64,000 bases of DNA, from the IMG/VR virus record IMGVR_UViG_3300026484_000524, positions 1-64,000 of that record; one strand, given 5' to 3'. The stretch comes from a virus. The notes below the pieces were generated by a model that had not been told where the DNA came from, searched no databases, and worked only from the letters and a program-made list of their open reading frames with translations. The first letter of the stretch is position 1. Each line of letters opens with the position of its first letter. Of the stretch, positions 1 through 64,000 are shown in pieces. The translations under genes were made by a program, and so were the position numbers.

Positions 1-2
1 CA

Positions 3-236
3 AGCAAAGAATTAATGGGCCTTTATGTAAAGCTAGGTAATAAACTAGTTTTCACAAATAAAGATATAATTGCAGCATTAAACATGCTCTTTTCCGTAAA
101 TAAAGACATTGAAAACTATTACATTGAAAAATTTGTAAAAAATGATACTCACAAATATATTGATGAAATCAGACATTTAAATTACGAGCTTAATTTACAA
201 AATCCTAACGTAAATCTCAACTGCATGGCAATCTAA
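3..236 (+). CDS. Hypothetical protein, 5' end cut by window
   Basis: The reading frame is open from the first bases of the window to the stop at 236. The first ATG, at position 15, has no ribosome-binding site in front of it, unlike nearly all neighbouring genes. The gene therefore most likely starts outside the window and only its C-terminal part (about 77 residues) is visible. The visible part is Lys/Asn-rich and probably helical. I do not recognise a family. It is followed 37 bases later by the next plus-strand gene, with which it is probably co-transcribed. Confidence 0.6.
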   Translation, partial: SKELMGLYVKLGNKLVFTNKDIIAALNMLFSVNKDIENYYIEKFVKNDTHKYIDEIRHLNYELNLQNPNVNLNCMAI

Positions 237-273
237 AAAAATCCAAAAATATAAAAAGGAGGTTTATAGAAAA

Positions 274-612
274 ATGAAGTACGTTTATATAATCCAAAAG
301 ATTGAACCTCTTACAACTCATAAGAATTTTAAAGCAGATGCAAAAAATCCAAAGAAATATAAAATACTTGACTATGAGTTCCTGCTTAGAAAATACGGAT
401 ATTTTAACAACGAGCCTGTATATTACTTTAGATTCGATAAGTTTAAGGGATTTGTTTCAAATGTAGAGCTGCCTTATAAACCAATTGCGATTCCTAAACC
501 ATTTGATGAATTAAGTCCAGAGGAGACTATAGCGTTTCTAGTATTGTATTTATCTGCAAAAGGAAAAGTGGGTACTTCAAGTTCAAATAATGAGCCTGAG
601 CCACATGAGTAA
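274..612 (+). CDS. Hypothetical protein, 112 aa
   Basis: The gene starts at an ATG 11 bases after a strong GGAGG. It is a small, Tyr- and Lys-rich soluble protein with a Pro-rich middle (about residues 69-80) and a low-complexity Ser/Glu/Pro C-terminus. No domain is recognised. Its last bases overlap the start codon of a 33-residue membrane peptide (ATG at 605 inside the sequence ATGAGTAA), so translation of the two is probably coupled. Confidence 0.75.
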   Translation: MKYVYIIQKIEPLTTHKNFKADAKNPKKYKILDYEFLLRKYGYFNNEPVYYFRFDKFKGFVSNVELPYKPIAIPKPFDELSPEETIAFLVLYLSAKGKVGTSSSNNEPEPHE

Positions 613-706
613 AAAATATGCAGATAAGTTACTTAGCCTTCTATTTTGGCTTATTGTAATTCTGACAGTGATTAATCTTTGTATTGTAGTATCCGAGGGA
701 TTGTAA
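605..706 (+). CDS. Small single-pass membrane peptide, 33 aa
   Basis: This short ORF overlaps the stop codon of the preceding gene by 8 bases (ATGAGTAA). It has a charged N-terminus (MSKKYADK) followed by about 20 uninterrupted hydrophobic residues (positions 9-29), as in a single transmembrane helix. There is no strong Shine-Dalgarno, so translational coupling to the upstream gene is the likely start mechanism. A GC-rich terminator begins two bases after its stop. The same arrangement (overlapping tiny membrane ORF, then terminator) recurs at 5788-5868, which supports both as real genes. Function is unknown. Confidence 0.5.
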   Translation: MSKKYADKLLSLLFWLIVILTVINLCIVVSEGL

Positions 707-707
707 T

Positions 708-740
708 GGGGCGGGTATATAAACTACCCGCCCCTTTCTT
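708..740 (+). terminator. Intrinsic terminator
   Basis: A perfect 10-base-pair GC-rich stem (GGGGCGGGTA paired with TACCCGCCCC) around a 7-base loop is followed by TTTCTTTTC. It closes the first transcription unit directly after the 33-residue membrane ORF. Confidence 0.9.
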
Positions 741-779
741 TTCAATCATTTTTTACTTTTAATTGGAGGTGGGTTAAAA

Positions 780-1682
780 ATGCTTGACGTAAATCTATAT
801 GCTCAAAAATATATAGCTTACGTAAAGTCCTATTATAAACAACCAAATGTTAAAGAACTTGAAATTCCCGAAGCATATGCTGATGCAATAGTTTTGAGAA
901 AAAATTCCAGAGAACCAATTTTCACTCCTTACTTTAGAATCGAAGGGTTTATAAAAGTTGGCAGGAATAAAATTGTTGATACAGGACGTGGACAATTAGA
1001 TTTATCAGATTTTCACTTTACGTGGAAAATCGAGGAAAGGTATAACGAATACTTTAAAGCGAATTTAAAAGTTGATATTGTTCATAATAATGTAAAAATA
1101 TATGCTCCATCTAGAAATTGCATTGCAATCGATGTAAATACTGATTGTATTGCATTTGTTGACGATGTGTTTCAAATTGGAGTACTCTACTTTTTCAAAA
1201 ATGAGAAAGAGTTAAATAAGTTTTTTGCAAAACTTATCAAGTACATGAAGTTACATAAAATTGGCTATTTATTTATCGGTGATATTCTAAAATCCGAAAA
1301 TCATAAAAAGGAAAAAGATAAAACAATTTCCCATCTCAAAAAATTATATAAACCTCTACTTGATATGTGTCAAAAAAGCAAAATTTTGATAAGATATATT
1401 GATGAAAGCGACTCAAATATCATTGATAAACATAATGGTAAAAGTATCAAAAGAATTTCAAAACGACTAACTATACGCGAAGATAACTCAATCTTATTTG
1501 CAGACATTGTTGCTGCAAAGAATCATATGTACAAAGGTTACAATCAATATCTAAAACAAGAACTCAAAATTTCTTTTCCAGATACAGCAATAATCCTCAA
1601 TGATTTTAAGAAAGTAGCAAACACTGAATACGAGTTTAAGTATGTAAAGAACTGGGAGGAAACGATATGGAAAAGGTTATAA
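780..1682 (+). CDS. TnpB/RuvC-like (RNase H fold) putative nuclease
   Basis: ATG follows GGAGGTGGGTTAAAA. The C-terminal two thirds resemble a shortened TnpB/RuvC core. Residues 114-120 (CIAIDVN, Asp118) look like RuvC motif I. Residues 164-169 (LFIGDI, Asp168) sit where the motif II acid is expected. Residues 186-213 (LKKLYKPLLDMCQKSKILIR, then YIDESDSN) match the helix and strand that precede the TnpB zinc ribbon. Residues 242-248 (DIVAAKN, Asp242) resemble the motif III 'D-x-x-AA-x-N'. The zinc-ribbon cysteines of TnpB are absent, and motif II carries Asp rather than the usual Glu. No IS ends were found, so it is not an obvious transposon. The similarity was judged by eye; a RuvC-like fold is an inference. 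Its end overlaps the next gene by 16 bases. Confidence 0.45.
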   Translation: MLDVNLYAQKYIAYVKSYYKQPNVKELEIPEAYADAIVLRKNSREPIFTPYFRIEGFIKVGRNKIVDTGRGQLDLSDFHFTWKIEERYNEYFKANLKVDIVHNNVKIYAPSRNCIAIDVNTDCIAFVDDVFQIGVLYFFKNEKELNKFFAKLIKYMKLHKIGYLFIGDILKSENHKKEKDKTISHLKKLYKPLLDMCQKSKILIRYIDESDSNIIDKHNGKSIKRISKRLTIREDNSILFADIVAAKNHMYKGYNQYLKQELKISFPDTAIILNDFKKVANTEYEFKYVKNWEETIWKRL

Positions 1683-2074
1683 AGACTATTGGAAAGTTGA
1701 TATATGCTGCATTATGTATTAGTATTGCAATATTTTTAAGCATCAAATTTATGCATTTCTTTTTAGTGATGTTGATTATTGGAATAATGATACTTGCGAT
1801 ACGTGGTAAAGTTGAAGAAATACAAGTTGACGAAATTCATAAGTATCTGCAGAAAATCAATGATGATTTGCCAGTTAAGAAAATTGAGGAAATTATTGCT
1901 GTACCAGTATTCACAATGCAAAATTCTTTAATTGAATTTCAGATAATTATTCCAAGTATTTCAAAAACAATTGTACTTAAAGATGTATCTGCATTGATTG
2001 CTTCAATTGCTTTACTTTTAGGATTATTTCCAGCACTCTTGGCAATTCATGGAATTTCAGTTTTTATGCGATAA
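1667..2074 (+). CDS. Membrane protein, 135 aa
   Basis: The start codon lies inside the end of the preceding gene and is preceded by GGGAGG. The protein has a hydrophobic N-terminal region (about residues 9-45, probably two helices), a soluble amphipathic middle (about 47-105) and a C-terminal hydrophobic segment (about 107-131). The next gene encodes a protein of the same plan, so the two are probably diverged paralogues. No family is recognised. An inner-membrane role such as host takeover or superinfection exclusion is possible but not shown. Confidence 0.7.
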   Translation: MEKVIKTIGKLIYAALCISIAIFLSIKFMHFFLVMLIIGIMILAIRGKVEEIQVDEIHKYLQKINDDLPVKKIEEIIAVPVFTMQNSLIEFQIIIPSISKTIVLKDVSALIASIALLLGLFPALLAIHGISVFMR

Positions 2075-2099
2075 AAAATAAGGAGGTGTAATAGAAACA

Positions 2100-2414
2100 A
2101 TGGGAGTTATGCAAAGAATAACCCGGATACTCTTTGCAATATTTCTACTCTACGCATTTTATCTAGATTTAAAGTACTTTATCTATTTTCACGTGCTTTC
2201 AATAGTTATTGCATTAATTGCTTTAGCAATTTTAGAGTTTGTGGAAAACAAAAGAGTACCATTTTCTCTTGATGTCTTACTTATGCAATTAGATGTTGAA
2301 AACGATGTTTTAACCTACATTCCAGTACTCTTTTTTGTAACAGGACTTTTACCTATGCTTATGCTCGTTTCAGCAATAGGATTAGTTGTATCTGCATTTT
2401 CAAAATCTGAATAA
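2100..2414 (+). CDS. Membrane protein, 104 aa
   Basis: ATG at 2100 lies 13 bases after AGGAGG; an in-frame ATG three codons later is an alternative. The protein has two hydrophobic segments in its first 50 residues, a short acidic/amphipathic middle containing DVLLMQLDVEND, and a long C-terminal hydrophobic stretch (about residues 73-100). Topology and length resemble the preceding gene product, which suggests a tandem duplication. No function is assigned. Confidence 0.7.
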   Translation: MGVMQRITRILFAIFLLYAFYLDLKYFIYFHVLSIVIALIALAILEFVENKRVPFSLDVLLMQLDVENDVLTYIPVLFFVTGLLPMLMLVSAIGLVVSAFSKSE

Positions 2415-2439
2415 AAATAAAGGAGGTATTTGTAGCGCT

Positions 2440-2952
2440 ATGATTGCAACAAAGTTTATAAATGTAAAAGAACTTGAAAGTATTGTAAACGAAATTGAAA
2501 ACGAAAATGTAGCGCTCTTTATTTGTAAACATGAAGATTTTATCCCAAAAATTTCCTATCAAAGCAATGGTATTGATTTAAGAGCAACAACTGATACTGT
2601 ACTAAAACCTGGAGCTTGGGAGCTTGTACCAAATGGAGTTAAAATAGTTTCTAGATTTGACTGGTTTGTAGTTCCACGTTCAGGACTTGCATTAAAACAT
2701 GGAATTACTGTATTGAATGCTCCAGGTTTTGTAGACTGGGACTACAGAAACGAACTTGGTACAATTCTAATAAATCATAGTAAAAATGAGTTTAAGGTAG
2801 AAAAAGGAATGAGAATTTCTCAACTTGTATGCAGACAATATGTTGAGCAAATTTACCTTCTTGTTGATGAAGATATCTTTGAAAAAGTAGGTGTAGAACT
2901 CTTTACAACCAATCGAAACTTAGGAGGTTTCGGAAGTTCAGGTTTAAAGTAG
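2440..2952 (+). CDS. dut: dUTPase (dUTP diphosphatase)
   Basis: Hydrolyses dUTP to dUMP and pyrophosphate, keeping uracil out of phage DNA and supplying dTMP synthesis. All five trimeric dUTPase motifs are visible: GIDLRAT (residues 44-50), PRSGLALKHG (79-88), GFVDWDYRNELGTILIN (96-112, catalytic Asp99), GMRISQLVC (123-131) and the Gly-rich C-terminal arm RNLGGFGSSG (159-168). The start was set at the ATG after AAAGGAGGTATTTGTAGCGCT; the frame is open upstream to 2386, but that would overlap the preceding gene. At 170 residues it has an N-terminal extension of about 20 residues compared with compact family members. Confidence 0.93.
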   Translation: MIATKFINVKELESIVNEIENENVALFICKHEDFIPKISYQSNGIDLRATTDTVLKPGAWELVPNGVKIVSRFDWFVVPRSGLALKHGITVLNAPGFVDWDYRNELGTILINHSKNEFKVEKGMRISQLVCRQYVEQIYLLVDEDIFEKVGVELFTTNRNLGGFGSSGLK

Positions 2953-2959
2953 TAGAAAA

Positions 2960-3238
2960 ATGAATTTGCAAGTTTTCTATGTATGCGATGAAAATCAGAC
3001 AATTATTGATTTTGGTAATTTGTACATCAGGATTTATCCCGATTTATATAAAAGATGTATAGTTGAAATTCACGCTCGGCAAATAAACTACACAATGCAA
3101 GTTGATATGCAATATCCGATGTTCATAAATAAAGTTGAAGCATTTATAAAGTACATTGTAGATCACCTAAAACAAAACGAAGTAATAAATATTGCGAATC
3201 TTATTAAAAATGGATTTTGGAGTTTAAAAGATTGCTAA
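2960..3238 (+). CDS. Hypothetical protein, 92 aa
   Basis: The gene begins 7 bases after the dUTPase stop and lacks a good Shine-Dalgarno, so it is probably translated by coupling. It is a small mixed alpha/beta protein with no recognised motif. The position next to dut suggests nucleotide metabolism, but nothing in the sequence confirms this. Confidence 0.65.
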   Translation: MNLQVFYVCDENQTIIDFGNLYIRIYPDLYKRCIVEIHARQINYTMQVDMQYPMFINKVEAFIKYIVDHLKQNEVINIANLIKNGFWSLKDC

Positions 3239-3282
3239 AAACAAAAAAATCTAAAGAAAAATAAAGAAGGAGGTATTGTAAG

Positions 3283-4035
3283 ATGAAGGTACTAGAAGTA
3301 CTCAGCAGATTCTCATTTGTTGCATTCCAAAACAAAATTCGCGCAAACCAACCAGTAACCATTGTTAAAAACTTCACAAAACCTGTAGAGAAAATGAGCT
3401 ACGATGAATTCTTTACATTTGTACTTTACGAAACAGGAAGTGTAAGACTTCCAGCATTCTACTACGTACTTGCAGATGCATATGCAAAACGTAATACCCT
3501 TGTAAACGAACTTTCAAAAGCATTCCGTGAAATGATTAAAAATAGCAGAAAAAGACTTTCAAAACAAACTTTCCTCAAATTGAAAAAGAAAATTGTAGAA
3601 ACTCTATCTCTCGATTCTCAAAAAATCCGTATCAAAATTGAACCGTTTAAGAAGCATAGTATAACTTATCCACTTCTCAAATTAAGAACTCCAAGCCATG
3701 TTGTTGCAGCTTACTATGATAACATTCCATTTCTAATTGCAAAAAGTGGAAGAATTGTAAGATCCTATATCGATAATTCATGCCCAGTAAGAATCTTTTA
3801 CGATCGCGCAGTTCTTCATTATCCATACAAGTTTATTCAATATAAAGGAAAATGGTATGCTTTACATTTAATTCCTCGTAGACATAATATTCGCGTTGCG
3901 ATAAAAGATGTTGTATCTGATAAAATATATGCTCAAGAAAGATTATCATACAATGTATTCTACAAAACCAATTTCCATAAAACACTTGAAAATGCAAAAG
4001 CATTTGTAGAAAAAGTTTATTTGGAAAGAGGATAA
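3283..4035 (+). CDS. Hypothetical basic protein, 250 aa
   Basis: A very strong ribosome-binding site (AAGAAGGAGGT) precedes the ATG. The 5' half uses many C-ending codons (TTC, AAC, CGC) that are scarcer in neighbouring genes, suggesting high expression. The protein is rich in Lys/Arg, with a basic helical stretch at about residues 80-110 and a C-terminal half of probable beta structure. High charge and expression would fit a nucleic-acid-binding protein, but no family is recognised. It is followed immediately by an intrinsic terminator. Confidence 0.75.
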   Translation: MKVLEVLSRFSFVAFQNKIRANQPVTIVKNFTKPVEKMSYDEFFTFVLYETGSVRLPAFYYVLADAYAKRNTLVNELSKAFREMIKNSRKRLSKQTFLKLKKKIVETLSLDSQKIRIKIEPFKKHSITYPLLKLRTPSHVVAAYYDNIPFLIAKSGRIVRSYIDNSCPVRIFYDRAVLHYPYKFIQYKGKWYALHLIPRRHNIRVAIKDVVSDKIYAQERLSYNVFYKTNFHKTLENAKAFVEKVYLERG

Positions 4036-4046
4036 AAGAGTTTTAG

Positions 4047-4090
4047 GGATTCCCGGGTAAGGTAAAGCCCGGGAATCCTTTTTTGTCTCG
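4047..4090 (+). terminator. Intrinsic terminator with CTCG tail
   Basis: An 11-base-pair stem (GGATTCCCGGG paired with CCCGGGAATCC, loop of 10) is followed by TTTTTT and then GTCTCG. The CTCG element after the T tract recurs at other terminators in the window (10096, 28455, 38979, 47712). Confidence 0.9.
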
Positions 4091-4112
4091 TAAATTTTGC
4101 AGGAGGTGAAAG

Positions 4113-4592
4113 ATGTATGCTGAATTTGACGGACGTTATCTCACTCTTAAAAATACTTATTACTTGGACTACTCTAAAATTGCATCAAAACTTGAAAAAG
4201 TAGTTAATCTAAGAAAATGCAATTTAAAAATTGAAGAAAATCTCAGAGAGTGGAAATTTCCTAATTACTTTTCCTATGAACTCCTGCTACATGTAGTTAA
4301 AGAGTACAAATTTCTTTTACAAATATCAAGTAAAAATACTTTGGAGTTAAAAGGTATACAATTCAGTTTATATGACGACAGAAGACTACTTTTTGAATAC
4401 AATGGCAAAGAGCAATATATAAAACTTTTTGTCACAGAAAATTATAGGACTTTTCCATTTGAAATTTTACGTATTCTGGAGCATCAAAATCTGCATCCAG
4501 TACTTTTAATAAAAACTGTATCTGCTAAATTTGAAACTATTGAAAAATTTCTACAGGAGCTGTATTTAGATTTTTACGCATGCTATAGGTAA
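4113..4592 (+). CDS. Hypothetical protein, 159 aa
   Basis: ATG follows GGAGGTGAAAG. The product is a soluble Tyr/Leu/Lys-rich protein, probably alpha/beta, without recognised motifs. It is the first gene after the terminator at 4047-4090 and starts a run of three unknown genes of similar size. No promoter consensus was found in the short gap before it. Confidence 0.7.
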   Translation: MYAEFDGRYLTLKNTYYLDYSKIASKLEKVVNLRKCNLKIEENLREWKFPNYFSYELLLHVVKEYKFLLQISSKNTLELKGIQFSLYDDRRLLFEYNGKEQYIKLFVTENYRTFPFEILRILEHQNLHPVLLIKTVSAKFETIEKFLQELYLDFYACYR

Positions 4593-4622
4593 AGAAAAAT
4601 AAAAAGGAGGTATTTATAGAAA

Positions 4623-5213
4623 ATGCCATCAGAGCTATGTAACTATGGGACTGCAAAAAGATATATGTCAACTGTAGACTGGCTTGTAGAAGAAAGAGAT
4701 GCTATACTTTCCAAAATCGATGGCGTATATGAATATTTAAATCGATTGTATGAAGATGTCAAGAAAATATACGAGCTTATTTTAGATGCAGCGCTTGATG
4801 AGTTTCACTACGTACTCAAAAATCTATATCTCAAATACAAGCTTGATTTTCTATATGTGGAATATTCTGATTTTCATAAAACTCTACTTGTTTACGATAA
4901 TAAAGAGGAAAGACGAGTAGGTTGGTTTTATTTTGAATATAGATCATACAAAAGCATTCTTAGGTTAAATTTTGTTATACACTCGGATGTAGCTTATATT
5001 GACTTCATCAGATTTTATGCAAATTTAAATTCAATTGTTTTTCAAGCACAGATTTCTAGTGCAACTAAAGCTCTTATTGAAAAATTCAGCGAGTATCTTA
5101 ATGACAATAAATATCTGATATTTATGAATGCAACTGTAAATATTTTGCCATATATTTTGTATGCTCACTTTAAGAAAAACTTTGAATACCCAGTTTTATT
5201 TGAAAAATGCTAA
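4623..5213 (+). CDS. Hypothetical protein, 196 aa
   Basis: ATG lies 12 bases after AAAAAGGAGG. The N-terminal third (about residues 15-70) is predicted helical and possibly coiled. The rest is aromatic-rich, mixed alpha/beta. No domain is recognised. It may belong with its neighbours on both sides, which have similar size and composition. Confidence 0.7.
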   Translation: MPSELCNYGTAKRYMSTVDWLVEERDAILSKIDGVYEYLNRLYEDVKKIYELILDAALDEFHYVLKNLYLKYKLDFLYVEYSDFHKTLLVYDNKEERRVGWFYFEYRSYKSILRLNFVIHSDVAYIDFIRFYANLNSIVFQAQISSATKALIEKFSEYLNDNKYLIFMNATVNILPYILYAHFKKNFEYPVLFEKC

Positions 5214-5240
5214 AAAAAATAAAGAAGGAGGTAGTTGAAA

Positions 5241-5795
5241 ATGCATCACGAAATTAAAGCAATATTTTTTGAGCAGCCTGCATCTGTTGTTTATGAATTA
5301 GATGGCGCAGCAGATATGATGGATTTGTATTTAGATAGTAACACGAGGTATCGTTTTAAGTATGATTATGATAGTAGAACTCTAAGCAAGTGGTATATTG
5401 TAGGCTCTGCAGGAAATAAAAAGGAAATGCAAATAGAAAGGCTTAAGCATAAGATGAGCGACATGAAGTATCGTGTAGAAAAGAAATTTGTTGGCTGGGT
5501 GTATCTAGATGAAAACTTAAAGGGATATTTAGAGTTAGTTTTCGAATACAATACTGGATTGATGTTTTATGCTCTCGAATTTGAAAAAGACAAAGAGTTT
5601 ACAGAAGAGGAAATCAAAAGGATTAGAAATTACGTGCAAGAAAATAATGGAATTATAACTTCTCTTTCTATGTACGAAATTCTTGAAACTCTACTTAAAT
5701 ACATAAAAGAAAAGGAAACGACAGTTGTAGATTTACCTAGTCTTACATCTTATCTTACAAGTAAAAATACAGAAAAGGAGATTGAAAATGAATAA
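5241..5795 (+). CDS. Hypothetical protein, 184 aa
   Basis: The start was set at ATG 5241, 8 bases after GGAGGT; an in-frame TTG two codons upstream (5235) is less likely. The protein is acidic and charged, with a probable beta-rich core (about residues 25-120) and a helical C-terminus ending in Lys/Glu. Its last codons contain the ribosome-binding site and start codon of a 26-residue membrane peptide (ATGAATAA overlap at 5788). Confidence 0.7.
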   Translation: MHHEIKAIFFEQPASVVYELDGAADMMDLYLDSNTRYRFKYDYDSRTLSKWYIVGSAGNKKEMQIERLKHKMSDMKYRVEKKFVGWVYLDENLKGYLELVFEYNTGLMFYALEFEKDKEFTEEEIKRIRNYVQENNGIITSLSMYEILETLLKYIKEKETTVVDLPSLTSYLTSKNTEKEIENE

Positions 5796-5868
5796 GAACG
5801 AGTGGATTGAATCAGTAGTTACACTAATTCTAATATTTGCAACGCTTTATGTTGGACTTGCTCTTTAG
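5788..5868 (+). CDS. Small single-pass membrane peptide, 26 aa
   Basis: The ORF overlaps the preceding stop (ATGAATAA) and has its own AAAGGAG 7 bases upstream. It encodes a polar N-terminus (MNKNEWIES) followed by about 17 hydrophobic residues reaching the C-terminus, as in a one-helix membrane peptide. A terminator stem starts right after its stop codon. The same gene organisation occurs at 605-706. Function is unknown. Confidence 0.55.
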   Translation: MNKNEWIESVVTLILIFATLYVGLAL

Positions 5869-5898
5869 ATGGCCGGGTAATCCCGGCTATTTTCTCTT
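5869..5898 (+). terminator. Intrinsic terminator
   Basis: The core stem GCCGGG/CCCGGC is extended by A-T and G-U pairs to 9 base pairs, with a TAAT loop. It is followed by TTTCTCTTG. It ends the unit that finishes with the 26-residue membrane ORF. Confidence 0.85.
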
Positions 5899-5947
5899 GT
5901 AATATGTCTTTACATATCCTTAGAAAATAGAGGAGGTATTTTTAAAT

Positions 5948-6451
5948 ATGCTCAAAGTGTATCGTAAAGGTACTACAAAAGATGGTAAAATCAGAATTCT
6001 TGTAATTGATGGAGATAAACAAAAATATTTCACAGTGCAAAAGGAGGATTTAGAAAACATCAAGAAACTAGAAAACCTAAATCAAGTAATCGAGTATCTT
6101 AAATCCAAAGGCTATAGGATTAGAGGAATTAAAACTGCAGCAAAAGAAGAAAAACAAAAGAAGTCTAATATTGCATCTATAGAAAAAATATCTAGTAATA
6201 GTAAAAAAGTAATTGGGCAAATTCTTGCAGGTGAAATTGGAATTTTAGTACACAGTGAAGATAATGCATGTAAACTTCTAAAGCTTCTAAATACCTACAA
6301 AGTACGATTACGTAAAAAACCAAAAGAAATAAATGAACTTCTACCATTTAAAGAAGAAACCATCTGGTACATAGATTATCCGTATTTACTTATTGACTCT
6401 AAATCTACATTTGAAAAGGAATTTATTTTGAGTGCACATATTGTAAAATAG
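5948..6451 (+). CDS. Hypothetical protein, 167 aa
   Basis: ATG follows GAGGAGGTATTTTTAAAT. The N-terminal 60 residues look like a small beta-rich fold with repeated Lys/Gly strands (VYRKGTTKDGKIRILVIDGD), followed by a charged linker (about 62-85) and an alpha/beta C-terminal half. It lies directly upstream of the ATPase gene, 16 bases apart, and may work with it. No family is recognised. Confidence 0.7.
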   Translation: MLKVYRKGTTKDGKIRILVIDGDKQKYFTVQKEDLENIKKLENLNQVIEYLKSKGYRIRGIKTAAKEEKQKKSNIASIEKISSNSKKVIGQILAGEIGILVHSEDNACKLLKLLNTYKVRLRKKPKEINELLPFKEETIWYIDYPYLLIDSKSTFEKEFILSAHIVK

Positions 6452-6467
6452 GAGGTGATTTGAAAAA

Positions 6468-7331
6468 GTGCTCAAGCAAGTAAAAATTCAGCATTTTAGA
6501 GGAGTTGACAATCTAGAAATCAATAATCTACAAAAAATCAACTTGATATACGGAAAAAGTACTTGCATAAAGACTTCAATTTTAGAAGCAATTTATCTAC
6601 TGTGCAACTACATGTATCCCCATAGTATATTGGATATTGCTAGAGTGCGAGGCTTTCTAGAAATTAACGGAGATGTATTTGACTCAATGTTTTACAATCT
6701 GGATACGGAAAAATGCATAGAAATTGTCGGATACTTAGAAAATGGTGAAAGAAGAAAGCTTTGTATAAAAAAGGAGCCTAAATTGATAGGCTCCTACTGC
6801 TATATTTTGGAGTACATCATTTCCAAGAATTGTAATCGGAAAAATATGAAAGTATGCTGGGAAATAGAAGTAGAGCAACCAAATATTGTAAATGTAAGCT
6901 TAAGGGAAACTTCAGATTTCAAAAAACTAGAAAACCGAGAGTATAGAAATTCTATCTTCATTTCACCAAGAGTAAATATGCCTGAAATTATAAAAAGACT
7001 AAAAGAAATTCAAAAACATAAGCAAACAAAGAAAATCGTACAAGCTTTAAAGAAACTGGAAAATAGAATTGAAGATTTATATGTAATTGACAATATAATT
7101 TACTGCAATATAAAAGGGATAAAACGTTTGATTCCTGTAAATATACTGGGCAGTGAAACACTAAATGCACTATCCATATTTGTTGCACTTCATAGCATTC
7201 AAAATGGGTATGCTTTTATAGATGAACTTGAAAACCTAGTACAGCCGTCCACTTTTAAAACTCTATGGGAAGAAATACTAAGAGTATCAAATACAAATAA
7301 CATACAGATTTTTGTAACAGGCAGTTTCTAA
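6468..7331 (+). CDS. SMC/RecF-like AAA ATPase with altered Walker A
   Basis: GTG start 11 bases after AGGAGG. The N-terminus (MLKQVKIQHFRGVDNLEI) is typical of SMC/RecF/OLD-type ATPases. The P-loop is GKSTCIKTS (residues 29-37): the first Gly, the Lys and the Thr/Ser are kept, but the second Gly of GxxxxGK[ST] is Ile. Near the C-terminus come a signature-like GSETLNALS and Walker B FIDELEN (250-256), and the protein ends with FVTGSF where relatives have TTHS, so the H-loop His is missing. At 287 residues it is much shorter than canonical SMC proteins and lacks a TOPRIM. An antisense intrinsic terminator is embedded at 6766-6795. Activity as an ATPase is uncertain given the altered residues. 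Confidence 0.75.
   Translation: MLKQVKIQHFRGVDNLEINNLQKINLIYGKSTCIKTSILEAIYLLCNYMYPHSILDIARVRGFLEINGDVFDSMFYNLDTEKCIEIVGYLENGERRKLCIKKEPKLIGSYCYILEYIISKNCNRKNMKVCWEIEVEQPNIVNVSLRETSDFKKLENREYRNSIFISPRVNMPEIIKRLKEIQKHKQTKKIVQALKKLENRIEDLYVIDNIIYCNIKGIKRLIPVNILGSETLNALSIFVALHSIQNGYAFIDELENLVQPSTFKTLWEEILRVSNTNNIQIFVTGSF
6766..6795 (-). terminator. Antisense intrinsic terminator inside ATPase gene
   Basis: On the minus strand, a 9-base-pair stem (AGGAGCCTA/TAGGCTCCT, 6-base loop) is followed by TTTTTTATAC, the form of an intrinsic terminator. It lies wholly inside the plus-strand ATPase coding region, so it would stop leftward antisense transcription, perhaps read-through from the minus-strand virion operon that ends at 10113. 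Confidence 0.6.
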
Positions 7332-7352
7332 AAAAGGAGGTAATTTCAGAAA

Positions 7353-7961
7353 ATGGCTTTCAAACTTGACAAAATTGAAAATCTCAAAACTCTCACATGT
7401 CTAGTATACGGAGCATTAAACGGAAAACTTAAAGCAAAAAATGTAATTGAGCATCTTTACACTTATCTACAAAAGAAAAGAGATACACTGAGTATTTCAA
7501 CGATGCAAGCAAATGCATCGTGCATCTACATGCTTGCATTTCTCACCTACTGCAACATTATAAATGACATTAAAAGACTACCACTGTACAAATTTAGACG
7601 TAACGTAAACCTTATCTTTATTTCGCTGTATCCAGATAAAGAACGGATTCCAGTTTCGCTTTATCTACCTGAAAAGAAACTATTTCCAGTCATTCTATTT
7701 TTAGATAAACTGGTTTACGAAACGAGGAAATCTCTGTTTTCGTTACTTTTACATACAAAGCATGTGCGTAATTATGCTTTGAAAACGTATAAACATGTTG
7801 TAAATGATGAAAATGATTTGCATTTATTTGAAAAAGGTTTAAAAGGAGATTACAAGATTTTGGAAAGTTTAATATTGAGACTCTTTTCAGAAAAATTGAA
7901 AAATGTAAATGCATGTAATCTAAAGTACTTTGAAAAAATTGTAGATGGAGAGGGGTTGTAA
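7353..7961 (+). CDS. Hypothetical protein, 202 aa
   Basis: Strong AAAAGGAGGT before the ATG. The protein is Leu/Lys-rich and predicted mostly helical, with a central beta segment (about residues 85-115). No domain is recognised. It sits between the ATPase and the HAD phosphatase, and its stop codon is immediately followed by the next start codon, indicating a tight operon. Confidence 0.7.
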   Translation: MAFKLDKIENLKTLTCLVYGALNGKLKAKNVIEHLYTYLQKKRDTLSISTMQANASCIYMLAFLTYCNIINDIKRLPLYKFRRNVNLIFISLYPDKERIPVSLYLPEKKLFPVILFLDKLVYETRKSLFSLLLHTKHVRNYALKTYKHVVNDENDLHLFEKGLKGDYKILESLILRLFSEKLKNVNACNLKYFEKIVDGEGL

Positions 7962-8492
7962 ATGAGTACGAAAAATATAGTCATTGACTTGGATAACACA
8001 ATTTTACCATTTTCTTATTATGCGTATAAATTGTATCCAGATAAATTCCACTGGGATCCTGTAAGCTATAAATGGAATATTTCAAAAGATGAAATACTAC
8101 AGGTACACAAAGTACAGTTGCAAAATCCAATCCCAAAATCAGTTTTAGAATTTCTCAAAACACTAGAAAAATATAAAGTGTACTTTGTATCGGCGCGTGA
8201 CAAATCGATTTACAAGGATACGCTACAATATTTAAAAGACTACATTACATTTTTGGATTTTCAATTTGATTTGATTGATCCAATTAAACGCGTCGATTTT
8301 GCAAAAAAGCTAGATGCTTATTTAATTGATGACAATCCAATTACATTGCAATATGCTTTGAAAACTTATCCAAAGGTAATTGCTACAACATGGCGTTACA
8401 ATAGATACTTACTTCCACACATTCCATTTAAAATCTTTGTAACGCCAGATTTTATGACATATGTACCAAACTTTCAAAATCTACCAAAATAA
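7962..8492 (+). CDS. HAD-superfamily phosphatase (nucleotidase-like)
   Basis: Motif I is VIDLDNT (nucleophile Asp9, acid/base Asp11). Motif II is FVSARD (Ser77). A Lys in FAKKLD (115-116) serves as motif III, and YLIDDN (Asp123-Asp124) is motif IV, giving a complete HAD active site. The small size (176 residues) and the DxDNT form resemble phage and bacterial 5'(3')-deoxyribonucleotidases and related phosphatases; the exact substrate cannot be read from sequence. The ATG directly abuts the previous stop, with GAGAGGGG as ribosome-binding site. Together with dut and the dNMP kinase at 61 kb it may shape the nucleotide pool. Confidence 0.8.
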   Translation: MSTKNIVIDLDNTILPFSYYAYKLYPDKFHWDPVSYKWNISKDEILQVHKVQLQNPIPKSVLEFLKTLEKYKVYFVSARDKSIYKDTLQYLKDYITFLDFQFDLIDPIKRVDFAKKLDAYLIDDNPITLQYALKTYPKVIATTWRYNRYLLPHIPFKIFVTPDFMTYVPNFQNLPK

Positions 8493-8514
8493 AAAAAGAA
8501 GGAGGTATAATGCT

Positions 8515-8955
8515 ATGGACAACTTTCTAGAACTCATCGAAAAAATTCCTCAAATTAAATTGATTCCTATTGAAGATCCCGAACTTGCAAAAAAAGTTGT
8601 ACTTGAAATTTCAAAGCAAGTGAATTTAGATGTTTTTCAAAAAATTGAAGATATACAATTTGTATCAGACTTAATTGTTGCTGCGCTTACGTTAAGTCCT
8701 TACATTCACATTCCAATTATAAAAATGGTTGGTAAGGATCCCGAGAAAATTACGCTTGAGGATATCCTACAAAAGTACAAAGAGTTAAGTACTCTGGATA
8801 AAGAGCTTTTTGTAGAAATGTGTCTCGAAGCAATTCTTATAAAGACTACACTGCTTAAAAAGATTGTAAATAGATTTCAACAATATATAAATCCGAATGT
8901 TGCTTTTGATGAATTTTTCGATGACGATGACTCTCAAGGTAAACATTTTCACTAA
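8515..8955 (+). CDS. Hypothetical helical protein, 146 aa
   Basis: The start was chosen at ATG 8515, 8 bases after AGAAGGAGGT; the frame is open further upstream to 8461, but there it overlaps the HAD gene and has no ribosome-binding site. The protein is almost entirely helical and ends in an acidic tail (FDEFFDDDDSQ). It is the first of four small genes (8515-10046) with tight spacing and strong ribosome-binding sites. No family is recognised. Confidence 0.7.
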   Translation: MDNFLELIEKIPQIKLIPIEDPELAKKVVLEISKQVNLDVFQKIEDIQFVSDLIVAALTLSPYIHIPIIKMVGKDPEKITLEDILQKYKELSTLDKELFVEMCLEAILIKTTLLKKIVNRFQQYINPNVAFDEFFDDDDSQGKHFH

Positions 8956-8977
8956 AATAAAAAGGAGGTAAAGTGTT

Positions 8978-9361
8978 ATGCAGGAAAATATCGAAAAATT
9001 AATGGATCAGGCATATGAAGGGTTTATGATATTTACAGATTTAACTCAAAGTGGAAATATTGACTTACTTTTTGAAGTTGCCAAAGATGAAGAAAAATTC
9101 AGAAAAATAATGCTTTTTGCATGTACAATGTATCAAGAAGTTTTAAGACTACTCTACTTTATAGGAAAATGTATGGATATGCATGAATCCATGCAGGATC
9201 AAGTTGTTCTTACTCTTGCATCACATGTAATAGATAAAGCAATGCAAAATCTAGGTGAAGCAGAAAGATTTCATGTTTTGATGTATTTACTTACACTTGC
9301 GCAAATTGATCCAATTCCCGAACGCATGAAACGACTTCATGAAATTTCAAATTTCAGCTAA
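8978..9361 (+). CDS. Hypothetical helical protein, 127 aa
   Basis: ATG follows AAAAAGGAGGTAAAGTGTT. The product is all-helical with many Met residues (about 13 in 127) and an acidic N-terminus. It resembles its neighbours at 8515 and 9621 in size and composition, and they could be distant paralogues or subunits of one complex. No function is assigned. Confidence 0.7.
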   Translation: MQENIEKLMDQAYEGFMIFTDLTQSGNIDLLFEVAKDEEKFRKIMLFACTMYQEVLRLLYFIGKCMDMHESMQDQVVLTLASHVIDKAMQNLGEAERFHVLMYLLTLAQIDPIPERMKRLHEISNFS

Positions 9362-9376
9362 AAGGAGGAAATGCTT

Positions 9377-9592
9377 ATGCAAAAGAAAGATGTATTTATA
9401 ATACGCTATCCATGTCGCGTATTTAAAGATGCAAAAGAAGCCCAACCAATTTTAGACGATTTAAAAAGAATAATTGGAAACAGAGGAACCGTTCGTCTAG
9501 TAGAATCACCAATTGGTAAAATTATCGAAATTAATGCTACACTTGAAAAAGAGGAAGTTGAGAAAATCAGAAAAATAATTTGCAGCAAATAA
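9377..9592 (+). CDS. Hypothetical small alpha/beta protein, 71 aa
   Basis: The ATG at 9377 lies 8 bases after GGAGG; the in-frame ATG at 9371 would be only 2 bases away, so the shorter form is preferred. The predicted order beta-alpha-beta-beta-alpha (about residues 5-70) looks like a small ferredoxin-like fold, but no catalytic residues are recognised. It lies in the four-gene cluster of small proteins before the bidirectional terminator. Confidence 0.65.
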   Translation: MQKKDVFIIRYPCRVFKDAKEAQPILDDLKRIIGNRGTVRLVESPIGKIIEINATLEKEEVEKIRKIICSK

Positions 9593-9620
9593 AAAAAATA
9601 ACTAGGAGGTATATTGTATT

Positions 9621-10046
9621 ATGACAGGTGGAAATAATGCACAACTTGAAGCACTTAGAGCACAAGCAGAGAAATTCTTTGAAAAGTATGTACAACAATT
9701 TCTCTCAACATTTGATCCTCAGGAACGCGAAAAACTACTTAAGCAATGTATTCAAGATATTAAGTCAAGTCAAGAAATCCTAGATCAATTTGCAGCATTT
9801 GTAACTACGATTGCATTGGGTAAAGGTTTAGCATCGCAATATGCTTTATGCATGCTATCAATTATTGAGAAAATTGAAGATGATGGATATTTACCTAACT
9901 TATCGAAAAAACTTTTTGAGTATTTTAAAGATGATGAAAAACGTGCTATGGTTCTATTATCAAGTCTATTTCAAAGTGTAGAACTTGATCTAAAAGCTTT
10001 TATGTTGCAACAACAGCAACAACAAACTCAAATGCAAGCAAATTAG
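9621..10046 (+). CDS. Hypothetical helical protein with Gln-rich tail, 141 aa
   Basis: Strong AGGAGGT. The protein is mostly helical, with heptad-like N-terminal residues (about 8-50) and a low-complexity C-terminal tail of six consecutive Gln plus TQMQAN. It is the last gene of the plus-strand block and is followed 12 bases later by the bidirectional terminator. Function unknown. Confidence 0.7.
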   Translation: MTGGNNAQLEALRAQAEKFFEKYVQQFLSTFDPQEREKLLKQCIQDIKSSQEILDQFAAFVTTIALGKGLASQYALCMLSIIEKIEDDGYLPNLSKKLFEYFKDDEKRAMVLLSSLFQSVELDLKAFMLQQQQQQTQMQAN

Positions 10047-10096
10047 CGAGTCAAATTAGGGGCTTCCTAGTTTGGGAAGCCCCATTTTTTCCTCGT
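10047..10096. terminator. Bidirectional terminator with CTCG tail on both sides
   Basis: The stem GGGGCTTCC/GGAAGCCCC (9 base pairs, loop TAGTTTG) lies between convergent genes. On the plus strand it is followed by ATTTTTTCCTCG, on the minus strand by TAATTTGACTCGC. It can therefore end both the plus-strand block and the minus-strand virion block. The GACTCGC element on the minus side is identical to those at 28455-28461 (minus) and 38973-38979 (plus). Confidence 0.9.
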
Positions 10097-10112
10097 TCTT
10101 TTTTTTTTGCTT

Positions 10113-10415
10113 TTACACCAAGGATTTTACCTTTTCAGTAAATTCTTTATATGCATTTTCATACAGCTGTTTTATATTATCATCAACATCATATGCAATC
10201 CACTTAACATATTGTTTATTTATTTGAAGCGTTTTACAAATAAAAGATCCATATAGTGCAGCTGCAATTACTTTGAAGGATCCAGATGCACTCATTGTTG
10301 GGAATAATTGTAAAGCGTGAGTTAACTCTAGTGTAGTTTCAGTTTCCTGATGCAATCTACCAATGTAAATTTCAGGTTGAGAGTTGTCAAGTGCAATTAC
10401 TACAAGTCTTTCCAT
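10113..10415 (-). CDS. Hypothetical protein, 100 aa
   Basis: This is the last gene of the minus-strand virion block. Two consecutive in-frame ATGs (10418 and 10415) follow AGGAGGT; the second has the better 7-base spacing. The N-terminal half is probably a small beta barrel (strands in VVIALDNSQPEIYIGRLHQE), with a helical C-terminus. No family is recognised. It may be a small virion or assembly protein, given its operon. Confidence 0.65.
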   Translation of the reverse strand: MERLVVIALDNSQPEIYIGRLHQETETTLELTHALQLFPTMSASGSFKVIAAALYGSFICKTLQINKQYVKWIAYDVDDNIKQLYENAYKEFTEKVKSLV

Positions 10416-10438
10416 CATACATACCTCCTAAATATTTT

Positions 10439-11377
10439 TTATGCTGCCTCAAAATCTTTTAATATTTCATCTGATAATTTTTCTGCTTCTTCAACCATAT
10501 TTACTAAGGCGTTTGCAGTTTTAACAAGCGATGCATATTCCTCAATTTTCTCAGCTTTAGATTTAATATCCTCTAGTTTTTGAACTGTATTTCTAACTGT
10601 GGTTAAAACGGTACTGATATACAACGCATGGGAATTTTTTAGAAAACCTGGTAGAAATAGAAATTTTGCTTTAATAAAATTGAATGCAAAATATGCTGCG
10701 GTTTTAGCATATTGTCCAAAAATTGGTTCGAGAAGTGGTGTTAATACATCAAGCGCTGCTTTTTCAACCATACGCGATATTTGTTGATATTTCTTAAGGA
10801 TGCGATTTATAACTTTTTTAAGCGGACGTATAATTTCTAACCAACCTTCAAGTAAAAAGTTTGCAACACGTAGAAAATGCTTTACGAATTTTCCTAGTAT
10901 AGATAAAATGGCATCGGTAATTCCTTCGTCCAGTAGATCCAGAGAATCCTTTAGTCGTATTTTAGGTTCAAGCTTTTGTAATTCTTCTTGGATAATTAAA
11001 AAGGATTTCTTTAGGTGCTCTATTTCTTTTATAAGAATTCGTTTGTATTCTTTATCCAGTTGTGCAGACATATATTGAATGAAAGCATATAAGAATGCGA
11101 GTTTCTTTAACCCATGTTTTTTGATCGCGTTTGTTAGCTTTTGGTTTACCTTTTTTATATAGGTTTTTAATTTTTCATCCTCAACAAAATTGGATTCATC
11201 TAAAAAACGAATAGTAAATACTGTTAATAAAAATGATGCTATGAGATCTTCGAAAAACTGCTTTTCATCTGCATTCTTAAACTGTAAATATCCAATATCA
11301 AGTTTAAAATCGGTTTTTTCAAGTATATCAAGAAATTGTAATGTGTTTTTTAGTAATTTATCGACTTTGATATTCAT
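10439..11377 (-). CDS. Hypothetical helical structural protein, 312 aa
   Basis: GAGGAG lies 7 bases before the ATG. The protein is almost wholly helical, with charged heptad patterns (about residues 95-140 and 265-312) and a more hydrophobic centre (about 170-250). It stands between the spike gene and the end of the operon. It may be a virion-internal or tail-associated protein, but this is inferred only from position. Confidence 0.65.
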   Translation of the reverse strand: MNIKVDKLLKNTLQFLDILEKTDFKLDIGYLQFKNADEKQFFEDLIASFLLTVFTIRFLDESNFVEDEKLKTYIKKVNQKLTNAIKKHGLKKLAFLYAFIQYMSAQLDKEYKRILIKEIEHLKKSFLIIQEELQKLEPKIRLKDSLDLLDEGITDAILSILGKFVKHFLRVANFLLEGWLEIIRPLKKVINRILKKYQQISRMVEKAALDVLTPLLEPIFGQYAKTAAYFAFNFIKAKFLFLPGFLKNSHALYISTVLTTVRNTVQKLEDIKSKAEKIEEYASLVKTANALVNMVEEAEKLSDEILKDFEAA

Positions 11378-11380
11378 ATA

Positions 11381-12439
11381 CTAACTCCTCGGATTTAAAT
11401 GTACAAATCCTGAGTTTCCATCGCATATTACTTCAGCACTATATGCATGCATTCTTGTTTTTTTGGTTTTTCCTAAAATTGAAAAGCCTTGTCCAGTTTT
11501 TGCCATAGATTCAACTTTCTGTAAAAGTTGCTGATATTTTTGATCGTTCATTTCATAACGGAATTGATACCAGACATCATACTCATTATTAGGATATGGT
11601 AACTTTAGGTTATTGTATTTATCTCGAGGTACTGATCCCATTTGATAAACAAACGCATGGGTTTTTGCTTTGCCGTCCATAAAAATTGTACTTGAAGATT
11701 TGTGCGCATATACACTTAAATCTCGTTCCTCTTTAAAAGTTAAATGAATGTTTTTAGGAGTTGCAAGTGTAATAAATGTTTCTGGATTAAATTTTCCAAT
11801 TGCCCATTTACCTTTATCAACCATTACAAGACAGTTTTGTCCTTTTGTACGAAGTTCAGCATATATTTTTGTATCATGCATTGTAAAGTAAATTTTATCA
11901 CCAGTTCTAGCTTCAATAAATTTATTTTCCTTATGATCTTCAGCAGTGATAAAATGTGCTCTTCGCGGAGTTCTAAGCATTACATAATCACATGCAGCAA
12001 GTTCAATTTTCTTTTTGTTTTTCTCGGGAGGTAAGGTTTTTGATTTATCTGGAAATGCATTAATATATGATTCACTATACTTACGCTTAGACTCCTTTCT
12101 TAATTCAAGTAATGGCCAGTCATTTAAATGGATTGCTCCTAAATAAAAACCTCTATTTGGATCATTGTCTTCAAAGTAAACTAATACCCAAAAGTTTTTA
12201 TAGGTTGGAAGATGTTGACCTTCCATATGAGTTACAGGATTTACCCAGATGCCATCTTTATTTGGCTTGATTTTAGGATTAATTGCCATTAGCTCTGGAA
12301 TGTATACTTTAACACGTCCGTTGTTATAATGATCGAGTACATCGAGTACATATCCTCGATAAAACTTGTTAAAATGCGGTACATGTTGATTTGCAAGATT
12401 TGCACCCTTTGCATAAAAATCCTTATCCATATGAATCAT
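11381..12439 (-). CDS. Baseplate spike protein with gp5-like OB-fold domain
   Basis: The N-terminal domain (about residues 28-105) has the features of the gp5/Phage_base_V OB-fold that attaches membrane-puncturing spikes to the baseplate hub: RGYVLDVLDHYNNGRVKVYI, then a WVNP turn, then VLVYFEDNDPNRGFYLGAI. The rest (about 130-352) is beta-rich and has no visible lysozyme domain. The start at ATG 12439 follows GGAGTAATAAATC. It lies next to the SNase-like gene and three genes from the papain-like peptidase; together these could process the cell wall or DNA at infection. The role in the spike is inferred from the OB-fold and context. Confidence 0.65.
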   Translation of the reverse strand: MIHMDKDFYAKGANLANQHVPHFNKFYRGYVLDVLDHYNNGRVKVYIPELMAINPKIKPNKDGIWVNPVTHMEGQHLPTYKNFWVLVYFEDNDPNRGFYLGAIHLNDWPLLELRKESKRKYSESYINAFPDKSKTLPPEKNKKKIELAACDYVMLRTPRRAHFITAEDHKENKFIEARTGDKIYFTMHDTKIYAELRTKGQNCLVMVDKGKWAIGKFNPETFITLATPKNIHLTFKEERDLSVYAHKSSSTIFMDGKAKTHAFVYQMGSVPRDKYNNLKLPYPNNEYDVWYQFRYEMNDQKYQQLLQKVESMAKTGQGFSILGKTKKTRMHAYSAEVICDGNSGFVHLNPRS

Positions 12440-12445
12440 GATTTA

Positions 12446-12814
12446 TTACTCCGAGTAAATAATTTCTTCAAATGGATATCCAATTTGCATGCAGAATTCT
12501 TTTAAGTATTCAATATAGTTGATATTGTCAAGATAAATTTCTGCAAGATACCTACCATATTTTCCTTTTCGATCTTTGTAAGTTTTAACGTAAACCTCTT
12601 GATTTTCTAAAAGAGATTGTGCAAATTTTTTAAACTCCTTGCCGATTTCAGAGGCATGTTTTCCGTAAACTTCAGGTGTGTTTATTCCGATAATACGAAC
12701 TCGCTCTTTAATCTTTACGTTAAATCCCAAATCAAATTCAATATCCATAGTATCGCCATCAACTACCTTTACAACCTTTCCTTTGTAAACATACAAGTAT
12801 TCTTCGAAATTCAT
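12446..12814 (-). CDS. Thermonuclease (SNase)-family nuclease
   Basis: A 122-residue protein close to the SNase core. It has KVVDGDT (residues 16-22), the catalytic Arg40 and Glu48 in VRIIGINTPE (39-48), and the second catalytic Arg88 in YGRYLAEI. All three catalytic residues of staphylococcal nuclease (Arg35, Glu43, Arg87 there) have counterparts. There is no signal peptide. It is encoded inside the virion-gene operon, overlapping its upstream neighbour by 4 bases, so it may be packaged with or act alongside the tail. Substrate (DNA or RNA) is not determined. Confidence 0.88.
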   Translation of the reverse strand: MNFEEYLYVYKGKVVKVVDGDTMDIEFDLGFNVKIKERVRIIGINTPEVYGKHASEIGKEFKKFAQSLLENQEVYVKTYKDRKGKYGRYLAEIYLDNINYIEYLKEFCMQIGYPFEEIIYSE

Positions 12815-13968
12815 TTAGCTTCAGCTCCTTTAAAAAGGTTTGTTAGTTTATTTAGCATAGCGAGCTGTTTCAATTCTTGACCGATTTTCTTACCAAGTTC
12901 AATGATTTTATCTAGACGCGTATATGTAACGAAACGTTGCGCTTGAGTACGAATTTGTCCCCAGAATCTTGCAAATCCTGGTATACGATATAAAATATTT
13001 CTTACTGCTGGAATTTTTAGCATTAATGCAATAAGAGTACCCAGTAGTAGTCCAAGTTTTAACTTATGTAGAGCCCAGCCTATCAATTTTTTGAGAATTG
13101 AAAGTAGAATTGAAATTGGGTTAATATCGATAAATTCGCGAAGTGGATATAATGCTTCAGTGAGAGAGCGTTTTGGAAAAAGAGAAACTACTTTACGTTT
13201 TAATGTCAAGTAAACACGTTGAACTGCAGCAATAAATCTACCAATAATTGGAATTCTCTCTTTTATTGCATTTCCAAATGTAATAATAAGTTGATCGTAT
13301 GCCTCAACAATTTCATCAATTATATTTTCATTAAAACTTCGAGTAATACGTAAAAGTGTAGATTGTTGCATTGCGATTTGTTCTTGACGTTTTGCAAGAT
13401 TTACAAACTGTCTCGCAATCAAAAGCATTATACCATTTATAGGAGCATAGAGCATCATAAAAATGAAAAGCACAAATGGATTGTCTACAATTCGCTGAGT
13501 ACAATAGTTGTAGAATGTAATAAGCCCTTTTACAATTAGACGTACAATGAGAGCAATTAACTTATTACTAATTGCCTTCTTTAAAATTCTATCAATAATA
13601 GATCTAACTGTTCCTGATCTTAGAATTGGTGTTTGTAATACTTTATAATTGCCAGTTGTTAATGCATCTTCCAAATGATGAATTCTGTTTGCAATTAAAA
13701 TAGGAATAATGGTGAAGGATAATGATAATACTAGGATAATTAACCCAATTCCCGCAATGTAATCTTTATTTGTAAATGCTGTATCAATTACAATTCCTAG
13801 TCTCGTAATATAGAGAATTACACGTACTGCTGAAACTCGTCCCAGCGTAGTCTTCAAAGGGTTAATCAATAGATCTTTTACAAGTGAGTTAAAGTCTGGT
13901 ATTTTAAACTCTGATAATCTATTTAACGATACAATTGCTTTAGAGTTTTTTCGAATCTTCCTATCCAT
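12811..13968 (-). CDS. Membrane-associated structural protein, 385 aa
   Basis: A basic protein with several hydrophobic segments: about residues 69-95, 165-186 and 305-322. They are separated by Arg/Lys-rich amphipathic helices. The start overlaps the end of the upstream gene by 46 bases; no other Met occurs in the first 150 residues, so this start is likely although the ribosome-binding site is weak. Membrane segments within a tail operon suggest a tape-measure-like or membrane-penetrating virion protein, or a host-membrane channel. This is a hypothesis. Confidence 0.65.
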   Translation of the reverse strand: MDRKIRKNSKAIVSLNRLSEFKIPDFNSLVKDLLINPLKTTLGRVSAVRVILYITRLGIVIDTAFTNKDYIAGIGLIILVLSLSFTIIPILIANRIHHLEDALTTGNYKVLQTPILRSGTVRSIIDRILKKAISNKLIALIVRLIVKGLITFYNYCTQRIVDNPFVLFIFMMLYAPINGIMLLIARQFVNLAKRQEQIAMQQSTLLRITRSFNENIIDEIVEAYDQLIITFGNAIKERIPIIGRFIAAVQRVYLTLKRKVVSLFPKRSLTEALYPLREFIDINPISILLSILKKLIGWALHKLKLGLLLGTLIALMLKIPAVRNILYRIPGFARFWGQIRTQAQRFVTYTRLDKIIELGKKIGQELKQLAMLNKLTNLFKGAEAK

Positions 13969-14945
13969 AGATATACCCGTTTAATATACTCAATGTATGC
14001 TTTATTTAAAAGACGTTTTATAGTTCTAAAATCGGAATACAAATGGAAATAATCTCCCAAAACTAGCTTAATACAACGATATGCCAATCTTGAAGCATTA
14101 AGTTTATAGTTTCCATGTTTAAAGACCAGTAGAACTCTTAAAATTGTAACTCCCAAAATATTTGCAAGTGCTCTCCAAAAGTTTTTATTAGTCTGTAGAT
14201 CAACTAGATATCCTGCATTCGCAAGCAGTTCATATAAAGATGTAATATTTTTAGAAGTGTAGCGTCTTAAGAAAATTGAAACGTCAACGCGTCCTTTAAA
14301 TTTATCAAGTTTGAATTCAGTAATATCTACATCTAGCTTCAACTCGCTATTTCTAATGATCGTATCTGCAGTATATACGAGAGCTTGATTATAACCAAGC
14401 TTAAAGATTCTGTAGAAGTAGTAAAATATAGTTAATGCTAAAATTTGCTCGTAATGCTCTCTATCGCGATATTCATCACCTTGTAAACGTACTACCAATT
14501 TATATATTGCATTTGCAATTAAACCTGCTGCAAAATATAATGAGTCATACACTGTATCTGTCCAGTAGTTTTCCTTTCCGATACACCAGTAAAAAGGAGC
14601 AGTACTCCAAATGGATATTGCAAGATTACTAAATATTGATGAGGTAAATGTGGATTTTCCTTCAATAATTAACTTGAGTTTGTTTAAGTCTGAGGCATCT
14701 GTTGGAAAAACTTCATCAAATACTATAGCTAAATTATGTGCAAGATATGCATTAGGTATTAGAGTTAGTAGTTTTCCAACCTCAGGATCATCAACAAGCA
14801 AATAAATTAGGTTTACATTTTTAATATACTTTCTTTCGAGTAATTTTAATACAGTTTCGTATTCATCTTGATATTTGGAAACTGTTTCTAAATAATTTAC
14901 AAATCCGTTGTAAAATTTCTCGCCTTCAAATGTTAATACTAACAT
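13923..14945 (-). CDS. Hypothetical protein, 340 aa
   Basis: A Leu/Tyr-rich, mainly helical protein with moderately hydrophobic helices (about residues 105-155). Its start overlaps the end of the upstream papain-like gene by 7 bases and its end overlaps the next gene, indicating a tight operon. No motif is recognised. Probably a virion or assembly protein by position. Confidence 0.65.
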   Translation of the reverse strand: MLVLTFEGEKFYNGFVNYLETVSKYQDEYETVLKLLERKYIKNVNLIYLLVDDPEVGKLLTLIPNAYLAHNLAIVFDEVFPTDASDLNKLKLIIEGKSTFTSSIFSNLAISIWSTAPFYWCIGKENYWTDTVYDSLYFAAGLIANAIYKLVVRLQGDEYRDREHYEQILALTIFYYFYRIFKLGYNQALVYTADTIIRNSELKLDVDITEFKLDKFKGRVDVSIFLRRYTSKNITSLYELLANAGYLVDLQTNKNFWRALANILGVTILRVLLVFKHGNYKLNASRLAYRCIKLVLGDYFHLYSDFRTIKRLLNKAYIEYIKRVYLWIGRFEKTLKQLYR

Positions 14946-15499
14946 TTTCCATCACCCACATATTCTAAAAAAGGTATTTTTAGAAAGAGTCTTGGCGATA
15001 CTTCAGCCGGTTTAGTATCTCGCAATAATGGTTTATTATGCGCTTGTTTAAAATATGGATTTATACACATAAATGCATATTCCGAGCAAAATAATTTATC
15101 GGGATCTTCAAGATTTTTATTACGTGTAATAAATCCTAAAATTCCTAACCAGTCGTATTTTTTACCTAAATGTCTATCAAGTTCCTTAAAAATTGCTTTT
15201 TTATAATGGTAGTTTTTTACATTTAGTTTGAAGACAGAATACTTTGTATTTTTTGAATGCATTGCGCTAAATTTATCGCGATATACGTTGTTAAAGCCAG
15301 GTTTTGGATTTTTCTTTGGAAATGCTTCATAAACCACAATTTTTGAACCATCAAATAAATCATCGAAACTTTCAAGTTCTCTATCATCAATCACAAAGAT
15401 ATGAGTATATGGATAACCCCATTGATATAAACGAATCAGTTTTGAAACAAAAGAAATTCCAATCGATGCCCCTACATAAACATAATTTTCTTCAAGCAT
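14939..15499 (-). CDS. Permuted NlpC/P60 (YiiX-like) cysteine peptidase or amidase
   Basis: The sequence has the order of circularly permuted papain-fold enzymes: GASIGISFVSKLIR at the N-terminus, the His of YTHIFVID (His33), then KYDWLGILGF (114-123) and the nucleophile Cys138 in FCSEYAF. These match the YiiX/DUF830-type NlpC/P60 superfamily, whose members cleave peptide or acyl bonds, often in cell-wall material. There is no signal peptide. Location between tail-fibre and spike genes suggests a virion-associated cell-wall hydrolase, though a role in lysis or another amide substrate is equally open. GAGGTA precedes the ATG. Confidence 0.7.
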   Translation of the reverse strand: MLEENYVYVGASIGISFVSKLIRLYQWGYPYTHIFVIDDRELESFDDLFDGSKIVVYEAFPKKNPKPGFNNVYRDKFSAMHSKNTKYSVFKLNVKNYHYKKAIFKELDRHLGKKYDWLGILGFITRNKNLEDPDKLFCSEYAFMCINPYFKQAHNKPLLRDTKPAEVSPRLFLKIPFLEYVGDGKC

Positions 15500-15515
15500 A
15501 TTAAGTTACCTCGCA

Positions 15516-17435
15516 CTATGCGTTAGAATCTGTAGTAGTACTATTTGAATCTATAGTACTAGAATTTGAATCCGTAGTTACGATATTGGAATTGGTTGTA
15601 CTAGAGTTCGAGTCAGTGGTTGTAGAATTTGAGTCCGTAGTACTTGAATTGGAATCAGTAGTTGTAGAGTTTGAATCTGTAGTTGCATTAGAATCGTAAA
15701 CTGTTTCCTCAGGTGTTCCTACATATACTTCCTTATACAGAATATTTGTTGGAACACCTAAATCACTATATGTAACGCCGCTACATAAATCTAAAAGGAA
15801 ATATGTATTGACAATAACATCGCCATTTGAATCTAGTTTAGGTTCGTTTGCGTTACTATCAATTTCTACAAAGGTATACGGTTCATAGTTTTCCAAATAT
15901 ACTTTTGCAAAGGTATCTATGTTACATAGTTTAACTGGAATTTCAACTGGTAAGTTTACATACTTAAAGTATACTTGAGAGTCTTCATTTAGATTTACCA
16001 GATATTCATATCCACATTGAATATTTAAGTTTTCAAGATAAATTTTTGCATACGCTGCATTAATAAATGCAAATACATCAAGCGATGCTAAATTTTTGAT
16101 ATCCAGATTCATATTTTTAAGCGTGAGGCTACCTTCAGTACATGAAATTGTAGTGTTTAAAAATGAAATGTTAGGAATAGTTCCATCGCTCTTTAATTGC
16201 CCGATAAGTGATATATTTTTCTTTGAAACTACAATTGTTTGGTTTTCAAAAGCTATATCTGTTGCAAAATAGATTGTAATTGTGCTATAAGGTTTTGAGA
16301 GAACTTCGTTTATATCAAATGTCTCAGCATTATTACTATCAACTGTAATCTCATAGCTTCCAAAAATATTCTTAATATCGATAATTTGATATTGCAAATC
16401 CTCAATTTTTGAAAAGATTACATTTTCCGTATTTGTATGATTTAAATCAACAGTATCCAGTTTTGTATTTAGGTTGTCGATTGATGTTTGTAATTCGCTT
16501 TTTACATTTGCTAAATTAGTTAATAAATCTTGCTCAACTTTGTCGCTATAAGTTTTAGCATATTTATCTGCTAGGAAATAAGAAAGTTTTGCAATAGGAC
16601 CGAAGGTATAAATAATCCCGTCGCGTAAGTAATATGCAATTGGATATTTTCCAACTTCATTTGGAGTATACGATCCATTTGAATCGAGATATAAAAATGT
16701 ATTGGCGGGAAGGTTTAATAAGTTTGTATCGAAAGTTTGAAATGGACCAGTTAATTGTACAATATCTTTATCGACGTAATACCAGTTTACATTCTCGTAA
16801 TTTAGAGCCTTTTGGTAATATCCTGTTAAAGGATCGTACTCCAGGGGCGTACCTAATTCATACTCGTCAGCAATAGGCAAATAGAGAATACAATTTTGTA
16901 TTTTCGGAATATATGAACCTTCATTCCATTGAATTCCGTATTTATTACAAATATTAACCAAACGATTAAAATCGTCGGCAACTACAAAGTTATTGCTAGG
17001 AGCAACTTTGATTTTAACATCTGAAGTATTACTTATGAGGATTTTAAGCTCAAAGCGTTCCTCAAAATACATACTAGAGGAAGGCGGAATGTATGTAGGC
17101 TCATCGTCATAAGCAACTGCAAACAAAACTTCTTCGCCATTTTCATCTCTTACAAAAATACCAAATTCACGTAAATAAAACCCCTCAGTTACATTTGTAT
17201 TATCAAATACTAATTCGCAGTGTATAACATTGTCTTCAATGTAAGGATAGGTTAAAAATTTAGCAATACCCTTTGGAGAAATTAAATCCTCAAGCAATTC
17301 AGGTACAATGTTATCAGGCCAAATACCATCACCAACTTTACCATACAAGTATTGCAAATCAAATCCTTCAACTATAGATTTTGCAATCAGCTCGCGCCCT
17401 TTATTGGTTAGGATTAGAGTTCCAAAATTTGCCAT
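15516..17435 (-). CDS. Tail fibre protein with tail-collar N-domain and DSN-repeat tail
   Basis: Residues 1-170 match the N-terminal domain of phage tail-collar/fibre proteins (GTLILTNKGRELIAKS, then GKVGDG, then GFYLREFGIFVRDENGEE), which attaches fibres to the baseplate. A coiled-coil stretch follows (about 290-350), then a beta-rich region (about 370-560). The C-terminus is a low-complexity array of about nine units of the form TTDSNSS, with a 7-residue (21-base) period, ending at TDSNA. The protein probably forms a trimeric fibre or its connector. The ribosome-binding site is weak (AAGGAC). The repeat tail could vary in length by slippage. Confidence 0.7.
   Translation of the reverse strand: MANFGTLILTNKGRELIAKSIVEGFDLQYLYGKVGDGIWPDNIVPELLEDLISPKGIAKFLTYPYIEDNVIHCELVFDNTNVTEGFYLREFGIFVRDENGEEVLFAVAYDDEPTYIPPSSSMYFEERFELKILISNTSDVKIKVAPSNNFVVADDFNRLVNICNKYGIQWNEGSYIPKIQNCILYLPIADEYELGTPLEYDPLTGYYQKALNYENVNWYYVDKDIVQLTGPFQTFDTNLLNLPANTFLYLDSNGSYTPNEVGKYPIAYYLRDGIIYTFGPIAKLSYFLADKYAKTYSDKVEQDLLTNLANVKSELQTSIDNLNTKLDTVDLNHTNTENVIFSKIEDLQYQIIDIKNIFGSYEITVDSNNAETFDINEVLSKPYSTITIYFATDIAFENQTIVVSKKNISLIGQLKSDGTIPNISFLNTTISCTEGSLTLKNMNLDIKNLASLDVFAFINAAYAKIYLENLNIQCGYEYLVNLNEDSQVYFKYVNLPVEIPVKLCNIDTFAKVYLENYEPYTFVEIDSNANEPKLDSNGDVIVNTYFLLDLCSGVTYSDLGVPTNILYKEVYVGTPEETVYDSNATTDSNSTTTDSNSSTTDSNSTTTDSNSSTTNSNIVTTDSNSSTIDSNSTTTDSNA
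15519..15698 (-). repeat. Degenerate 21-base repeats coding Thr/Ser/Asp-Asn units
   Basis: About nine tandem units encode variants of TTDSNS(S/T) at the C-terminus of the tail-fibre gene. The third codon positions differ between units (TCA, TCC, TCG and AAT, AAC are mixed), so the array is old or under protein-level selection rather than a fresh DNA duplication. Confidence 0.75.
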
Positions 17436-17439
17436 TTAT

Positions 17440-18636
17440 TTAGTCCTTTTTAATTACTGGTTTTTGAAAGATTTTGCTTAGAATTAATAATAACAGTGGC
17501 ATATTTTCTGGATTTTCAACATTGGTAAGGTAAATTGTAGTATCAGTTTCCTCAAGTGTAAAGTTACCATATTTAGCCCTTAGGTAATTTAGAATTTCAT
17601 TTAGTACATCATCTTCATTCCATAACAGTGAAAATTGTAGTACATCGGAGTGAGCTCCAATGTAAAACTCTTTATTTAACGCTGGGATTACGTAAACTCG
17701 AATCCGCTTATATTTCTGACGAATTATCATGTATAATTCAAGTAGAAATGCAGGTAAACTTTCGCTTGTTTTTAGAAAGCGTAAATGCAAACAATCACCA
17801 ACAAATTCATATTGCGCCAATTTTAAATCTGGATACTTTTGTAAAAGGTAGTTTATTAAGATATCGTATTTATTTTCTGGAATATCCTCAAGCAGATAAT
17901 TGGTTTCGCTTTTATAGGAGTAATCCGTGATGATAGTATATAGCTGACTCATAAGTTGAGTTTGAGTACGGATTACTATATTCTCTAGCGGATACTTTGT
18001 CACATTGTATTTTTTAATTGCATTCAATAGCAGTTGCAGTAAAATTGATGATGTTAAAGGAACCGTTGAAATAATTTCAATTTTTGAACGATTAGTATTC
18101 CATTGAGCATATGCTGGAATATTATTTTGCTTAAAGTATACGTTGAAAATTTGCACAGGATCGTTCGAAATTAATCCTGCAACTTCTTCGTAATTCAAAT
18201 CATATAGTATAAGCTCTTTATTTAGGAGTTTAGTAAAAAGTGAACTCCTTGAGCTAGTTTGTTTAGTAAACCAGGTATCCTGTGGATCAAATGTTAATTG
18301 AGTATAATATACGTCGTCGAAAAATTGATCGTATAAAATGGTAATTTCTGAAATTAGAGTTTCATCAGGTAAATAGATTTCTTTTTCATTGAGTGCATCA
18401 AGATAAAAACGTGAGAAACCTGAGATTGTTGCGATAATATAGTCTACATCAGTACTTGAATAAAAAAGTGATGCTATTATATCCAGAGAGTAGTTTTTCT
18501 CGAGTAAACTGGCGGTACTAGTTTCTTTAAGTGCATAATATACATGACTTGTCAAAAATAGATTTCGTAGATCGTAGAATTTATAGTTTGGAGTTTCATA
18601 GAGTCTACTTTTGACGTAAAATCTATTATAAACCAT
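17440..18636 (-). CDS. Hypothetical virion protein, 398 aa
   Basis: The gene starts 11 bases inside the end of the upstream HNH-like gene. The protein is Tyr/Leu-rich with alternating helices and strands. Two segments (about residues 185-225 and 315-345) look like repeats of one small alpha/beta unit, though this is only by eye. No family is recognised. It lies directly upstream of the tail-fibre gene and may be a fibre chaperone or baseplate component. Confidence 0.6.
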   Translation of the reverse strand: MVYNRFYVKSRLYETPNYKFYDLRNLFLTSHVYYALKETSTASLLEKNYSLDIIASLFYSSTDVDYIIATISGFSRFYLDALNEKEIYLPDETLISEITILYDQFFDDVYYTQLTFDPQDTWFTKQTSSRSSLFTKLLNKELILYDLNYEEVAGLISNDPVQIFNVYFKQNNIPAYAQWNTNRSKIEIISTVPLTSSILLQLLLNAIKKYNVTKYPLENIVIRTQTQLMSQLYTIITDYSYKSETNYLLEDIPENKYDILINYLLQKYPDLKLAQYEFVGDCLHLRFLKTSESLPAFLLELYMIIRQKYKRIRVYVIPALNKEFYIGAHSDVLQFSLLWNEDDVLNEILNYLRAKYGNFTLEETDTTIYLTNVENPENMPLLLLILSKIFQKPVIKKD

Positions 18637-19249
18637 CTTCGCTATCCTTTAGATTCCAGGATTTTTGATAGATATCTGCATCTAAAGTAACAGACATATA
18701 CTTTTCATATTTTTCAATAAGCGATTCTGTTACGTAATAATTGTCAATTAGATATTTTGGATTTCCGTAAATGTACTCGCGAGGAATTTCCAAATAACCA
18801 TTATGGAATTTTTTATGCAAAGTGCCCGCAATCGGTACAAAACCTACATTTAACTGAAAATGCAATTGAATAACTTCCATAGCGATTGTAAATGTACAAA
18901 ATGGTTTACCTTGTTTTAAATAAGTATCTACAACAATTTTGCAAATGTCATATAATGTAAAGGGATGATGATGGATTTCGATATCATCAGTTTCTTCAAG
19001 AGTTTCTCCAGTAAATACACACTTTGTCATACCCAAATTTTCACGTAAAAATTTAAGCCACATTTTGTATTCAAGTGATGCACGAACAACGCGTTCTACA
19101 TTCTTTATAAATTTGGTATAATGTTTTTCATCGGCAAATTCCGTAATAAATAAAGGTAGATAAATGTCAGTATGAACATTTTTGATTTCGAGTTTTTCTG
19201 TATCCGAGGCAATTGGTAATTTGATTTTTTCGAGAGTTGCAGTACTCAT
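18626..19249 (-). CDS. HNH-like conserved phage protein
   Basis: The central part carries KCVFTGETLEETDDIEIHHH followed by PFTLYDI, then LHFQLNVGFVPIAGTLHKKF with HNG. This Cys-x-x-Thr-Gly, His-rich, C-terminal Leu-His-x-x-x-His order resembles HNH-type beta-beta-alpha metal folds and matches a phage protein type I have seen described only as HNH-like. Only one of the usual zinc-ribbon cysteines is present, so nuclease activity is doubtful. It lies in the virion operon, not beside an intron or intergenic homing site. Confidence 0.45.
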   Translation of the reverse strand: MSTATLEKIKLPIASDTEKLEIKNVHTDIYLPLFITEFADEKHYTKFIKNVERVVRASLEYKMWLKFLRENLGMTKCVFTGETLEETDDIEIHHHPFTLYDICKIVVDTYLKQGKPFCTFTIAMEVIQLHFQLNVGFVPIAGTLHKKFHNGYLEIPREYIYGNPKYLIDNYYVTESLIEKYEKYMSVTLDADIYQKSWNLKDSEDGL

Positions 19250-19269
19250 AACTTCTTGCCTCTACTTTT

Positions 19270-19584
19270 TTATGCTTCAGGATTTTTCTTTTCAGCTACG
19301 ATTGTCAAATGATTTGGCGCATCTTGTTTAACTGCTTTTTCTTTTTTCTCAGAAGCAAACGGATTTAATTTTTGAAGTTCTTCTTTCAATTTATTTTTAG
19401 CTTCTTCTTCCTCAACTTCAACAATTTTTACAAGTTTTAATTTTTGAAGGAATTTTACCACATGTTCGGGAAGTTCGTCAAGGTATACTCCTTGACTTGG
19501 AATAATGTAGGTTTCATGTGTTTCAGGATCAGTCCAGGATACTCTAGCATTAGTAACTGGTACTATCTTGTGTATCTTCTTCAT
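19270..19584 (-). CDS. Hypothetical protein, 104 aa
   Basis: CGGAGG lies 9 bases before the ATG, which is inside the end of the upstream gene (35-base overlap). The N-terminal half is a compact domain (about residues 1-55); the C-terminal half is a highly charged Lys/Glu helix and tail. Such small proteins occur at many phage head-tail and neck loci, but no specific homology is visible. Confidence 0.6.
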   Translation of the reverse strand: MKKIHKIVPVTNARVSWTDPETHETYIIPSQGVYLDELPEHVVKFLQKLKLVKIVEVEEEEAKNKLKEELQKLNPFASEKKEKAVKQDAPNHLTIVAEKKNPEA

Positions 19585-19933
19585 CGCCTAAAACCTCCGC
19601 TTTTATTTTTTCTATATAGTCTTGAGTATATAGTGTTTCCATTACATGAGTTGCTTCATCTTGTATTGCATAAGAATCAATATCTCTTTTTAAATATTGA
19701 ACCCCATTGTACATTCCATCAAATTTGTATCCATAGATTTGACCGTAAAAATCTTTCATACAATCAACGGATAATACAGGTTCACCTTTAACAGTTACGT
19801 TAAATGATTGAGGAGATCCACATGGATCAAGTTTTATATTCACGCCATAATCAAGCGGTGCAAGTTGAACAGCTGCCAAAATCGTTTCCTCTAGATGTCT
19901 CTTTTGTTTGGCATAGTTAATAATTGTTATCAT
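19550..19933 (-). CDS. Hypothetical protein, 127 aa
   Basis: Overlaps its upstream neighbour by 4 bases and has GGAG before the ATG. It is a small alpha/beta protein with an acidic C-terminal tail (EVLGDEEDTQDSTSY). It contains two cysteines (DPCGSPQS and VDCMKD). No family is recognised. Context suggests a virion assembly or minor structural role. Confidence 0.6.
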   Translation of the reverse strand: MITIINYAKQKRHLEETILAAVQLAPLDYGVNIKLDPCGSPQSFNVTVKGEPVLSVDCMKDFYGQIYGYKFDGMYNGVQYLKRDIDSYAIQDEATHVMETLYTQDYIEKIKAEVLGDEEDTQDSTSY

Positions 19934-22404
19934 TCAGAATACTCCGAAGGGTATGGAGTTATTATGTTTGCAAAGTAATTTTCATTTTCTGGAATAAAGT
20001 AGTAGTTATCATACATTTGAGGAGAAAATGGTACATTTGGCCATTTAAATGCAAGTTCTCGATTTATTGATGGTGGGACATGATAGGAAATATCGGGACA
20101 TTTATAGGGATACTTTGGAGGATATTCTTTGGATTTCCACTTAGAGTTATATTCTTCAAGTAATTTTACAACGTCTTCAAGTATAAGATTTGCATTAGAG
20201 TGATACTCAATGTTTTCGAAAGTAAAGTGAATTAACGTGGAGTACATTTTGAATTCGCTTACTGAGAAATCATCGATAATATACAATGGTAAGTATTGTA
20301 TGTAACGTCTATAAACCTTTGTATGATTAATCGGATTTTCAAAGTCCTTTGTATACAAAATTCTATCTCTGAAATGATAATATGTATCTGTATACTTGTT
20401 GTAAAAGCCTACAGTATTATGTCCAAATAAAAACTCGTAGATAAAATCAATACGTCTTACAGATTGCCATGCTTTATCAAATCTATTTGCAAATACAATG
20501 TCAAAGGTTTCTCGAAATTTAGTATGGTATTTAGGTTGCAGATATACTTTTTTAGTTACCTCAAGAATTGGAGGGCTAGCTTGTTTAAGTAACCTAATGT
20601 ATCTAGGGCGTATTTTAACATTGATGTTAAAACTTTGCGCAAGCACTTTTAAAAAGCGCATGACGTTTTTGTTAAGATGAGGGCTATAACCAATGGGACG
20701 AATGAATGTAAATAGTTTACGAGTATATACTGAGTAGCAACTATAAAATATATCTCCACCGCAATTACAAGGTATATCATGCCAACGTCCATCACGTGTC
20801 TTATAACCAGGACATGGCAATCTAAAATTAATTTCCTTCCAAGGAACCCAACGATCTCCTACATTTACTTCAAAATAGTCAGTTATATTATAACGATCAG
20901 CTCCTATATCGTAACCAATTAATACCCAGTTTTTAATATTTGTGGTTACTGGAATATGATAACCATATTTATCCTTTGAACCTGTAACTGGTAAATTATA
21001 TGCCCAAACGTAGATATCTGTAAAGATACGCCATTCAAATTTCATTTTGTTAATGAAATTGCTATCGAAAACCACTCCTTTAATGTTAGGAAGCATATTT
21101 AAGACAAACTTTTCAACAAATTCGTCATTTTCTTCCTCAAATTCTAAATCGAGAAAGTTATCCAAACCATCTAAGAAAATTCTATAGGTTATAAACCCTT
21201 GGTTCCAGAATTTCACAAAAAGAATTCTAAGATGACTTGGGTTGTATTTTCCATCGTTAAGAAACTCAAATTCAAATTTCATAAATTCAGCCATTCGCAT
21301 AGGACGAACGTAGCGTTCAATCCTAGGATGCACATGAACTTCAGGCTCTAAACTGCAATCAATTATTTCAAATAATAAGGCGTCATCTTTTAAAAAATGT
21401 GGATAATTGAGTTTATCATCGGTTTCAAAAGAAATTGATAATGTAGTTACGCTTTTGGGATTTTCAATTAGAGAATATGCAAGAGCATTGTTATTTGAAT
21501 CGCGTAAATAAAGATATAGCTGCTTAGTATAATTACTGTCATAATGGTATTCAAATTGAACTGTATATTTCTTTTCAGTTTCAAATGGAATTACTGCACT
21601 AAATGGACTAGTATCTGCCCAGATACGATAAGAAATACCTCTTCTGTCAATTTTAAATTCATTGTTTTTGCTTTGAATATCATGGAAAGTAAAGGTAATT
21701 GAAAATTCATCTAGCTTTTGTCGTTTACTAACATCAATTTTAAAAACTGGAACCTGAACCTGGGTATTGTAATTATAGTCGACAATCTTGGAATTTGATG
21801 TAACGATATAATTTCCATTTGAGTCAGTTTTAGTATTTGAGTCGTAGATAGGAGTCCAGTTACTTGGATCCGAAATATACTTAAAACAGCATTTTCCAAT
21901 ATTATTTGCAAAAGTTGCATCTACATTGAGCGTATCTGGCACTAGAAAGTTATAGGTAAAACTAGATAAGGTTTCGTATTCAATATTTACATATTTATCC
22001 CATTTTTTACTTTCTTCAGTATTGTAGTTGTAAGGTACGTCCCAAAATAACCTTTCACGGTATACTGATTCGTATTTTATGGGATGATAGTAGCATTGAT
22101 TGAATATATAGTCGTCAGTTTTTGGAAAGACTGTGATAATTGCTTCTTCCCAGGACATTTTTGGATTATACCAATCTTCATGGCATGGATTCCAAGGATA
22201 CTCAATACGATATGGGACTGTTGTATAATAACTAGGTTCTACTTTTGCATCATATTCTGGAGTTTCCCAATGTTTCCAAAGACTACCTGCACAATAAATT
22301 GCAACATCAATCAAATCTGGTAGATAATCTGTAAAGTATTCGCCGTAATTATATCCGGTGATAAATTTTTGATATGCGGGAATTTCGCTTTCTTTAAAAT
22401 ACAT
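19930..22404 (-). CDS. Large virion protein, 824 aa
   Basis: The preferred start is ATG 22404 (MYFKESE), preceded by AAAGGG; an in-frame GTG at 22428 abuts the previous stop but has no ribosome-binding site. The protein is rich in Tyr, Trp, Phe and Pro and mainly beta-structured. It contains five DSN tripeptides and, at about residues 540-570, a Cys cluster (LPCPGY, then IPCNCGGD, then SCYS) that could bind a metal or form disulphides. No family is recognised. Size, composition and position point to a tail-fibre or baseplate-periphery protein. Confidence 0.65.
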   Translation of the reverse strand: MYFKESEIPAYQKFITGYNYGEYFTDYLPDLIDVAIYCAGSLWKHWETPEYDAKVEPSYYTTVPYRIEYPWNPCHEDWYNPKMSWEEAIITVFPKTDDYIFNQCYYHPIKYESVYRERLFWDVPYNYNTEESKKWDKYVNIEYETLSSFTYNFLVPDTLNVDATFANNIGKCCFKYISDPSNWTPIYDSNTKTDSNGNYIVTSNSKIVDYNYNTQVQVPVFKIDVSKRQKLDEFSITFTFHDIQSKNNEFKIDRRGISYRIWADTSPFSAVIPFETEKKYTVQFEYHYDSNYTKQLYLYLRDSNNNALAYSLIENPKSVTTLSISFETDDKLNYPHFLKDDALLFEIIDCSLEPEVHVHPRIERYVRPMRMAEFMKFEFEFLNDGKYNPSHLRILFVKFWNQGFITYRIFLDGLDNFLDLEFEEENDEFVEKFVLNMLPNIKGVVFDSNFINKMKFEWRIFTDIYVWAYNLPVTGSKDKYGYHIPVTTNIKNWVLIGYDIGADRYNITDYFEVNVGDRWVPWKEINFRLPCPGYKTRDGRWHDIPCNCGGDIFYSCYSVYTRKLFTFIRPIGYSPHLNKNVMRFLKVLAQSFNINVKIRPRYIRLLKQASPPILEVTKKVYLQPKYHTKFRETFDIVFANRFDKAWQSVRRIDFIYEFLFGHNTVGFYNKYTDTYYHFRDRILYTKDFENPINHTKVYRRYIQYLPLYIIDDFSVSEFKMYSTLIHFTFENIEYHSNANLILEDVVKLLEEYNSKWKSKEYPPKYPYKCPDISYHVPPSINRELAFKWPNVPFSPQMYDNYYFIPENENYFANIITPYPSEYSE

Positions 22405-22428
22405 TTCTAAAACAACTACCCTTTCCAC

Positions 22429-24285
22429 TTATTTCAATTCAATATCATCGCGAATTATTAAAAGCTCTCCTGCATCTTCATAGTGTAAATCTAGATATCC
22501 ATTGCAGTCTAACTCAGGTTTAAATTCAGTTGTAGTTAAACTGTCATAATAATAATGTCCAAATTTTAAAAAGTAATTAAGTGTAAAGTAGGTTTCCGGA
22601 GGAATTAATTGAGGTTTACTGTAAAATGAACGTGCAACAACCTTATACTCTCTATTGTATCTATATAAAACTTCAACACCATATATCGTAATAGGAAAAG
22701 TAATGTAATATTCAAATAACTGTTTCGTTACGATTTCCCAAAGAATTCCTTTACCAAATAATGTAGTATTCCAAAACTCTACATTATCTGGCGTAAGTAG
22801 TAAACCAACATGTGTATTTTCCTCAAGAAGTAAATATTGTAGATCCATATTCTGATTTATGAATGCATTTTTAAAGTAGTCAGTTCCTGTAATTAATTTA
22901 AATGCGAAATTGGTAAGTTCATGTTTACTTAATCCTAGAATTTCATGACGTAAGAAATACTGTCCAAAATTTGTAATACGAGATAGCTTATAGCGTCCAC
23001 ATTTACTTTTTGTCAATTCATCCATGTAAAATTTATCTTTGAGAGGAGTTATTATTGCAAGCAATAATTTGGTTTCATCTGAGACGTTTTTAATAATAAA
23101 TTCATCCATAGTAATATTTGAATCAGGGGTCGACTTTCCAAAATAAAATTCAACGCCTGGTAAATCATGATTTATTAGGTAAAACTTATCAATAAATGCA
23201 TATTTTACGTCTTTAAAGTGAACTGTAATACTATAATCCTTAGGTATAAAGTAATAATCAATAAGCATATCCCCTAATGTAAATACTTCATTATCAATAA
23301 GAATTTGCTCGGCATGTCTTAATCTGACTGAGTCAGTAGATGAAAAAATCAATGAAGACGATTTTGTATTGTAGATTAATTGCAACGGAATATTTATAGT
23401 TACGTCCAAAGAAATAGACTCTGCATTTGAATCAAAATTTGTTGGACAGTAAATACGACTATTTTCAACCGTTATAGGACTTATTTTCACATATTTGTCA
23501 GTTGGTTCAAATGTTGCAAGAGAAAATGAAAGTTGCGTAACGGATTCATTTCCTAAAATACAACGTTTGAAACGATAGGAGGCTACTGAATCAAATTCCT
23601 TTTCATCTTCATCCCACTTGTAAATGCCAAGATTTATACTAGTGCTGTCAATTAGAAATTCAAAACGGCCAACATCAATAGAAATATTGGAGTCAATGAT
23701 AAACTGTAAATACTCAGTTCTATCTTTTTCAAAATAGATTGAGAACCCATTAATTCCAATATTCCAGTATACTCTCCAAGAACCGGCTTCCATTATAGTA
23801 TAAAACGATTCGTAACCCCAATTTTCCACTATAAAATGTATTTTTTGATAGTCGCGAAAAACGTAGTGCAACGACCATTGATCGATAACTGGAGTTTTAT
23901 TGTTGTAAATATTCAGATAACCATTCGAGTCAATAAATGTAGTAGTTGTATGAAATTCAGATTCAAAATATCGCTGCATCATGTATCCAGTTATTGTATA
24001 AGATTCGAAATAGCCTAAATCAGTTAAATTGTAGTAGAGACATTTGGTGTTTGTATCAACCGTCCAATTTGAGTCAAAATGCACGTAGTTTGAATCGAGG
24101 ACTGATATTTCATAGGTTATATTAGGACAGATATCAATAATGTTGTAGCAATAGGAAAATACTGGTTCAGAATAATCTGGTCTATCAAATGCAAGATTTC
24201 TATAATCTTGTGGTTTTAAGAAGAAAGCTCTATAAACCTTTTGTTTTTTATTTAAAGCTTGAGGATCACAAGGACCAAACTTCAT
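22429..24285 (-). CDS. Large virion protein, 618 aa
   Basis: The start codon overlaps the end of the upstream gene, whose last codons supply its GAGGTTT ribosome-binding site. The protein is aromatic-rich and predicted mostly beta, with six DSN tripeptides (for example LDSNYVHFDSNW near residue 63). Its composition resembles the neighbouring proteins at 19930, 24285 and 30310, so these may share a common architecture. No known family is recognised. Confidence 0.65.
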   Translation of the reverse strand: MKFGPCDPQALNKKQKVYRAFFLKPQDYRNLAFDRPDYSEPVFSYCYNIIDICPNITYEISVLDSNYVHFDSNWTVDTNTKCLYYNLTDLGYFESYTITGYMMQRYFESEFHTTTTFIDSNGYLNIYNNKTPVIDQWSLHYVFRDYQKIHFIVENWGYESFYTIMEAGSWRVYWNIGINGFSIYFEKDRTEYLQFIIDSNISIDVGRFEFLIDSTSINLGIYKWDEDEKEFDSVASYRFKRCILGNESVTQLSFSLATFEPTDKYVKISPITVENSRIYCPTNFDSNAESISLDVTINIPLQLIYNTKSSSLIFSSTDSVRLRHAEQILIDNEVFTLGDMLIDYYFIPKDYSITVHFKDVKYAFIDKFYLINHDLPGVEFYFGKSTPDSNITMDEFIIKNVSDETKLLLAIITPLKDKFYMDELTKSKCGRYKLSRITNFGQYFLRHEILGLSKHELTNFAFKLITGTDYFKNAFINQNMDLQYLLLEENTHVGLLLTPDNVEFWNTTLFGKGILWEIVTKQLFEYYITFPITIYGVEVLYRYNREYKVVARSFYSKPQLIPPETYFTLNYFLKFGHYYYDSLTTTEFKPELDCNGYLDLHYEDAGELLIIRDDIELK

Positions 24286-25499
24286 TAGTAAACCTCATTT
24301 GGAATCTCATCGTAAATTGTATCGTCAGACATTATAAGTGAAAATCCATAGCAACGTACCCAATTGGTACTTGTTGCAATTTTGCAACCATAATATGCTA
24401 CATTCGAGTCTACCGTCTGAATTGCATTCAATGAAATTGGATCAGTTATAGGTTCATAATTGGAATCTGTAAGATATGCTTTGAAATCAATTCCACTTTT
24501 ATAAACCAAGTTTTCTTCAGTTGAAACCTTTGAAATAAACTTTACGTTTTTAATACCAGTAATTGGTTTTTCAAATCTGAAAATACAATATGCCTCTGTA
24601 TTATCCGTAGGTGCAAAAATTAAAGTACGCGCTAGATTTAAATATTCGATTTTATCAAATGTAACGACGTTGTTTAGATTTTTAAGTAGCTCGAGGAAAT
24701 AAGTTTTGTTTCCTGAAGTTAAAGTATAAGTCAGGCGAGTTTCTGTAAGAAGTTGATCTTTTATTAGGAATTCGTAAGGATACTCAGGAATACGTTGAGT
24801 ATATAATAGATCCGGCGGATTTTCAGTTTCATCATTACTTGGAATTTCAGTACATGCAGTTCCATATCCTATAACAACAACTTTTCCTTTAGTAGGCTGC
24901 TCAAATTCAAGCTCTAAATAACCAGGATTTAATTTTGCACGCCATGGAATAATTTCTTCATCGTTTTCATTAAATACTTTATAGACAATGTCGGAACGTA
25001 GGAGCGCATGTCTCACAATCCATTTATATGCATAGTCTGAAAAGATATGCGTCTGCAATACAACGTAATTTTCTGGGGGATTGATAAAGATTTTATCAAC
25101 AGGAATTTCCATATTGGAAAAGAGTGGGACAAATACAAATACGTTTAAATTTGAGAATGTATGGTAACGCCATACATAAGGAAATGCTCCTATAATTAGC
25201 AAATTATCTTCATCATCATAAATTCCAAATCCATTTACGTAAACCTCAGGTTGTCCTCTAGGTACTACTGCTTGAATGACAAGTCCATGATTATCCTTGT
25301 CATAGTAAATCTTATTTACATATCCTTCAACAGATGGAGCAGGAATATCAGTTGCTTTAAAATCAATTTCCATAATCGGATCAGTAATATGCGCAGTAGC
25401 ATTCAACTTTATTTTTGCAAATTTGATTCGATAGTCATCATCAGTTAGTGAGCGATTAACTGCTTCTAACCCATACTGAGTAAAGTATGCTCTAATCAT
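24285..25499 (-). CDS. Tail fibre-like protein with collar N-domain, 404 aa
   Basis: The first 120 residues share the plan of the N-terminal domain seen in the tail-fibre protein at 15516-17435: FTQYGLEAVNRSL, an inner strand DFKATDIPAPSVEGYVNKI, then VNGFGIYDDEDNLLIIGA. This is the collar domain that anchors fibres. The remainder is beta-rich with two DSN tripeptides and no recognised receptor-binding domain. It overlaps genes on both sides by a few bases, so it is translated within a coupled set of fibre genes. Confidence 0.6.
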   Translation of the reverse strand: MIRAYFTQYGLEAVNRSLTDDDYRIKFAKIKLNATAHITDPIMEIDFKATDIPAPSVEGYVNKIYYDKDNHGLVIQAVVPRGQPEVYVNGFGIYDDEDNLLIIGAFPYVWRYHTFSNLNVFVFVPLFSNMEIPVDKIFINPPENYVVLQTHIFSDYAYKWIVRHALLRSDIVYKVFNENDEEIIPWRAKLNPGYLELEFEQPTKGKVVVIGYGTACTEIPSNDETENPPDLLYTQRIPEYPYEFLIKDQLLTETRLTYTLTSGNKTYFLELLKNLNNVVTFDKIEYLNLARTLIFAPTDNTEAYCIFRFEKPITGIKNVKFISKVSTEENLVYKSGIDFKAYLTDSNYEPITDPISLNAIQTVDSNVAYYGCKIATSTNWVRCYGFSLIMSDDTIYDEIPNEVY

Positions 25500-28395
25500 T
25501 GGAATCTAACTCCGGTTTATAATATTCTAAAAATAAGTCTTGAACTTGAGGTTCATCAAATTCTATATTCAATGTATCTTTTGCATTTGAATCGTAAGTA
25601 TAGTCAGTGCTTAATTTAAGTTTATACATTTCAAGGTTAGTATCATCAATATCTTTCCAAGGATTTAATATGCGATTACTTTGTAATGAAACTCGCAATT
25701 CTTGGGTATCTGCAGATAATTTTCTAAATTGCAATACGGTAGACATTCCAAAATCACGAGTACCAGTAAAGAATCTAGTGTGACGTGTGTAACGATAAGG
25801 ATGCTGTCTTACATGAATTTCATCTAAATTAGGCATATGAAATTTATCGATTAACCATGCCTTTTGCTCCCAGTAGACTACGATATTTCTAAGATGGATG
25901 CAATACATTTTAACACGTTTACCCATAGGATATAGATAGTGTCTAGGTGAGATGGGAGCAATTAAAAAGTTTCTATAAATGTAATGTCTTGGAGTATACG
26001 GACAATTGATATACCACAATGCTTTTAAATTTCCTTTTTTATATTCCGGAAGTCCTCCACCAAGCCCACCCCTTAATGGTTGCACTGGAATATATAATCC
26101 CATATCAGGCCATATGTGATAAATTTCTTCCCAATCTAAATGCTTCCAGTTATGTAATGTAAAAGGACGTCCGTCTTTGAAAAATGTTGCATCATAATAT
26201 TCATCATGCATTCCAGGTAAGAATAAAGGAGCATTCTTATACATTTTTTTACCAGGAATTAAGAGATTTTTAACTTGAGAATATCTAGGTAAACAATCGT
26301 TAACCCATGGGATATGCTTTACAATTTCTTGATATGCTTTATCAGGATCGCTTGGAAGATTCTTAGTCCAACCCCAATGTGGATAGTTTTGTTTTACGTA
26401 ATCAACAATTTGATTGATTCTGTAAGTTCCCCAGAATCCTAAAAATGGAGCATATATTTCTAGATAAAGTTGCCAAAATGATTCAGTACAGTATGTACCT
26501 TCCCATGCTCTTTTAATCGGATCTAGGTTTTTATAATCAGCTTTTCCAAATGTAAATGCTCTATTAATATTCCAAAAGTATGACTTTAAATCACATAAAC
26601 GTTTGTGAATTTCAATATATGGAAATTCAAAAGTCAAAAGTTTTCCAGCAAAAAGCTCTATATAAATTCTCTTGAATTGGAAAATTCTATCATAGCGTGT
26701 ATTGTAATATCTTGTAGATGTACTAGGAAATGGAATAATTGAACCTAATGCAGGATAAGACGGTCCTGGTAAGTCTATAAAATATGTAACATGACGATTT
26801 TTGATATCAGGAAAATCCCATAAAAATACATAACGTGTATTTTTATAATCGGTTCTACTGTACCAGAAATCCCAAGAAAATAGAAAGCGTTTATGTAGGT
26901 ATTGAGTTTTTGGTGTTATAAATACTTGTTGAAATAGAGCATGTTTATCAGGTATTTCACTATATTCAAAAACCTTTCTATCAAGTTTTAAATCTTCATA
27001 TTCTGAAGTGTAAACTGTAGTTCCAGCATCAAATACTCCATATTCACAAGTAAATTCATTACTTAGCGGAGCTACAAAATAAAATGAAATCTCAGATTCC
27101 ATATCAAATTCAACTTCTTTACCTGTCTTAAAAACAATTGGAATTTGTAGAATTATTGGATGAATGTAGAGAATACTATGCTGGTAAAAAAGATCATGTG
27201 TAAATAGATAGCGTCTATGATAGTAGTCCAAATGTTTTAAATAGAGAAAATCGAAGGTAAATATTGCATTTGCAACATAGAGATCTTCTTTTCTTCGAGG
27301 TGCCAATGGAGAGGCATGTCTAAATTTTGCTTTGTGGAATTCATCGATAATCTCACCAATTTCTAGGAGAGTAGTTGTTTTCTTTTTAGTATTGTATGCA
27401 ATATATGTACTGTCTCTAAAATAATACCAGGAATCAGTAATGCTAGTAATATACCAACGTGTAAAGTTATCATCAGAATTGTAAAATAGTCTTTCTTTAA
27501 GACGCGGAGCGTAAACTGCATGCTCGGGAATTTCATTGGAAAACCAAACTTTAGTATAATTTACAAGTGTTGTTGGTTGAATATCAATTTCATCAAGTGG
27601 AGTTAAAAAGTCCCATAAACGAGCAAGAAAATATCCATCAAGGATTATATTACTTTGACAGTTATCGCATTGAAAAGTTAATTGGCCAGATACTAATTCA
27701 GTTCCCTTTGGAACGTGATCTCTTACTCCATATGTTAAACCAGAACGACAACGAATATCAACAAATGCTTCCAACTCTGATTCTGCTTCAAAACGATCAC
27801 GTTCAATTTTAGAGATTACTAATGCCTTATAGTTTCTAACAATCCAGTCAAATAAATCTGAGATATCTAAAATCATGTAGGAGTTTTGTCCAGGTTCGAG
27901 ACATCTTTTAAAACAAGGGCGATCTAAATCAATGTAAATATAGGGAATACATACAAATTGATACTCAACGGAAAGTTCAAATAATTCTTGCAATACTTTT
28001 TTAAAGAGATTCATATCGACAAATGCACAAATTAGACGAGGTTGGATAACTCCATTATACACCCTTGAAAAGAGTCTGTGAAAGTTAGGAAGCGAAGGAC
28101 TCATGTATAAATGCGGAAAAGTAAAACGCCGATCGTATCGTCTGTTACAAAGTGAAATAAGTTTTCCTATCTTGAGCGGAGGATATGTTTTGGAATTTAT
28201 AGGAACTAAACGCTGCGCTTTAAGCTTAAAAAAATGAGTAATCTGCTTATTAGGAATACCATGAAATCTAGTTAACGGGTAAATTTTTCCCCGTATATAT
28301 TTTTCAACTTTTGGTAAAGGATGATATTTTTTAATACGTGGTAAATCTGGAGTATACGGATAACCATGTTGGAAGTAAGTTGTATCACCATGCAT
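25492..28395 (-). CDS. Very large virion protein, 967 aa
   Basis: ATG at 28395 lies 15 bases after AAAGGAG and downstream of a perfect stem-loop. The protein is strikingly rich in Tyr, His, Arg, Phe and Pro, with repeated short aromatic patterns such as KNTRYVFLWDF. It includes a CDNCQ pair near residue 244 and ends in LDSND. No family is recognised. It is the first gene after a strong terminator and probably begins a fibre or baseplate transcription segment of five genes (28395 down to about 15516). Confidence 0.65.
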   Translation of the reverse strand: MHGDTTYFQHGYPYTPDLPRIKKYHPLPKVEKYIRGKIYPLTRFHGIPNKQITHFFKLKAQRLVPINSKTYPPLKIGKLISLCNRRYDRRFTFPHLYMSPSLPNFHRLFSRVYNGVIQPRLICAFVDMNLFKKVLQELFELSVEYQFVCIPYIYIDLDRPCFKRCLEPGQNSYMILDISDLFDWIVRNYKALVISKIERDRFEAESELEAFVDIRCRSGLTYGVRDHVPKGTELVSGQLTFQCDNCQSNIILDGYFLARLWDFLTPLDEIDIQPTTLVNYTKVWFSNEIPEHAVYAPRLKERLFYNSDDNFTRWYITSITDSWYYFRDSTYIAYNTKKKTTTLLEIGEIIDEFHKAKFRHASPLAPRRKEDLYVANAIFTFDFLYLKHLDYYHRRYLFTHDLFYQHSILYIHPIILQIPIVFKTGKEVEFDMESEISFYFVAPLSNEFTCEYGVFDAGTTVYTSEYEDLKLDRKVFEYSEIPDKHALFQQVFITPKTQYLHKRFLFSWDFWYSRTDYKNTRYVFLWDFPDIKNRHVTYFIDLPGPSYPALGSIIPFPSTSTRYYNTRYDRIFQFKRIYIELFAGKLLTFEFPYIEIHKRLCDLKSYFWNINRAFTFGKADYKNLDPIKRAWEGTYCTESFWQLYLEIYAPFLGFWGTYRINQIVDYVKQNYPHWGWTKNLPSDPDKAYQEIVKHIPWVNDCLPRYSQVKNLLIPGKKMYKNAPLFLPGMHDEYYDATFFKDGRPFTLHNWKHLDWEEIYHIWPDMGLYIPVQPLRGGLGGGLPEYKKGNLKALWYINCPYTPRHYIYRNFLIAPISPRHYLYPMGKRVKMYCIHLRNIVVYWEQKAWLIDKFHMPNLDEIHVRQHPYRYTRHTRFFTGTRDFGMSTVLQFRKLSADTQELRVSLQSNRILNPWKDIDDTNLEMYKLKLSTDYTYDSNAKDTLNIEFDEPQVQDLFLEYYKPELDSND

Positions 28396-28415
28396 TGCCT
28401 ACACTATAACTCCTT

Positions 28416-28440
28416 TTAACATAGAGTTTTTCTATGTTAA
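28416..28440 (-). promoter_or_regulatory. 5'-leader stem-loop directly before ribosome-binding site
   Basis: A perfect 10-base-pair inverted repeat (TTAACATAGA/TCTATGTTAA, 5-base loop) lies on the minus strand immediately 5' of the AAGGAG of the 967-residue virion gene. It has no T tract and is separate from the terminator at 28455-28496. It may stabilise or process the leader mRNA, or be an operator. Confidence 0.5.
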
Positions 28441-28454
28441 TGTTTGGGAAAATT

Positions 28455-28496
28455 GCGAGTCAAAAAGCCACCCTGGGAATATCCCCAGGGTGGCTT
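28455..28496 (-). terminator. Intrinsic terminator with GACTCGC tail
   Basis: On the minus strand, a 13-base-pair stem (AAGCCACCCTGGG with CCCAGGGTGGCTT) is followed by TTTTTGACTCGC. It begins four bases after the stop codon of the 368-residue virion gene, so it separates that gene from the fibre genes downstream. Confidence 0.9.
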
Positions 28497-28499
28497 GAA

Positions 28500-29606
28500 T
28501 TACGCGTTAGATTCTCTAACTGCACTCATTCCAAGTCCATAAACATAGAAGCATCTATAAAGATATGTATTATCACAAATCATTGTAGTTTCAGAGTTGA
28601 TATCATTTGCTCCTACTGCATATAGATATGGTAATTTTCCGTAGAATCCTCTGTTATCTCCATCTAGTTTATAGAGGTAATATTCAAAGAGATATCTATC
28701 GTAGTTAAGCATATCTAAAGCGGATGCATCAGCAAGAGTTCTCACTGCTTTGAATACATCTACTCTAACGCCTGAACCCTGATTTGTACCATAGTCTTTA
28801 GCATTAAGTCCTAAAGCTCTACCTGAGATTCTAGGGAAAACCATTGCAGATGCCCAAATAATTGCTCCTTGTTTGTAGTAGGAGTCTTGGAAAATGAAAT
28901 AAGGTTTAGCCATTTCTCCAATTATAATTGGATTTGCAATGTTTCCATTTTCATCGTAAAGGGTTTGATGATGCTCTACAACAGATGCAAGAGTAATAGT
29001 AGAAGCTGTTTCATCTATAGCTACAACTAAACTCTTTTCCCAGGTATTGAAACCAGATATTGTTACATATCTGTTTACTTCAAAGATTGCTACGTTATTA
29101 ACTTTAACAGTTACGTTAACTCCAGGTAAAATTTCATCTTGATTTACCCAAGTTACCGCTGGTGAATAAGATGGAATGAATTTACCAATGGTAATAAGTT
29201 TTGGAATTAAATACTCTGGAACCGCTGAAGATCCTGTACCTCTGTAGAAAATATGAAGATAGTCTGCATTCCCGTATATCCAGAAGTATCCTGGAAAAAC
29301 GGATAAGTCAAACTTCTTGATTCCATAGAAAGGTAAGTTTGTTAACCCATATGTTGAAGGAGTATTGTTTGTGAAATCATAAAATTGCATTCCTTTCATA
29401 TAAACAGAATCTTCACCACCGTTATACTCAATCATGTAGTACATATCATCGAGGCCACCTTCGCCTCGAGAATGTAAAACTGCATGTGAATCATCAATTA
29501 TAGTAATATCCCACTCTTTTGAAAATACATTTGCAATTGCGGCTACAATTTTATCATACAAATCTCTAGCAGAAACAAATGTTCCACCATATGCAATTAA
29601 ATTCAT
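28500..29606 (-). CDS. Virion protein, probably abundant, 368 aa
   Basis: A strong GGAGG lies upstream and an intrinsic terminator directly follows the stop. This pattern recurs in the window only around genes likely to be highly expressed (sheath, tubes). The protein has an N-terminal alpha/beta part. A central beta module (about residues 155-215, with VNNVAIFEVNRYVTISGFN followed by TITLAS) looks like a phage Ig-like or beta-sandwich insertion. The C-terminal region is helical and the protein ends in RESNA. No family is recognised; candidates are a major head, tail-decoration or fibre protein. Confidence 0.65.
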   Translation of the reverse strand: MNLIAYGGTFVSARDLYDKIVAAIANVFSKEWDITIIDDSHAVLHSRGEGGLDDMYYMIEYNGGEDSVYMKGMQFYDFTNNTPSTYGLTNLPFYGIKKFDLSVFPGYFWIYGNADYLHIFYRGTGSSAVPEYLIPKLITIGKFIPSYSPAVTWVNQDEILPGVNVTVKVNNVAIFEVNRYVTISGFNTWEKSLVVAIDETASTITLASVVEHHQTLYDENGNIANPIIIGEMAKPYFIFQDSYYKQGAIIWASAMVFPRISGRALGLNAKDYGTNQGSGVRVDVFKAVRTLADASALDMLNYDRYLFEYYLYKLDGDNRGFYGKLPYLYAVGANDINSETTMICDNTYLYRCFYVYGLGMSAVRESNA

Positions 29607-29645
29607 TCCCTGCGAATCCTCCTTTAAATTTTACCAAAGGCATTT

Positions 29646-29972
29646 TTATTTTATTATGGATTCAATTTTTTTCATAACATCGCAGATTTGACCTGAAATC
29701 TCTTTCTCTACTTTAAATAAATTTGGATCGCCATAAATTGGCTTACCTTCAATTGCCTGTTTTACATTAGGTTTATTTTCTTTGGATGCGTTTTTAGTTT
29801 CGGATTTATCAGAAGTTGCTTTTTCGTAAGCTGCATCTGTTTCGTTTATAAGCTGATGCTTTAATGCTTCGAGTATACCAATTAATGTATAGCGATCAAC
29901 ATTTGTTAGTATTTCAACATCGTTTCCATTAATTTTGATTTCTAATACTATATTTGGCGCTTCAACTTCCAT
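29646..29972 (-). CDS. Hypothetical protein, 108 aa
   Basis: Good GGAGGT before the ATG. It has an N-terminal alpha/beta domain (about residues 5-45), a charged Lys/Glu/Asn linker (about 50-75) and a C-terminal helix. It is co-directional with two virion genes and closely spaced. No function is assigned. Confidence 0.65.
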   Translation of the reverse strand: MEVEAPNIVLEIKINGNDVEILTNVDRYTLIGILEALKHQLINETDAAYEKATSDKSETKNASKENKPNVKQAIEGKPIYGDPNLFKVEKEISGQICDVMKKIESIIK

Positions 29973-29993
29973 GCATGCTACCTCCTTACGTTT

Positions 29994-30287
29994 CTAGTAT
30001 AGTACAATTACACGAAGTTCAACTGCTTCTGTTTCATCTTCGGCAACTGCATAAATATCAGCTGCAGTATTTAAATAAAGTACTTCACCGGGTAGAAGAG
30101 GAAATCCAGTTTCAGGTGTTACATTTGGGCCACCAAGAAATGCAATCTTATTTTCATTCATATTTCTTATTACGTATGACTTTCGCGGATTTTCTGTAAG
30201 AATTTGAGGTTCAGTTTTGGCATAAATTACAAGGTTTTGCATACGCTTTGGAAATAAGTTCTCCATTAAATTTGCAATAGTAACCAT
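29994..30287 (-). CDS. Small beta-rich virion protein, 97 aa
   Basis: GAGGTTG precedes the ATG. The middle (about residues 38-95) follows a pattern I know from many small phage structural proteins: YVIRNMNENKIAFLGGPNVT, then GFPLLPGEVLYL, then DIYAVAEDETEAVELRVI. It is probably a small beta-sandwich that decorates or connects virion parts. This is a family-pattern judgement, not a database match. Confidence 0.6.
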   Translation of the reverse strand: MVTIANLMENLFPKRMQNLVIYAKTEPQILTENPRKSYVIRNMNENKIAFLGGPNVTPETGFPLLPGEVLYLNTAADIYAVAEDETEAVELRVIVLY

Positions 30288-30309
30288 TTTTATACAACCT
30301 CAAAAAGAA

Positions 30310-32721
30310 TTATGGAATTTCGACTGGTAAGTATCGTGTATCGATTACCTTATATCTTTTACCGCTATAAATTCGTAATTCGGCTTTAGCAGTATAAGTC
30401 GTTCCTGCTTTTGGATATGCGTACCCTATATCTTTGAACTCGAAAGCATTTTCCTTTAAAGAAAATTCAGTGTAGTTATCAGGATCATTTTCATCTTTAC
30501 TTGTATCAAATACTATTTTAACACGCATATCAAACCAATCAACTGGAATTGGAGTATAACCTGAGATATTAAACTTAACCAACGTATCGTAAATCCAACA
30601 GTAATCAAATCCTAGAATTTTTCCATAGCCTATTGGTGAATCCTTTGGATGTATAACTTCTAAGCCTATGCTATAGCGTGTACATGCGCTATTGTCACAT
30701 GCTTCAAAAGTAAGTGGAATTGTTTTAGTATTTGAATCAAAATACTGCAGATTTGCTGTTGGAAGTACAACTCCAACGTTATATTCTTCAAGGTCGTCAG
30801 ATGTGTATAAAAGTAGATTATCTTCTGCAAATAATGATACTCTTACAGGAAGTCCATTTGGATTTGATACTCTATATGAAATCTTAAATGGAAATTCGGG
30901 AAGTTGAAATTCAGCTAAATCGTCATCGAAAACAACTACATGTTTAGGTTCAATATCAAAGAATTCAATTACCGGACGTTTGTAGTGATTAATGTTATTA
31001 ATTCTAAGATTGATTTGATCTGTATTAAAATACACATTTACACTTGTCAAAAGATATGGAAACTCAGTATCTACGTTCTCCTGTGGTACTCTTGGTTTGA
31101 TTTCAAATTCAATAGGAATGTTTCGCGTTCTTAAAGGAACTTCGTATTTTAAGGGAATACTTTGTCCATTTAAATATACATCGAATTCTCCATTCACTGC
31201 GCCTACATCAACTATAACAGATTTTGCATTTGGTGGTGGATCAATTGTAAATTTCATCTTTCCATTGTATCTGAGCCAGATAAATGGTCCATATAGAAAA
31301 CCATTTTCCAAAATGTAATCTTGCGTATTCTTTGGAAGAATAACTTTGCATACATCGTAATCAAAATTCAAAGTATTTGCGAGTGCATTATTTACTGATA
31401 CAATATTATTGTAGTAAATTAGCTGACTAAATGGATCAATACCATACGTTTCAAGAAGTGTATATACATTGTCATCTTTCCACTCGGCGTAAGGGATCAT
31501 TCGGGGCATTTCCCAATCATGGTAAGTTATCTTATAACGCCCTTGCTCCTGTAATATACAACCTAAGATTAAATCTTCATGCGTTAAGGATTCCTTGTCT
31601 TTCAAGTAAAACCGAATTTCTTTTGCTTCGTAATCATATTGAATTGTAACTGCATACTTTCTAGGAGTAATCGACATATACCAGGAAATTAAAAAGTCTT
31701 TAAGATTTGGAAGTAACTCCTCGTTAATAAATTGTAATGAATATGGTTTTTCGAAAACTGGATTATCTTCACAATATCCAATGTAATTTGGAGCACCTAC
31801 ATTGTTAATAACAATCCAATGTTTACCACCATCAAGTGAAAGCGAAAATCCTAGATTATCTGCAGGTAAAGTTCTCGCATCTGCCTCTAGATAAATTTCC
31901 TTTATATCCTTGATTTGATAGAAGTCATCAGCAATTGTAAAGACTGCAGTATGATAATTTCGATGTCGATTATCAATTAACCTTAGTCCATAAAGATTAT
32001 CGGTTACCAGATTATCAGCCAATGATATATATGCCTTATATGTTTCAGGTTTACCAGATAAAGTAAATTTTGTATCCGAAACTGAAACTACACCTGCATA
32101 CAATTGATTTGAATTAGTATCAAGTGAAATTACAAATCGATCCACCTGGTTTTCATCAGTAAAGTAAAATGTATTTGTGTTACTATCGTAAGTAAAAGTT
32201 GGATCCTCAATTACATTAAGATGCTGTGTAGTTATAAGTTTTACAACGTCTTTTTCTCGATCAAGTTTAACCCAGTTACGAGTATTATATAGCGATACAA
32301 GATTATCAATATCTCTGAAGTCTAATGTAATTTCTTTTTCTTCATTGCTTGGACTTAAAATTACTTTGGTTCTTAAGTATTTTATTGATGCAAATTCGTT
32401 TTCTGGTAAATTAAATCTAACTGATAATGCTGGTTTATAATCATTTAATGCAAACTCAAGAGGAGTATTTGAGTCATATAGACTTGTTAAATCAAAGTAA
32501 ATAGGATCAAAGAATTCAACAACATAACCATTGTATGCAAACGTACCATTATCAACTCTAAGATAGCCTTTTGAAGTAATATCTAAACCTAGTCCCGCAA
32601 GACAAGATTTATGATAAGGATCCATTAATGCGGATAAGAAGAATCCGAAATCAACTGGGTAATCTTTTATTCTGTATAAAACTCTAAAACCAAGTTTTAA
32701 ACTCTTGCTAGCATATATCAT
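30310..32721 (-). CDS. Large virion protein, 803 aa
   Basis: The start overlaps the upstream stop (ATGA), with GGAG in front. The protein is beta-rich throughout with three DSN tripeptides (LYDSNT, TYDSNT, YFDSNT). The C-terminal third (about residues 500-803) looks like several Ig-like modules, for example FEIKPRVPQENV and FEACDNSACTRYSIGLEVI. Likely a fibre or other surface-exposed tail component. No specific family. Confidence 0.65.
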   Translation of the reverse strand: MIYASKSLKLGFRVLYRIKDYPVDFGFFLSALMDPYHKSCLAGLGLDITSKGYLRVDNGTFAYNGYVVEFFDPIYFDLTSLYDSNTPLEFALNDYKPALSVRFNLPENEFASIKYLRTKVILSPSNEEKEITLDFRDIDNLVSLYNTRNWVKLDREKDVVKLITTQHLNVIEDPTFTYDSNTNTFYFTDENQVDRFVISLDTNSNQLYAGVVSVSDTKFTLSGKPETYKAYISLADNLVTDNLYGLRLIDNRHRNYHTAVFTIADDFYQIKDIKEIYLEADARTLPADNLGFSLSLDGGKHWIVINNVGAPNYIGYCEDNPVFEKPYSLQFINEELLPNLKDFLISWYMSITPRKYAVTIQYDYEAKEIRFYLKDKESLTHEDLILGCILQEQGRYKITYHDWEMPRMIPYAEWKDDNVYTLLETYGIDPFSQLIYYNNIVSVNNALANTLNFDYDVCKVILPKNTQDYILENGFLYGPFIWLRYNGKMKFTIDPPPNAKSVIVDVGAVNGEFDVYLNGQSIPLKYEVPLRTRNIPIEFEIKPRVPQENVDTEFPYLLTSVNVYFNTDQINLRINNINHYKRPVIEFFDIEPKHVVVFDDDLAEFQLPEFPFKISYRVSNPNGLPVRVSLFAEDNLLLYTSDDLEEYNVGVVLPTANLQYFDSNTKTIPLTFEACDNSACTRYSIGLEVIHPKDSPIGYGKILGFDYCWIYDTLVKFNISGYTPIPVDWFDMRVKIVFDTSKDENDPDNYTEFSLKENAFEFKDIGYAYPKAGTTYTAKAELRIYSGKRYKVIDTRYLPVEIP

Positions 32722-34187
32722 TTAATATCGACTCCATGGATTTTCGGATTATTTGTGGAACCAAAAGGTGCAGTGTAATTCATATGGACTGCTTCAATTG
32801 GAATAATTCTATCGCGATTATAAATTACTGAGAATCCATAAAAATGCCCACTTTCAAGAGGAATTAACGTAATGTTTACCTGAGTAGGTACTTCAACATT
32901 ACGGAAGAAAATGATGTCATGATTATACTGATTACCAACAATCAAAATGTATTTAAATGAACATACTGGAACTATTGCTACTTCCCTACATTTATCAATA
33001 GTTAGAGTTTTTGTAATAATCATTCCAGGTTTTAAAATTTTTGGTTCATCTTCAAAGTAAGCCTTCAGATAATCCATATCGTAATTTAAAAGTGATAGCG
33101 TACCAACGTTTGTAACAATACGTTTCGTAATAGATTTCTTGAAGACTTTATATACTTCTTCATCAAGCATGTTACCAGGTGGATATAGAATGTGCATAAG
33201 AAATCTGGGCAGATGTGGTTGATAATAATAAATTCGCCATTTGATATTTGGATACCATATTAATGTAGCCAAAATCATTTTATCAAAAGTGTCTTCTTGT
33301 AAGTCTCTATAGATATCTAGGATTGTATATGGACGAGCATATATTTTGTAAATATTTGTCATGTAGTCAAACATTGGTTTACGATATGCAACGATAGATT
33401 GCATAGTATCCAGAGGACCATTGTAAAAGCATTCAAGCAGATTTAGATTAAGATAAGGCTTGTAGTATGAATATAATGAACCGTCATCAAAATTTGTCGA
33501 AAGCTTTATTTCAAATCCTGGATTCAAATATCGAATCCATTGAAAGTAGTTGTATGAATAGGAAAGTCCAATAAATGGCGCAGGAAAGATTGAAGAATAT
33601 TTGAGTCCAAGTTCTGTAATTCCAAAAAACCATTGTGGAGCCTTTAGGATATCAAATTTAATTTCCAAAATTACATTTTCATTTCCAGAGTATACATATA
33701 GTCCATCATCTTTAAACTCTACAAATTCATCGCCTTTTAGAACTTTAATCATAGACTTTAATTGATCCCACTTGTAAACAAAAGGAACTAAATCATTTCG
33801 AATTACAATTGAATCAAGCTTGACATATTGTTTTTCTGGAATTTGGCGACTATTAATTAAAATACGTAACCAAAATCTAGCATTCGTATAGATATAGAAG
33901 AAATTAACAGTTTTTTGACGAAGTTCATCACGTGTATAATATTGAACAGTAAATGAATCATTTACTTTGATAAATGCCCCATCAAAGTATAAATAACCAG
34001 GGCTAAATTCGATTTTATTATTTGCAATAAGTTTCGGAGTACAATCGAAAATTGTTAAATACTTGTATGGCATAATCAGAGTAGCAATATTTCGTACATA
34101 ATAATCATCAAGATAAACTTTTAAAAATTGCGCTCTACTATATTGTTGCCAACTTTGAATTTCAGTAATATAATCAGGAACTCCCAT
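32718..34187 (-). CDS. Virion protein, 489 aa
   Basis: The frame is open upstream to 34265, but that would overlap the divergent plus-strand gene; ATG 34187 (MGVPDYITEI) with AAAGGAG 13 bases upstream is the better start. The protein is Tyr/Phe-rich, mixed beta and helix. No domain is recognised. It is the first gene of the leftward virion block, diverging from the gene at 34260 across a 72-base gap in which I see no clear promoter consensus. Confidence 0.65.
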   Translation of the reverse strand: MGVPDYITEIQSWQQYSRAQFLKVYLDDYYVRNIATLIMPYKYLTIFDCTPKLIANNKIEFSPGYLYFDGAFIKVNDSFTVQYYTRDELRQKTVNFFYIYTNARFWLRILINSRQIPEKQYVKLDSIVIRNDLVPFVYKWDQLKSMIKVLKGDEFVEFKDDGLYVYSGNENVILEIKFDILKAPQWFFGITELGLKYSSIFPAPFIGLSYSYNYFQWIRYLNPGFEIKLSTNFDDGSLYSYYKPYLNLNLLECFYNGPLDTMQSIVAYRKPMFDYMTNIYKIYARPYTILDIYRDLQEDTFDKMILATLIWYPNIKWRIYYYQPHLPRFLMHILYPPGNMLDEEVYKVFKKSITKRIVTNVGTLSLLNYDMDYLKAYFEDEPKILKPGMIITKTLTIDKCREVAIVPVCSFKYILIVGNQYNHDIIFFRNVEVPTQVNITLIPLESGHFYGFSVIYNRDRIIPIEAVHMNYTAPFGSTNNPKIHGVDIK

Positions 34188-34259
34188 TATGCCGCAAACA
34201 CTCCTTTTTCTTTTTATTTTTAACCAAAAAATTAAAGCAAGAAAAGAGGTACGCAACAG

Positions 34260-34787
34260 ATGCAAAAACGTATCTATACGCTGTATCTTGGAAAATACAA
34301 TGGATTGATTATAGAGTTCATTTTAAATAAAGTAAGTTTGGATTATGAAATACTTGTTAAAAGTAAATTTAGCAATATGGTAAGCAACTTTGTACCATGC
34401 TTTAATGAAGAGGAATATAAAGAACTCTGCAATGCTTGGAACATTGAGACTCAAACTATAAATTCTACACATTTAAGAATTTATGGACAGTATACTGGAT
34501 ACAATAAGGAAAATCTCGTTGCAAATGAAGAAATCATTATGTCAACGATTCAAAGCAACAATATGAAATTCAGGAATATGCTAAGCGTTTATGTATTCTC
34601 TAAAAATAATCAGTTTCTTATAATTGCCGAAAGAGTAATGGTTCCATATAAAAGCAATGTAAAAGTGTCATATTCTGTAGCTCTAGATTGCTACATTCTT
34701 GATGATACTATCGAGTATTTAGAAACAATTGCAGATTATAAAATTAGATTTCCAAAAAATTTACTTGAGAAAGTATACGAAAAATAA
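34260..34787 (+). CDS. Hypothetical protein, 175 aa
   Basis: AGAGGT lies about 10 bases before the ATG. The product is a mixed alpha/beta protein with no recognised motif. It is the first of three rightward genes lying between two large leftward virion blocks. This inverted placement and the neighbouring structural-type proteins suggest a virion-related role. Confidence 0.65.
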   Translation: MQKRIYTLYLGKYNGLIIEFILNKVSLDYEILVKSKFSNMVSNFVPCFNEEEYKELCNAWNIETQTINSTHLRIYGQYTGYNKENLVANEEIIMSTIQSNNMKFRNMLSVYVFSKNNQFLIIAERVMVPYKSNVKVSYSVALDCYILDDTIEYLETIADYKIRFPKNLLEKVYEK

Positions 34788-34814
34788 AAAAAAGTGAGTG
34801 TGGTGTAGAAAGCA

Positions 34815-35939
34815 ATGATAGCATTTAGCCCAAAGTTTGTACATAACTTTTTTATAAACATGTATCAGTTTATTCTCAGACAGTTTGCAGAAGTATGTCC
34901 TAGAAAACCTTACCGACTCGTTGTAACAACGTATCAAAAAGCAATCCAAATGTTACATCAAAAAAGTTTAAATCAAGATATGTATGCTCTACAATATCCT
35001 TTACTTATCTTACAGCCAAATTCTTATACATTGGATGAGCAGGTGAATAATTTATGGCGCTTTGGAAATCGTATGACTGCTTATGCCTTACGTCCTCAAA
35101 AGGGAATTTTAAAATTTGGTGACTTTGAAATTCTATACACTACATTAATGTATCGAATGACGTTTGATGTCTTCTACCTTGGAGAGTCTCATTTTGAAAT
35201 TATTGACGCATTAAATGCCTTTTACCGAAAATTTACGCGATATTACAAATACTTCAACAATATTCCTGGATACATATATCTTACAGACGCAATAAAAGAC
35301 ATCATTGCAAAATATGATATTCCAATGGATGCATTACTTGAACATCCTCAGTTTCTATTTCGTTACGAAAATAAATACAATCAGCATTTGTATATGTATT
35401 TAATGCCATACTCGATTTTCTTTAGAATTACTGATATTACCGATGGTAGTAATTATATGGGTGAACAAGAATTACCAACGTATCGTATTCAATGCGCATG
35501 TGAGTGCATGTTTAATGTACCAAATGAAATTTACTTTAGCTACCGTCCAAAGCTTGATATTATCAGACTTGAACTTGGTGTAGAAAATCAAATTGCATAC
35601 TCCGATATATACTGGTACAACTACCGTCCAAGTAAATTTGGAGTTACTTTACTTCAAGCAACTGACTTTGACGATCCATGCATACTATCTATATCTAAAA
35701 ACATTCTCAAAAACTACTCACTTAATCAACTACAAATATATTACGTTGAATATCAAACTGGAAAGGAAATTATTTTAGATAACGTTGAAAAATATATCGA
35801 CGATCGCCTAATTCATTTTAAAATTAAAAATGTGGATTCTAGAAAAGGTTTTCTAGAGCTTGTTTTAGTTCATCCAGATTTCGTTCCAAAAATAAAAGAA
35901 GGTAAAGCTCAGGAATTACTCGATGGATTTGAAAACTAA
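34815..35939 (+). CDS. Structural-type protein, 374 aa
   Basis: The ribosome-binding site is poor (GTGAGTGTGGTG), unusual for this window, so the start is less certain; an ATG 15 codons in is an alternative. The protein is Tyr/Phe/Asn-rich, with a helical N-terminal part and a beta C-terminal part. It contains CACECM near residue 230. It overlaps the next gene by 17 bases. No family is recognised. Confidence 0.6.
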   Translation: MIAFSPKFVHNFFINMYQFILRQFAEVCPRKPYRLVVTTYQKAIQMLHQKSLNQDMYALQYPLLILQPNSYTLDEQVNNLWRFGNRMTAYALRPQKGILKFGDFEILYTTLMYRMTFDVFYLGESHFEIIDALNAFYRKFTRYYKYFNNIPGYIYLTDAIKDIIAKYDIPMDALLEHPQFLFRYENKYNQHLYMYLMPYSIFFRITDITDGSNYMGEQELPTYRIQCACECMFNVPNEIYFSYRPKLDIIRLELGVENQIAYSDIYWYNYRPSKFGVTLLQATDFDDPCILSISKNILKNYSLNQLQIYYVEYQTGKEIILDNVEKYIDDRLIHFKIKNVDSRKGFLELVLVHPDFVPKIKEGKAQELLDGFEN

Positions 35940-38250
35940 AATCCTAATCTACTTATATCTGCATTACGATTACGATGCTAAAGGTATTACACTATTTGGA
36001 TTATACGATTATGAAGCAAGTTTATGCGCAAAATATATTTTTAAGCAATTTAATCTCAAATCATTTGCGCAAGATATAAATGCAGATCCAAAACGTTATT
36101 CCTCATATTTAGACTACGTCATTGAGGCAAGATTATTTCCAGATAATGCAAATTGTATTAAAGTGATTAATGAGGATATTCGCGTTAGAATCCTGGAGTC
36201 TCAAGAAGATCCTGATGTTTTCCTAAATTACTTTATAACACAGTACAATAATTTGCTCAAAGGAAATACACTGCAAGATTGTGACTTTGAGTTTGATAAG
36301 GCATATTTAAGTATACAAAGTTATTTACTAATTCTCAAAAAATTTGCAGAATTGCTACAAATAAAACTGCCTGAAAATTTAAATAGACTTTGTGAAGAAT
36401 TATATGCATACATTGAAAACAACTGGGATAATCTTGATGATGAAACAAAAGCAAATATCTTACCAAATGTTTGCTTTTATAAGTTTGATATTCTTCAGGA
36501 TTTCTCACAGCCTATTCAAATCAATTTTATGCAAAAACCACTTTTTATCGACTTTAAATCAGAGCTTCAAACCTACTTGAAATTATACCTTGAAAATCAC
36601 GTATTTGATTTAGGAATCGTCGATGATAATAAACGCACTTGTCTCGATATTTTCCCAGTTGTTAAAAAAGCAACAAATGTTTTAAATGTCAATCTTTCAA
36701 AACAAGAGTTTTACTGGAAACGTTTAAACCCAACTACAAACTATGGATACTTCAAGTTTTATTATGACTTGCAATTTGATAATCTAAAGGCAATTGATTT
36801 GTATGGCAACTATCAGTATACCTTTAATAATGAGTATGAGGTTTATAGAGCAACTGAAATAGATTTAGATGAAGAAAGTGACTATTATTTATACTCGTTT
36901 TTAAAAGTACTCCAGGAAATTGGTAAAAAGCGATTAAAGAATGCATACAATGAGTTTAAAAATAGATTCCAATTGAATCTACAGGTTTCAGATTTGGATC
37001 CAGATAATTATGATAGTCGAAACCTATTGTTTGCATTAATTCTCTTTCGTATTTTCTATGAACTTGGATACTGGCAAACGCAATATGATTACAAGTATTA
37101 TGAAGAGTTAGTTACCTTTTTAAAAGATCAAATTCAAAGGTTTAATTGGGTTCCAGGTTTAGTTGAACTTGGAAAAAATACTGTAAACCTCATTCATATG
37201 ATTCTCTGGCTTATATTCAATGACGATGCATATTATAAGGCTTTATACAAGTGGTATTACGGAGCAAGTGAAAATCCAAGACTTTACTCTTTTCCACTCA
37301 AGTGGTTTTTATATGATACTGATACTATGATATATTACTGGCGTGAGGCTCATACAAAATATAGAATAGTTCCAAATGATGAAGGATACTGGTATATTCT
37401 ACACGTTTGGGATACAATTACGAAACTCCACTTCATTACCTATAACTGCTATCCGTATCCTTGCTCATTTGCTTTACATTTATTTAAATCAACATTTCAT
37501 ATTTTGTATATAATGTGTACTCAGAATATCTCCAGATATATAACTGCAATTACTAGATATGGTTGGCAATTGTGGCAATGGTATTCAGCTCCATTTTCTC
37601 CATGTATTGATCCATGGTGTATACCCTGTAGAGGCTGGGATGATCCTCCACGTTATAATGGTTCTTGTCCTAAAGTATGTCCAACTCCAAATCCAGGTTT
37701 AGCTTACAAATTTTACTACGATGTAATTCGTTTGCAATCAAATGACATTAAGTATCTTTTCAATTACACATTTGATGCATTTTTAGATAGGATAACTGAT
37801 AAGTTTCCTAAATGGCTACGTAAATACTATGGAATTTACGATAATTATGTGGACTATCGAATACTTGATACATTTTACGAGCATATTAAAACTATTGGAC
37901 GCGAGAGAAAGTATCAATATCTAAAGATTCAGGATCCCAGATATCCAAACAACTTTTTCAGATTTACACTTTACAATGGATTAATGGAAGTATGGGCCCA
38001 ATGCCCCTGGGAGGGGCATCTATCGCTTGTATGGAATTACTATTTCAAATGCGCGTTAGAAGTTGCAAATAATCCAACTCCAAAGGTATTTGCATACTAC
38101 TTCGGAGTACTAAAAGTCTTTTACAAAGCATTTTATAGCGCATATCTTGAGTTTCTATTTAACGAGGGACAACGATATTTAGATTCAATTGATAGACTAA
38201 GATATGCTGCAGAAAATTTAGCTGAAGCAATTAAACGCCGTCCTTGGTAG
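35923..38250 (+). CDS. Large structural-type protein with Cys cluster, 775 aa
   Basis: Begins 17 bases inside the previous gene. Tyr/Phe/Trp-rich, largely helical. At about residues 560-590 there is a Pro/Cys-rich loop (SPCIDPWCIPCRGWDDP, then SCPKVCP), giving the spacing C-x4-C-x2-C-x13-C-x3-C, possibly a metal site or disulphide knot. Its 3' end overlaps the convergent minus-strand gene by 20 bases. No DSN tripeptides occur here, in contrast to the minus-strand virion proteins. Function unknown. Confidence 0.65.
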   Translation: MDLKTKILIYLYLHYDYDAKGITLFGLYDYEASLCAKYIFKQFNLKSFAQDINADPKRYSSYLDYVIEARLFPDNANCIKVINEDIRVRILESQEDPDVFLNYFITQYNNLLKGNTLQDCDFEFDKAYLSIQSYLLILKKFAELLQIKLPENLNRLCEELYAYIENNWDNLDDETKANILPNVCFYKFDILQDFSQPIQINFMQKPLFIDFKSELQTYLKLYLENHVFDLGIVDDNKRTCLDIFPVVKKATNVLNVNLSKQEFYWKRLNPTTNYGYFKFYYDLQFDNLKAIDLYGNYQYTFNNEYEVYRATEIDLDEESDYYLYSFLKVLQEIGKKRLKNAYNEFKNRFQLNLQVSDLDPDNYDSRNLLFALILFRIFYELGYWQTQYDYKYYEELVTFLKDQIQRFNWVPGLVELGKNTVNLIHMILWLIFNDDAYYKALYKWYYGASENPRLYSFPLKWFLYDTDTMIYYWREAHTKYRIVPNDEGYWYILHVWDTITKLHFITYNCYPYPCSFALHLFKSTFHILYIMCTQNISRYITAITRYGWQLWQWYSAPFSPCIDPWCIPCRGWDDPPRYNGSCPKVCPTPNPGLAYKFYYDVIRLQSNDIKYLFNYTFDAFLDRITDKFPKWLRKYYGIYDNYVDYRILDTFYEHIKTIGRERKYQYLKIQDPRYPNNFFRFTLYNGLMEVWAQCPWEGHLSLVWNYYFKCALEVANNPTPKVFAYYFGVLKVFYKAFYSAYLEFLFNEGQRYLDSIDRLRYAAENLAEAIKRRPW

Positions 38251-39829
38251 CAAAATGCAATTTAAATATCGGAATAAGATGACTTGGAAGAGGTTTTTTC
38301 TCAACAAGGTATTTATATATGATTTCAAGAATATTTTCGTTGAAGTTTAGTGTAAGTGTTTTACTTAAATCTAAAAGTAATTCCTCAATTAATTCATCAT
38401 ATATTTGCCCTTCGTTGAATGCTTGACGAATAATATTTGCAGCTTGATAATTTGAAGTGTATCCTAAGGTATCTAAAACTGCAAACAATGCAAATTTTTG
38501 TTTGTCAGTTAGTTTCTCAAGGTTTTGAAAGAGAATATCTAGATTCGGAAGTAGTAAGTTGTATGATAGCAACGAGATGTTATAGTATCCTTGTGTAGAT
38601 ACATTTTTCCAAATGATGTCAAGGATTTTACTTGCTTTTTCAAAATCCAATTTTGGTAGAGTTATAATTGTAGGTAAACGAGTTATATTGTTTTCTCTGA
38701 TGATAGCTAGAATATCACTTGGTTTAAAATACTCTTCAAATTGAAATTCGTAATGAAATTTATCCAAACATTTTGTATTGTAAATATTCAATGCAGCAAG
38801 CATATCCTGTTTTAATTTTGGTACATTTTGACTTTCTAAAAATGAATAAACCTCTTGCCAATCCTCAGTGTCTTTAGTCTCTTGCTTTTCCTCAGCATTC
38901 AATGTATTCAAGTTATCAGATACATCTTGATCTTCAAATGTAGGAGGAGCCTGTTGCGGCTCCTCCTTATTTGACTCGCATTCATCAATTAATTTTTGAA
39001 AGCTTAATGGTAATGCATCAAAATCTGAATCTACATTAGATTCCTGGCTACTACTATTTACTGATATTAAATTTGTAGGAATTTCGGGTTCAATTTCGGG
39101 TTCTACATCATTGGAATTCTTCGGACTTACAATTTCGTTAATTTGCGGAATTTCTGGTTCCTCGGGTTTATTTACGATATTTTGAGGAATGATAGGTTCT
39201 ATATTTACTGGATTTGAAATAGCCGGAATTATCGGGTTTGTATCAACAGTTGTTTGTTTTGCTTTAGCATATAATTGAAGATTTTCAAATTTCTTATCAA
39301 AATACACTTCAAGCATTTGTAGAAGAGGAGAAATTAATGTAAATTGATTTACAAGTACTGGGTAATTTGCAATATAACTAGATATCATGCTTACAAACAA
39401 GTGGAATTGTATTAAATCTATTTCAAATTCGTAGGTATTGGTTTTATTGTTACTTAAATTACGTTGCTTTAATTTGAAAAGAATATGAGAGTTTTTATGA
39501 ATGCAAGATATACTTACCTCTTGATTTTTGCGATTATTCACAATAGTTAAAGTGGCATATGAGTCACTTTGATTTATGAGTTTCTGAAGCTGAATATAAA
39601 ATGCATATACTTGCTCAAGGGAAGCAGTGAGCATGAATTTATCACCATGAACACTTGTATCCAAATTTGAGTACAAGCCAAAGGATAATTTTGCAGCATA
39701 ATTTGGAAGCTTAATTTTTGGTTTTATAAACCAAAGTCTAACTGCAAAATACAACTTGTACTTTGAAATAAATTGTTGGAATAAAATGGGACCCTCAATG
39801 TAAATGTACTTTCCGTTTACTGTAACCAT
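38231..39829 (-). CDS. Hypothetical protein with long disordered linker, 532 aa
   Basis: Strong GGAGGTG. An N-terminal folded domain (about residues 1-190) is joined by a low-complexity Pro/Glu/Ile/Asn linker (about 195-310) to a helical C-terminal domain (about 320-532). The linker gene segment contains a perfect hairpin that on the opposite strand acts as a terminator (38942-38980). The gene ends 20 bases inside the convergent plus-strand gene. It is last in the baseplate operon. No family is recognised. Confidence 0.65.
   Translation of the reverse strand: MVTVNGKYIYIEGPILFQQFISKYKLYFAVRLWFIKPKIKLPNYAAKLSFGLYSNLDTSVHGDKFMLTASLEQVYAFYIQLQKLINQSDSYATLTIVNNRKNQEVSISCIHKNSHILFKLKQRNLSNNKTNTYEFEIDLIQFHLFVSMISSYIANYPVLVNQFTLISPLLQMLEVYFDKKFENLQLYAKAKQTTVDTNPIIPAISNPVNIEPIIPQNIVNKPEEPEIPQINEIVSPKNSNDVEPEIEPEIPTNLISVNSSSQESNVDSDFDALPLSFQKLIDECESNKEEPQQAPPTFEDQDVSDNLNTLNAEEKQETKDTEDWQEVYSFLESQNVPKLKQDMLAALNIYNTKCLDKFHYEFQFEEYFKPSDILAIIRENNITRLPTIITLPKLDFEKASKILDIIWKNVSTQGYYNISLLSYNLLLPNLDILFQNLEKLTDKQKFALFAVLDTLGYTSNYQAANIIRQAFNEGQIYDELIEELLLDLSKTLTLNFNENILEIIYKYLVEKKPLPSHLIPIFKLHFATKDGV
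38942..38980 (+). terminator. Plus-strand terminator inside opposing gene, GACTCGC tail
   Basis: The plus strand reads a perfect 10-base-pair stem (AGGAGGAGCC/GGCTCCTCCT, loop TGTTGC) followed by TATTTGACTCGCA. The sequence after the stem matches the tails at 10047 (minus) and 28455 (minus). It is placed about 700 bases past the end of the plus-strand operon (38250), inside a minus-strand gene, and probably ends that operon. Confidence 0.65.
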
Positions 39830-39887
39830 TTATCACACCTCCTTTTTTCCTCATCTTTAAAACTATTTTCTTTTTACTTTGGATAAC

Positions 39888-39911
39888 ATGGGAATTTTTT
39901 ATGGGAATTTG
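39888..39911. repeat. 13-base tandem direct repeat in intergenic gap
   Basis: ATGGGAATTTTTT is followed at once by ATGGGAATTTGCT. The 104-base gap 39830-39933 between two minus-strand genes otherwise holds only the ribosome-binding site of the downstream gene. No stem-loop terminator was found in it. Confidence 0.5.
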
Positions 39912-39933
39912 CTCAATATTTATTTAGACGGAT

Positions 39934-41976
39934 CTATAATTTGAGACCTTCAACGATTTTCTTGATCATTTCGTTGACAGTGAGCATCCAACGTGCAGAT
40001 CCTGGAGAACCGGATGCTGTATAAGTAAATAGTGTATTGTAAATTGGTTGGATACTCAAGATGACATCAATATTTAGAAAACGTCCTTGATGTGTAAAGA
40101 TTTGTAAATCACCAGGACGTAATACTTGTATTTCTGTTACAACTCCCATAGGAATATATCCATGTCCTTTGATATTAACATTCAACACCCAAGGCCAACG
40201 ATACATATAAGTTCTATCTGCCCTTGGAGCACTCATAACAAGAAGCATTGTCAATGGCGTAATTACCATATCTATTAACTCTTGTCTATTTTCAATTGAT
40301 GCACTTAATCTGATTTTCATATTGTATGTCATAGAACATGTAGAGTCATGCCATACTTTTGGTACGTCAACTCTTTTACCAGAAAGCAATTGTCCTGCAA
40401 AAGAATTTGCAAATTTTTGACGCAATTCGGAAGTCATAGGAATTGCACCTAATATCTTATCTAAAGTTGAACCCATAAAGGTTGCAACTTCTCCAAAAGG
40501 ACCAAACATTTCCTTTAAACTTGAGGAAAGCATCTTTTTAAATGCATCCCAATTACCACCACTTAAATATGCAAAATCTCGAGCAAGTGAACCAATTGTA
40601 TTATTCACTTCTTGGAATGTAGATTCTCCATAACTATTCGTAATTACGTCCTGAGCTGAGAAATGTTGTAGTGCAAATTTAAATGGAGCATGTCCTATTT
40701 TACTAGGAGATACTCCTGCATAACTAAGTATCTGCATTACAATTGATAGGAATTTTGATGAATAGTCAACAAAGTCCCAAGCGTTAAGCATTGATGAGGA
40801 TCCATTGTATTTCATTTCTCCTACAAAGATTTCAGCTACAACAAAATTATTATCCCACTTAAATGGAATTTGCTCTCCCAACACCTGTAGCTCTACAATT
40901 TCTGGAAGTCCATATATTACCTCTTGTAATGGAATTTGAGAGTAATTGGTAGATGCCTTTGTAAGAACATCAGGTTGTGCTAAGATGTTTTCAGTTGGAC
41001 TTTGCGTTGCTGCATGTGCTCTTGGAATTGATGGTAAAAGCGTATTACTACCGGGTAAATCAGGAGATCCGTAGGTAGTATTCGTATCAGGAGTGTTGTA
41101 AGCACTAGTATCTGTAGCAGAACTTGAAGCACTTGGTGAACCATGCGTTGGTTCAGTCTTAGTAGGAATAATTTTTAAATCGGGACTTGGAATAGCACTT
41201 AACATTGGACCTGTTGTAGCATATTCAGAAAGCGGTTTATCGTTTAGATACACCTGTTTATTTAAAAGCGATATGTTTTCAGGCGAAGGTAAAACATTTT
41301 GGAGCATTTGAATTAGAGAATCGGGAATATTAGGATTCTGTAGGATTTGCTCGTTGAAATCTGTATTATAACGTTGCAAATTTGATTTGTATTGTGCAAG
41401 TGTATTATCAAGCATTGAAGACAAACTGTTTATTTGGCTATCCAATTGAGATAGAATTGGAGCTATATAGGGACTTAGATTTGGATCATCGACATATTTT
41501 TCTAAAGTCTCTTTTGCATTTTTTAGCAAATCCAGTTTTGTTTGAGTAATTTTTGCATCAACAGCCAATTGTAATAGATTGTCGTATTCATTATGGAGAT
41601 CAGTTCCTGGAGGATAAGGATTATATTTTGGAAAGGATATCGAGTCGAGTTCTTCAAGTGCTTTATCAACCGAGTCGATATATTGATTAAATTGGGCGAG
41701 CTTTTCATAAGTTTTAAATGTAGAATCGTATTTATTTAAAACATCATCTAATTTTGATTTAAGCTGAGATTTTTCTTGCTCGAGAGATTTAAGTTGTGAC
41801 TGTAATTCATTGTAATAATCAGTGTTTGTAAGATTACGCGCTTTCAGCACTTGGAGCTGATCATTAATTGCATTAATCCTGGTATCGTAATCATCAATCA
41901 TTGATTGTAAGCTTGCTGTCTCTTGTTTGAATGCACTGAGTTTTGCTTTAAGTGCATCTAGTGTAAGCTGAAGCAT
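39934..41976 (-). CDS. Baseplate/tail protein with coiled-coil N-terminus, 680 aa
   Basis: ATG 41976 (MLQLTLDALK) has AGGTGG just upstream; the GTG two codons earlier is less likely. Residues 1-110 are a long coiled coil, with further helices to about 245, then a Ser/Thr/Pro-rich linker (about 270-330). The C-terminal domain (about 345-680) contains VWHDSTCSMTYNMKIRLSAS and then PWVLNVNIKGHGYIPMGVV, and near its end RFLNIDVILSIQPIYNTLF. This order is similar to tail-hub or tube-initiator-like structural proteins of other large myoviruses. The assignment to the tail hub/tube cap is tentative and rests on this pattern and on position next to baseplate genes. Confidence 0.55.
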   Translation of the reverse strand: MLQLTLDALKAKLSAFKQETASLQSMIDDYDTRINAINDQLQVLKARNLTNTDYYNELQSQLKSLEQEKSQLKSKLDDVLNKYDSTFKTYEKLAQFNQYIDSVDKALEELDSISFPKYNPYPPGTDLHNEYDNLLQLAVDAKITQTKLDLLKNAKETLEKYVDDPNLSPYIAPILSQLDSQINSLSSMLDNTLAQYKSNLQRYNTDFNEQILQNPNIPDSLIQMLQNVLPSPENISLLNKQVYLNDKPLSEYATTGPMLSAIPSPDLKIIPTKTEPTHGSPSASSSATDTSAYNTPDTNTTYGSPDLPGSNTLLPSIPRAHAATQSPTENILAQPDVLTKASTNYSQIPLQEVIYGLPEIVELQVLGEQIPFKWDNNFVVAEIFVGEMKYNGSSSMLNAWDFVDYSSKFLSIVMQILSYAGVSPSKIGHAPFKFALQHFSAQDVITNSYGESTFQEVNNTIGSLARDFAYLSGGNWDAFKKMLSSSLKEMFGPFGEVATFMGSTLDKILGAIPMTSELRQKFANSFAGQLLSGKRVDVPKVWHDSTCSMTYNMKIRLSASIENRQELIDMVITPLTMLLVMSAPRADRTYMYRWPWVLNVNIKGHGYIPMGVVTEIQVLRPGDLQIFTHQGRFLNIDVILSIQPIYNTLFTYTASGSPGSARWMLTVNEMIKKIVEGLKL

Positions 41977-41986
41977 AACCACCTGC

Positions 41987-44791
41987 CTATGGATTTAAAT
42001 TAACAAATGCATTTATTAGAAAGTCATAAAAAGTATTCGGAATTAGTTTTGTTTTATACATATCCTTTATTTTGTATTTTAAGGTGGAAATAAAGAATTT
42101 ATCAACAATTTCGTCTATATTCAGGTAACGCGCAAAGATGTAGCTGTGATAGGGAATGTAGCTCAACAAATACCAAAATTCAAAATCAGAATCGCATAAT
42201 GCATTAAGACTTTCAACATCTATAAAACTTGCAAGATAAGTTTTATCACATTTTTGATGAAGACTTGCGAAAAACTTATCGTTATACAAAATTGTTGGAT
42301 CTTTTATAAAATACTTGAATGAATTTGGTAAAATTCGAATCTGCTCGGTAAGTGAAAGATTGTAGATAATTAATGCTTCTGGGATAAGGGTTGAAAGATA
42401 TGTTTGATACTCTATAATTTGAATGATATCTAAAAGTGTAAGTATTTTTGGCTTCAAGTAGTATTTATTATCAATTACATCAAGATAAGTGTAATCTGGG
42501 AATAAATCTAAAATCGAAATGTTATGCATGAAAATTCCAAAAATTTTCTTCCACTTTGAAAAATCATAGACGGTTTCAAGATTTGCAAATTCTCTTGATG
42601 AGAAATACTCAAGAGAATATCCCGCTTGTCGCCATCTATAAATTACTTGATTGTCAATTTGACTTAAATACGCATCTTTATTTACAAAGATTTTTCGTAG
42701 CATAGGGTATATCTTATACTTCTCATTGTTTGTATAGTAGAAGACATTATCATTTTTCAAAAGCTCATCAATATAAAGTTGTACTAGGAAAGCTTTATTG
42801 AAAACATACTGAATTTGCGATACATCTAAGGATTGACAAACAACTGGAATCTTCCTTGCAATAGATGCATAAATTACATCGCGAATATTTACAGGTTTTG
42901 TGTAATCATCGTATATAAGAAATTGGAGAAAACTTTTGTTTTTGTACGTTGGTAAATCAAAGAAAAATGAACTTAAAGCAAGCCATGTAAAGTATAGTTT
43001 AAATTGATATCCGTAAATTGGGAAAGTTTTGTCGAGAACTGCTTCAAATAGCATGTGTATAAAATCATGATATTCATTTGGAAATTGCTTGATGAATACA
43101 TCGAGAAAATAATTAATGTGATTAATTAATTGACGAGTGATATTTTCGGCAAAATTCTTGAAGTTATGAGTGAAAAAGTAATACATTGTAAATATAAAAT
43201 CCAAGTATGTGATAAATTGGTATAGATGTTTTCTAAGGAAGGCAACAAGTTGGGAACGATAGTGTTTCCAGAAATTATTTTTGTTATAGATGAATGTATT
43301 GTTATATTGTGATAAGTCAAAGTAGTATGCATAGGATTTAGCTTCGTTTTCAAATTTTACCTTTTGGAAACCTGAAAGTAAATCTGATAGCTCCTTAATT
43401 ACATCGAATTCATAAAACGAAATATCAATTTCGTTAATAAGCTTATCAATGCGTTCTATTGCCTTTTTATACTGTTGTAAAAACTGACGATTACCTGTTT
43501 CTAAAAATGAAATAAATGTATCAAGAGAAATAGAATTTGCAAGTAATGCTAAAAATTTATTACGATATATCGAGTAGAGATATTCTTTTATTTTCCGCGT
43601 AAAAATTTTTACATTGATTTTGTATTTTTCAAGTAGTTGTGAAACATGTGGATTCTGAAACATTTCCATCAAAGTATTATAATATGCGCTAGCGATTGCT
43701 TTTGCACCATAATCCGCTAGATTCTCAATGAATTTTGTAGTTAGTAATTCTTTGTATCGAGATATTATTCTTTGGAATAACTCGCGATTAAATGTAAAAT
43801 GGCTTTGGAGATATTTGAAATGAAAATCGTTGTTTATTTTACTTGCATAAATGTTGGAGTCAATCGATAAATTCAACTTATCGGTAAGATAAATTGTAAA
43901 GCTTTCATCATACTGCAATTGAAGATAGTATTTATAATACTCCAGTGCATTGTAAAAGATATTGCTAATTGCAGGAAGTGAAGATGCATCTATATCAAAA
44001 TTAAATTTCCTTTCAAACGGTAGCTGTAGATATACATTAGCAAAATCTATGAATTTTTCAACGTCAGTATCATACTGTCCATCTAGTAGCTTTTTAACTA
44101 TTGATGCATAGTATGAAGTTTGTTTTGTACCTACAAAGTAGGAGACAAACTCATTATAATCAACGGAACTCAAAAATTTTGCCTGATGCTTTAAAAAATG
44201 AATCATAAAAATTTGAATGTAGTCCAAAAATGAAATTGATGTAAAGTCTGCAAATTTTGATACACATTCCCAGTAATGAGATGCAATTAAGTCAGTATCC
44301 AATTTATTACCTAATACTTCGGTTAAAAGCTCATTAAATAGCACTACGAAAAATTCTTGTAATGTAATTCTCTTAAAAAACTGATTATGTTTTGAATACA
44401 CGTTATACAAGTTTCCATTGGCAAGTAAAAATTTGAAGGACGTTATGAATTTACGAAAATACTGGGCATATTGTTTGATTAAGTAGGTTGGTATACGATT
44501 TTCTAAATCATTTTTATGAATTACGTATCTGAATAAAAAGTAGCAGAAATCATCCAGATTCTCAATGTATTTTAAATTGAGTAGAAAGATCCATAGGTAT
44601 ATGAGAAATGGGAGAGTGAGTGAGAATTTTCTATCGTAATTATCGAGATATTGTTGGATAAATTGTTTTTGCATATCTAAGATTCGAGCATTTAAATAAT
44701 CCTCAAATAAGCTTTCATTAGGATCGCCTTCAAAGAAAGATTTCTCATCAAATGGAAATAATAGGCGTTTTAAAGCTTTCTCAAATACCAT
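41987..44791 (-). CDS. Very large helical baseplate-operon protein, 934 aa
   Basis: The ATG lies just after the upstream stop, with GGAGG inside the upstream coding end, so the two are co-translated. The protein is Phe/Tyr/Leu/Ile-rich and almost entirely helical, with very few Gly or Pro. It resembles the 627-residue protein at 52194 in composition. It may be a baseplate wedge or other structural scaffold. No known family is recognised. Confidence 0.65.
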   Translation of the reverse strand: MVFEKALKRLLFPFDEKSFFEGDPNESLFEDYLNARILDMQKQFIQQYLDNYDRKFSLTLPFLIYLWIFLLNLKYIENLDDFCYFLFRYVIHKNDLENRIPTYLIKQYAQYFRKFITSFKFLLANGNLYNVYSKHNQFFKRITLQEFFVVLFNELLTEVLGNKLDTDLIASHYWECVSKFADFTSISFLDYIQIFMIHFLKHQAKFLSSVDYNEFVSYFVGTKQTSYYASIVKKLLDGQYDTDVEKFIDFANVYLQLPFERKFNFDIDASSLPAISNIFYNALEYYKYYLQLQYDESFTIYLTDKLNLSIDSNIYASKINNDFHFKYLQSHFTFNRELFQRIISRYKELLTTKFIENLADYGAKAIASAYYNTLMEMFQNPHVSQLLEKYKINVKIFTRKIKEYLYSIYRNKFLALLANSISLDTFISFLETGNRQFLQQYKKAIERIDKLINEIDISFYEFDVIKELSDLLSGFQKVKFENEAKSYAYYFDLSQYNNTFIYNKNNFWKHYRSQLVAFLRKHLYQFITYLDFIFTMYYFFTHNFKNFAENITRQLINHINYFLDVFIKQFPNEYHDFIHMLFEAVLDKTFPIYGYQFKLYFTWLALSSFFFDLPTYKNKSFLQFLIYDDYTKPVNIRDVIYASIARKIPVVCQSLDVSQIQYVFNKAFLVQLYIDELLKNDNVFYYTNNEKYKIYPMLRKIFVNKDAYLSQIDNQVIYRWRQAGYSLEYFSSREFANLETVYDFSKWKKIFGIFMHNISILDLFPDYTYLDVIDNKYYLKPKILTLLDIIQIIEYQTYLSTLIPEALIIYNLSLTEQIRILPNSFKYFIKDPTILYNDKFFASLHQKCDKTYLASFIDVESLNALCDSDFEFWYLLSYIPYHSYIFARYLNIDEIVDKFFISTLKYKIKDMYKTKLIPNTFYDFLINAFVNLNP

Positions 44792-44792
44792 A

Positions 44793-47666
44793 TTAGCAAG
44801 AATCCTCCGTTACTCGATATACATGTTGGAGTTTAATTTCAATGTCATTTACATCTTGAATAGATATATACTCTGGCACATATTCTTTTTGATTTGCAAC
44901 ATCATCAAGCTTATATCTATAGACTATATCAAATGGTAAACTAATATTTACTACCTCTACAACTCCAGGATATTTCAATAGAATGCTTCTAATTTCATCG
45001 CGATATATTGATGCATCAAAACCTGATTTAGTTTTCATAAATTCAAACAAGTCGTTTTTAATAGTATCCAAGAGTGAAACTTTGAAATTACGATCAATTA
45101 AAAGCGTAACGGTAAGTTTTAAGGGTAATTCAATATTTGTACTATCGATTACCTGAGGATCATATATAATTGGTGAGCGATAAGAGTTAAAGCGTATATT
45201 TGAAATGTAACCCCAGGTTTTTGCAAATCTAAGGATACATTGTGTTGAAAATGGTAGTTTGCTATATGCGTTAGAGTAGAGTTTATCAAACGTTGCGTAA
45301 ATTGTTTCAAAGCTATTTGTTGCAGTTAGAGTATAGTAGTCTCCAATTTCTAGAATTGGTACTCCATAAATTGTATATGCCTTCTGACTAGGAATATTTT
45401 TTAAGTCAGCTGGGATTTTAAATGCTTCAATATAAATGCTAGGATCAATATTTAAAACTTTAACTAAAGCTACTTCTTTGTATTCTTTTAGCTCAATTTT
45501 TGGATATTGCACTCTTAATCTACCGGCATAAAAACTTTCAACGTTTCCTTTATATACATTACCAATAATTGTAACGGTAGTTCCTTGTCCTTCAACAACA
45601 GGAATCATTTTGTTGGTTTTTCTATCAAACAAATAAGTATTCTCAGCCTGATATAGATAATACTCTTTAGATTCCTCAAGGGAATAATTTGAGTCAAGTA
45701 CAATATATTGCTTTTGTGCATACTCATAATTGGTTGTAATTAGATAATGCGTATAGTTATCTGGATCAAATTTCATGTCAGAGTATACTGAAATTTCCTC
45801 AGGTTCATTGTTTGTGAAAAATAAAAAGCATTTATCTGGTTTAATTGTTGGATCGGTACTGTAAATATTATATTGCAACTGTAGATAGGATACTGTATAT
45901 TCATCGGCATAGCTCCAAATATATGGGAATTCGTAGATATATTGGATATTATCAATGTATGCGGATACAAGTTGTTCTCCCTTATAGAAAATCAAGCATT
46001 GCCATTTATATCTTACTTTTTCCTTTAAAAGATTTGATGGAATTGTAAAGTTTATGTAGATAAAACCATTTGGATCAAAAGATATATTGTAGTCAGAATT
46101 ATCCAATTGCGTAATTAACTCACCCGTGTCTTGATTATAGAGTGCTAAATGAATTTCAAGATCATCTTGATAATTTTCCTCGCTTAAATCTAATGAGAAA
46201 AATTGTAAAGTTAATTGATGTTGATAATATCCCTGATTATATTGGATTGCCAGAGTTGAAGGTTGGATTAATGAAACTCCATCCGTTTCAGAAGGTTTGG
46301 AAATTAGAAAATGCCATGGTAATGAAATACCATGTAAATATCGATAATACTTGAAGATTTTAAGCTTACTATCGTAACGTAATGCAAACGGTATTACTCC
46401 AGATTCGTTAAATTGAATGTAGTTAGGAGTATCTGTAAAGAGCGAGGAGTCTATAAATGAAGCTCTATTATATTTTTTGTCAAATGTATATACAATTGAT
46501 CCCTGAGGAATTTCTGTTTGTAGTACATTTTTTAGTGTAATTGTATTAGTTTTAAGCGGTTTGAAATTGTAGTATAAAACTGGATATAAAGTGGTTTGCA
46601 AAGTTAACGCGTAATTCCAAGTTGCAGTTACATCATCGTAATTAAGAATTTTTGCAATATTTTCAAAGTCATTTACTGAGATAATTCTGTCTTTGGAGTA
46701 AAAATATAATAATGCATTTCGTTTAACTGAAAAGACATCTTCCTCGTCTTTTCCATTTGTAAATGCATAGTTTTTACAAAAAGTATCGTGAATTTCGCCG
46801 GTAAGTAAGTTTGTACATGTAGTTGCAAGTTGTAGAGAATTTTCGGGACAGTTACCTTTAGATCCTCGAGTATAATAAACATGGATTTCAACAGTGTCCC
46901 CAGGTTTAACTCTTTTGCCAAATACTCCGTTTGAGAATACAAAGAGACATGTTGTATCAAGTTCTTCTACTACATAACAGTACTCATTTGGATTTGCATA
47001 TGTAATATCCTCAACCTCATTTATAAGTTGGCCGTTTACATATACTTTATACTGAGTTACATAATAATCAGGTTTCCTTAATACGAGACGGTAAAAGTCT
47101 CCTTCCGCATAATCGGTTACAGTAAATTCATGTTTATCAAATTCTTCTTGAACTACTTCAATATTTGCTACAATATATGTATTTCCATCAATATGCTGAA
47201 ATTGTCCAGTACCTAAAAACCAGTTTTCATTTTCATCAATATAGTAAACAACGAGACTTTTATCACCTGCATAATACTTTATAACGTAGGTGTATTTTGG
47301 ATAGTAAACAGTATTTCCATATGTAAAATAATGCTCACTTGGAGAAATAACGGTTTCGAAATCTTGACTAGGATCAATGTTTATGTAAAACGATACAGTT
47401 CCCGATGCAGGAACAGCTCTTTTACGTTTATATCCAAGTAGTCGTGCATTTCTAAGAATATTATCAGGAATTGTTGCAGTTAGAAGATTTGTTTCATTAA
47501 AAAGGTATGCCAAGTAAAATAAAACGTTTTGATCAGCAAGTGCAATGATATGCGCGAGAATTGAGATAAATGAAGAAGGACTTCTATCAATCTTTTGGCC
47601 AATAGCTTTCTCAAAGTTATCCAGAATGTTTTCTTTTATCTGCTCGATATATGGTGTAAAATTCAT
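44793..47666 (-). CDS. Baseplate wedge protein, gp6/BaseplateJ-like
   Basis: The T4 gp6 type protein forms the iris-like ring of the baseplate. Diagnostic features: an N-terminal helical region with LLGYKRKRAVPASGTVSFYI (about residues 76-95), the turn FSNGVFGKRVKPGDTVEIHV and YYTRGSKGN (about 247-277), KRNALLYFYSKDRIISVNDF (about 314-333), and a C-terminal domain with LLDTIKNDLFEFMKTKSGFD followed by ILLKYPGVVEVVN. The long insertion (about 400-780) is beta-rich and unusual in length. It follows the tube genes after a terminator; a weak GGGG serves as ribosome-binding site. Confidence 0.78.
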   Translation of the reverse strand: MNFTPYIEQIKENILDNFEKAIGQKIDRSPSSFISILAHIIALADQNVLFYLAYLFNETNLLTATIPDNILRNARLLGYKRKRAVPASGTVSFYINIDPSQDFETVISPSEHYFTYGNTVYYPKYTYVIKYYAGDKSLVVYYIDENENWFLGTGQFQHIDGNTYIVANIEVVQEEFDKHEFTVTDYAEGDFYRLVLRKPDYYVTQYKVYVNGQLINEVEDITYANPNEYCYVVEELDTTCLFVFSNGVFGKRVKPGDTVEIHVYYTRGSKGNCPENSLQLATTCTNLLTGEIHDTFCKNYAFTNGKDEEDVFSVKRNALLYFYSKDRIISVNDFENIAKILNYDDVTATWNYALTLQTTLYPVLYYNFKPLKTNTITLKNVLQTEIPQGSIVYTFDKKYNRASFIDSSLFTDTPNYIQFNESGVIPFALRYDSKLKIFKYYRYLHGISLPWHFLISKPSETDGVSLIQPSTLAIQYNQGYYQHQLTLQFFSLDLSEENYQDDLEIHLALYNQDTGELITQLDNSDYNISFDPNGFIYINFTIPSNLLKEKVRYKWQCLIFYKGEQLVSAYIDNIQYIYEFPYIWSYADEYTVSYLQLQYNIYSTDPTIKPDKCFLFFTNNEPEEISVYSDMKFDPDNYTHYLITTNYEYAQKQYIVLDSNYSLEESKEYYLYQAENTYLFDRKTNKMIPVVEGQGTTVTIIGNVYKGNVESFYAGRLRVQYPKIELKEYKEVALVKVLNIDPSIYIEAFKIPADLKNIPSQKAYTIYGVPILEIGDYYTLTATNSFETIYATFDKLYSNAYSKLPFSTQCILRFAKTWGYISNIRFNSYRSPIIYDPQVIDSTNIELPLKLTVTLLIDRNFKVSLLDTIKNDLFEFMKTKSGFDASIYRDEIRSILLKYPGVVEVVNISLPFDIVYRYKLDDVANQKEYVPEYISIQDVNDIEIKLQHVYRVTEDSC

Positions 47667-47711
47667 CTAGTATACCCCATTGAAAAAGTTTTTATACTAA
47701 AAAAGTAGTTC

Positions 47712-47752
47712 AGCGAGTAAAAATAGGTAGGCCTGGAAGCTTCCAGGCCTAC
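47712..47752 (-). terminator. Palindromic intrinsic terminator with ACTCGC tail
   Basis: A perfect 26-base palindrome (centre GGAAGCTTCC) lies 15 bases after the second tube gene. On the minus strand it is followed by CTATTTTTACTCGC. It separates the tube genes from the baseplate genes. Confidence 0.9.
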
Positions 47753-47766
47753 ACAATGTATCAAAA

Positions 47767-48546
47767 TTAAGATGCAGTTGTTCCTCCACCAACCTTGTCC
47801 CCTTGATCAGATTCAATTGCAAGCATTTGGTCGTATCTTGCTTTAAGATAGTTGTTTGTACAATGGGTTACTGTTTTTGGGTAGAAGAAGAATCTATCAT
47901 AAGATAAGGTTAAAGAAAGCATTACTTTGTCATTTGTTGCAATATCGTTAGAAATATTGATTGGTAAGTTTGTTGGCCAGATTCCTAAAAATTCAATTGC
48001 AAAGATGATTCTGTCAATATTTGGATCTGTTAAAAACCACCAACATTGTCCTTTATATAAGTCTTGAGCATAAGGAGAGGAAGTAGAAGCTGGTTGATTT
48101 AAACCTTTAACTCTTGCAGCTCCAGATCTCATGGATCTTAATTGGAAGAACCACTGTCTAATAACAGACATTACTCTACCGTTGAAAGTTTCCCAGAACT
48201 CAACGGTAAATGTTTTATCTACTTCAAGTCTTCCAGGAACAGAGTTCCAAGTTCCACCTAATCCATCAATAGTAACTTGAGTAATTGTTGGTTGTGGAAT
48301 ATCGATTTTTGTGTTAAATACGTTGAAGATGTTATCTGCAATATCTTTTGTAATTTTACCGTGAGAATCGTCTTGGTTGTCAGTAAAGATAGTTTTTGGT
48401 AGGTTCCAGGTTATGAAGAAATAACCGGAAACAAGAGGTTCATCTTCATATTGCAATCCGTCTCTTACTAAAATCCTGTTAAAAATGTTGTTTAAGGAAT
48501 TAAAATTACTAACTCCTAAAGCAGTTGTATCACCGTAAAGTTTCAT
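47767..48546 (-). CDS. Tail tube protein, copy 2
   Basis: Strong GGGAGG. The protein shares order and motifs with the gene product at 48580: GYFFITWNLP, then KTFTVEFWETFNGRVMSVIR, KGQCWWFLTDPNIDRIIFAI, then FLGIWPTNLP, and a C-terminal strand VMLSLTLSYDRFFF. Position after the sheath gene and the paired paralogue identify both as gp19-like tail tube proteins that stack in hexamers to form the inner tube. One may instead form the special tube ends. An extended Gly/Thr C-terminus (VGGGTTAS) is seen. Confidence 0.75.
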   Translation of the reverse strand: MKLYGDTTALGVSNFNSLNNIFNRILVRDGLQYEDEPLVSGYFFITWNLPKTIFTDNQDDSHGKITKDIADNIFNVFNTKIDIPQPTITQVTIDGLGGTWNSVPGRLEVDKTFTVEFWETFNGRVMSVIRQWFFQLRSMRSGAARVKGLNQPASTSSPYAQDLYKGQCWWFLTDPNIDRIIFAIEFLGIWPTNLPINISNDIATNDKVMLSLTLSYDRFFFYPKTVTHCTNNYLKARYDQMLAIESDQGDKVGGGTTAS

Positions 48547-48579
48547 GACTCAAAATTCCTCCCTTTTCAGGATCCAGAG

Positions 48580-49296
48580 TTACTGTTCTTTTTTATAGAT
48601 ATCCATGACATATAAAGTAGAAAGTAGATTTTGACATCTGTTTTCTAATTCTTCATCTGAAAAGATAAAATCAACTGATAATTGTTGTGTAAATGTATAT
48701 AGCTCAACGTTTCCAGTATCTATTGTAAAAATATCTAAAGGTACGTTTACAGGCCATACTCCTATTAAAGCAATTGCAAAAGTAACTGTATGTACCTGTG
48801 GATCAGTTGTGAATAAAACCATATTCGCTTTATATTTTGCTTTGTATCCGGAACCATAACTTTCAACTAATCCTGGAGTTGCATTTGAGTATATATCATA
48901 GCTAATAGGCCTTATTGCTTGATGCCATGCTCTAAAAAATTTTGTAAGTGACATGTATTGTGAATCAATGAAGCGAATTGTAATGTTAGTAGTTTGCTGA
49001 ATTTTACCAGGCGTTTTGATTTGCAGAAATCCATCCCATGTTGTAATATCTAAAGTCCAATCACCTAACGTTACCGAGCGTATTAACGTTGCAACAGCAT
49101 TTTGTTGATCTTGTACATTTACCAAATCATAGTTAGATAGAAAAGTTTGAGAAATAGGAGGTAGATGTTCAATCCATGCAAAAAAGTATCCGGCTACTGC
49201 AGGTTCAAATTGATATTGTGGTTCATAGTTTCCATTGACATTATACCAATCAACACCACCTTGTCTAGTTAGGACATTTTTAAATACATTTGGCAT
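48580..49296 (-). CDS. Tail tube protein, copy 1
   Basis: Located directly downstream of the sheath gene, separated by a terminator. Conserved segments with the second copy: GYFFAWIEHLP, NITIRFIDSQYMSLTKFFRA, MVLFTTDPQVHTVTFAIALI and GVWPVNVPLDI. The protein is predicted to form the beta-barrel of the gp19-like tube. The ribosome-binding site is modest (AGGTG). The pair is clearly paralogous but diverged, so they probably do different jobs, for instance main tube and tube end, or two alternating tube subunits. Confidence 0.75.
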   Translation of the reverse strand: MPNVFKNVLTRQGGVDWYNVNGNYEPQYQFEPAVAGYFFAWIEHLPPISQTFLSNYDLVNVQDQQNAVATLIRSVTLGDWTLDITTWDGFLQIKTPGKIQQTTNITIRFIDSQYMSLTKFFRAWHQAIRPISYDIYSNATPGLVESYGSGYKAKYKANMVLFTTDPQVHTVTFAIALIGVWPVNVPLDIFTIDTGNVELYTFTQQLSVDFIFSDEELENRCQNLLSTLYVMDIYKKEQ

Positions 49297-49317
49297 CGAG
49301 GCACCTATTACATGTAG

Positions 49318-49352
49318 TAATAAAAGCTCCCAGGGGTTAACCCCTGGGAGCT
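49318..49352 (-). terminator. Palindromic intrinsic terminator after sheath gene
   Basis: A perfect 28-base palindrome (AGCTCCCAGGGG and its complement, centre TTAA) lies just after the sheath stop codon. On the minus strand it is followed by TTTATTACT. It limits sheath read-through into the tube genes or trims their mRNA. Confidence 0.85.
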
Positions 49353-49378
49353 AAATTCACAATATTCAATTTTTTGGA

Positions 49379-51370
49379 TTACTTGATAATGAAGTCGAGA
49401 AGAATTTTTTCCAATGGTCTTACAGGTACAAGTAAAATTGTAGCATGAGCCATCTTTTGTTTCTTTTCGTATTCTGTAGCTCCAACAGTTACGTTGAATA
49501 GCTCTAAACCGCGTCTTGCTTGAATTTCTGCAAGGAATGATCTAATTCCAGCTTCAATTTGTTGCCATGTAATTGGATCGTTTTGTTCAAAAATGAAGTA
49601 TTCACAGAATTTTCTTAAGGATTTTGCAATATATAATACAAGTCTTGCAATGTTTACGTTTTGTAATGCAGATGGTTTTCTTTGAGAGGTTAAGTTACCC
49701 CAAACTACATAAGTTCCCATTCTTTTTGTAAGTGGGTTGATTTGATTGAGGTACCATCTATCTAAGTCTGCATTTTTAACTACGTATTGTAATTCGAGAC
49801 ATTGGAATGTACCTCTGTTAAATCCTGCAGGAGCAAACCATAATTCACCCATCTTATCACTTCTTGGAATTACGTAAGCCATATGATAAGATGGAGCTAC
49901 CCATAATTCTTTTCCTTCATGTTCACTATAGATTTTGGAATATGGTGCATAAATTGCTGCTTGCCAGTGGTTGAAGGATGCCATTTCATTATTTCTGATA
50001 GTTACTGCTTCATCAGGATCTTTAGATCTAGGTAAGTCAATTACTGCAAAACAGTCTCCTCTTGTTAAAACGTAGTCGAGTATTTTAAGTTTGATGTTAA
50101 GAGGATACCCTGCGTCAAAGATTAAGGAAATGTCGTTATCGTAAATATCTACAACTCTATCATCAAAATATCCAGAAAGTGCGTAGTTCATTGCATTTGC
50201 AAATACAACTTGATCAAGTCTACCTTTTTCGTCGTATAATGCTCCAAATGAACCGTTTCTAAGTTCAATAAGTACTCTCTCGTTAGGGAATGGAGATCCT
50301 GGATTGTATTCATAAAATGGCTCTAATACTCTATCAATAATTCTCTTGTTTGGATCCTTAGGATCTGGAGTTTCAACAGCCCATTTTAAATTATCAGCGT
50401 TTACTTGAATTCTTACGTATTTAGAGTATTTATTAAGTACATAACCGATGTAGATGGATTCTCCAGAGTAGTCTGTATCTTTTGGATCGAAGGATACTAC
50501 AAATGGACCTTCAATTGGAGAAAGTGTATTTGTTGTATCATCATATCTAAATACAGTAACTTTGTAATAACCTGGATTTGTTACATCTGGTATAATTCCA
50601 ATTCTAAGTGAGTTATACCAAGGTCCTCTTCCAACCCCGTAAATTACAAATAGTGGTTTGAAAGAGTCTGCAGCTGGATTAAAGTTATACCAGTAAGAAG
50701 ATGGATCTGTATAACCAGGGAAATATTTATCAGTAAATCCGTTGCTTGGATCTAAGATTGCGTCGATTTTGAGTTCTTCCCAGTTGGTTTCAGTTAAAAG
50801 TGCAGGAATTGTTGTATCAGTTTTTACAATAAGTGGGTTGTATTCTAAGTCGATATCGTCAGTTCTAATTGTAGTTGCAGAAATGGATTTTGTAACATAT
50901 CCAAATTGTTCATCTAAGTCGAGTGTTGCATCTGGATCTTCTGGTACTCCATAAAGTGGATCAAAGTATCTTACAAATGGAGCAACTCTGTCAAGATTTC
51001 CATTTGAGTCAGTTTGATATACTACACCTAAAGTCATATGAGCAAAAGTAGGTGCTGGAAGAACTTCACCGCTCACTACAGGATGAGCATAGTCTTCAGG
51101 AATATTTTCTTGAACTGGTAATACTCTCATTACGTAAAGCCAGGTAGATGCCTTCTTATAGTTGATAGCGTTATATAGTCCTTGTCCGTATTTATGGAGG
51201 TTTGGTTCTCCAAAGTATACAGGTAAATCAATGCTTGATGCAAATAACATTACGTTATCTTCACCACGTTCACTTAAAAATGGAATAAACCCTATTGTAC
51301 CTGGAATCTCTTGTAAATATGTTGATAAATCTGTAATTCGTACGTAAACACCTGGGGATATCATATCCAT
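49379..51370 (-). CDS. Contractile tail sheath protein
   Basis: The N-terminus MDMISPGVYVRITDLSTYLQ is typical of myovirus sheath subunits. It is followed by GTIGFIPFLSERGEDNVMLF. The C-terminal domain contains KSLRKFCEYFIFEQNDPITW, then RRGLELFNVTVGATEYEKKQ, then ILLVPVRPLEKILLDFII, matching the conserved domain that makes the inter-subunit mesh and contacts the tube. At 663 residues it is in the usual range. A variable central region (about 110-400) is exposed on the surface. GGAGG lies 8 bases upstream; terminators flank the gene on both sides. Confidence 0.93.
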   Translation of the reverse strand: MDMISPGVYVRITDLSTYLQEIPGTIGFIPFLSERGEDNVMLFASSIDLPVYFGEPNLHKYGQGLYNAINYKKASTWLYVMRVLPVQENIPEDYAHPVVSGEVLPAPTFAHMTLGVVYQTDSNGNLDRVAPFVRYFDPLYGVPEDPDATLDLDEQFGYVTKSISATTIRTDDIDLEYNPLIVKTDTTIPALLTETNWEELKIDAILDPSNGFTDKYFPGYTDPSSYWYNFNPAADSFKPLFVIYGVGRGPWYNSLRIGIIPDVTNPGYYKVTVFRYDDTTNTLSPIEGPFVVSFDPKDTDYSGESIYIGYVLNKYSKYVRIQVNADNLKWAVETPDPKDPNKRIIDRVLEPFYEYNPGSPFPNERVLIELRNGSFGALYDEKGRLDQVVFANAMNYALSGYFDDRVVDIYDNDISLIFDAGYPLNIKLKILDYVLTRGDCFAVIDLPRSKDPDEAVTIRNNEMASFNHWQAAIYAPYSKIYSEHEGKELWVAPSYHMAYVIPRSDKMGELWFAPAGFNRGTFQCLELQYVVKNADLDRWYLNQINPLTKRMGTYVVWGNLTSQRKPSALQNVNIARLVLYIAKSLRKFCEYFIFEQNDPITWQQIEAGIRSFLAEIQARRGLELFNVTVGATEYEKKQKMAHATILLVPVRPLEKILLDFIIK

Positions 51371-51407
51371 ATTATATGCGCCTCCACTTCTACGTATTCA
51401 AACTAAA

Positions 51408-51433
51408 ATTCTAATTGTATGTCAAATTAGAAT
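51408..51433 (-). terminator. AT-rich stem-loop before sheath gene (possible terminator/promoter)
   Basis: The inverted repeat ATTCTAATT/AATTAGAAT (9 base pairs, 8-base loop) overlaps the end of the 248-residue virion gene and is followed on the minus strand by TTTAGTTTG. The loop contains TTGACA (51420-51425), a perfect bacterial -35 hexamer, though no clear -10 hexamer follows at 16-18 bases. It may be a weak terminator, part of a sheath promoter, or both. Confidence 0.4.
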
Positions 51434-52173
51434 CTTACACGCCATGTTAATTCAATTGCAATTGAATCATTCTTTGGAATTGGCTCAGGCTCAATAAGTC
51501 TAGAGAATAATACAATTGGATATCCAGTAATGTCATCGGGATAAGCCATAAATAATCCCCATTCACCAATTGACGTTGCAATTGTTGGATCGTAAGAAAT
51601 ATCGTCAGTTTCTACTTTTATTTGGAATTCAGTTATAACTGGTCCTAAAGTATCATCTGTTACAATTTGATAAGTTCCAATGCGTTTGTAGATATATCCT
51701 AAATCGGGCATTTCGGGATCTTTGTAGTAAATTGAAGTATCAATTGAAGTATCGTCAGATGCTTTAAATGGTAATGGAGAAATTAATTTTGTTAAAGTAT
51801 ATGCAGATGCGGTAGTAACTGTACTTTCGCTACTTGATGTTTCTGTACTTGTAGTATTTGTTGTAGTGGAACTCGCATTTGAATCAGTTGTAGTATCGCT
51901 TGAAGTAGATGAACTTGATGAATCTGATGAAGATAATAATACTTGCGAAGAATTATCAGTACCTGCTCCAAATAAAATGATTCTGTAGTTGTCTGCTTTT
52001 TCCCAAACAGTTGGAGGTACTAGAGAATTTGCAGGTTGAGTTAATGGCCCAAGGGTAAACTTCACTAATGCTAATTCATTTGCTACTTGTACAATTAAGT
52101 TCTTTTCATGTCTTACATCTAAGAGTTTTCCGTTTTCATATATTTTTCTAATAACTTCGCCTTTAAAATACAT
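51427..52173 (-). CDS. Tail/baseplate-associated virion protein with Ser/Thr-rich insert, 248 aa
   Basis: GGAGG lies 6 bases before the ATG. The end of the protein, EWGLFMAYPDDITGYPIVLF followed by SRLIEPEPIPKND and ELTWRVRF, has the pattern of small virion proteins that recur in myovirus tail clusters. A low-complexity Ser/Thr/Asp insert (about residues 78-124) contains one DSN and resembles the repeat tail of the fibre protein at 15516. The insert is probably a flexible exposed loop. Exact role not known. Confidence 0.6.
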   Translation of the reverse strand: MYFKGEVIRKIYENGKLLDVRHEKNLIVQVANELALVKFTLGPLTQPANSLVPPTVWEKADNYRIILFGAGTDNSSQVLLSSSDSSSSSTSSDTTTDSNASSTTTNTTSTETSSSESTVTTASAYTLTKLISPLPFKASDDTSIDTSIYYKDPEMPDLGYIYKRIGTYQIVTDDTLGPVITEFQIKVETDDISYDPTIATSIGEWGLFMAYPDDITGYPIVLFSRLIEPEPIPKNDSIAIELTWRVRF

Positions 52174-52193
52174 AGCATTCCTCCTAATAACTG

Positions 52194-54077
52194 TTAGATT
52201 CTGGTTCGTGTATAAGTTACTTCCTTTAAAAGAGTTCCATTTGAATCAAAAGTTTTAATACTATAGTCAACGCTCATATCTTTAAACAATCCAAACTCTT
52301 CAAATAAAATCCAGTCGCTATACTCTCCCAAAATAATATCTTCGTAAATTGTATTAAACGATTGACACTTTGTATTATCAATTGCACTAGAATCTGGCTT
52401 TACACCATCTAGAGTCCAGTTGTATACAAATTTAGATTGATCGTAATAAATTACCCCGGTGTAAGGAAGATAACAAATGATGCGATCTAAATATGCGTAA
52501 AAAGTATTGTTGTATTTCTCAATTAGTTTTTCGCAATGTTCTTGAAGGGGAAGTCTTTCAAATGGGTAAATTAAAATAGTTAAAGCTCTTTGTAAATCCG
52601 TAATGTTCAAAGTTTCAAATACCGACTCAAATTGCAAATATATAGACTCGTCGGAATAAAAAGTTACATAATATGGAAAAATCTTACGATAAATTTGCAA
52701 GAAACTAGCAATTGACTCTTTAAAATTATAGTAGTTCGTAAGAAGACATTTTTCGTATTTAAGTTGAATTAAATAGTAGTTTATCGCGTCAATTAATGTG
52801 GCAATGAATTTAAAACACTCACTTTCTGGAAACTGTTTTACTACATATGTGTAATATGCTATGTTTACGGTAATGAGATACAAGTCGTAATTGATTTCTT
52901 TTAACAACTCAAAGTTGGTAAAAACTTCAAATTCTTCTTTATGAGTTTTGGTTAAATCAACAGTATAATAACTAACAAACTCATTAAACTTTTCCGTTAG
53001 ATTTTCTTCAAATCCTAATTGTGTAGTATACCTATCGTAAAATGTAGTTGCGGCGAAATACGCCGCATGCTCTAAAATCTTAAAACCTTTACATTCTTCA
53101 TAAAACTTGCTTGCAAATTTTTCAAGTAATGGATCAAGCTCTACATGTTCTTGCAAATAAGTACGAAAATCTAAATATTCGAAAATACGTTGTTTTACAT
53201 ATTCAACGCATAATTGAACTACTTTATCTCTAATCTCTGGAGTTGTAAAGTAGCCAGCATATGTATATTTAATGTACTCCGAAATTAAATACTCATTGTC
53301 TTCAGTTAGTAGTAAAAATTGCTGAAAATCGACATTTACGCCTATCAAATGTAAAATAAACTGACGAGCCAAATAAATTTCTAAAAACGAGTAGAGTTCG
53401 TTTGTTTCTGTAAAAGGCTGTAAAGTTTTCTCTAGTATACCGTGGCGTTTATAGTTGTAGTATGCAACATATGCCAATGTATTGAGAAAAAATAACTCCG
53501 TACGGATTTCTTTTACATACTCAATTTTCCCGATAAAGTATAAGGATGTAAATGTAGGTACTGTTAGTTGCTCGATAACCTTAGGATCCAAACGAAGTCT
53601 TTTTAAAACGGTGTTTGTATCAAGTAGCAAACCAGTATCTTTTGTTACAAACGTTATTGGATCTTTGTTAACTAAAACAACTTGATCACATATCAATTGA
53701 TAGACTTTTAAAATTGACAGGATATTTTCTATAAGCTCATTAATTGCAAGCCTTGAAAATAGATGTCTAATTTGATAAACCATTCGTTGTTGTAAGATAT
53801 CAACTGCTTCAACATCAAAAAGGTAATCAATGTATAAAAATGACATAGTTTTGAGAAAGTTTTTACCTGTTAAATAGGAAGGCTCAAAATAGGATGTCGC
53901 ATAATTTATAATACCAACACTTCGTTTTGCAAGAAATTCTGCTAAAACATTTGCAAACTTAAAGGATTTGTAGTATTCAGGATATTGTGATAGGATAAAA
54001 TCAAGAGTTAACGAGGAATCAGCATTATTAACGTAATCGATATACTGTTTGATAAAAGTATCAGTAGTTAATGCCAT
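52194..54077 (-). CDS. Helical virion protein, 627 aa
   Basis: AGGTAG precedes the ATG. The protein is dominated by long Leu/Tyr/Phe-rich helices, with a more ordered C-terminal part ending in KTFDSNGTLLKEVTYTRTRI. It resembles the 934-residue protein at 41987 in composition, though no direct alignment was made. An intragenic GC hairpin (GCGGCG/CGCCGC near 53051-53067) stands out against the AT-rich codons. It lies between gp25-like and sheath genes, in the baseplate cluster. Function unknown. Confidence 0.65.
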   Translation of the reverse strand: MALTTDTFIKQYIDYVNNADSSLTLDFILSQYPEYYKSFKFANVLAEFLAKRSVGIINYATSYFEPSYLTGKNFLKTMSFLYIDYLFDVEAVDILQQRMVYQIRHLFSRLAINELIENILSILKVYQLICDQVVLVNKDPITFVTKDTGLLLDTNTVLKRLRLDPKVIEQLTVPTFTSLYFIGKIEYVKEIRTELFFLNTLAYVAYYNYKRHGILEKTLQPFTETNELYSFLEIYLARQFILHLIGVNVDFQQFLLLTEDNEYLISEYIKYTYAGYFTTPEIRDKVVQLCVEYVKQRIFEYLDFRTYLQEHVELDPLLEKFASKFYEECKGFKILEHAAYFAATTFYDRYTTQLGFEENLTEKFNEFVSYYTVDLTKTHKEEFEVFTNFELLKEINYDLYLITVNIAYYTYVVKQFPESECFKFIATLIDAINYYLIQLKYEKCLLTNYYNFKESIASFLQIYRKIFPYYVTFYSDESIYLQFESVFETLNITDLQRALTILIYPFERLPLQEHCEKLIEKYNNTFYAYLDRIICYLPYTGVIYYDQSKFVYNWTLDGVKPDSSAIDNTKCQSFNTIYEDIILGEYSDWILFEEFGLFKDMSVDYSIKTFDSNGTLLKEVTYTRTRI

Positions 54078-54080
54078 CTA

Positions 54081-54995
54081 CTACCTTGGATTTTTTAATA
54101 GCGTATCTAAATATTGAAATGCATAATATGTACATGCAAGTAAGTAGAATTTATCATTGCTTGTCAATGATGGTATTTGTCCATCTTTAGTTGCCTGTAT
54201 TTTACGATCTTCCAAGTACTGCTTAAAGGTTAAAGCATTTGGATCATCACTTGGTAATCCCCTAAGAATCAAGATACATGGATTTAATGAGTCATAGCTT
54301 AAAAGTTGGAAATTATTGTACATGTATTTTGCAAGTAATATATTCCAGATTACTTTGTATTGCTCATATAAATATGCAAGTACATTGTTAACGCATTCAT
54401 CAACCTGCATATCTAAAGCCTTTAGACATGTGTCGAGAAAATTTAAAAATGCCGTATATCGTTTGAACTTGGACTCTTCAAAAAAGTACCAAACGTCATA
54501 GTTTAAAATGTACTTTTTATCTACACGTTCAAAAATTTTAGATATTTCGTATTTATCAACCTGTAGAGTTAGACGGTAGAAACGTAATGGAGCTTTTTCA
54601 AAGAAATTTGAAATTTGAATATTTACTACTTTAAACAAGCGATTATGATTAACGCTTGTGAAAGCAATCTTATCAGCATTTGTAGGCTCAATACCAAAAT
54701 GAGATGGAAAAACTATGTTAATTTCATCTTGACGGAAAATTACTCCAGTTTCATTTGCTTCTTGAGTTTTTGTGTATCCAGAATCAATCATATATACTGG
54801 TAAGTCTACAAATTGTAAATAGCGCAAGCTTGAGTAGGAGTCGAGTTCATGAGAATATAGTGAAGTTTGAGTTGTTAGGTTAGGTTGCATTTGCGCTTGG
54901 AAATACTGACATTTAATAGGAGCTGGAAATGCACTATAAATCAAATGCAATGCTTTTAAATAGTCTAGTTGATAATCAAGTGGATTGAAAATCAT
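54081..54995 (-). CDS. Virion structural protein, 304 aa
   Basis: GGGGTA before the ATG. The first 160 residues include IVFPSHFGIEPTNADKIAFT followed by VNHNRLFKVVNIQISNFFEK and FYRLTLQVDKYEIS. This arrangement resembles neck or baseplate connector proteins that sit next to gp25-like genes in other myoviruses. The C-terminal half is helical. The role is inferred from position and this loose resemblance. Confidence 0.6.
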   Translation of the reverse strand: MIFNPLDYQLDYLKALHLIYSAFPAPIKCQYFQAQMQPNLTTQTSLYSHELDSYSSLRYLQFVDLPVYMIDSGYTKTQEANETGVIFRQDEINIVFPSHFGIEPTNADKIAFTSVNHNRLFKVVNIQISNFFEKAPLRFYRLTLQVDKYEISKIFERVDKKYILNYDVWYFFEESKFKRYTAFLNFLDTCLKALDMQVDECVNNVLAYLYEQYKVIWNILLAKYMYNNFQLLSYDSLNPCILILRGLPSDDPNALTFKQYLEDRKIQATKDGQIPSLTSNDKFYLLACTYYAFQYLDTLLKNPR

Positions 54996-54998
54996 ATT

Positions 54999-55400
54999 TT
55001 AGAGTACCCCGAGTACTTTTTCGATATTTAGTATAGATACGTATTTGTCAGCAATTTTCAAAAGGATTCGATAAGTTAAATCCTTTGTTTTTAACTTCAG
55101 CGTAATTTCAGCATATAATTCTTTATTTTCAATGCGCTTTACAATTACATTTACTAAGTCAAAAATTTGACTTTGTGATAATGCATAAGTCAAATCGGAT
55201 TCAAGTTGTTTTCGTAGTAAGTCATCTAGATTGTCAAATACTCTATTTAAAACTTCGGAACCGAAAAGACGATCGTAAATTTTAGCACCCTTTGGATATG
55301 TAAGTAGAGTTAAAATATCCCTTACGATAAATTGAGTATAATCAGTAAGACATTGCAAATCTACTGCATTTGGTTGAATGAAAGGCTGAAGATCTATCAT
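54999..55400 (-). CDS. Baseplate wedge protein, gp25-like
   Basis: A 133-residue protein with the gp25 pattern: FIVRDILTLLTYPKGAKIYD, then RLFGSEVLNRVFDNLDDLLR, then LTYALSQSQIFDLVNVIVKR, and a final beta segment. T4 gp25 forms the core of the baseplate wedge and contacts the first sheath ring. The start codon overlaps the upstream stop (ATGA), fitting coupling. The neighbours (gp26-like and its downstream ORF) match the T4 gene order around 25 and 26. Confidence 0.78.
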   Translation of the reverse strand: MIDLQPFIQPNAVDLQCLTDYTQFIVRDILTLLTYPKGAKIYDRLFGSEVLNRVFDNLDDLLRKQLESDLTYALSQSQIFDLVNVIVKRIENKELYAEITLKLKTKDLTYRILLKIADKYVSILNIEKVLGVL

Positions 55401-55648
55401 TCTTTCTTAGGAATTCTCCTTTCAAATTTCTTGAAGTGATTTGATACGGTTTCAACTTGCGATAGCTTTCTTTGTATATCGCTTACATCTTCACCAGCTT
55501 CAAGTGTACCATCTTGTAAAAGAATGTACCGATCTGCCATTTTAGAAGCAATGAATTTAAACTGTTTTTCAAATTTGTAAATTTTCTCCATAATTTTAAC
55601 AATTTTCTTTCGCGGAAGCTTATATAGAAACGTAGGATCCACTCCCAA
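55397..55648 (-). CDS. Downstream ORF of gp26-like gene, likely made by +1 frameshift
   Basis: The frame is open from 55711 to the stop at 55397, but no ATG with a ribosome-binding site exists; the first possible start here is a TTG at 55648 with no Shine-Dalgarno, unlike almost every gene in the window. Codons upstream of 55648 (reading ETTLFAEVLYFLG) look equally coding. The frame is +1 relative to the gp26-like gene, and the only shared window is 55689-55711. The product is a helical, Lys-rich protein of 83 residues (up to about 100 with the frameshift part). Its place corresponds to T4 gp51 beside gp26. Confidence 0.6.
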   Translation of the reverse strand: MGVDPTFLYKLPRKKIVKIMEKIYKFEKQFKFIASKMADRYILLQDGTLEAGEDVSDIQRKLSQVETVSNHFKKFERRIPKKE

Positions 55649-55688
55649 AAAGTATAAAACTTCTGCAAATAAAGTAGTTTCAAAATTC

Positions 55689-55711
55689 TTAAGATCCTGG
55701 ACGAAAAAGAT
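55689..55711 (-). other. Candidate +1 programmed frameshift site
   Basis: At the end of the gp26-like gene the codons are AAT CTT TTT CGT CCA GGA TCT TAA. A +1 slip of the Phe tRNA from TTT to TTC (at 55706-55703, with the less common Arg codon CGT in the A site) joins the frame to the downstream ORF. The downstream frame has its own stop at 55714-55712, so a shift can occur only inside this 23-base window. Confidence 0.5.
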
Positions 55712-56543
55712 TTATAACAGTGGATTTTAGATCCCCCTGTAACGCATGATTACAATTTTTACAATTTGCCTTAAACTCCATCTTTAAGTAGTATTTGTTT
55801 AAAGGTGCCCAAGAGTTTACCTTTTCCAAGATTTCAGCATCAAATTCAGCGATAACTTTAACTAATTCCATTATGGTATCTAAGAAATTTGGATCTTCTT
55901 GATTCCAGCTAATTGTAACAGATTCGCCAGTAGATATCTGTTTTACCCCATCAATAATTAAGCATTGAAGTAATGCAGTTGTAATTAGAGGTAAATTGAT
56001 TTCGGTTATATTGTATTTAGGCCAAAGGCTTTTATCTGACGAAAGCGTACCTATAATGTCATTTATTATAATAGCTTTCTTATAATTTGGGAAGGATACA
56101 CTGATTTCGATATCTCTTTCGGGGAGTGAAATTACGGATTTTGCATCGAAAATTGGCTCATTGTTTTGATTTACTTTTATATCGGTTATCAAATTTTCAA
56201 AGGGTATTGAATATGTATTTTCTTTTTTACAATTGGGACAAGTTACTGAAAAACTCAATTTCTTTTCGGGTACGGTTAATATTGCAATTCCAAGTACGAT
56301 TGCGGCAAGATCATCATCAATTGTATGGGTTAAAAAGTACTCAAAGTCATTTTTATAAACTTCTTTGTTTTCGATGCAATTGTAAATTGCATGAAGATAT
56401 AAATAGGATGCTTGTTTGTTGTACATAGTAACGGATTCACGCAATGCTATTTCTTCTTTGAATGTGAGACCACGTACGAGTACCTTTTTTCCAAAAACCG
56501 GAGTTATAACTTCGTAAGTAGGATGTTTTACTTTAATAGGCAT
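55689..56543 (-). CDS. Baseplate hub assembly protein, gp26-like, with zinc ribbon
   Basis: Features of the T4 gp26 baseplate-assembly family: LTFKEEIALRESVTMYN near the N-terminus, TIDDDLAAIVLGIAILTVPE (about residues 74-93), then CPNC (Cys102 and Cys105) and ISLPERDIEISVSF. A second pair, CKNC (Cys261 and Cys264), could complete a zinc ribbon. GGAGGG precedes the ATG. The 3' end overlaps, in +1 frame, the start of the downstream ORF; see the frameshift site. Confidence 0.72.
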   Translation of the reverse strand: MPIKVKHPTYEVITPVFGKKVLVRGLTFKEEIALRESVTMYNKQASYLYLHAIYNCIENKEVYKNDFEYFLTHTIDDDLAAIVLGIAILTVPEKKLSFSVTCPNCKKENTYSIPFENLITDIKVNQNNEPIFDAKSVISLPERDIEISVSFPNYKKAIIINDIIGTLSSDKSLWPKYNITEINLPLITTALLQCLIIDGVKQISTGESVTISWNQEDPNFLDTIMELVKVIAEFDAEILEKVNSWAPLNKYYLKMEFKANCKNCNHALQGDLKSTVINLFRPGS

Positions 56544-56571
56544 TACTAGTACCCTCCTTTTTCTACTAATT

Positions 56572-57375
56572 TTACATTAAACAAACTTTAACGGTTTCAG
56601 TTTCATATTCTTGCAATTTTGTAAGAATATCATATTCGCTAGTTTTAATCACAATGTTTTTAAAGCGCGCAGTAAATATGTCTATAAAGAATTGCACGTA
56701 ATCAATCTCAAATGTTTTCTTAAAGTATAAAAATGATGGTCCAATATAGATGACGGATAGATTACTAATGTAAAAGTCAAAATTCACAGTGCAATAGAAG
56801 TAGAATTCTGCAAGGTAGAAAATGTATGTAACAAGTGTATCTAAAAAATCAATATCTGTAAGTTTATGGCGTTCCTGCTCTAGATGTTTGAATACTAGTT
56901 GAAATGGTTTTAGATATAATTCCTCAACATGCTCCTTAAAAATATCTGACTCAAAACCACATTTTTCAAGAATAGTGCGAATCTGTTTACATACAAATTC
57001 ACACAGTCGTATAAAAATGGAAGACTGAGCATACTCACATTCATTCCAAATATGACCATTGTAATATACAATAAGTCGGCTTAAAATATCGTATATGTTA
57101 ATAAGTTGCTGTAGTAAAGTATAAACTATTGCATACGTATTCTCTTTAAACTTATGATCAAATGCAATTAAAGACTCGAAAATTTTTGAGCGAAATTTAT
57201 ACAAGTCCGCTTTATGCGTATCAATTTTCACAAATAATCTGAATAACCTAAATGAGTCAAACTTTAATAGTAATTCGGATTGATTAACTGATTTGATTTC
57301 TAATTCCTTAAGGACGTAGTAAAAATCCCCAGGATCCCTACATAAATTACAATCTACCTTACAACGTAACTTCAT
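56572..57375 (-). CDS. Hypothetical protein, 267 aa
   Basis: The N-terminus has three close cysteines (RCKVDCNLC, Cys5, Cys9, Cys12), suggesting a metal or Fe-S site, though no fourth ligand is obvious. The rest is helical and rich in Phe, Tyr and Leu. The ribosome-binding site is weak (GGG). It lies between the membrane/coiled-coil gene and the gp26-like gene, so it may be a baseplate or assembly protein. No family is recognised. Confidence 0.6.
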   Translation of the reverse strand: MKLRCKVDCNLCRDPGDFYYVLKELEIKSVNQSELLLKFDSFRLFRLFVKIDTHKADLYKFRSKIFESLIAFDHKFKENTYAIVYTLLQQLINIYDILSRLIVYYNGHIWNECEYAQSSIFIRLCEFVCKQIRTILEKCGFESDIFKEHVEELYLKPFQLVFKHLEQERHKLTDIDFLDTLVTYIFYLAEFYFYCTVNFDFYISNLSVIYIGPSFLYFKKTFEIDYVQFFIDIFTARFKNIVIKTSEYDILTKLQEYETETVKVCLM

Positions 57376-57419
57376 TGTTACCCGTTTATTAATATGTACT
57401 TAATAATACCATCCTTTGA

Positions 57420-57836
57420 TTAACGTAAAAACTTATCGGTTCTAAGCAATGAATCAAGCTTTGTAACTATTACCTCCACCTGTAGATATATTTTATCTAA
57501 ACGCTCATGAATGTGTTTAAACTCGTCGAAAATGCGATTAAAATCCTTATCCCTTAATTTGGTATCAGTTTGCATTTCTTGTCTCATTTGATTTAATATT
57601 GCTTCGAGTTTGCTTGATGTCTCGCGCAATTCCTTGATGAGTTCATCAATATCTACATCCTTAGTTTTGCTTTGTTCATTATCATTAGAGCTAGACTTTT
57701 TCCCAAATTTCAGTCCTAATTTTGAAATAAGAATTATCAATCCAAAAATAATTATCGCTATTAAAAACAATAGAGAATGTAATGGATAGCTATCAACAAA
57801 TACTTTGAACGCAGTTATTGTTTCCCTATCAAGCAT
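57420..57836 (-). CDS. Membrane-anchored coiled-coil protein, 138 aa
   Basis: One transmembrane helix (about residues 19-41, LHSLLFLIAIIIFGLIILIS) is followed by a basic stretch and a long coiled coil (about 58-132). The build is that of small phage membrane proteins such as lysis accessory or spanin-like proteins, but no lipobox or second component is seen. The start codon lies in a small stem (CAAGCA/TGCTTG, 57830-57850), which may restrain translation, and a weak AAGGA lies far upstream. Confidence 0.6.
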   Translation of the reverse strand: MLDRETITAFKVFVDSYPLHSLLFLIAIIIFGLIILISKLGLKFGKKSSSNDNEQSKTKDVDIDELIKELRETSSKLEAILNQMRQEMQTDTKLRDKDFNRIFDEFKHIHERLDKIYLQVEVIVTKLDSLLRTDKFLR

Positions 57837-57874
57837 TTTACAATTGCTTGCCGTCCTTTGAACTTATACACCTA

Positions 57875-58582
57875 CTAGAAAGTCAGTGTAAACCTCCCGA
57901 GTTCTTCTGCACGCTCAAATGCTATGTTTCGTAAAATACATGAACCACACTTATTACATGGTTCTCCATTTTTATTTGGGTAATAGCATGAATTTGACAT
58001 TGAATAATCTACATTTAGTAGTTCGCCCAATTTTACGAGATATGTTTTCGTTAGGTTTATTAAAGGGGTTAAGATAGTCACAGTATTTGGAAATTGCGTT
58101 GCGTAATTTGCAACATATCCGAATCCAAATATATATGGGTAGGAGTTATCAGGATAAGTCATAGATTCTGATAAATTTGCTCCCAATACTACTGCGTCCA
58201 ATTGATTTTCTTCAGCAATTTTTAGAGCGTAAGTAATAAAAAGCGTATTACGAACAGGAATGTAATGTGAACTAGATTCTGCTTCTTCTTCATCAAAATT
58301 AGAGATAGGTGCCAATTCAGGCATTTCAATGATGTAAAGCGGTAGATTTAATTTTTTTGCAAGCTCTCTTGTTTTTATGAGTTCAATTTCTGCGGCCAAA
58401 TGATTGTATGTAAAGTGAAGCAAGTATGGTTTTATATTCAAGCGTAATAAAAGATAGACGTTGGTGATTGATTCCAATCCTGAGGAGTATAAAACAAGTG
58501 CAGTTTTACAGTTTACATTTCCCTCAAGATAAAATTTTCTTTCAATAGGATCTACTTGTACTGTAAGATTTCGATATAGCAT
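57875..58582 (-). CDS. queC: QueC, 7-cyano-7-deazaguanine (preQ0) synthase
   Basis: QueC converts 7-carboxy-7-deazaguanine to preQ0 using ATP and an ammonia source. Visible features: PP-loop SSGLES (residues 33-38), YIPVRNTLF (107-115), VVLGANLSESMTYPD (131-145), and the zinc site Cys199, Cys209, Cys212, Cys215 in SCY...PCNKCGSC. The start was set at ATG 58582 with AAAAAGGAGGT; the frame is open to 58651, but that part overlaps the upstream gene and lacks a ribosome-binding site. In phages, queC marks 7-deazaguanine modification of DNA. It is paired here with a separate class II glutamine amidotransferase, like the two parts of the fused Gat-QueC protein. Confidence 0.92.
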   Translation of the reverse strand: MLYRNLTVQVDPIERKFYLEGNVNCKTALVLYSSGLESITNVYLLLRLNIKPYLLHFTYNHLAAEIELIKTRELAKKLNLPLYIIEMPELAPISNFDEEEAESSSHYIPVRNTLFITYALKIAEENQLDAVVLGANLSESMTYPDNSYPYIFGFGYVANYATQFPNTVTILTPLINLTKTYLVKLGELLNVDYSMSNSCYYPNKNGEPCNKCGSCILRNIAFERAEELGRFTLTF

Positions 58583-58613
58583 TTTTATATACCTCCTTTT
58601 TCCTTCTTCTTTT

Positions 58614-59255
58614 TTATACAAAGAGTGCAAAATTTGATACGAGCATTCCATCCTTAAACTGATAAGTAAATGCTTTTAACCCTGCTTCCACGACGATAAT
58701 TTTCTTTAGCATTTTGTGGTAGAGAATGTATAGAGACATTCCTTTGGTTTTCTCTTTTAGATGTCTTGCTATTTCAGATACTTCAAGTTTTTCAGACATC
58801 GAGTCGATATAAAATGCAACAAGTTGAGTATCGATTATTTCGTCAGTTACCTTTACGTTATCAAACTCGTATACTATACCATGATGTAAAAAAATATAGT
58901 CGCGCAAATCCAGTGGTTGAATTTCTAGAATTAAAGGTAAATGGGTATCGATTGGTTCAGTTTCCGGAATTGCACGCGCATATAAAGCAATTAGTACTTC
59001 AGGATCGCCTTTATGCTTTCGCTCGTAAATATTGTAAACTGCTTTCTCAAAAACCTCCTTTATATTTTCTGAACTATGCTCTTTATCCCAAAAATGACCA
59101 ACGTATTTTTTTGCAAAATTTGTGCTATAGTTGATAAATAGATGTCCCAAAGCATCATATCCGCGATAAAACCAAATACGTTTTAATTTTTCTGGCGTAG
59201 GAATGATTTGCTTAAATAGTGAAAGCTTTCCGTGATACATGATAGTAGTACACAT
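58614..59255 (-). CDS. Class II glutamine amidotransferase (Gat of Gat-QueC type)
   Basis: The start at 59255 follows AAAGGAGGTATTTTTT and gives MCTT, so Cys2 becomes the N-terminal nucleophile after Met removal, as in all class II amidotransferases. Other landmarks: RGYDALGHLF (31-40), LYARAIPETEP (91-101), FLHHGIVYEFDN (122-133, oxyanion/Gly loop) and DTQL (142-145). Upstream in-frame Met codons would bury the catalytic Cys. It lies 31 bases before queC. In archaeal and some phage systems Gat and QueC are fused and work in archaeosine-type modification, with Gln supplying the amino group. Confidence 0.8.
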   Translation of the reverse strand: MCTTIMYHGKLSLFKQIIPTPEKLKRIWFYRGYDALGHLFINYSTNFAKKYVGHFWDKEHSSENIKEVFEKAVYNIYERKHKGDPEVLIALYARAIPETEPIDTHLPLILEIQPLDLRDYIFLHHGIVYEFDNVKVTDEIIDTQLVAFYIDSMSEKLEVSEIARHLKEKTKGMSLYILYHKMLKKIIVVEAGLKAFTYQFKDGMLVSNFALFV

Positions 59256-59292
59256 AAAAAATACCTCCTTTATGTTTTTTGTCATGAATTAT

Positions 59293-59973
59293 TTATGCAG
59301 ATAATAAAGTTGGTAAGTAAACTGTAAAATCCAATTCATTTGCGATATTAATTGCCGTAGTTACAACTAGATCATACTGTCTAGAGATTCGCTTTAGAGT
59401 TTCTATGTATTGAGAGTTATATGGTTCTTTGTAATACATTTCAGTTGTTAATGTAGTATTGAGTTCAAAAATTGAAATAGTTGGTATGAATGCACGTAAT
59501 TTACTTTGTTGAAATTTGTAGTACTCAATACCAAAAGTATATAAATTATGCATACCTACAACCAATAGAGTTCTTTTTGCGTTTAATGCTCGTACTATAT
59601 TTGGCATATAATATTGAGTACATATGGATAGCAAATCCTTTAGTAAACCGAATTTTTCGCTATAATGAAGTGCAAATACAAATCCCAAACTCAATGTACA
59701 TGAACTACATAAGCTAACAATGGGAATATGATCAATAATAATTTTGTTTAGATTTGCTAGACGGGCTATAGTCAAATTTGGATTAAGATACCAAGTATTC
59801 ATTCCGCAACATGGTAAATCTGCAATAATAATTTTGAAAAACCGAGAAAGCATCTTAAGACATGCATCAAGATAGTCTTTGTTGTAAGATCCGCAGCATC
59901 CAGTATACACATATAGCTTTTTTTGTACAGTTGGTTTATTTACACGACTGTATTTTCTACAGGGACAGCTCAT
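59293..59973 (-). CDS. CCG-domain (HdrB-like) cysteine-rich protein
   Basis: Residues 20-95 carry a CCG (DUF224) domain: YTGCCGS (Cys26), LPCCGM (Cys55-Cys56) and LCSSC (Cys89, Cys92). The spacing C-x28-CC-x32-CxxC is close to the family pattern (about x31-39 and x35-36). Such domains bind non-cubane [4Fe-4S] clusters or zinc in HdrB, succinate:quinone reductase subunit E and LutA. A second domain (about 115-226) has lost most cysteines. The N-terminus MSCPC adds two more. GGTGGT precedes the ATG. It sits directly upstream of gat and queC, so a redox step in base modification is possible. This is inference; the domain call is from pattern only. Confidence 0.65.
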   Translation of the reverse strand: MSCPCRKYSRVNKPTVQKKLYVYTGCCGSYNKDYLDACLKMLSRFFKIIIADLPCCGMNTWYLNPNLTIARLANLNKIIIDHIPIVSLCSSCTLSLGFVFALHYSEKFGLLKDLLSICTQYYMPNIVRALNAKRTLLVVGMHNLYTFGIEYYKFQQSKLRAFIPTISIFELNTTLTTEMYYKEPYNSQYIETLKRISRQYDLVVTTAINIANELDFTVYLPTLLSA

Positions 59974-59993
59974 TTTTACATACCACCTTCTCT

Positions 59994-60731
59994 TTAAAGT
60001 AAATATACAAAGTTGTAAATTTCATGACGGTAAAATTTTGGCCCGATTTCAACAAGTCGTTCAAATGTACAAGCTTCACTTTCATATAAATTAACCCACG
60101 CAATATGATAGACGTACTTCTTTATCCATTCCCAGTCGAGTTTAGATTTTGGTTGAATTAAATTTGGAAAAGGGAAATAGTTGATTGAATGTTTAGCTAA
60201 AACTTTATCAACATCTTGTAATGTAGCAAATCCTTGATAATATCTGTAGAGCACATCGTATACTTCTTGAATTCCGAATGCTAACGTTGGAACTCTCACA
60301 TTATTTTTTGCTTGAGCATAAAGGAAACCTTTTACATATTCCTCTGGTATTAAATCCTCTGCAGTTTTTCGTGGGATAGTTATTTTGTTATACTTGTAAT
60401 GGAAAATAATATAATCTGGGGTAAAATTACACCATGATTGAACTGGAATATAATGAATATTTCCTTCGGAATCTTCTGTTTGAATAAACACTTGCTTTCT
60501 AAAAAACTCGAAGAAATAAATTTTTAGCCGTTTCTCACTCCAGTTTTCAAAGTAATACTGCATAATTTCATTTACGTAATCGGTAAATTGATAGGTTCTG
60601 AATTCAGAGTAGCGCAGTAAACTAATAAACCTGTCGCGATACGAAGGAAACCAATATTCTGCTACATCTTGAGCCCATTTTTCAATCACATCATCTAAAC
60701 TAATGTTGTCATAAGTACGAATTGCACTCAT
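59994..60731 (-). CDS. Hypothetical protein, 245 aa
   Basis: A Tyr/Phe-rich soluble protein, helical at the N-terminus (about residues 8-75) and mixed afterwards. There is no strong Shine-Dalgarno. It begins the four-gene stretch that runs into the CCG-domain, Gat and QueC genes and could belong to the same pathway, but contains no recognised motif. Confidence 0.65.
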   Translation of the reverse strand: MSAIRTYDNISLDDVIEKWAQDVAEYWFPSYRDRFISLLRYSEFRTYQFTDYVNEIMQYYFENWSEKRLKIYFFEFFRKQVFIQTEDSEGNIHYIPVQSWCNFTPDYIIFHYKYNKITIPRKTAEDLIPEEYVKGFLYAQAKNNVRVPTLAFGIQEVYDVLYRYYQGFATLQDVDKVLAKHSINYFPFPNLIQPKSKLDWEWIKKYVYHIAWVNLYESEACTFERLVEIGPKFYRHEIYNFVYLL

Positions 60732-60760
60732 TGTTTTACCATTGAAAATTTAAGGATTGA

Positions 60761-61060
60761 TTAATCTAGAGTATTATTTGCATTTGGATTTTTCAAAGCT
60801 GCACGTTCTCCAAACCAAAAGCCAATTAATGTGGATACGGTTCCTGAAATTGAAAGTAGAAATTCTTTATACGAAAGCTGATGAGTATATAATCCTATGA
60901 TCAATGCAATCATAAAGAGTCCAATTATTAAAATCGTAAGAATTGGACGTACAGATGCTCTGATAATTTCCAGTTGGGTTTGCTTGAATAAGTATTCCTT
61001 TAAACCATCTTTACCTAAATACTTTTCTAAAAGTTGAAGATCGCGTTCTTTAAGCTCCAT
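60761..61060 (-). CDS. Small membrane protein, holin-like, 99 aa
   Basis: Two predicted transmembrane helices (about residues 37-57 and 67-84) follow a charged N-terminal helix. The segment LLSISGTVSTLIGFWFGERA is typical of small phage and bacterial membrane proteins annotated as putative holins. The start overlaps the end of the dNMP kinase gene by 11 bases. A holin role is possible but no endolysin is adjacent. Confidence 0.6.
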   Translation of the reverse strand: MELKERDLQLLEKYLGKDGLKEYLFKQTQLEIIRASVRPILTILIIGLFMIALIIGLYTHQLSYKEFLLSISGTVSTLIGFWFGERAALKNPNANNTLD

Positions 61061-61793
61061 CTGCAGTTTCTACATTTCGTACTTTTATATTAACCTCCTC
61101 AAGCAGTCTATCTAGATGCTCAAAAAATTTCTCATCATAGGTATTATGAATAATACTATGACATTTCGGAATTAATTTATCAACTTCAGTTTCAGATGGA
61201 TGCTCGTCGTTATCTGTTTTTCCAATAATTCCTACAATGTATCTAAAAACATTGTAGATTTTATCGTTAACTACGTAAACATCTGAAAATTCTAAAATAG
61301 CTTGGAATTCATTTGGAAATCGCATATCGTCAATAGTTATCTTAGTAATTCCCTGTTTTATAAGAGTTTGAATCATACCAATTGCTTTAGCTACCCAATA
61401 ATCTGAACGCCATGCTCTAAATACATCTGTACCGATAAATTGCAAAAGTTTTCTAGCAATGCGTTTTCTATCTTCAATATTATCGGAGTGGTAATAATGA
61501 TAAATACTTGCAGCAATAATTGAAGCTACACTATGAGAAATTGGTAAATTTGGTTCAAAATTTCTTAAACCCGTAATTACATAATCAATTAGTTTTTGCA
61601 TTGAGAAATCTTTAAGAGCAGGATTTAAAAGTTCACCTTCTTTATTAACTCCAAGACTTGCAACTAAATCTTTTAAAGGTTTGGCAAAAGATACTTTATG
61701 AAAACCGTATTTTTCCACTAGATATTGTGCTGCAGTTGTTTTTCCGGATCCTTTTCTTCCTACAAATGCAATTACATAAACAATATCGTTCAT
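61050..61793 (-). CDS. Deoxynucleoside monophosphate kinase
   Basis: Phosphorylates dNMPs to dNDPs for phage DNA synthesis. P-loop GRKGSGKTT (residues 12-20), FAKPLKD (36-42), KLLQFIGTDVFRAW (115-128), DDMRFPNE (155-162) and HPSE (198-201) together match the T4 gp1-type dNMP kinases. GGAGGT precedes the ATG. Together with dut at 2440 it supports a phage-controlled nucleotide pool. If the phage uses a modified base, this kinase could need to accept the modified dNMP, but modification after synthesis is equally likely. Confidence 0.85.
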   Translation of the reverse strand: MNDIVYVIAFVGRKGSGKTTAAQYLVEKYGFHKVSFAKPLKDLVASLGVNKEGELLNPALKDFSMQKLIDYVITGLRNFEPNLPISHSVASIIAASIYHYYHSDNIEDRKRIARKLLQFIGTDVFRAWRSDYWVAKAIGMIQTLIKQGITKITIDDMRFPNEFQAILEFSDVYVVNDKIYNVFRYIVGIIGKTDNDEHPSETEVDKLIPKCHSIIHNTYDEKFFEHLDRLLEEVNIKVRNVETADGA

Positions 61794-61819
61794 TGTTAAG
61801 AGTACCTCCTTTTACAGTT

Positions 61820-61963
61820 TTATTTTTGTTTCTTATTTTTATTTACGCGGATGATTTTGCGAGAAACTGATTCAGACATTGAGAAATTATCTTTCGGTCC
61901 AGTTGGAAGTTGTTTGTTTTGCATCATATACAATAAATACTCACGTAGAGATTTGAATTTCAT
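61820..61963 (-). CDS. Small basic protein, 47 aa
   Basis: A short ORF with AGAGGT in front of its ATG. It lies in the 197-base space between the dNMP kinase gene and the next gene. The product starts MKFKSLREYLLYMMQ, has a Pro/Gly turn and ends in a Lys/Asn-rich basic tail. Coding is supported by the ribosome-binding site and by the fit into the gap. Function unknown. Confidence 0.55.
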   Translation of the reverse strand: MKFKSLREYLLYMMQNKQLPTGPKDNFSMSESVSRKIIRVNKNKKQK

Positions 61964-61990
61964 TGGGTATACCTCTTTATAATGTTGATT

Positions 61991-62422
61991 TTAGAAATTA
62001 AAAAGCGATTCAAACTGTAGGTTTTTAATACGATGCACGTTATAACCATATACCATTATATCATATTGTAGTAAAGTTTGTGCAAAGCTTTCAGCATCTT
62101 CCGTATGAAAAACCTCTAAAATCCAACCGCGGTAAAAAGGAAGAAAAGGCGATGTTAAAACTACATGTATCCCTGGTTTAAAAAAACTCAAACTCTTTTG
62201 TTTTTCTTGTTGTATATAAATTGCAAGAGGTTCTGGGAAATCTTTGGGAAATTTTTCTAGTTGATCCAACCAAAATGCAATTGTACTATATTTGTCAGCA
62301 TATAAATCAATTAACTCAGGTTCAAAGGGAATTTGAACCAGTTTAAAGTACAAAGCTTTAGGATGTCTCATAAAACGAGAATATTTTTTTAGTAATTCCT
62401 CTGGAATTTCCATAGGTTGCAT
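61991..62422 (-). CDS. Hypothetical protein, 143 aa
   Basis: GGAGGG precedes the ATG. A soluble protein with a helical N-terminal part and a beta-rich end (HVVLTSPFLPFYRGWILEVF, about residues 86-105). No family is recognised. It is preceded by a large fibre-like gene and followed by the 47-residue ORF. Confidence 0.65.
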   Translation of the reverse strand: MQPMEIPEELLKKYSRFMRHPKALYFKLVQIPFEPELIDLYADKYSTIAFWLDQLEKFPKDFPEPLAIYIQQEKQKSLSFFKPGIHVVLTSPFLPFYRGWILEVFHTEDAESFAQTLLQYDIMVYGYNVHRIKNLQFESLFNF

Positions 62423-62439
62423 AATAACCCTCCTTTTCC

Positions 62440-64000
62440 TTAGGCTAACACGGGTGCTCTAATTTTAAGACTATATTCTTTTGTACCGAGTTTTAATGTA
62501 TGAAGATTTTCATCGGCAATATAATTTAGGCTTCCTCTAATAAATCCAATCCATAGTTTATCATTATCTACAAGTAAATTATTACCAAGGTAAACTTTTG
62601 GATCAACGTTTTGAGAAGCAATAAGCGATGTATTAAATACCAAAAAGCATTGATTACCAAGTTTTATAGCAAATGGACCATATGTTTCATGTGTCAAATT
62701 TAAGCCAGTTAGCAGTTTTACTCCGTAATATGTATAGCTATTAACTTGATACGTATTGTCAAGATCCACATACAATTGACTATAGGTATTCATAAGGATA
62801 GAGGAATCGTAAAATGCCTTGCCATTGGAGTCAATTAAATAAAAACCGAAACCTACGTCAACCAGATAAATAGATTTGTCTTTAAAGGTTTTGTCAGTTA
62901 AGTAGGCTTGTTTATTTACTGCAATCCCAAATGGGCCATAAAACTTAGAAACAATTGCATTACTAAAATCAACTTTTGGAATTAAGTAGGATACATCATT
63001 CCAACTTTGATCCACATAAACTTGTTTTGTTTCAAAATTGTATATACAAAGTGGAATTGTTCCATTAAATAGTAAACCGTAGGTTTCATTGATTGGTAAT
63101 ACTCGGAAATATGCGTTTTCAAGTGATACCATTTCATATAAATTCCACGGATACAATTTTGGATATGTCGGATTCTTCTCAAGTAAGTATATTGAATTAT
63201 CCTTGTCGATAACTCCGTAACCTAGTGATTGTAAAACTTTGCGATCATTATGATAATGTACTGCATAAATTCGGAAGGTTAAAATTGGTTTGTCATTAAA
63301 CCAGGTGATTTTTGAATCATTATAATCGATTGCTAAATTTTCATTAACTTGGATTACTTCAAGATATGGATAAGTTTCAAATATAGATTCATCAAATAAC
63401 TCAACTTCAGGTTTTGTGATTAAGTTATTTTCGTATAAATATGCTGTTAAAGTACCTACATTTCCATCGGATGCTAAATTTGAAAACATTTCATTTATCT
63501 GCGCTATAACGTCTTGGTTACATAATGTAGTAAATAAGCTTAATCCGAGCAATGTAAGTAAACTTGATGATGCATTCGGATTAAATAAAAGAGATGCCAA
63601 AAGATAATTTGAAGCAAGTGAATTTAAATATGTCACGAGGATACTTGCTAGATTATCGTAGAATGCTTGAATAAAATCGAGAAGGTTTTGTAAAATTTGT
63701 CGGAGTTGTTCTATAACCGTTTGAATTAAATTGTATACATGCTTAAGTAGTACTATAATGGTAAGAATGCTTGAATTTGCATAAAGCTGGGTTAATAGAT
63801 TATATAAGTCGTCAGTGATTGAAGTTATTTGAGACATTTGTTGACTTGCAAGTAGATATTCTTGATTTGGATATGTTTCAACCCACTGTTTTAATTTATC
63901 ACGAAGCTGTTTTAAAATTTCGCAATACTCTTGGTAACATTTTAGTTTTGCGGCTAGTTGCGGAAGCATATTTGGATTAATTTTGAGTTTTATTTCCTCT
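62440..64000 (-). CDS. Large virion-type protein, 5' end beyond window
   Basis: The frame stays open from the stop at 62440 to the end of the window. The ATG at 63969 has no ribosome-binding site at a usable distance, so the gene most likely starts outside. The visible 520 residues begin with long amphipathic helices (about residues 10-130, coiled-coil-like) and then become beta-rich, with repeated short modules such as YGPFGIAVNKQAYL and YGPFAIKLGNQCFL. One DSNG is present (LIDSNGKAF). Probably a fibre or other tail-surface protein. No family is recognised. Confidence 0.65.
   Translation of the reverse strand, partial: EEIKLKINPNMLPQLAAKLKCYQEYCEILKQLRDKLKQWVETYPNQEYLLASQQMSQITSITDDLYNLLTQLYANSSILTIIVLLKHVYNLIQTVIEQLRQILQNLLDFIQAFYDNLASILVTYLNSLASNYLLASLLFNPNASSSLLTLLGLSLFTTLCNQDVIAQINEMFSNLASDGNVGTLTAYLYENNLITKPEVELFDESIFETYPYLEVIQVNENLAIDYNDSKITWFNDKPILTFRIYAVHYHNDRKVLQSLGYGVIDKDNSIYLLEKNPTYPKLYPWNLYEMVSLENAYFRVLPINETYGLLFNGTIPLCIYNFETKQVYVDQSWNDVSYLIPKVDFSNAIVSKFYGPFGIAVNKQAYLTDKTFKDKSIYLVDVGFGFYLIDSNGKAFYDSSILMNTYSQLYVDLDNTYQVNSYTYYGVKLLTGLNLTHETYGPFAIKLGNQCFLVFNTSLIASQNVDPKVYLGNNLLVDNDKLWIGFIRGSLNYIADENLHTLKLGTKEYSLKIRAPVLA

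Follow-up and report, generated by a model that had tools for sequence, protein, structure and literature searches.

The two halves of Gat-QueC, an enzyme described as a fusion, are encoded as separate proteins by an uncultured virus. In the 64,000 nucleotides analysed (positions 1 to 64,000 of an IMG/VR record, referred to as the window), genes for a CCG-type cysteine protein, a class II glutamine amidotransferase (Gat) and QueC follow each other head to tail on the (-) strand. FolE, QueD, QueE and a distant DpdA-like protein were found in overlapping records, which makes a virus-encoded pathway for dPreQ0/dG+ DNA modification, complete at the gene level, likely. We consider it moderately probable that the cassette makes up the terminal part of such a 7-deazaguanine DNA modification pathway, in which the separate Gat would feed QueC and dG+ would be the product.

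Results

Organization of the cassette and assembly of the virus

The three ORFs, taken from the ORF list of the window, are the adjacent leftward genes described in an earlier sequence-only reading of this DNA (Table 1). Their start codons were chosen by the ribosome-binding sites in the DNA, and the gaps between them are 37 nt (CCG/Gat) and 31 nt (Gat/QueC). The Gat gene starts 7 nt past AAAGGAGGT, its ATG being followed at once by the TGT of Cys2. Because Gat and QueC each have an SD-like site of their own, they look like two translation products and not like a fusion that a sequencing error has interrupted. A deoxynucleoside monophosphate (dNMP) kinase gene, mentioned here as context only, lies three genes upstream of the CCG gene.

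Table 1. Positions of the cassette, its translation signals and the other genes discussed
Feature	Record	Position	Strand	Product and start	Support
QueC, YPDN motif of Gat-QueC class	window	57875..58582	(-)	235 aa, ATG at 58582	Pfam (PF06508 E 1.8e-38), alignment, SD
Stand-alone class II (Ntn) glutamine amidotransferase	window	58614..59255	(-)	213 aa, ATG at 59255	AF2, PDB matches, motifs
CCG-type cysteine protein	window	59293..59973	(-)	226 aa, ATG at 59973	cysteine pattern
Shine-Dalgarno-like AAAGGAGGT before QueC	window	58591..58599	(-)		read from sequence
Shine-Dalgarno-like AAAGGAGGT before Gat, sets Cys at residue 2	window	59263..59271	(-)		read from sequence
Shine-Dalgarno-like AAGGTGGT before CCG gene	window	59982..59989	(-)		read from sequence
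Deoxynucleoside monophosphate kinase	window	61050..61793	(-)		phrog_139 E 2.1e-31, Pfam DNMK E 6e-11
FolE	G000	73503-74114			Pfam E 2.2e-53, phrog_2197 E 1.3e-57
QueD	G001	20381-21073			PTPS E 8.2e-20, phrog_2389 E 9.7e-24
QueE	G004	12707-13429			phrog_2076 E 1.6e-28
DpdA-like protein, directly after QueE	G004	13447-14832		461 aa	phrog_887 E 3.6e-7

The virus was pieced together by inference from five separate IMG/VR records: G000, to which the window belongs (79,908 b), G001 (106,051 b, sample 3300026382), G002 (80,039 b, sample 3300026488), G003 (77,831 b, sample 3300026484) and G004 (37,703 b, sample 3300026488). Identity in the overlaps is 99.79-99.93% for G000/G001, 99.4-99.9% for G002/G000, 99.98% and 99.4% for G003/G001, 97.7% over 352 b for G003/G000 and 99.46% over 10,919 b for G004/G003. 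All record pieces have a GC content of 0.30-0.33. The five records appear to come from the same virus and together span about 199 kb, as calculated from the overlap coordinates. The cassette genes align gap-free at full length in G001 and G002. Nine of the ten codon differences found inside the cassette among the three records (each counted once) are synonymous, with 3/3 in the CCG gene, 3/3 in Gat and 3/4 in QueC. The cassette does not stand out in this respect, as shown by the comparison of G000 and G001 over 48 ORFs (42 synonymous and 15 non-synonymous codon differences).

Gat and QueC are fused in the relatives

The query used for scanning was an alignment of the window QueC with the C-terminal parts of six Gat-QueC proteins, and the best 80 of 124 confirmed loci were kept, leaving out 44 weaker ones. 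Two of the 80 are the window's own virus, thus 78 relatives were compared, of which two (L108, L122) are cut by a contig end. In all 76 evaluable viral relatives from these best 80 of 124 loci the Gat motif lies upstream in QueC's own ORF; a few of the 76 are partial at a contig end, and in one (L116) the ORF starts only just before the Gat motif. Gat and QueC share one ORF also in 9/9 cellular loci, two of which come from one bin and some of which have phage-like surroundings. The window virus, with separate ORFs and an SD for each, does not have the one-chain arrangement of Gat-QueC. These counts agree with the earlier claim that the separation is unusual, in a sample that leans towards fused proteins because the scan patterns were made from such proteins. 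Neither for archaeosine synthase with a separate QueC nor for CCG proteins in connection with phages or 7-deazaguanine was the split found in the titles and abstract openings among the literature matches listed, in which subscription journals are mostly uncovered. In the papers searched, the numbers of the samples did not occur either.

QueC has the motif of the Gat-QueC class and a drifted P-loop

QueC was also matched by phrog_1550 (E 6.2e-37), and its score is under the NCBI equivalog cut-offs (NCBIfam). According to the accessible part of PMC13329287, the canonical motifs of QueC are SGGxDS, VPxRN, YPDC and C-x8-CxxCxxC. In their place the window QueC has SSGLES, IPVRN, YPDN and C-x9-CxxCxxC. 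The Pfam match and the zinc cysteines are in agreement with the first description of the protein as QueC, whereas the PP-loop, with SSGLES instead of SGGxDS, is not intact as had been claimed.

The window QueC was aligned with two canonical QueC proteins and with Gat-QueC fusions from 9g, Megan, PSTCR7, R7M, PH669 and Vid5. LGxNLxExxxYPDN was common to the window QueC and the six fused proteins; HVTV-1 and CAjan, the canonical pair, have YPDC. Ten canonical-type QueC proteins had YPDC in seven cases, YPDG in one and YWDC in one, the pattern being unmatched in the remaining one. The window QueC scored E 1.3e-29 against a profile of the fused class and E 4.1e-21 against a canonical phage profile, each made of two sequences. 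In a tree of 58 sequences it was placed, with a long branch and odd composition, between the 10 canonical and the 47 fused rows; as the tree is unrooted and the branch long, this placement assigns it to neither class. Motifs and profile scores, not the tree, suggest that the window QueC belongs to the fused (YPDN) class. At 0.05, AU tests did not reject trees in which the window QueC was grouped with four archaeal rows (p-AU 0.118), the L103 group (0.054) or IBB35 (0.189), and the split may be ancestral or secondary.

The P-loops of the 78 viral loci (best 80 of 124) read SGGLDS in 42, SGGMDS in 13, SAGLDS in 7 and SSGLDS in 2 cases, with 14 unread. A change of Gly to Ser is tolerated in other relatives (SSGLDS, 2/64 read). 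The fifth position is D in 64/64 relatives read from the same best 80 of 124 loci and E in the window QueC, the Asp to Glu change being seen in none of the 64.

Gat is a class II amidotransferase with an altered motif

At the sequence level the support for the identity of Gat is modest. Its match to Pfam GATase_6 (E 0.0073) is under the family cut-off, tblastn against phages gave no match at E <= 1, and comparison with PDB sequences gave nothing meaningful. A profile comparison with the Gat halves yielded an hhalign score of 28.2 (probability 15%), the best of 100 shuffles reaching 19.3 and the best of 60 other ORFs of the virus 24.8. The motifs MC, RGYDALG, ARAIPETE, HHG and IDS are co-linear with MC, RGRDGxG, ARAEPTTE, HNG and IDS of Gat-QueC.

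An AF2 model of Gat (pLDDT 84.2, pTM 0.83) matches the glutaminase domains of GlmS, PurF and EgtC, and class II amidotransferases occupy the first 33 places among its PDB matches (best 1xff, GlmS, E 4.7e-7). The model was built from an alignment with 47 other Gat domains and is for this reason not wholly independent evidence. Along with the ATG-TGT start after an SD, it bears out the earlier assignment as a class II amidotransferase with Cys2.

Of the features of the class II Gat in Gat-QueC, fold and Cys2 are present, and the oxyanion motif HNG is replaced by HHG. This motif is HNG in 74 and FNG in 2 of the 76 evaluable viral relatives (best 80 of 124 loci); a Marsarchaeota relative (L172) is likewise without the Asn. 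Cys2 is invariant across 48 Gat rows including the window Gat, and so are the Arg, His, Gly and Asp of the motifs.

The drifted HHG of Gat or SSGLES of QueC could lower activity. If Gat no longer hydrolysed glutamine, or if QueC used free ammonia, the pathway would be real but would end at preQ0 or ADG, and the DNA would contain dPreQ0 or dADG. Both motif changes fit such an end point, and so does the dPreQ0 of CAjan and Rosebush, phages without an amidotransferase according to the accessible part of PMC6884629. The invariance of Cys2, Arg, His, Gly and Asp, the fact that all three Gat differences in G002 are synonymous, the missing Asn in the Marsarchaeota relative and the occurrence of SSGLDS in 2/64 viral relatives read (best 80 of 124 loci) argue against this, and we regard an end at preQ0 or ADG as not very likely, although it is to be taken seriously.

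The CCG protein

The cysteines of the CCG protein (Cys26/27, Cys55-Cys56-Gly and Cys89-x2-Cys92) form the pattern C-x28-CCG-x31-CxxC, as in the CCG-domain proteins HdrB, LutA and GlpC. The pattern is present in one copy, the C-terminal half is without the motif, and the protein may bind a 4Fe-4S cluster. In a form with loose spacing the pattern occurred in 16/200,000 shuffles and in 1/1604 six-frame segments of the virus pieces, thus it is unlikely to be there by chance. The matches to Pfam PF02754 (E 0.29) and NCBIfam GlpC (partial, E 4.5e-6) are under and far under the cut-offs, respectively, so that of the earlier description as an Fe-S-type CCG protein the cysteine pattern stands but the family scores fall short.

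A comparison of gene order in related phages had been suggested in the earlier reading; no relative of the CCG protein was found in the ORFs of the flanks of up to 6 kb of the related loci (78 loci from the best 80 of 124; best E 0.89). A search of genome_contigs with the CCG pattern matched 25 stretches, among them no relatives; tblastn against phages gave no match at E <= 1 and PDB sequences nothing meaningful. PF02754 was matched in 0/32 records, which included G001 and G002 of the virus itself; having missed these two, the search lacks the sensitivity needed to show that CCG genes are absent elsewhere.

The tie of the CCG protein to the deazaguanine pathway is its gene position. The protein is probably a redox helper, which might, for example, provide electrons for a radical SAM enzyme (QueE or NrdG); a role as electron donor or in thiol redox is speculative. 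Parts of a class III ribonucleotide reductase, also encoded by the virus, suggest anaerobic growth and another possible client. In a further reading, which we consider unlikely as a whole, the unfused archaeosine synthase formed by Gat and QueC would be in a pre-fusion state or secondarily split with a re-tuned active site, and the CCG protein would be a new catalytic or electron-donating subunit of it, so that the base made might be an undescribed 7-deazaguanine.

FolE, QueD and QueE are encoded elsewhere in the virus

In accordance with the sequence-only reading, folE, queD, queE and DpdA were not detected in the 64 kb window at E <= 0.01 with small phage profiles, the best score being that of the QueE profile at 34236-34784 (E 0.05). 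The reading had proposed to look for them in the rest of the genome, and FolE, QueD, QueE and a DpdA/TGT-fold protein were indeed found in the successively overlapping records (Table 1), each gene with an SD-like site. The pathway genes occupy four places, about 13.5, 18 and 66 kb apart by record coordinates. QueD and QueE score below the NCBI equivalog cut-offs and FolE passes one of four. All members of the preQ0 set (FolE, QueD, QueE and QueC) are present in the virus, three of the four under these cut-offs.

Another radical SAM gene (L007:14713-15411) was considered as QueE, as it matched the QueE profile (E 1.3e-12) and had a QueE-like family as its best PHROG (E 1.1e-11). It was read as NrdG, its best NCBIfam match being NrdG2 (E 3.6e-22, sub-cut-off) and its location being between NrdD pieces. 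In G005, possibly related to the virus by a terminase match, four of 110 ORFs match the virus at 1e-5 and none of the 110 matched a Que profile at E <= 0.1.

A distant DpdA-like protein next to QueE

The DpdA-like protein was detected only by phrog_887, by a wider profile and by fold comparison. On the DpdA proteins of 9g and CAjan phrog_887 scores E 2.5e-100 and 2.3e-98, respectively; it matched 4/7 records searched (nt-1, phiST and HVTV-1 were unmatched) and 0/14 control genomes. When 88 ORFs of the virus (250-650 aa, some from overlapping pieces) were ranked with a 59-row DpdA profile, the DpdA-like protein came first (score 35.5 vs 24.2; hhalign probability 36%). FIDSGGYQ, MDI, YHF, AIGG and FHFHILG align on DpdA motifs, and TADSS follows these where DpdA has its SxDS motif. 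At E <= 0.1, a four-sequence DpdA profile matched none of the virus pieces, not even G004. Pfam TGT gave no match in G001, G002, G003 and G004, which marks the protein as a distant member of the DpdA/TGT family, and PDB sequences returned nothing meaningful.

The structural model is of low confidence (pLDDT 61, core mostly 70-89), and the known DpdA proteins in the underlying alignment may pull the fold in their direction. A Foldseek search by itself yielded no match at E <= 0.001, the 50 matches listed being to other TIM-barrel proteins and none to a TGT. After structural re-alignment of 1000 candidates, the 50 matches listed were all TGTs (Z 14.9-16.7 over 283-310 residues). As there is no DpdA structure among these 50, the result does not separate a DNA from a tRNA enzyme.

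The genes could thus serve host tRNA, raising its queuosine or archaeosine, instead of DNA. DSGGFQ is the motif of the tRNA enzymes (TGT), and DSGGYQ of the viral protein is closer to it than to DSGAFS of phage DpdA; the best 50 structural matches listed are likewise tRNA enzymes. Nevertheless, phrog_887, the family of the 9g and CAjan DpdA proteins, was the sole family matched at E <= 0.1 in three libraries, with neither a Pfam nor an NCBIfam family at this threshold, and a tRNA target seems very unlikely to us.

Nor do we give much weight, if anything slightly less, to entry of the deazaguanine into DNA as a nucleotide, by which an HGPRT-like enzyme and dNMP kinase would provide modified dGTP to the viral polymerase. 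Such a modified dGTP was proposed for Campylobacter phages, which are among the phages having the pathway without DpdA (accessible part of PMC6884629). The virus does encode an HGPRT-like phosphoribosyltransferase (TIGR01203 E 1.9e-28, under cut-off), the dNMP kinase near the cassette and the class III ribonucleotide reductase parts, and an annotated phosphoribosyltransferase is likewise present in phage phiST, which encodes FolE, QueD and QueE. But both HGPRT and dNMP kinase serve ordinary functions, and a DpdA/TGT-fold protein adjoins QueE. That QueC has a protein partner as its target, in the manner of QatC and Cap9 of defence systems, is highly improbable: QueC-family proteins can deazaguanylate proteins (accessible part of PMC13329287), but the Gat-QueC motif, the zinc site, the accompanying Gat and the presence of FolE, QueD and QueE in the virus speak against it.

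Discussion

In the DNA modification pathway ending with dG+ that we favour, with Gat and QueC as an unfused archaeosine synthase, FolE, QueD and QueE would convert GTP to 7-carboxy-7-deazaguanine, from which QueC would make preQ0. The divergent TGT-fold DpdA encoded beside QueE would swap guanine in DNA for preQ0. The separate amidotransferase, presumably in complex with QueC, would supply it with glutamine-derived ammonia, and QueC would turn the nitrile of preQ0 into the formamidine of archaeosine (dG+), as fused Gat-QueC does. The dG+ might then shield the virus DNA from nucleases. The original suggestion of a variant of 7-deazaguanine DNA modification is partly supported: the gene set and the unusual split speak for it, and the PP-loop has drifted.

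Several known systems can be compared. As far as the accessible parts of the sources go, GAT-QueC is described as a fusion (PMC5485725), the preQ0/G+ pathway is present in Druskaviridae of archaea (PMC8651126), and Gat-QueC and DpdA of phage 9g together introduce dG+ into the DNA of E. coli, resulting in EcoRI resistance (PMC6884629). Enterobacteria phage 9g (Nonagvirus) resembles the window virus in having FolE, QueD, QueE, Gat, a YPDN-class QueC and a DpdA-family protein. In 9g these form one cluster with a fused Gat-QueC, whereas in the window virus the enzyme is split, the genes are spread over four sites, the DpdA-like protein has diverged far and a CCG gene adjoins Gat. Archaeal Gat-QueC (archaeosine synthase) shares both domains and the motif class of QueC, but is fused in the 9/9 cellular loci. 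Phage CAjan shares FolE, QueD, QueE, a stand-alone QueC and DpdA; its QueC, in contrast, has YPDC, and its group is without an amidotransferase in the accessible part of PMC6884629. In Sphingomonas phage vB_StuS_MMDA13 QueC is also apart from the amidation function, but that phage combines a QueC lacking a GAT domain with a QueF-like enzyme (accessible part of PMC7472734). The window virus differs from the known cases in the Gat/QueC split, the drifted motifs, the four gene places and the adjoining CCG gene.

With Gat and QueC as separate chains, the use of glutamine by Gat-QueC can be tested directly with two purified proteins. The same applies to whether G+ is formed before or after insertion into DNA, a question left open in the accessible part of PMC6884629. 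With this virus the field gains a distant DpdA-like protein and a possible Fe-S partner. It also provides a large phage with the gene set and indicates that pathways of this kind can be dispersed across a genome and missed on short contigs. The phage, large and uncultured, has its own multisubunit RNA polymerase genes.

Genes beside the cassette and elsewhere in the viral records

The ORF lying immediately upstream of the CCG gene gave no family match with a meaningful E-value in Pfam or PHROG, and all three of the differences that it displays in G002, one of the overlapping records (G000 to G004) of apparently one virus, are synonymous. A phosphoribosyltransferase gene of the virus was located in G000, the record of the window. 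In phage phiST a phosphoribosyltransferase (L018:28218-28646) is annotated besides FolE, QueD and QueE, and its match to the virus's own protein was weak (E 0.012).

The dUTPase, the dNMP kinase and the dCMP deaminase-like protein constitute a broad nucleotide metabolism set. In G001 an NrdG2-like radical SAM gene sits between the ORF encoding the body of NrdD and the ORF encoding its C-terminal part. For RNA polymerase, G003 has a pair of beta-prime-like ORFs, 1016 and 906 aa long, together with a pair of beta-like ORFs of 601 and 385 aa. The arrangement of the resolvase and TnpB-like ORFs is IS607-like.

Features in the window, in pieces of G000 (L006), G001 (L007) and G003 (L041 to L043), and in L013
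Feature	Location	Strand	Remarks
ORF, 245 aa	window 59994-60731	-	20 nt upstream of CCG gene
HGPRT-like phosphoribosyltransferase	L006:4171-5374 (G000 67170-68373)	-	overlaps endonuclease III-like gene
dUTPase	window 2386-2952	+	
dNMP kinase	window 61050-61793	-	
dCMP deaminase-like protein	L013:15453-16145	-	
NrdD	L007:13055-15951	+	split over two ORFs
DNA polymerase family B	L043:2548-5124	-	single ORF, 858 aa; N-terminal uracil-DNA glycosylase domain (Pfam)
Type IB topoisomerase-like ORF	L007:17332-18819	-	Pfam Topoisom_I, E 5.5e-22
Multisubunit RNA polymerase genes	L041:15008-18058 and L042:2728-8499	-	
Serine-resolvase ORF adjoining TnpB-like ORF	L007:10274-12569	+	Cas12f1-like TNB domain in TnpB-like ORF

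Motifs of a cellular Gat-QueC

The Marsarchaeota Gat-QueC (L172, near 5001) carries VSHGF at the position where the others have HNG, as well as SSGLDS and FSDN.
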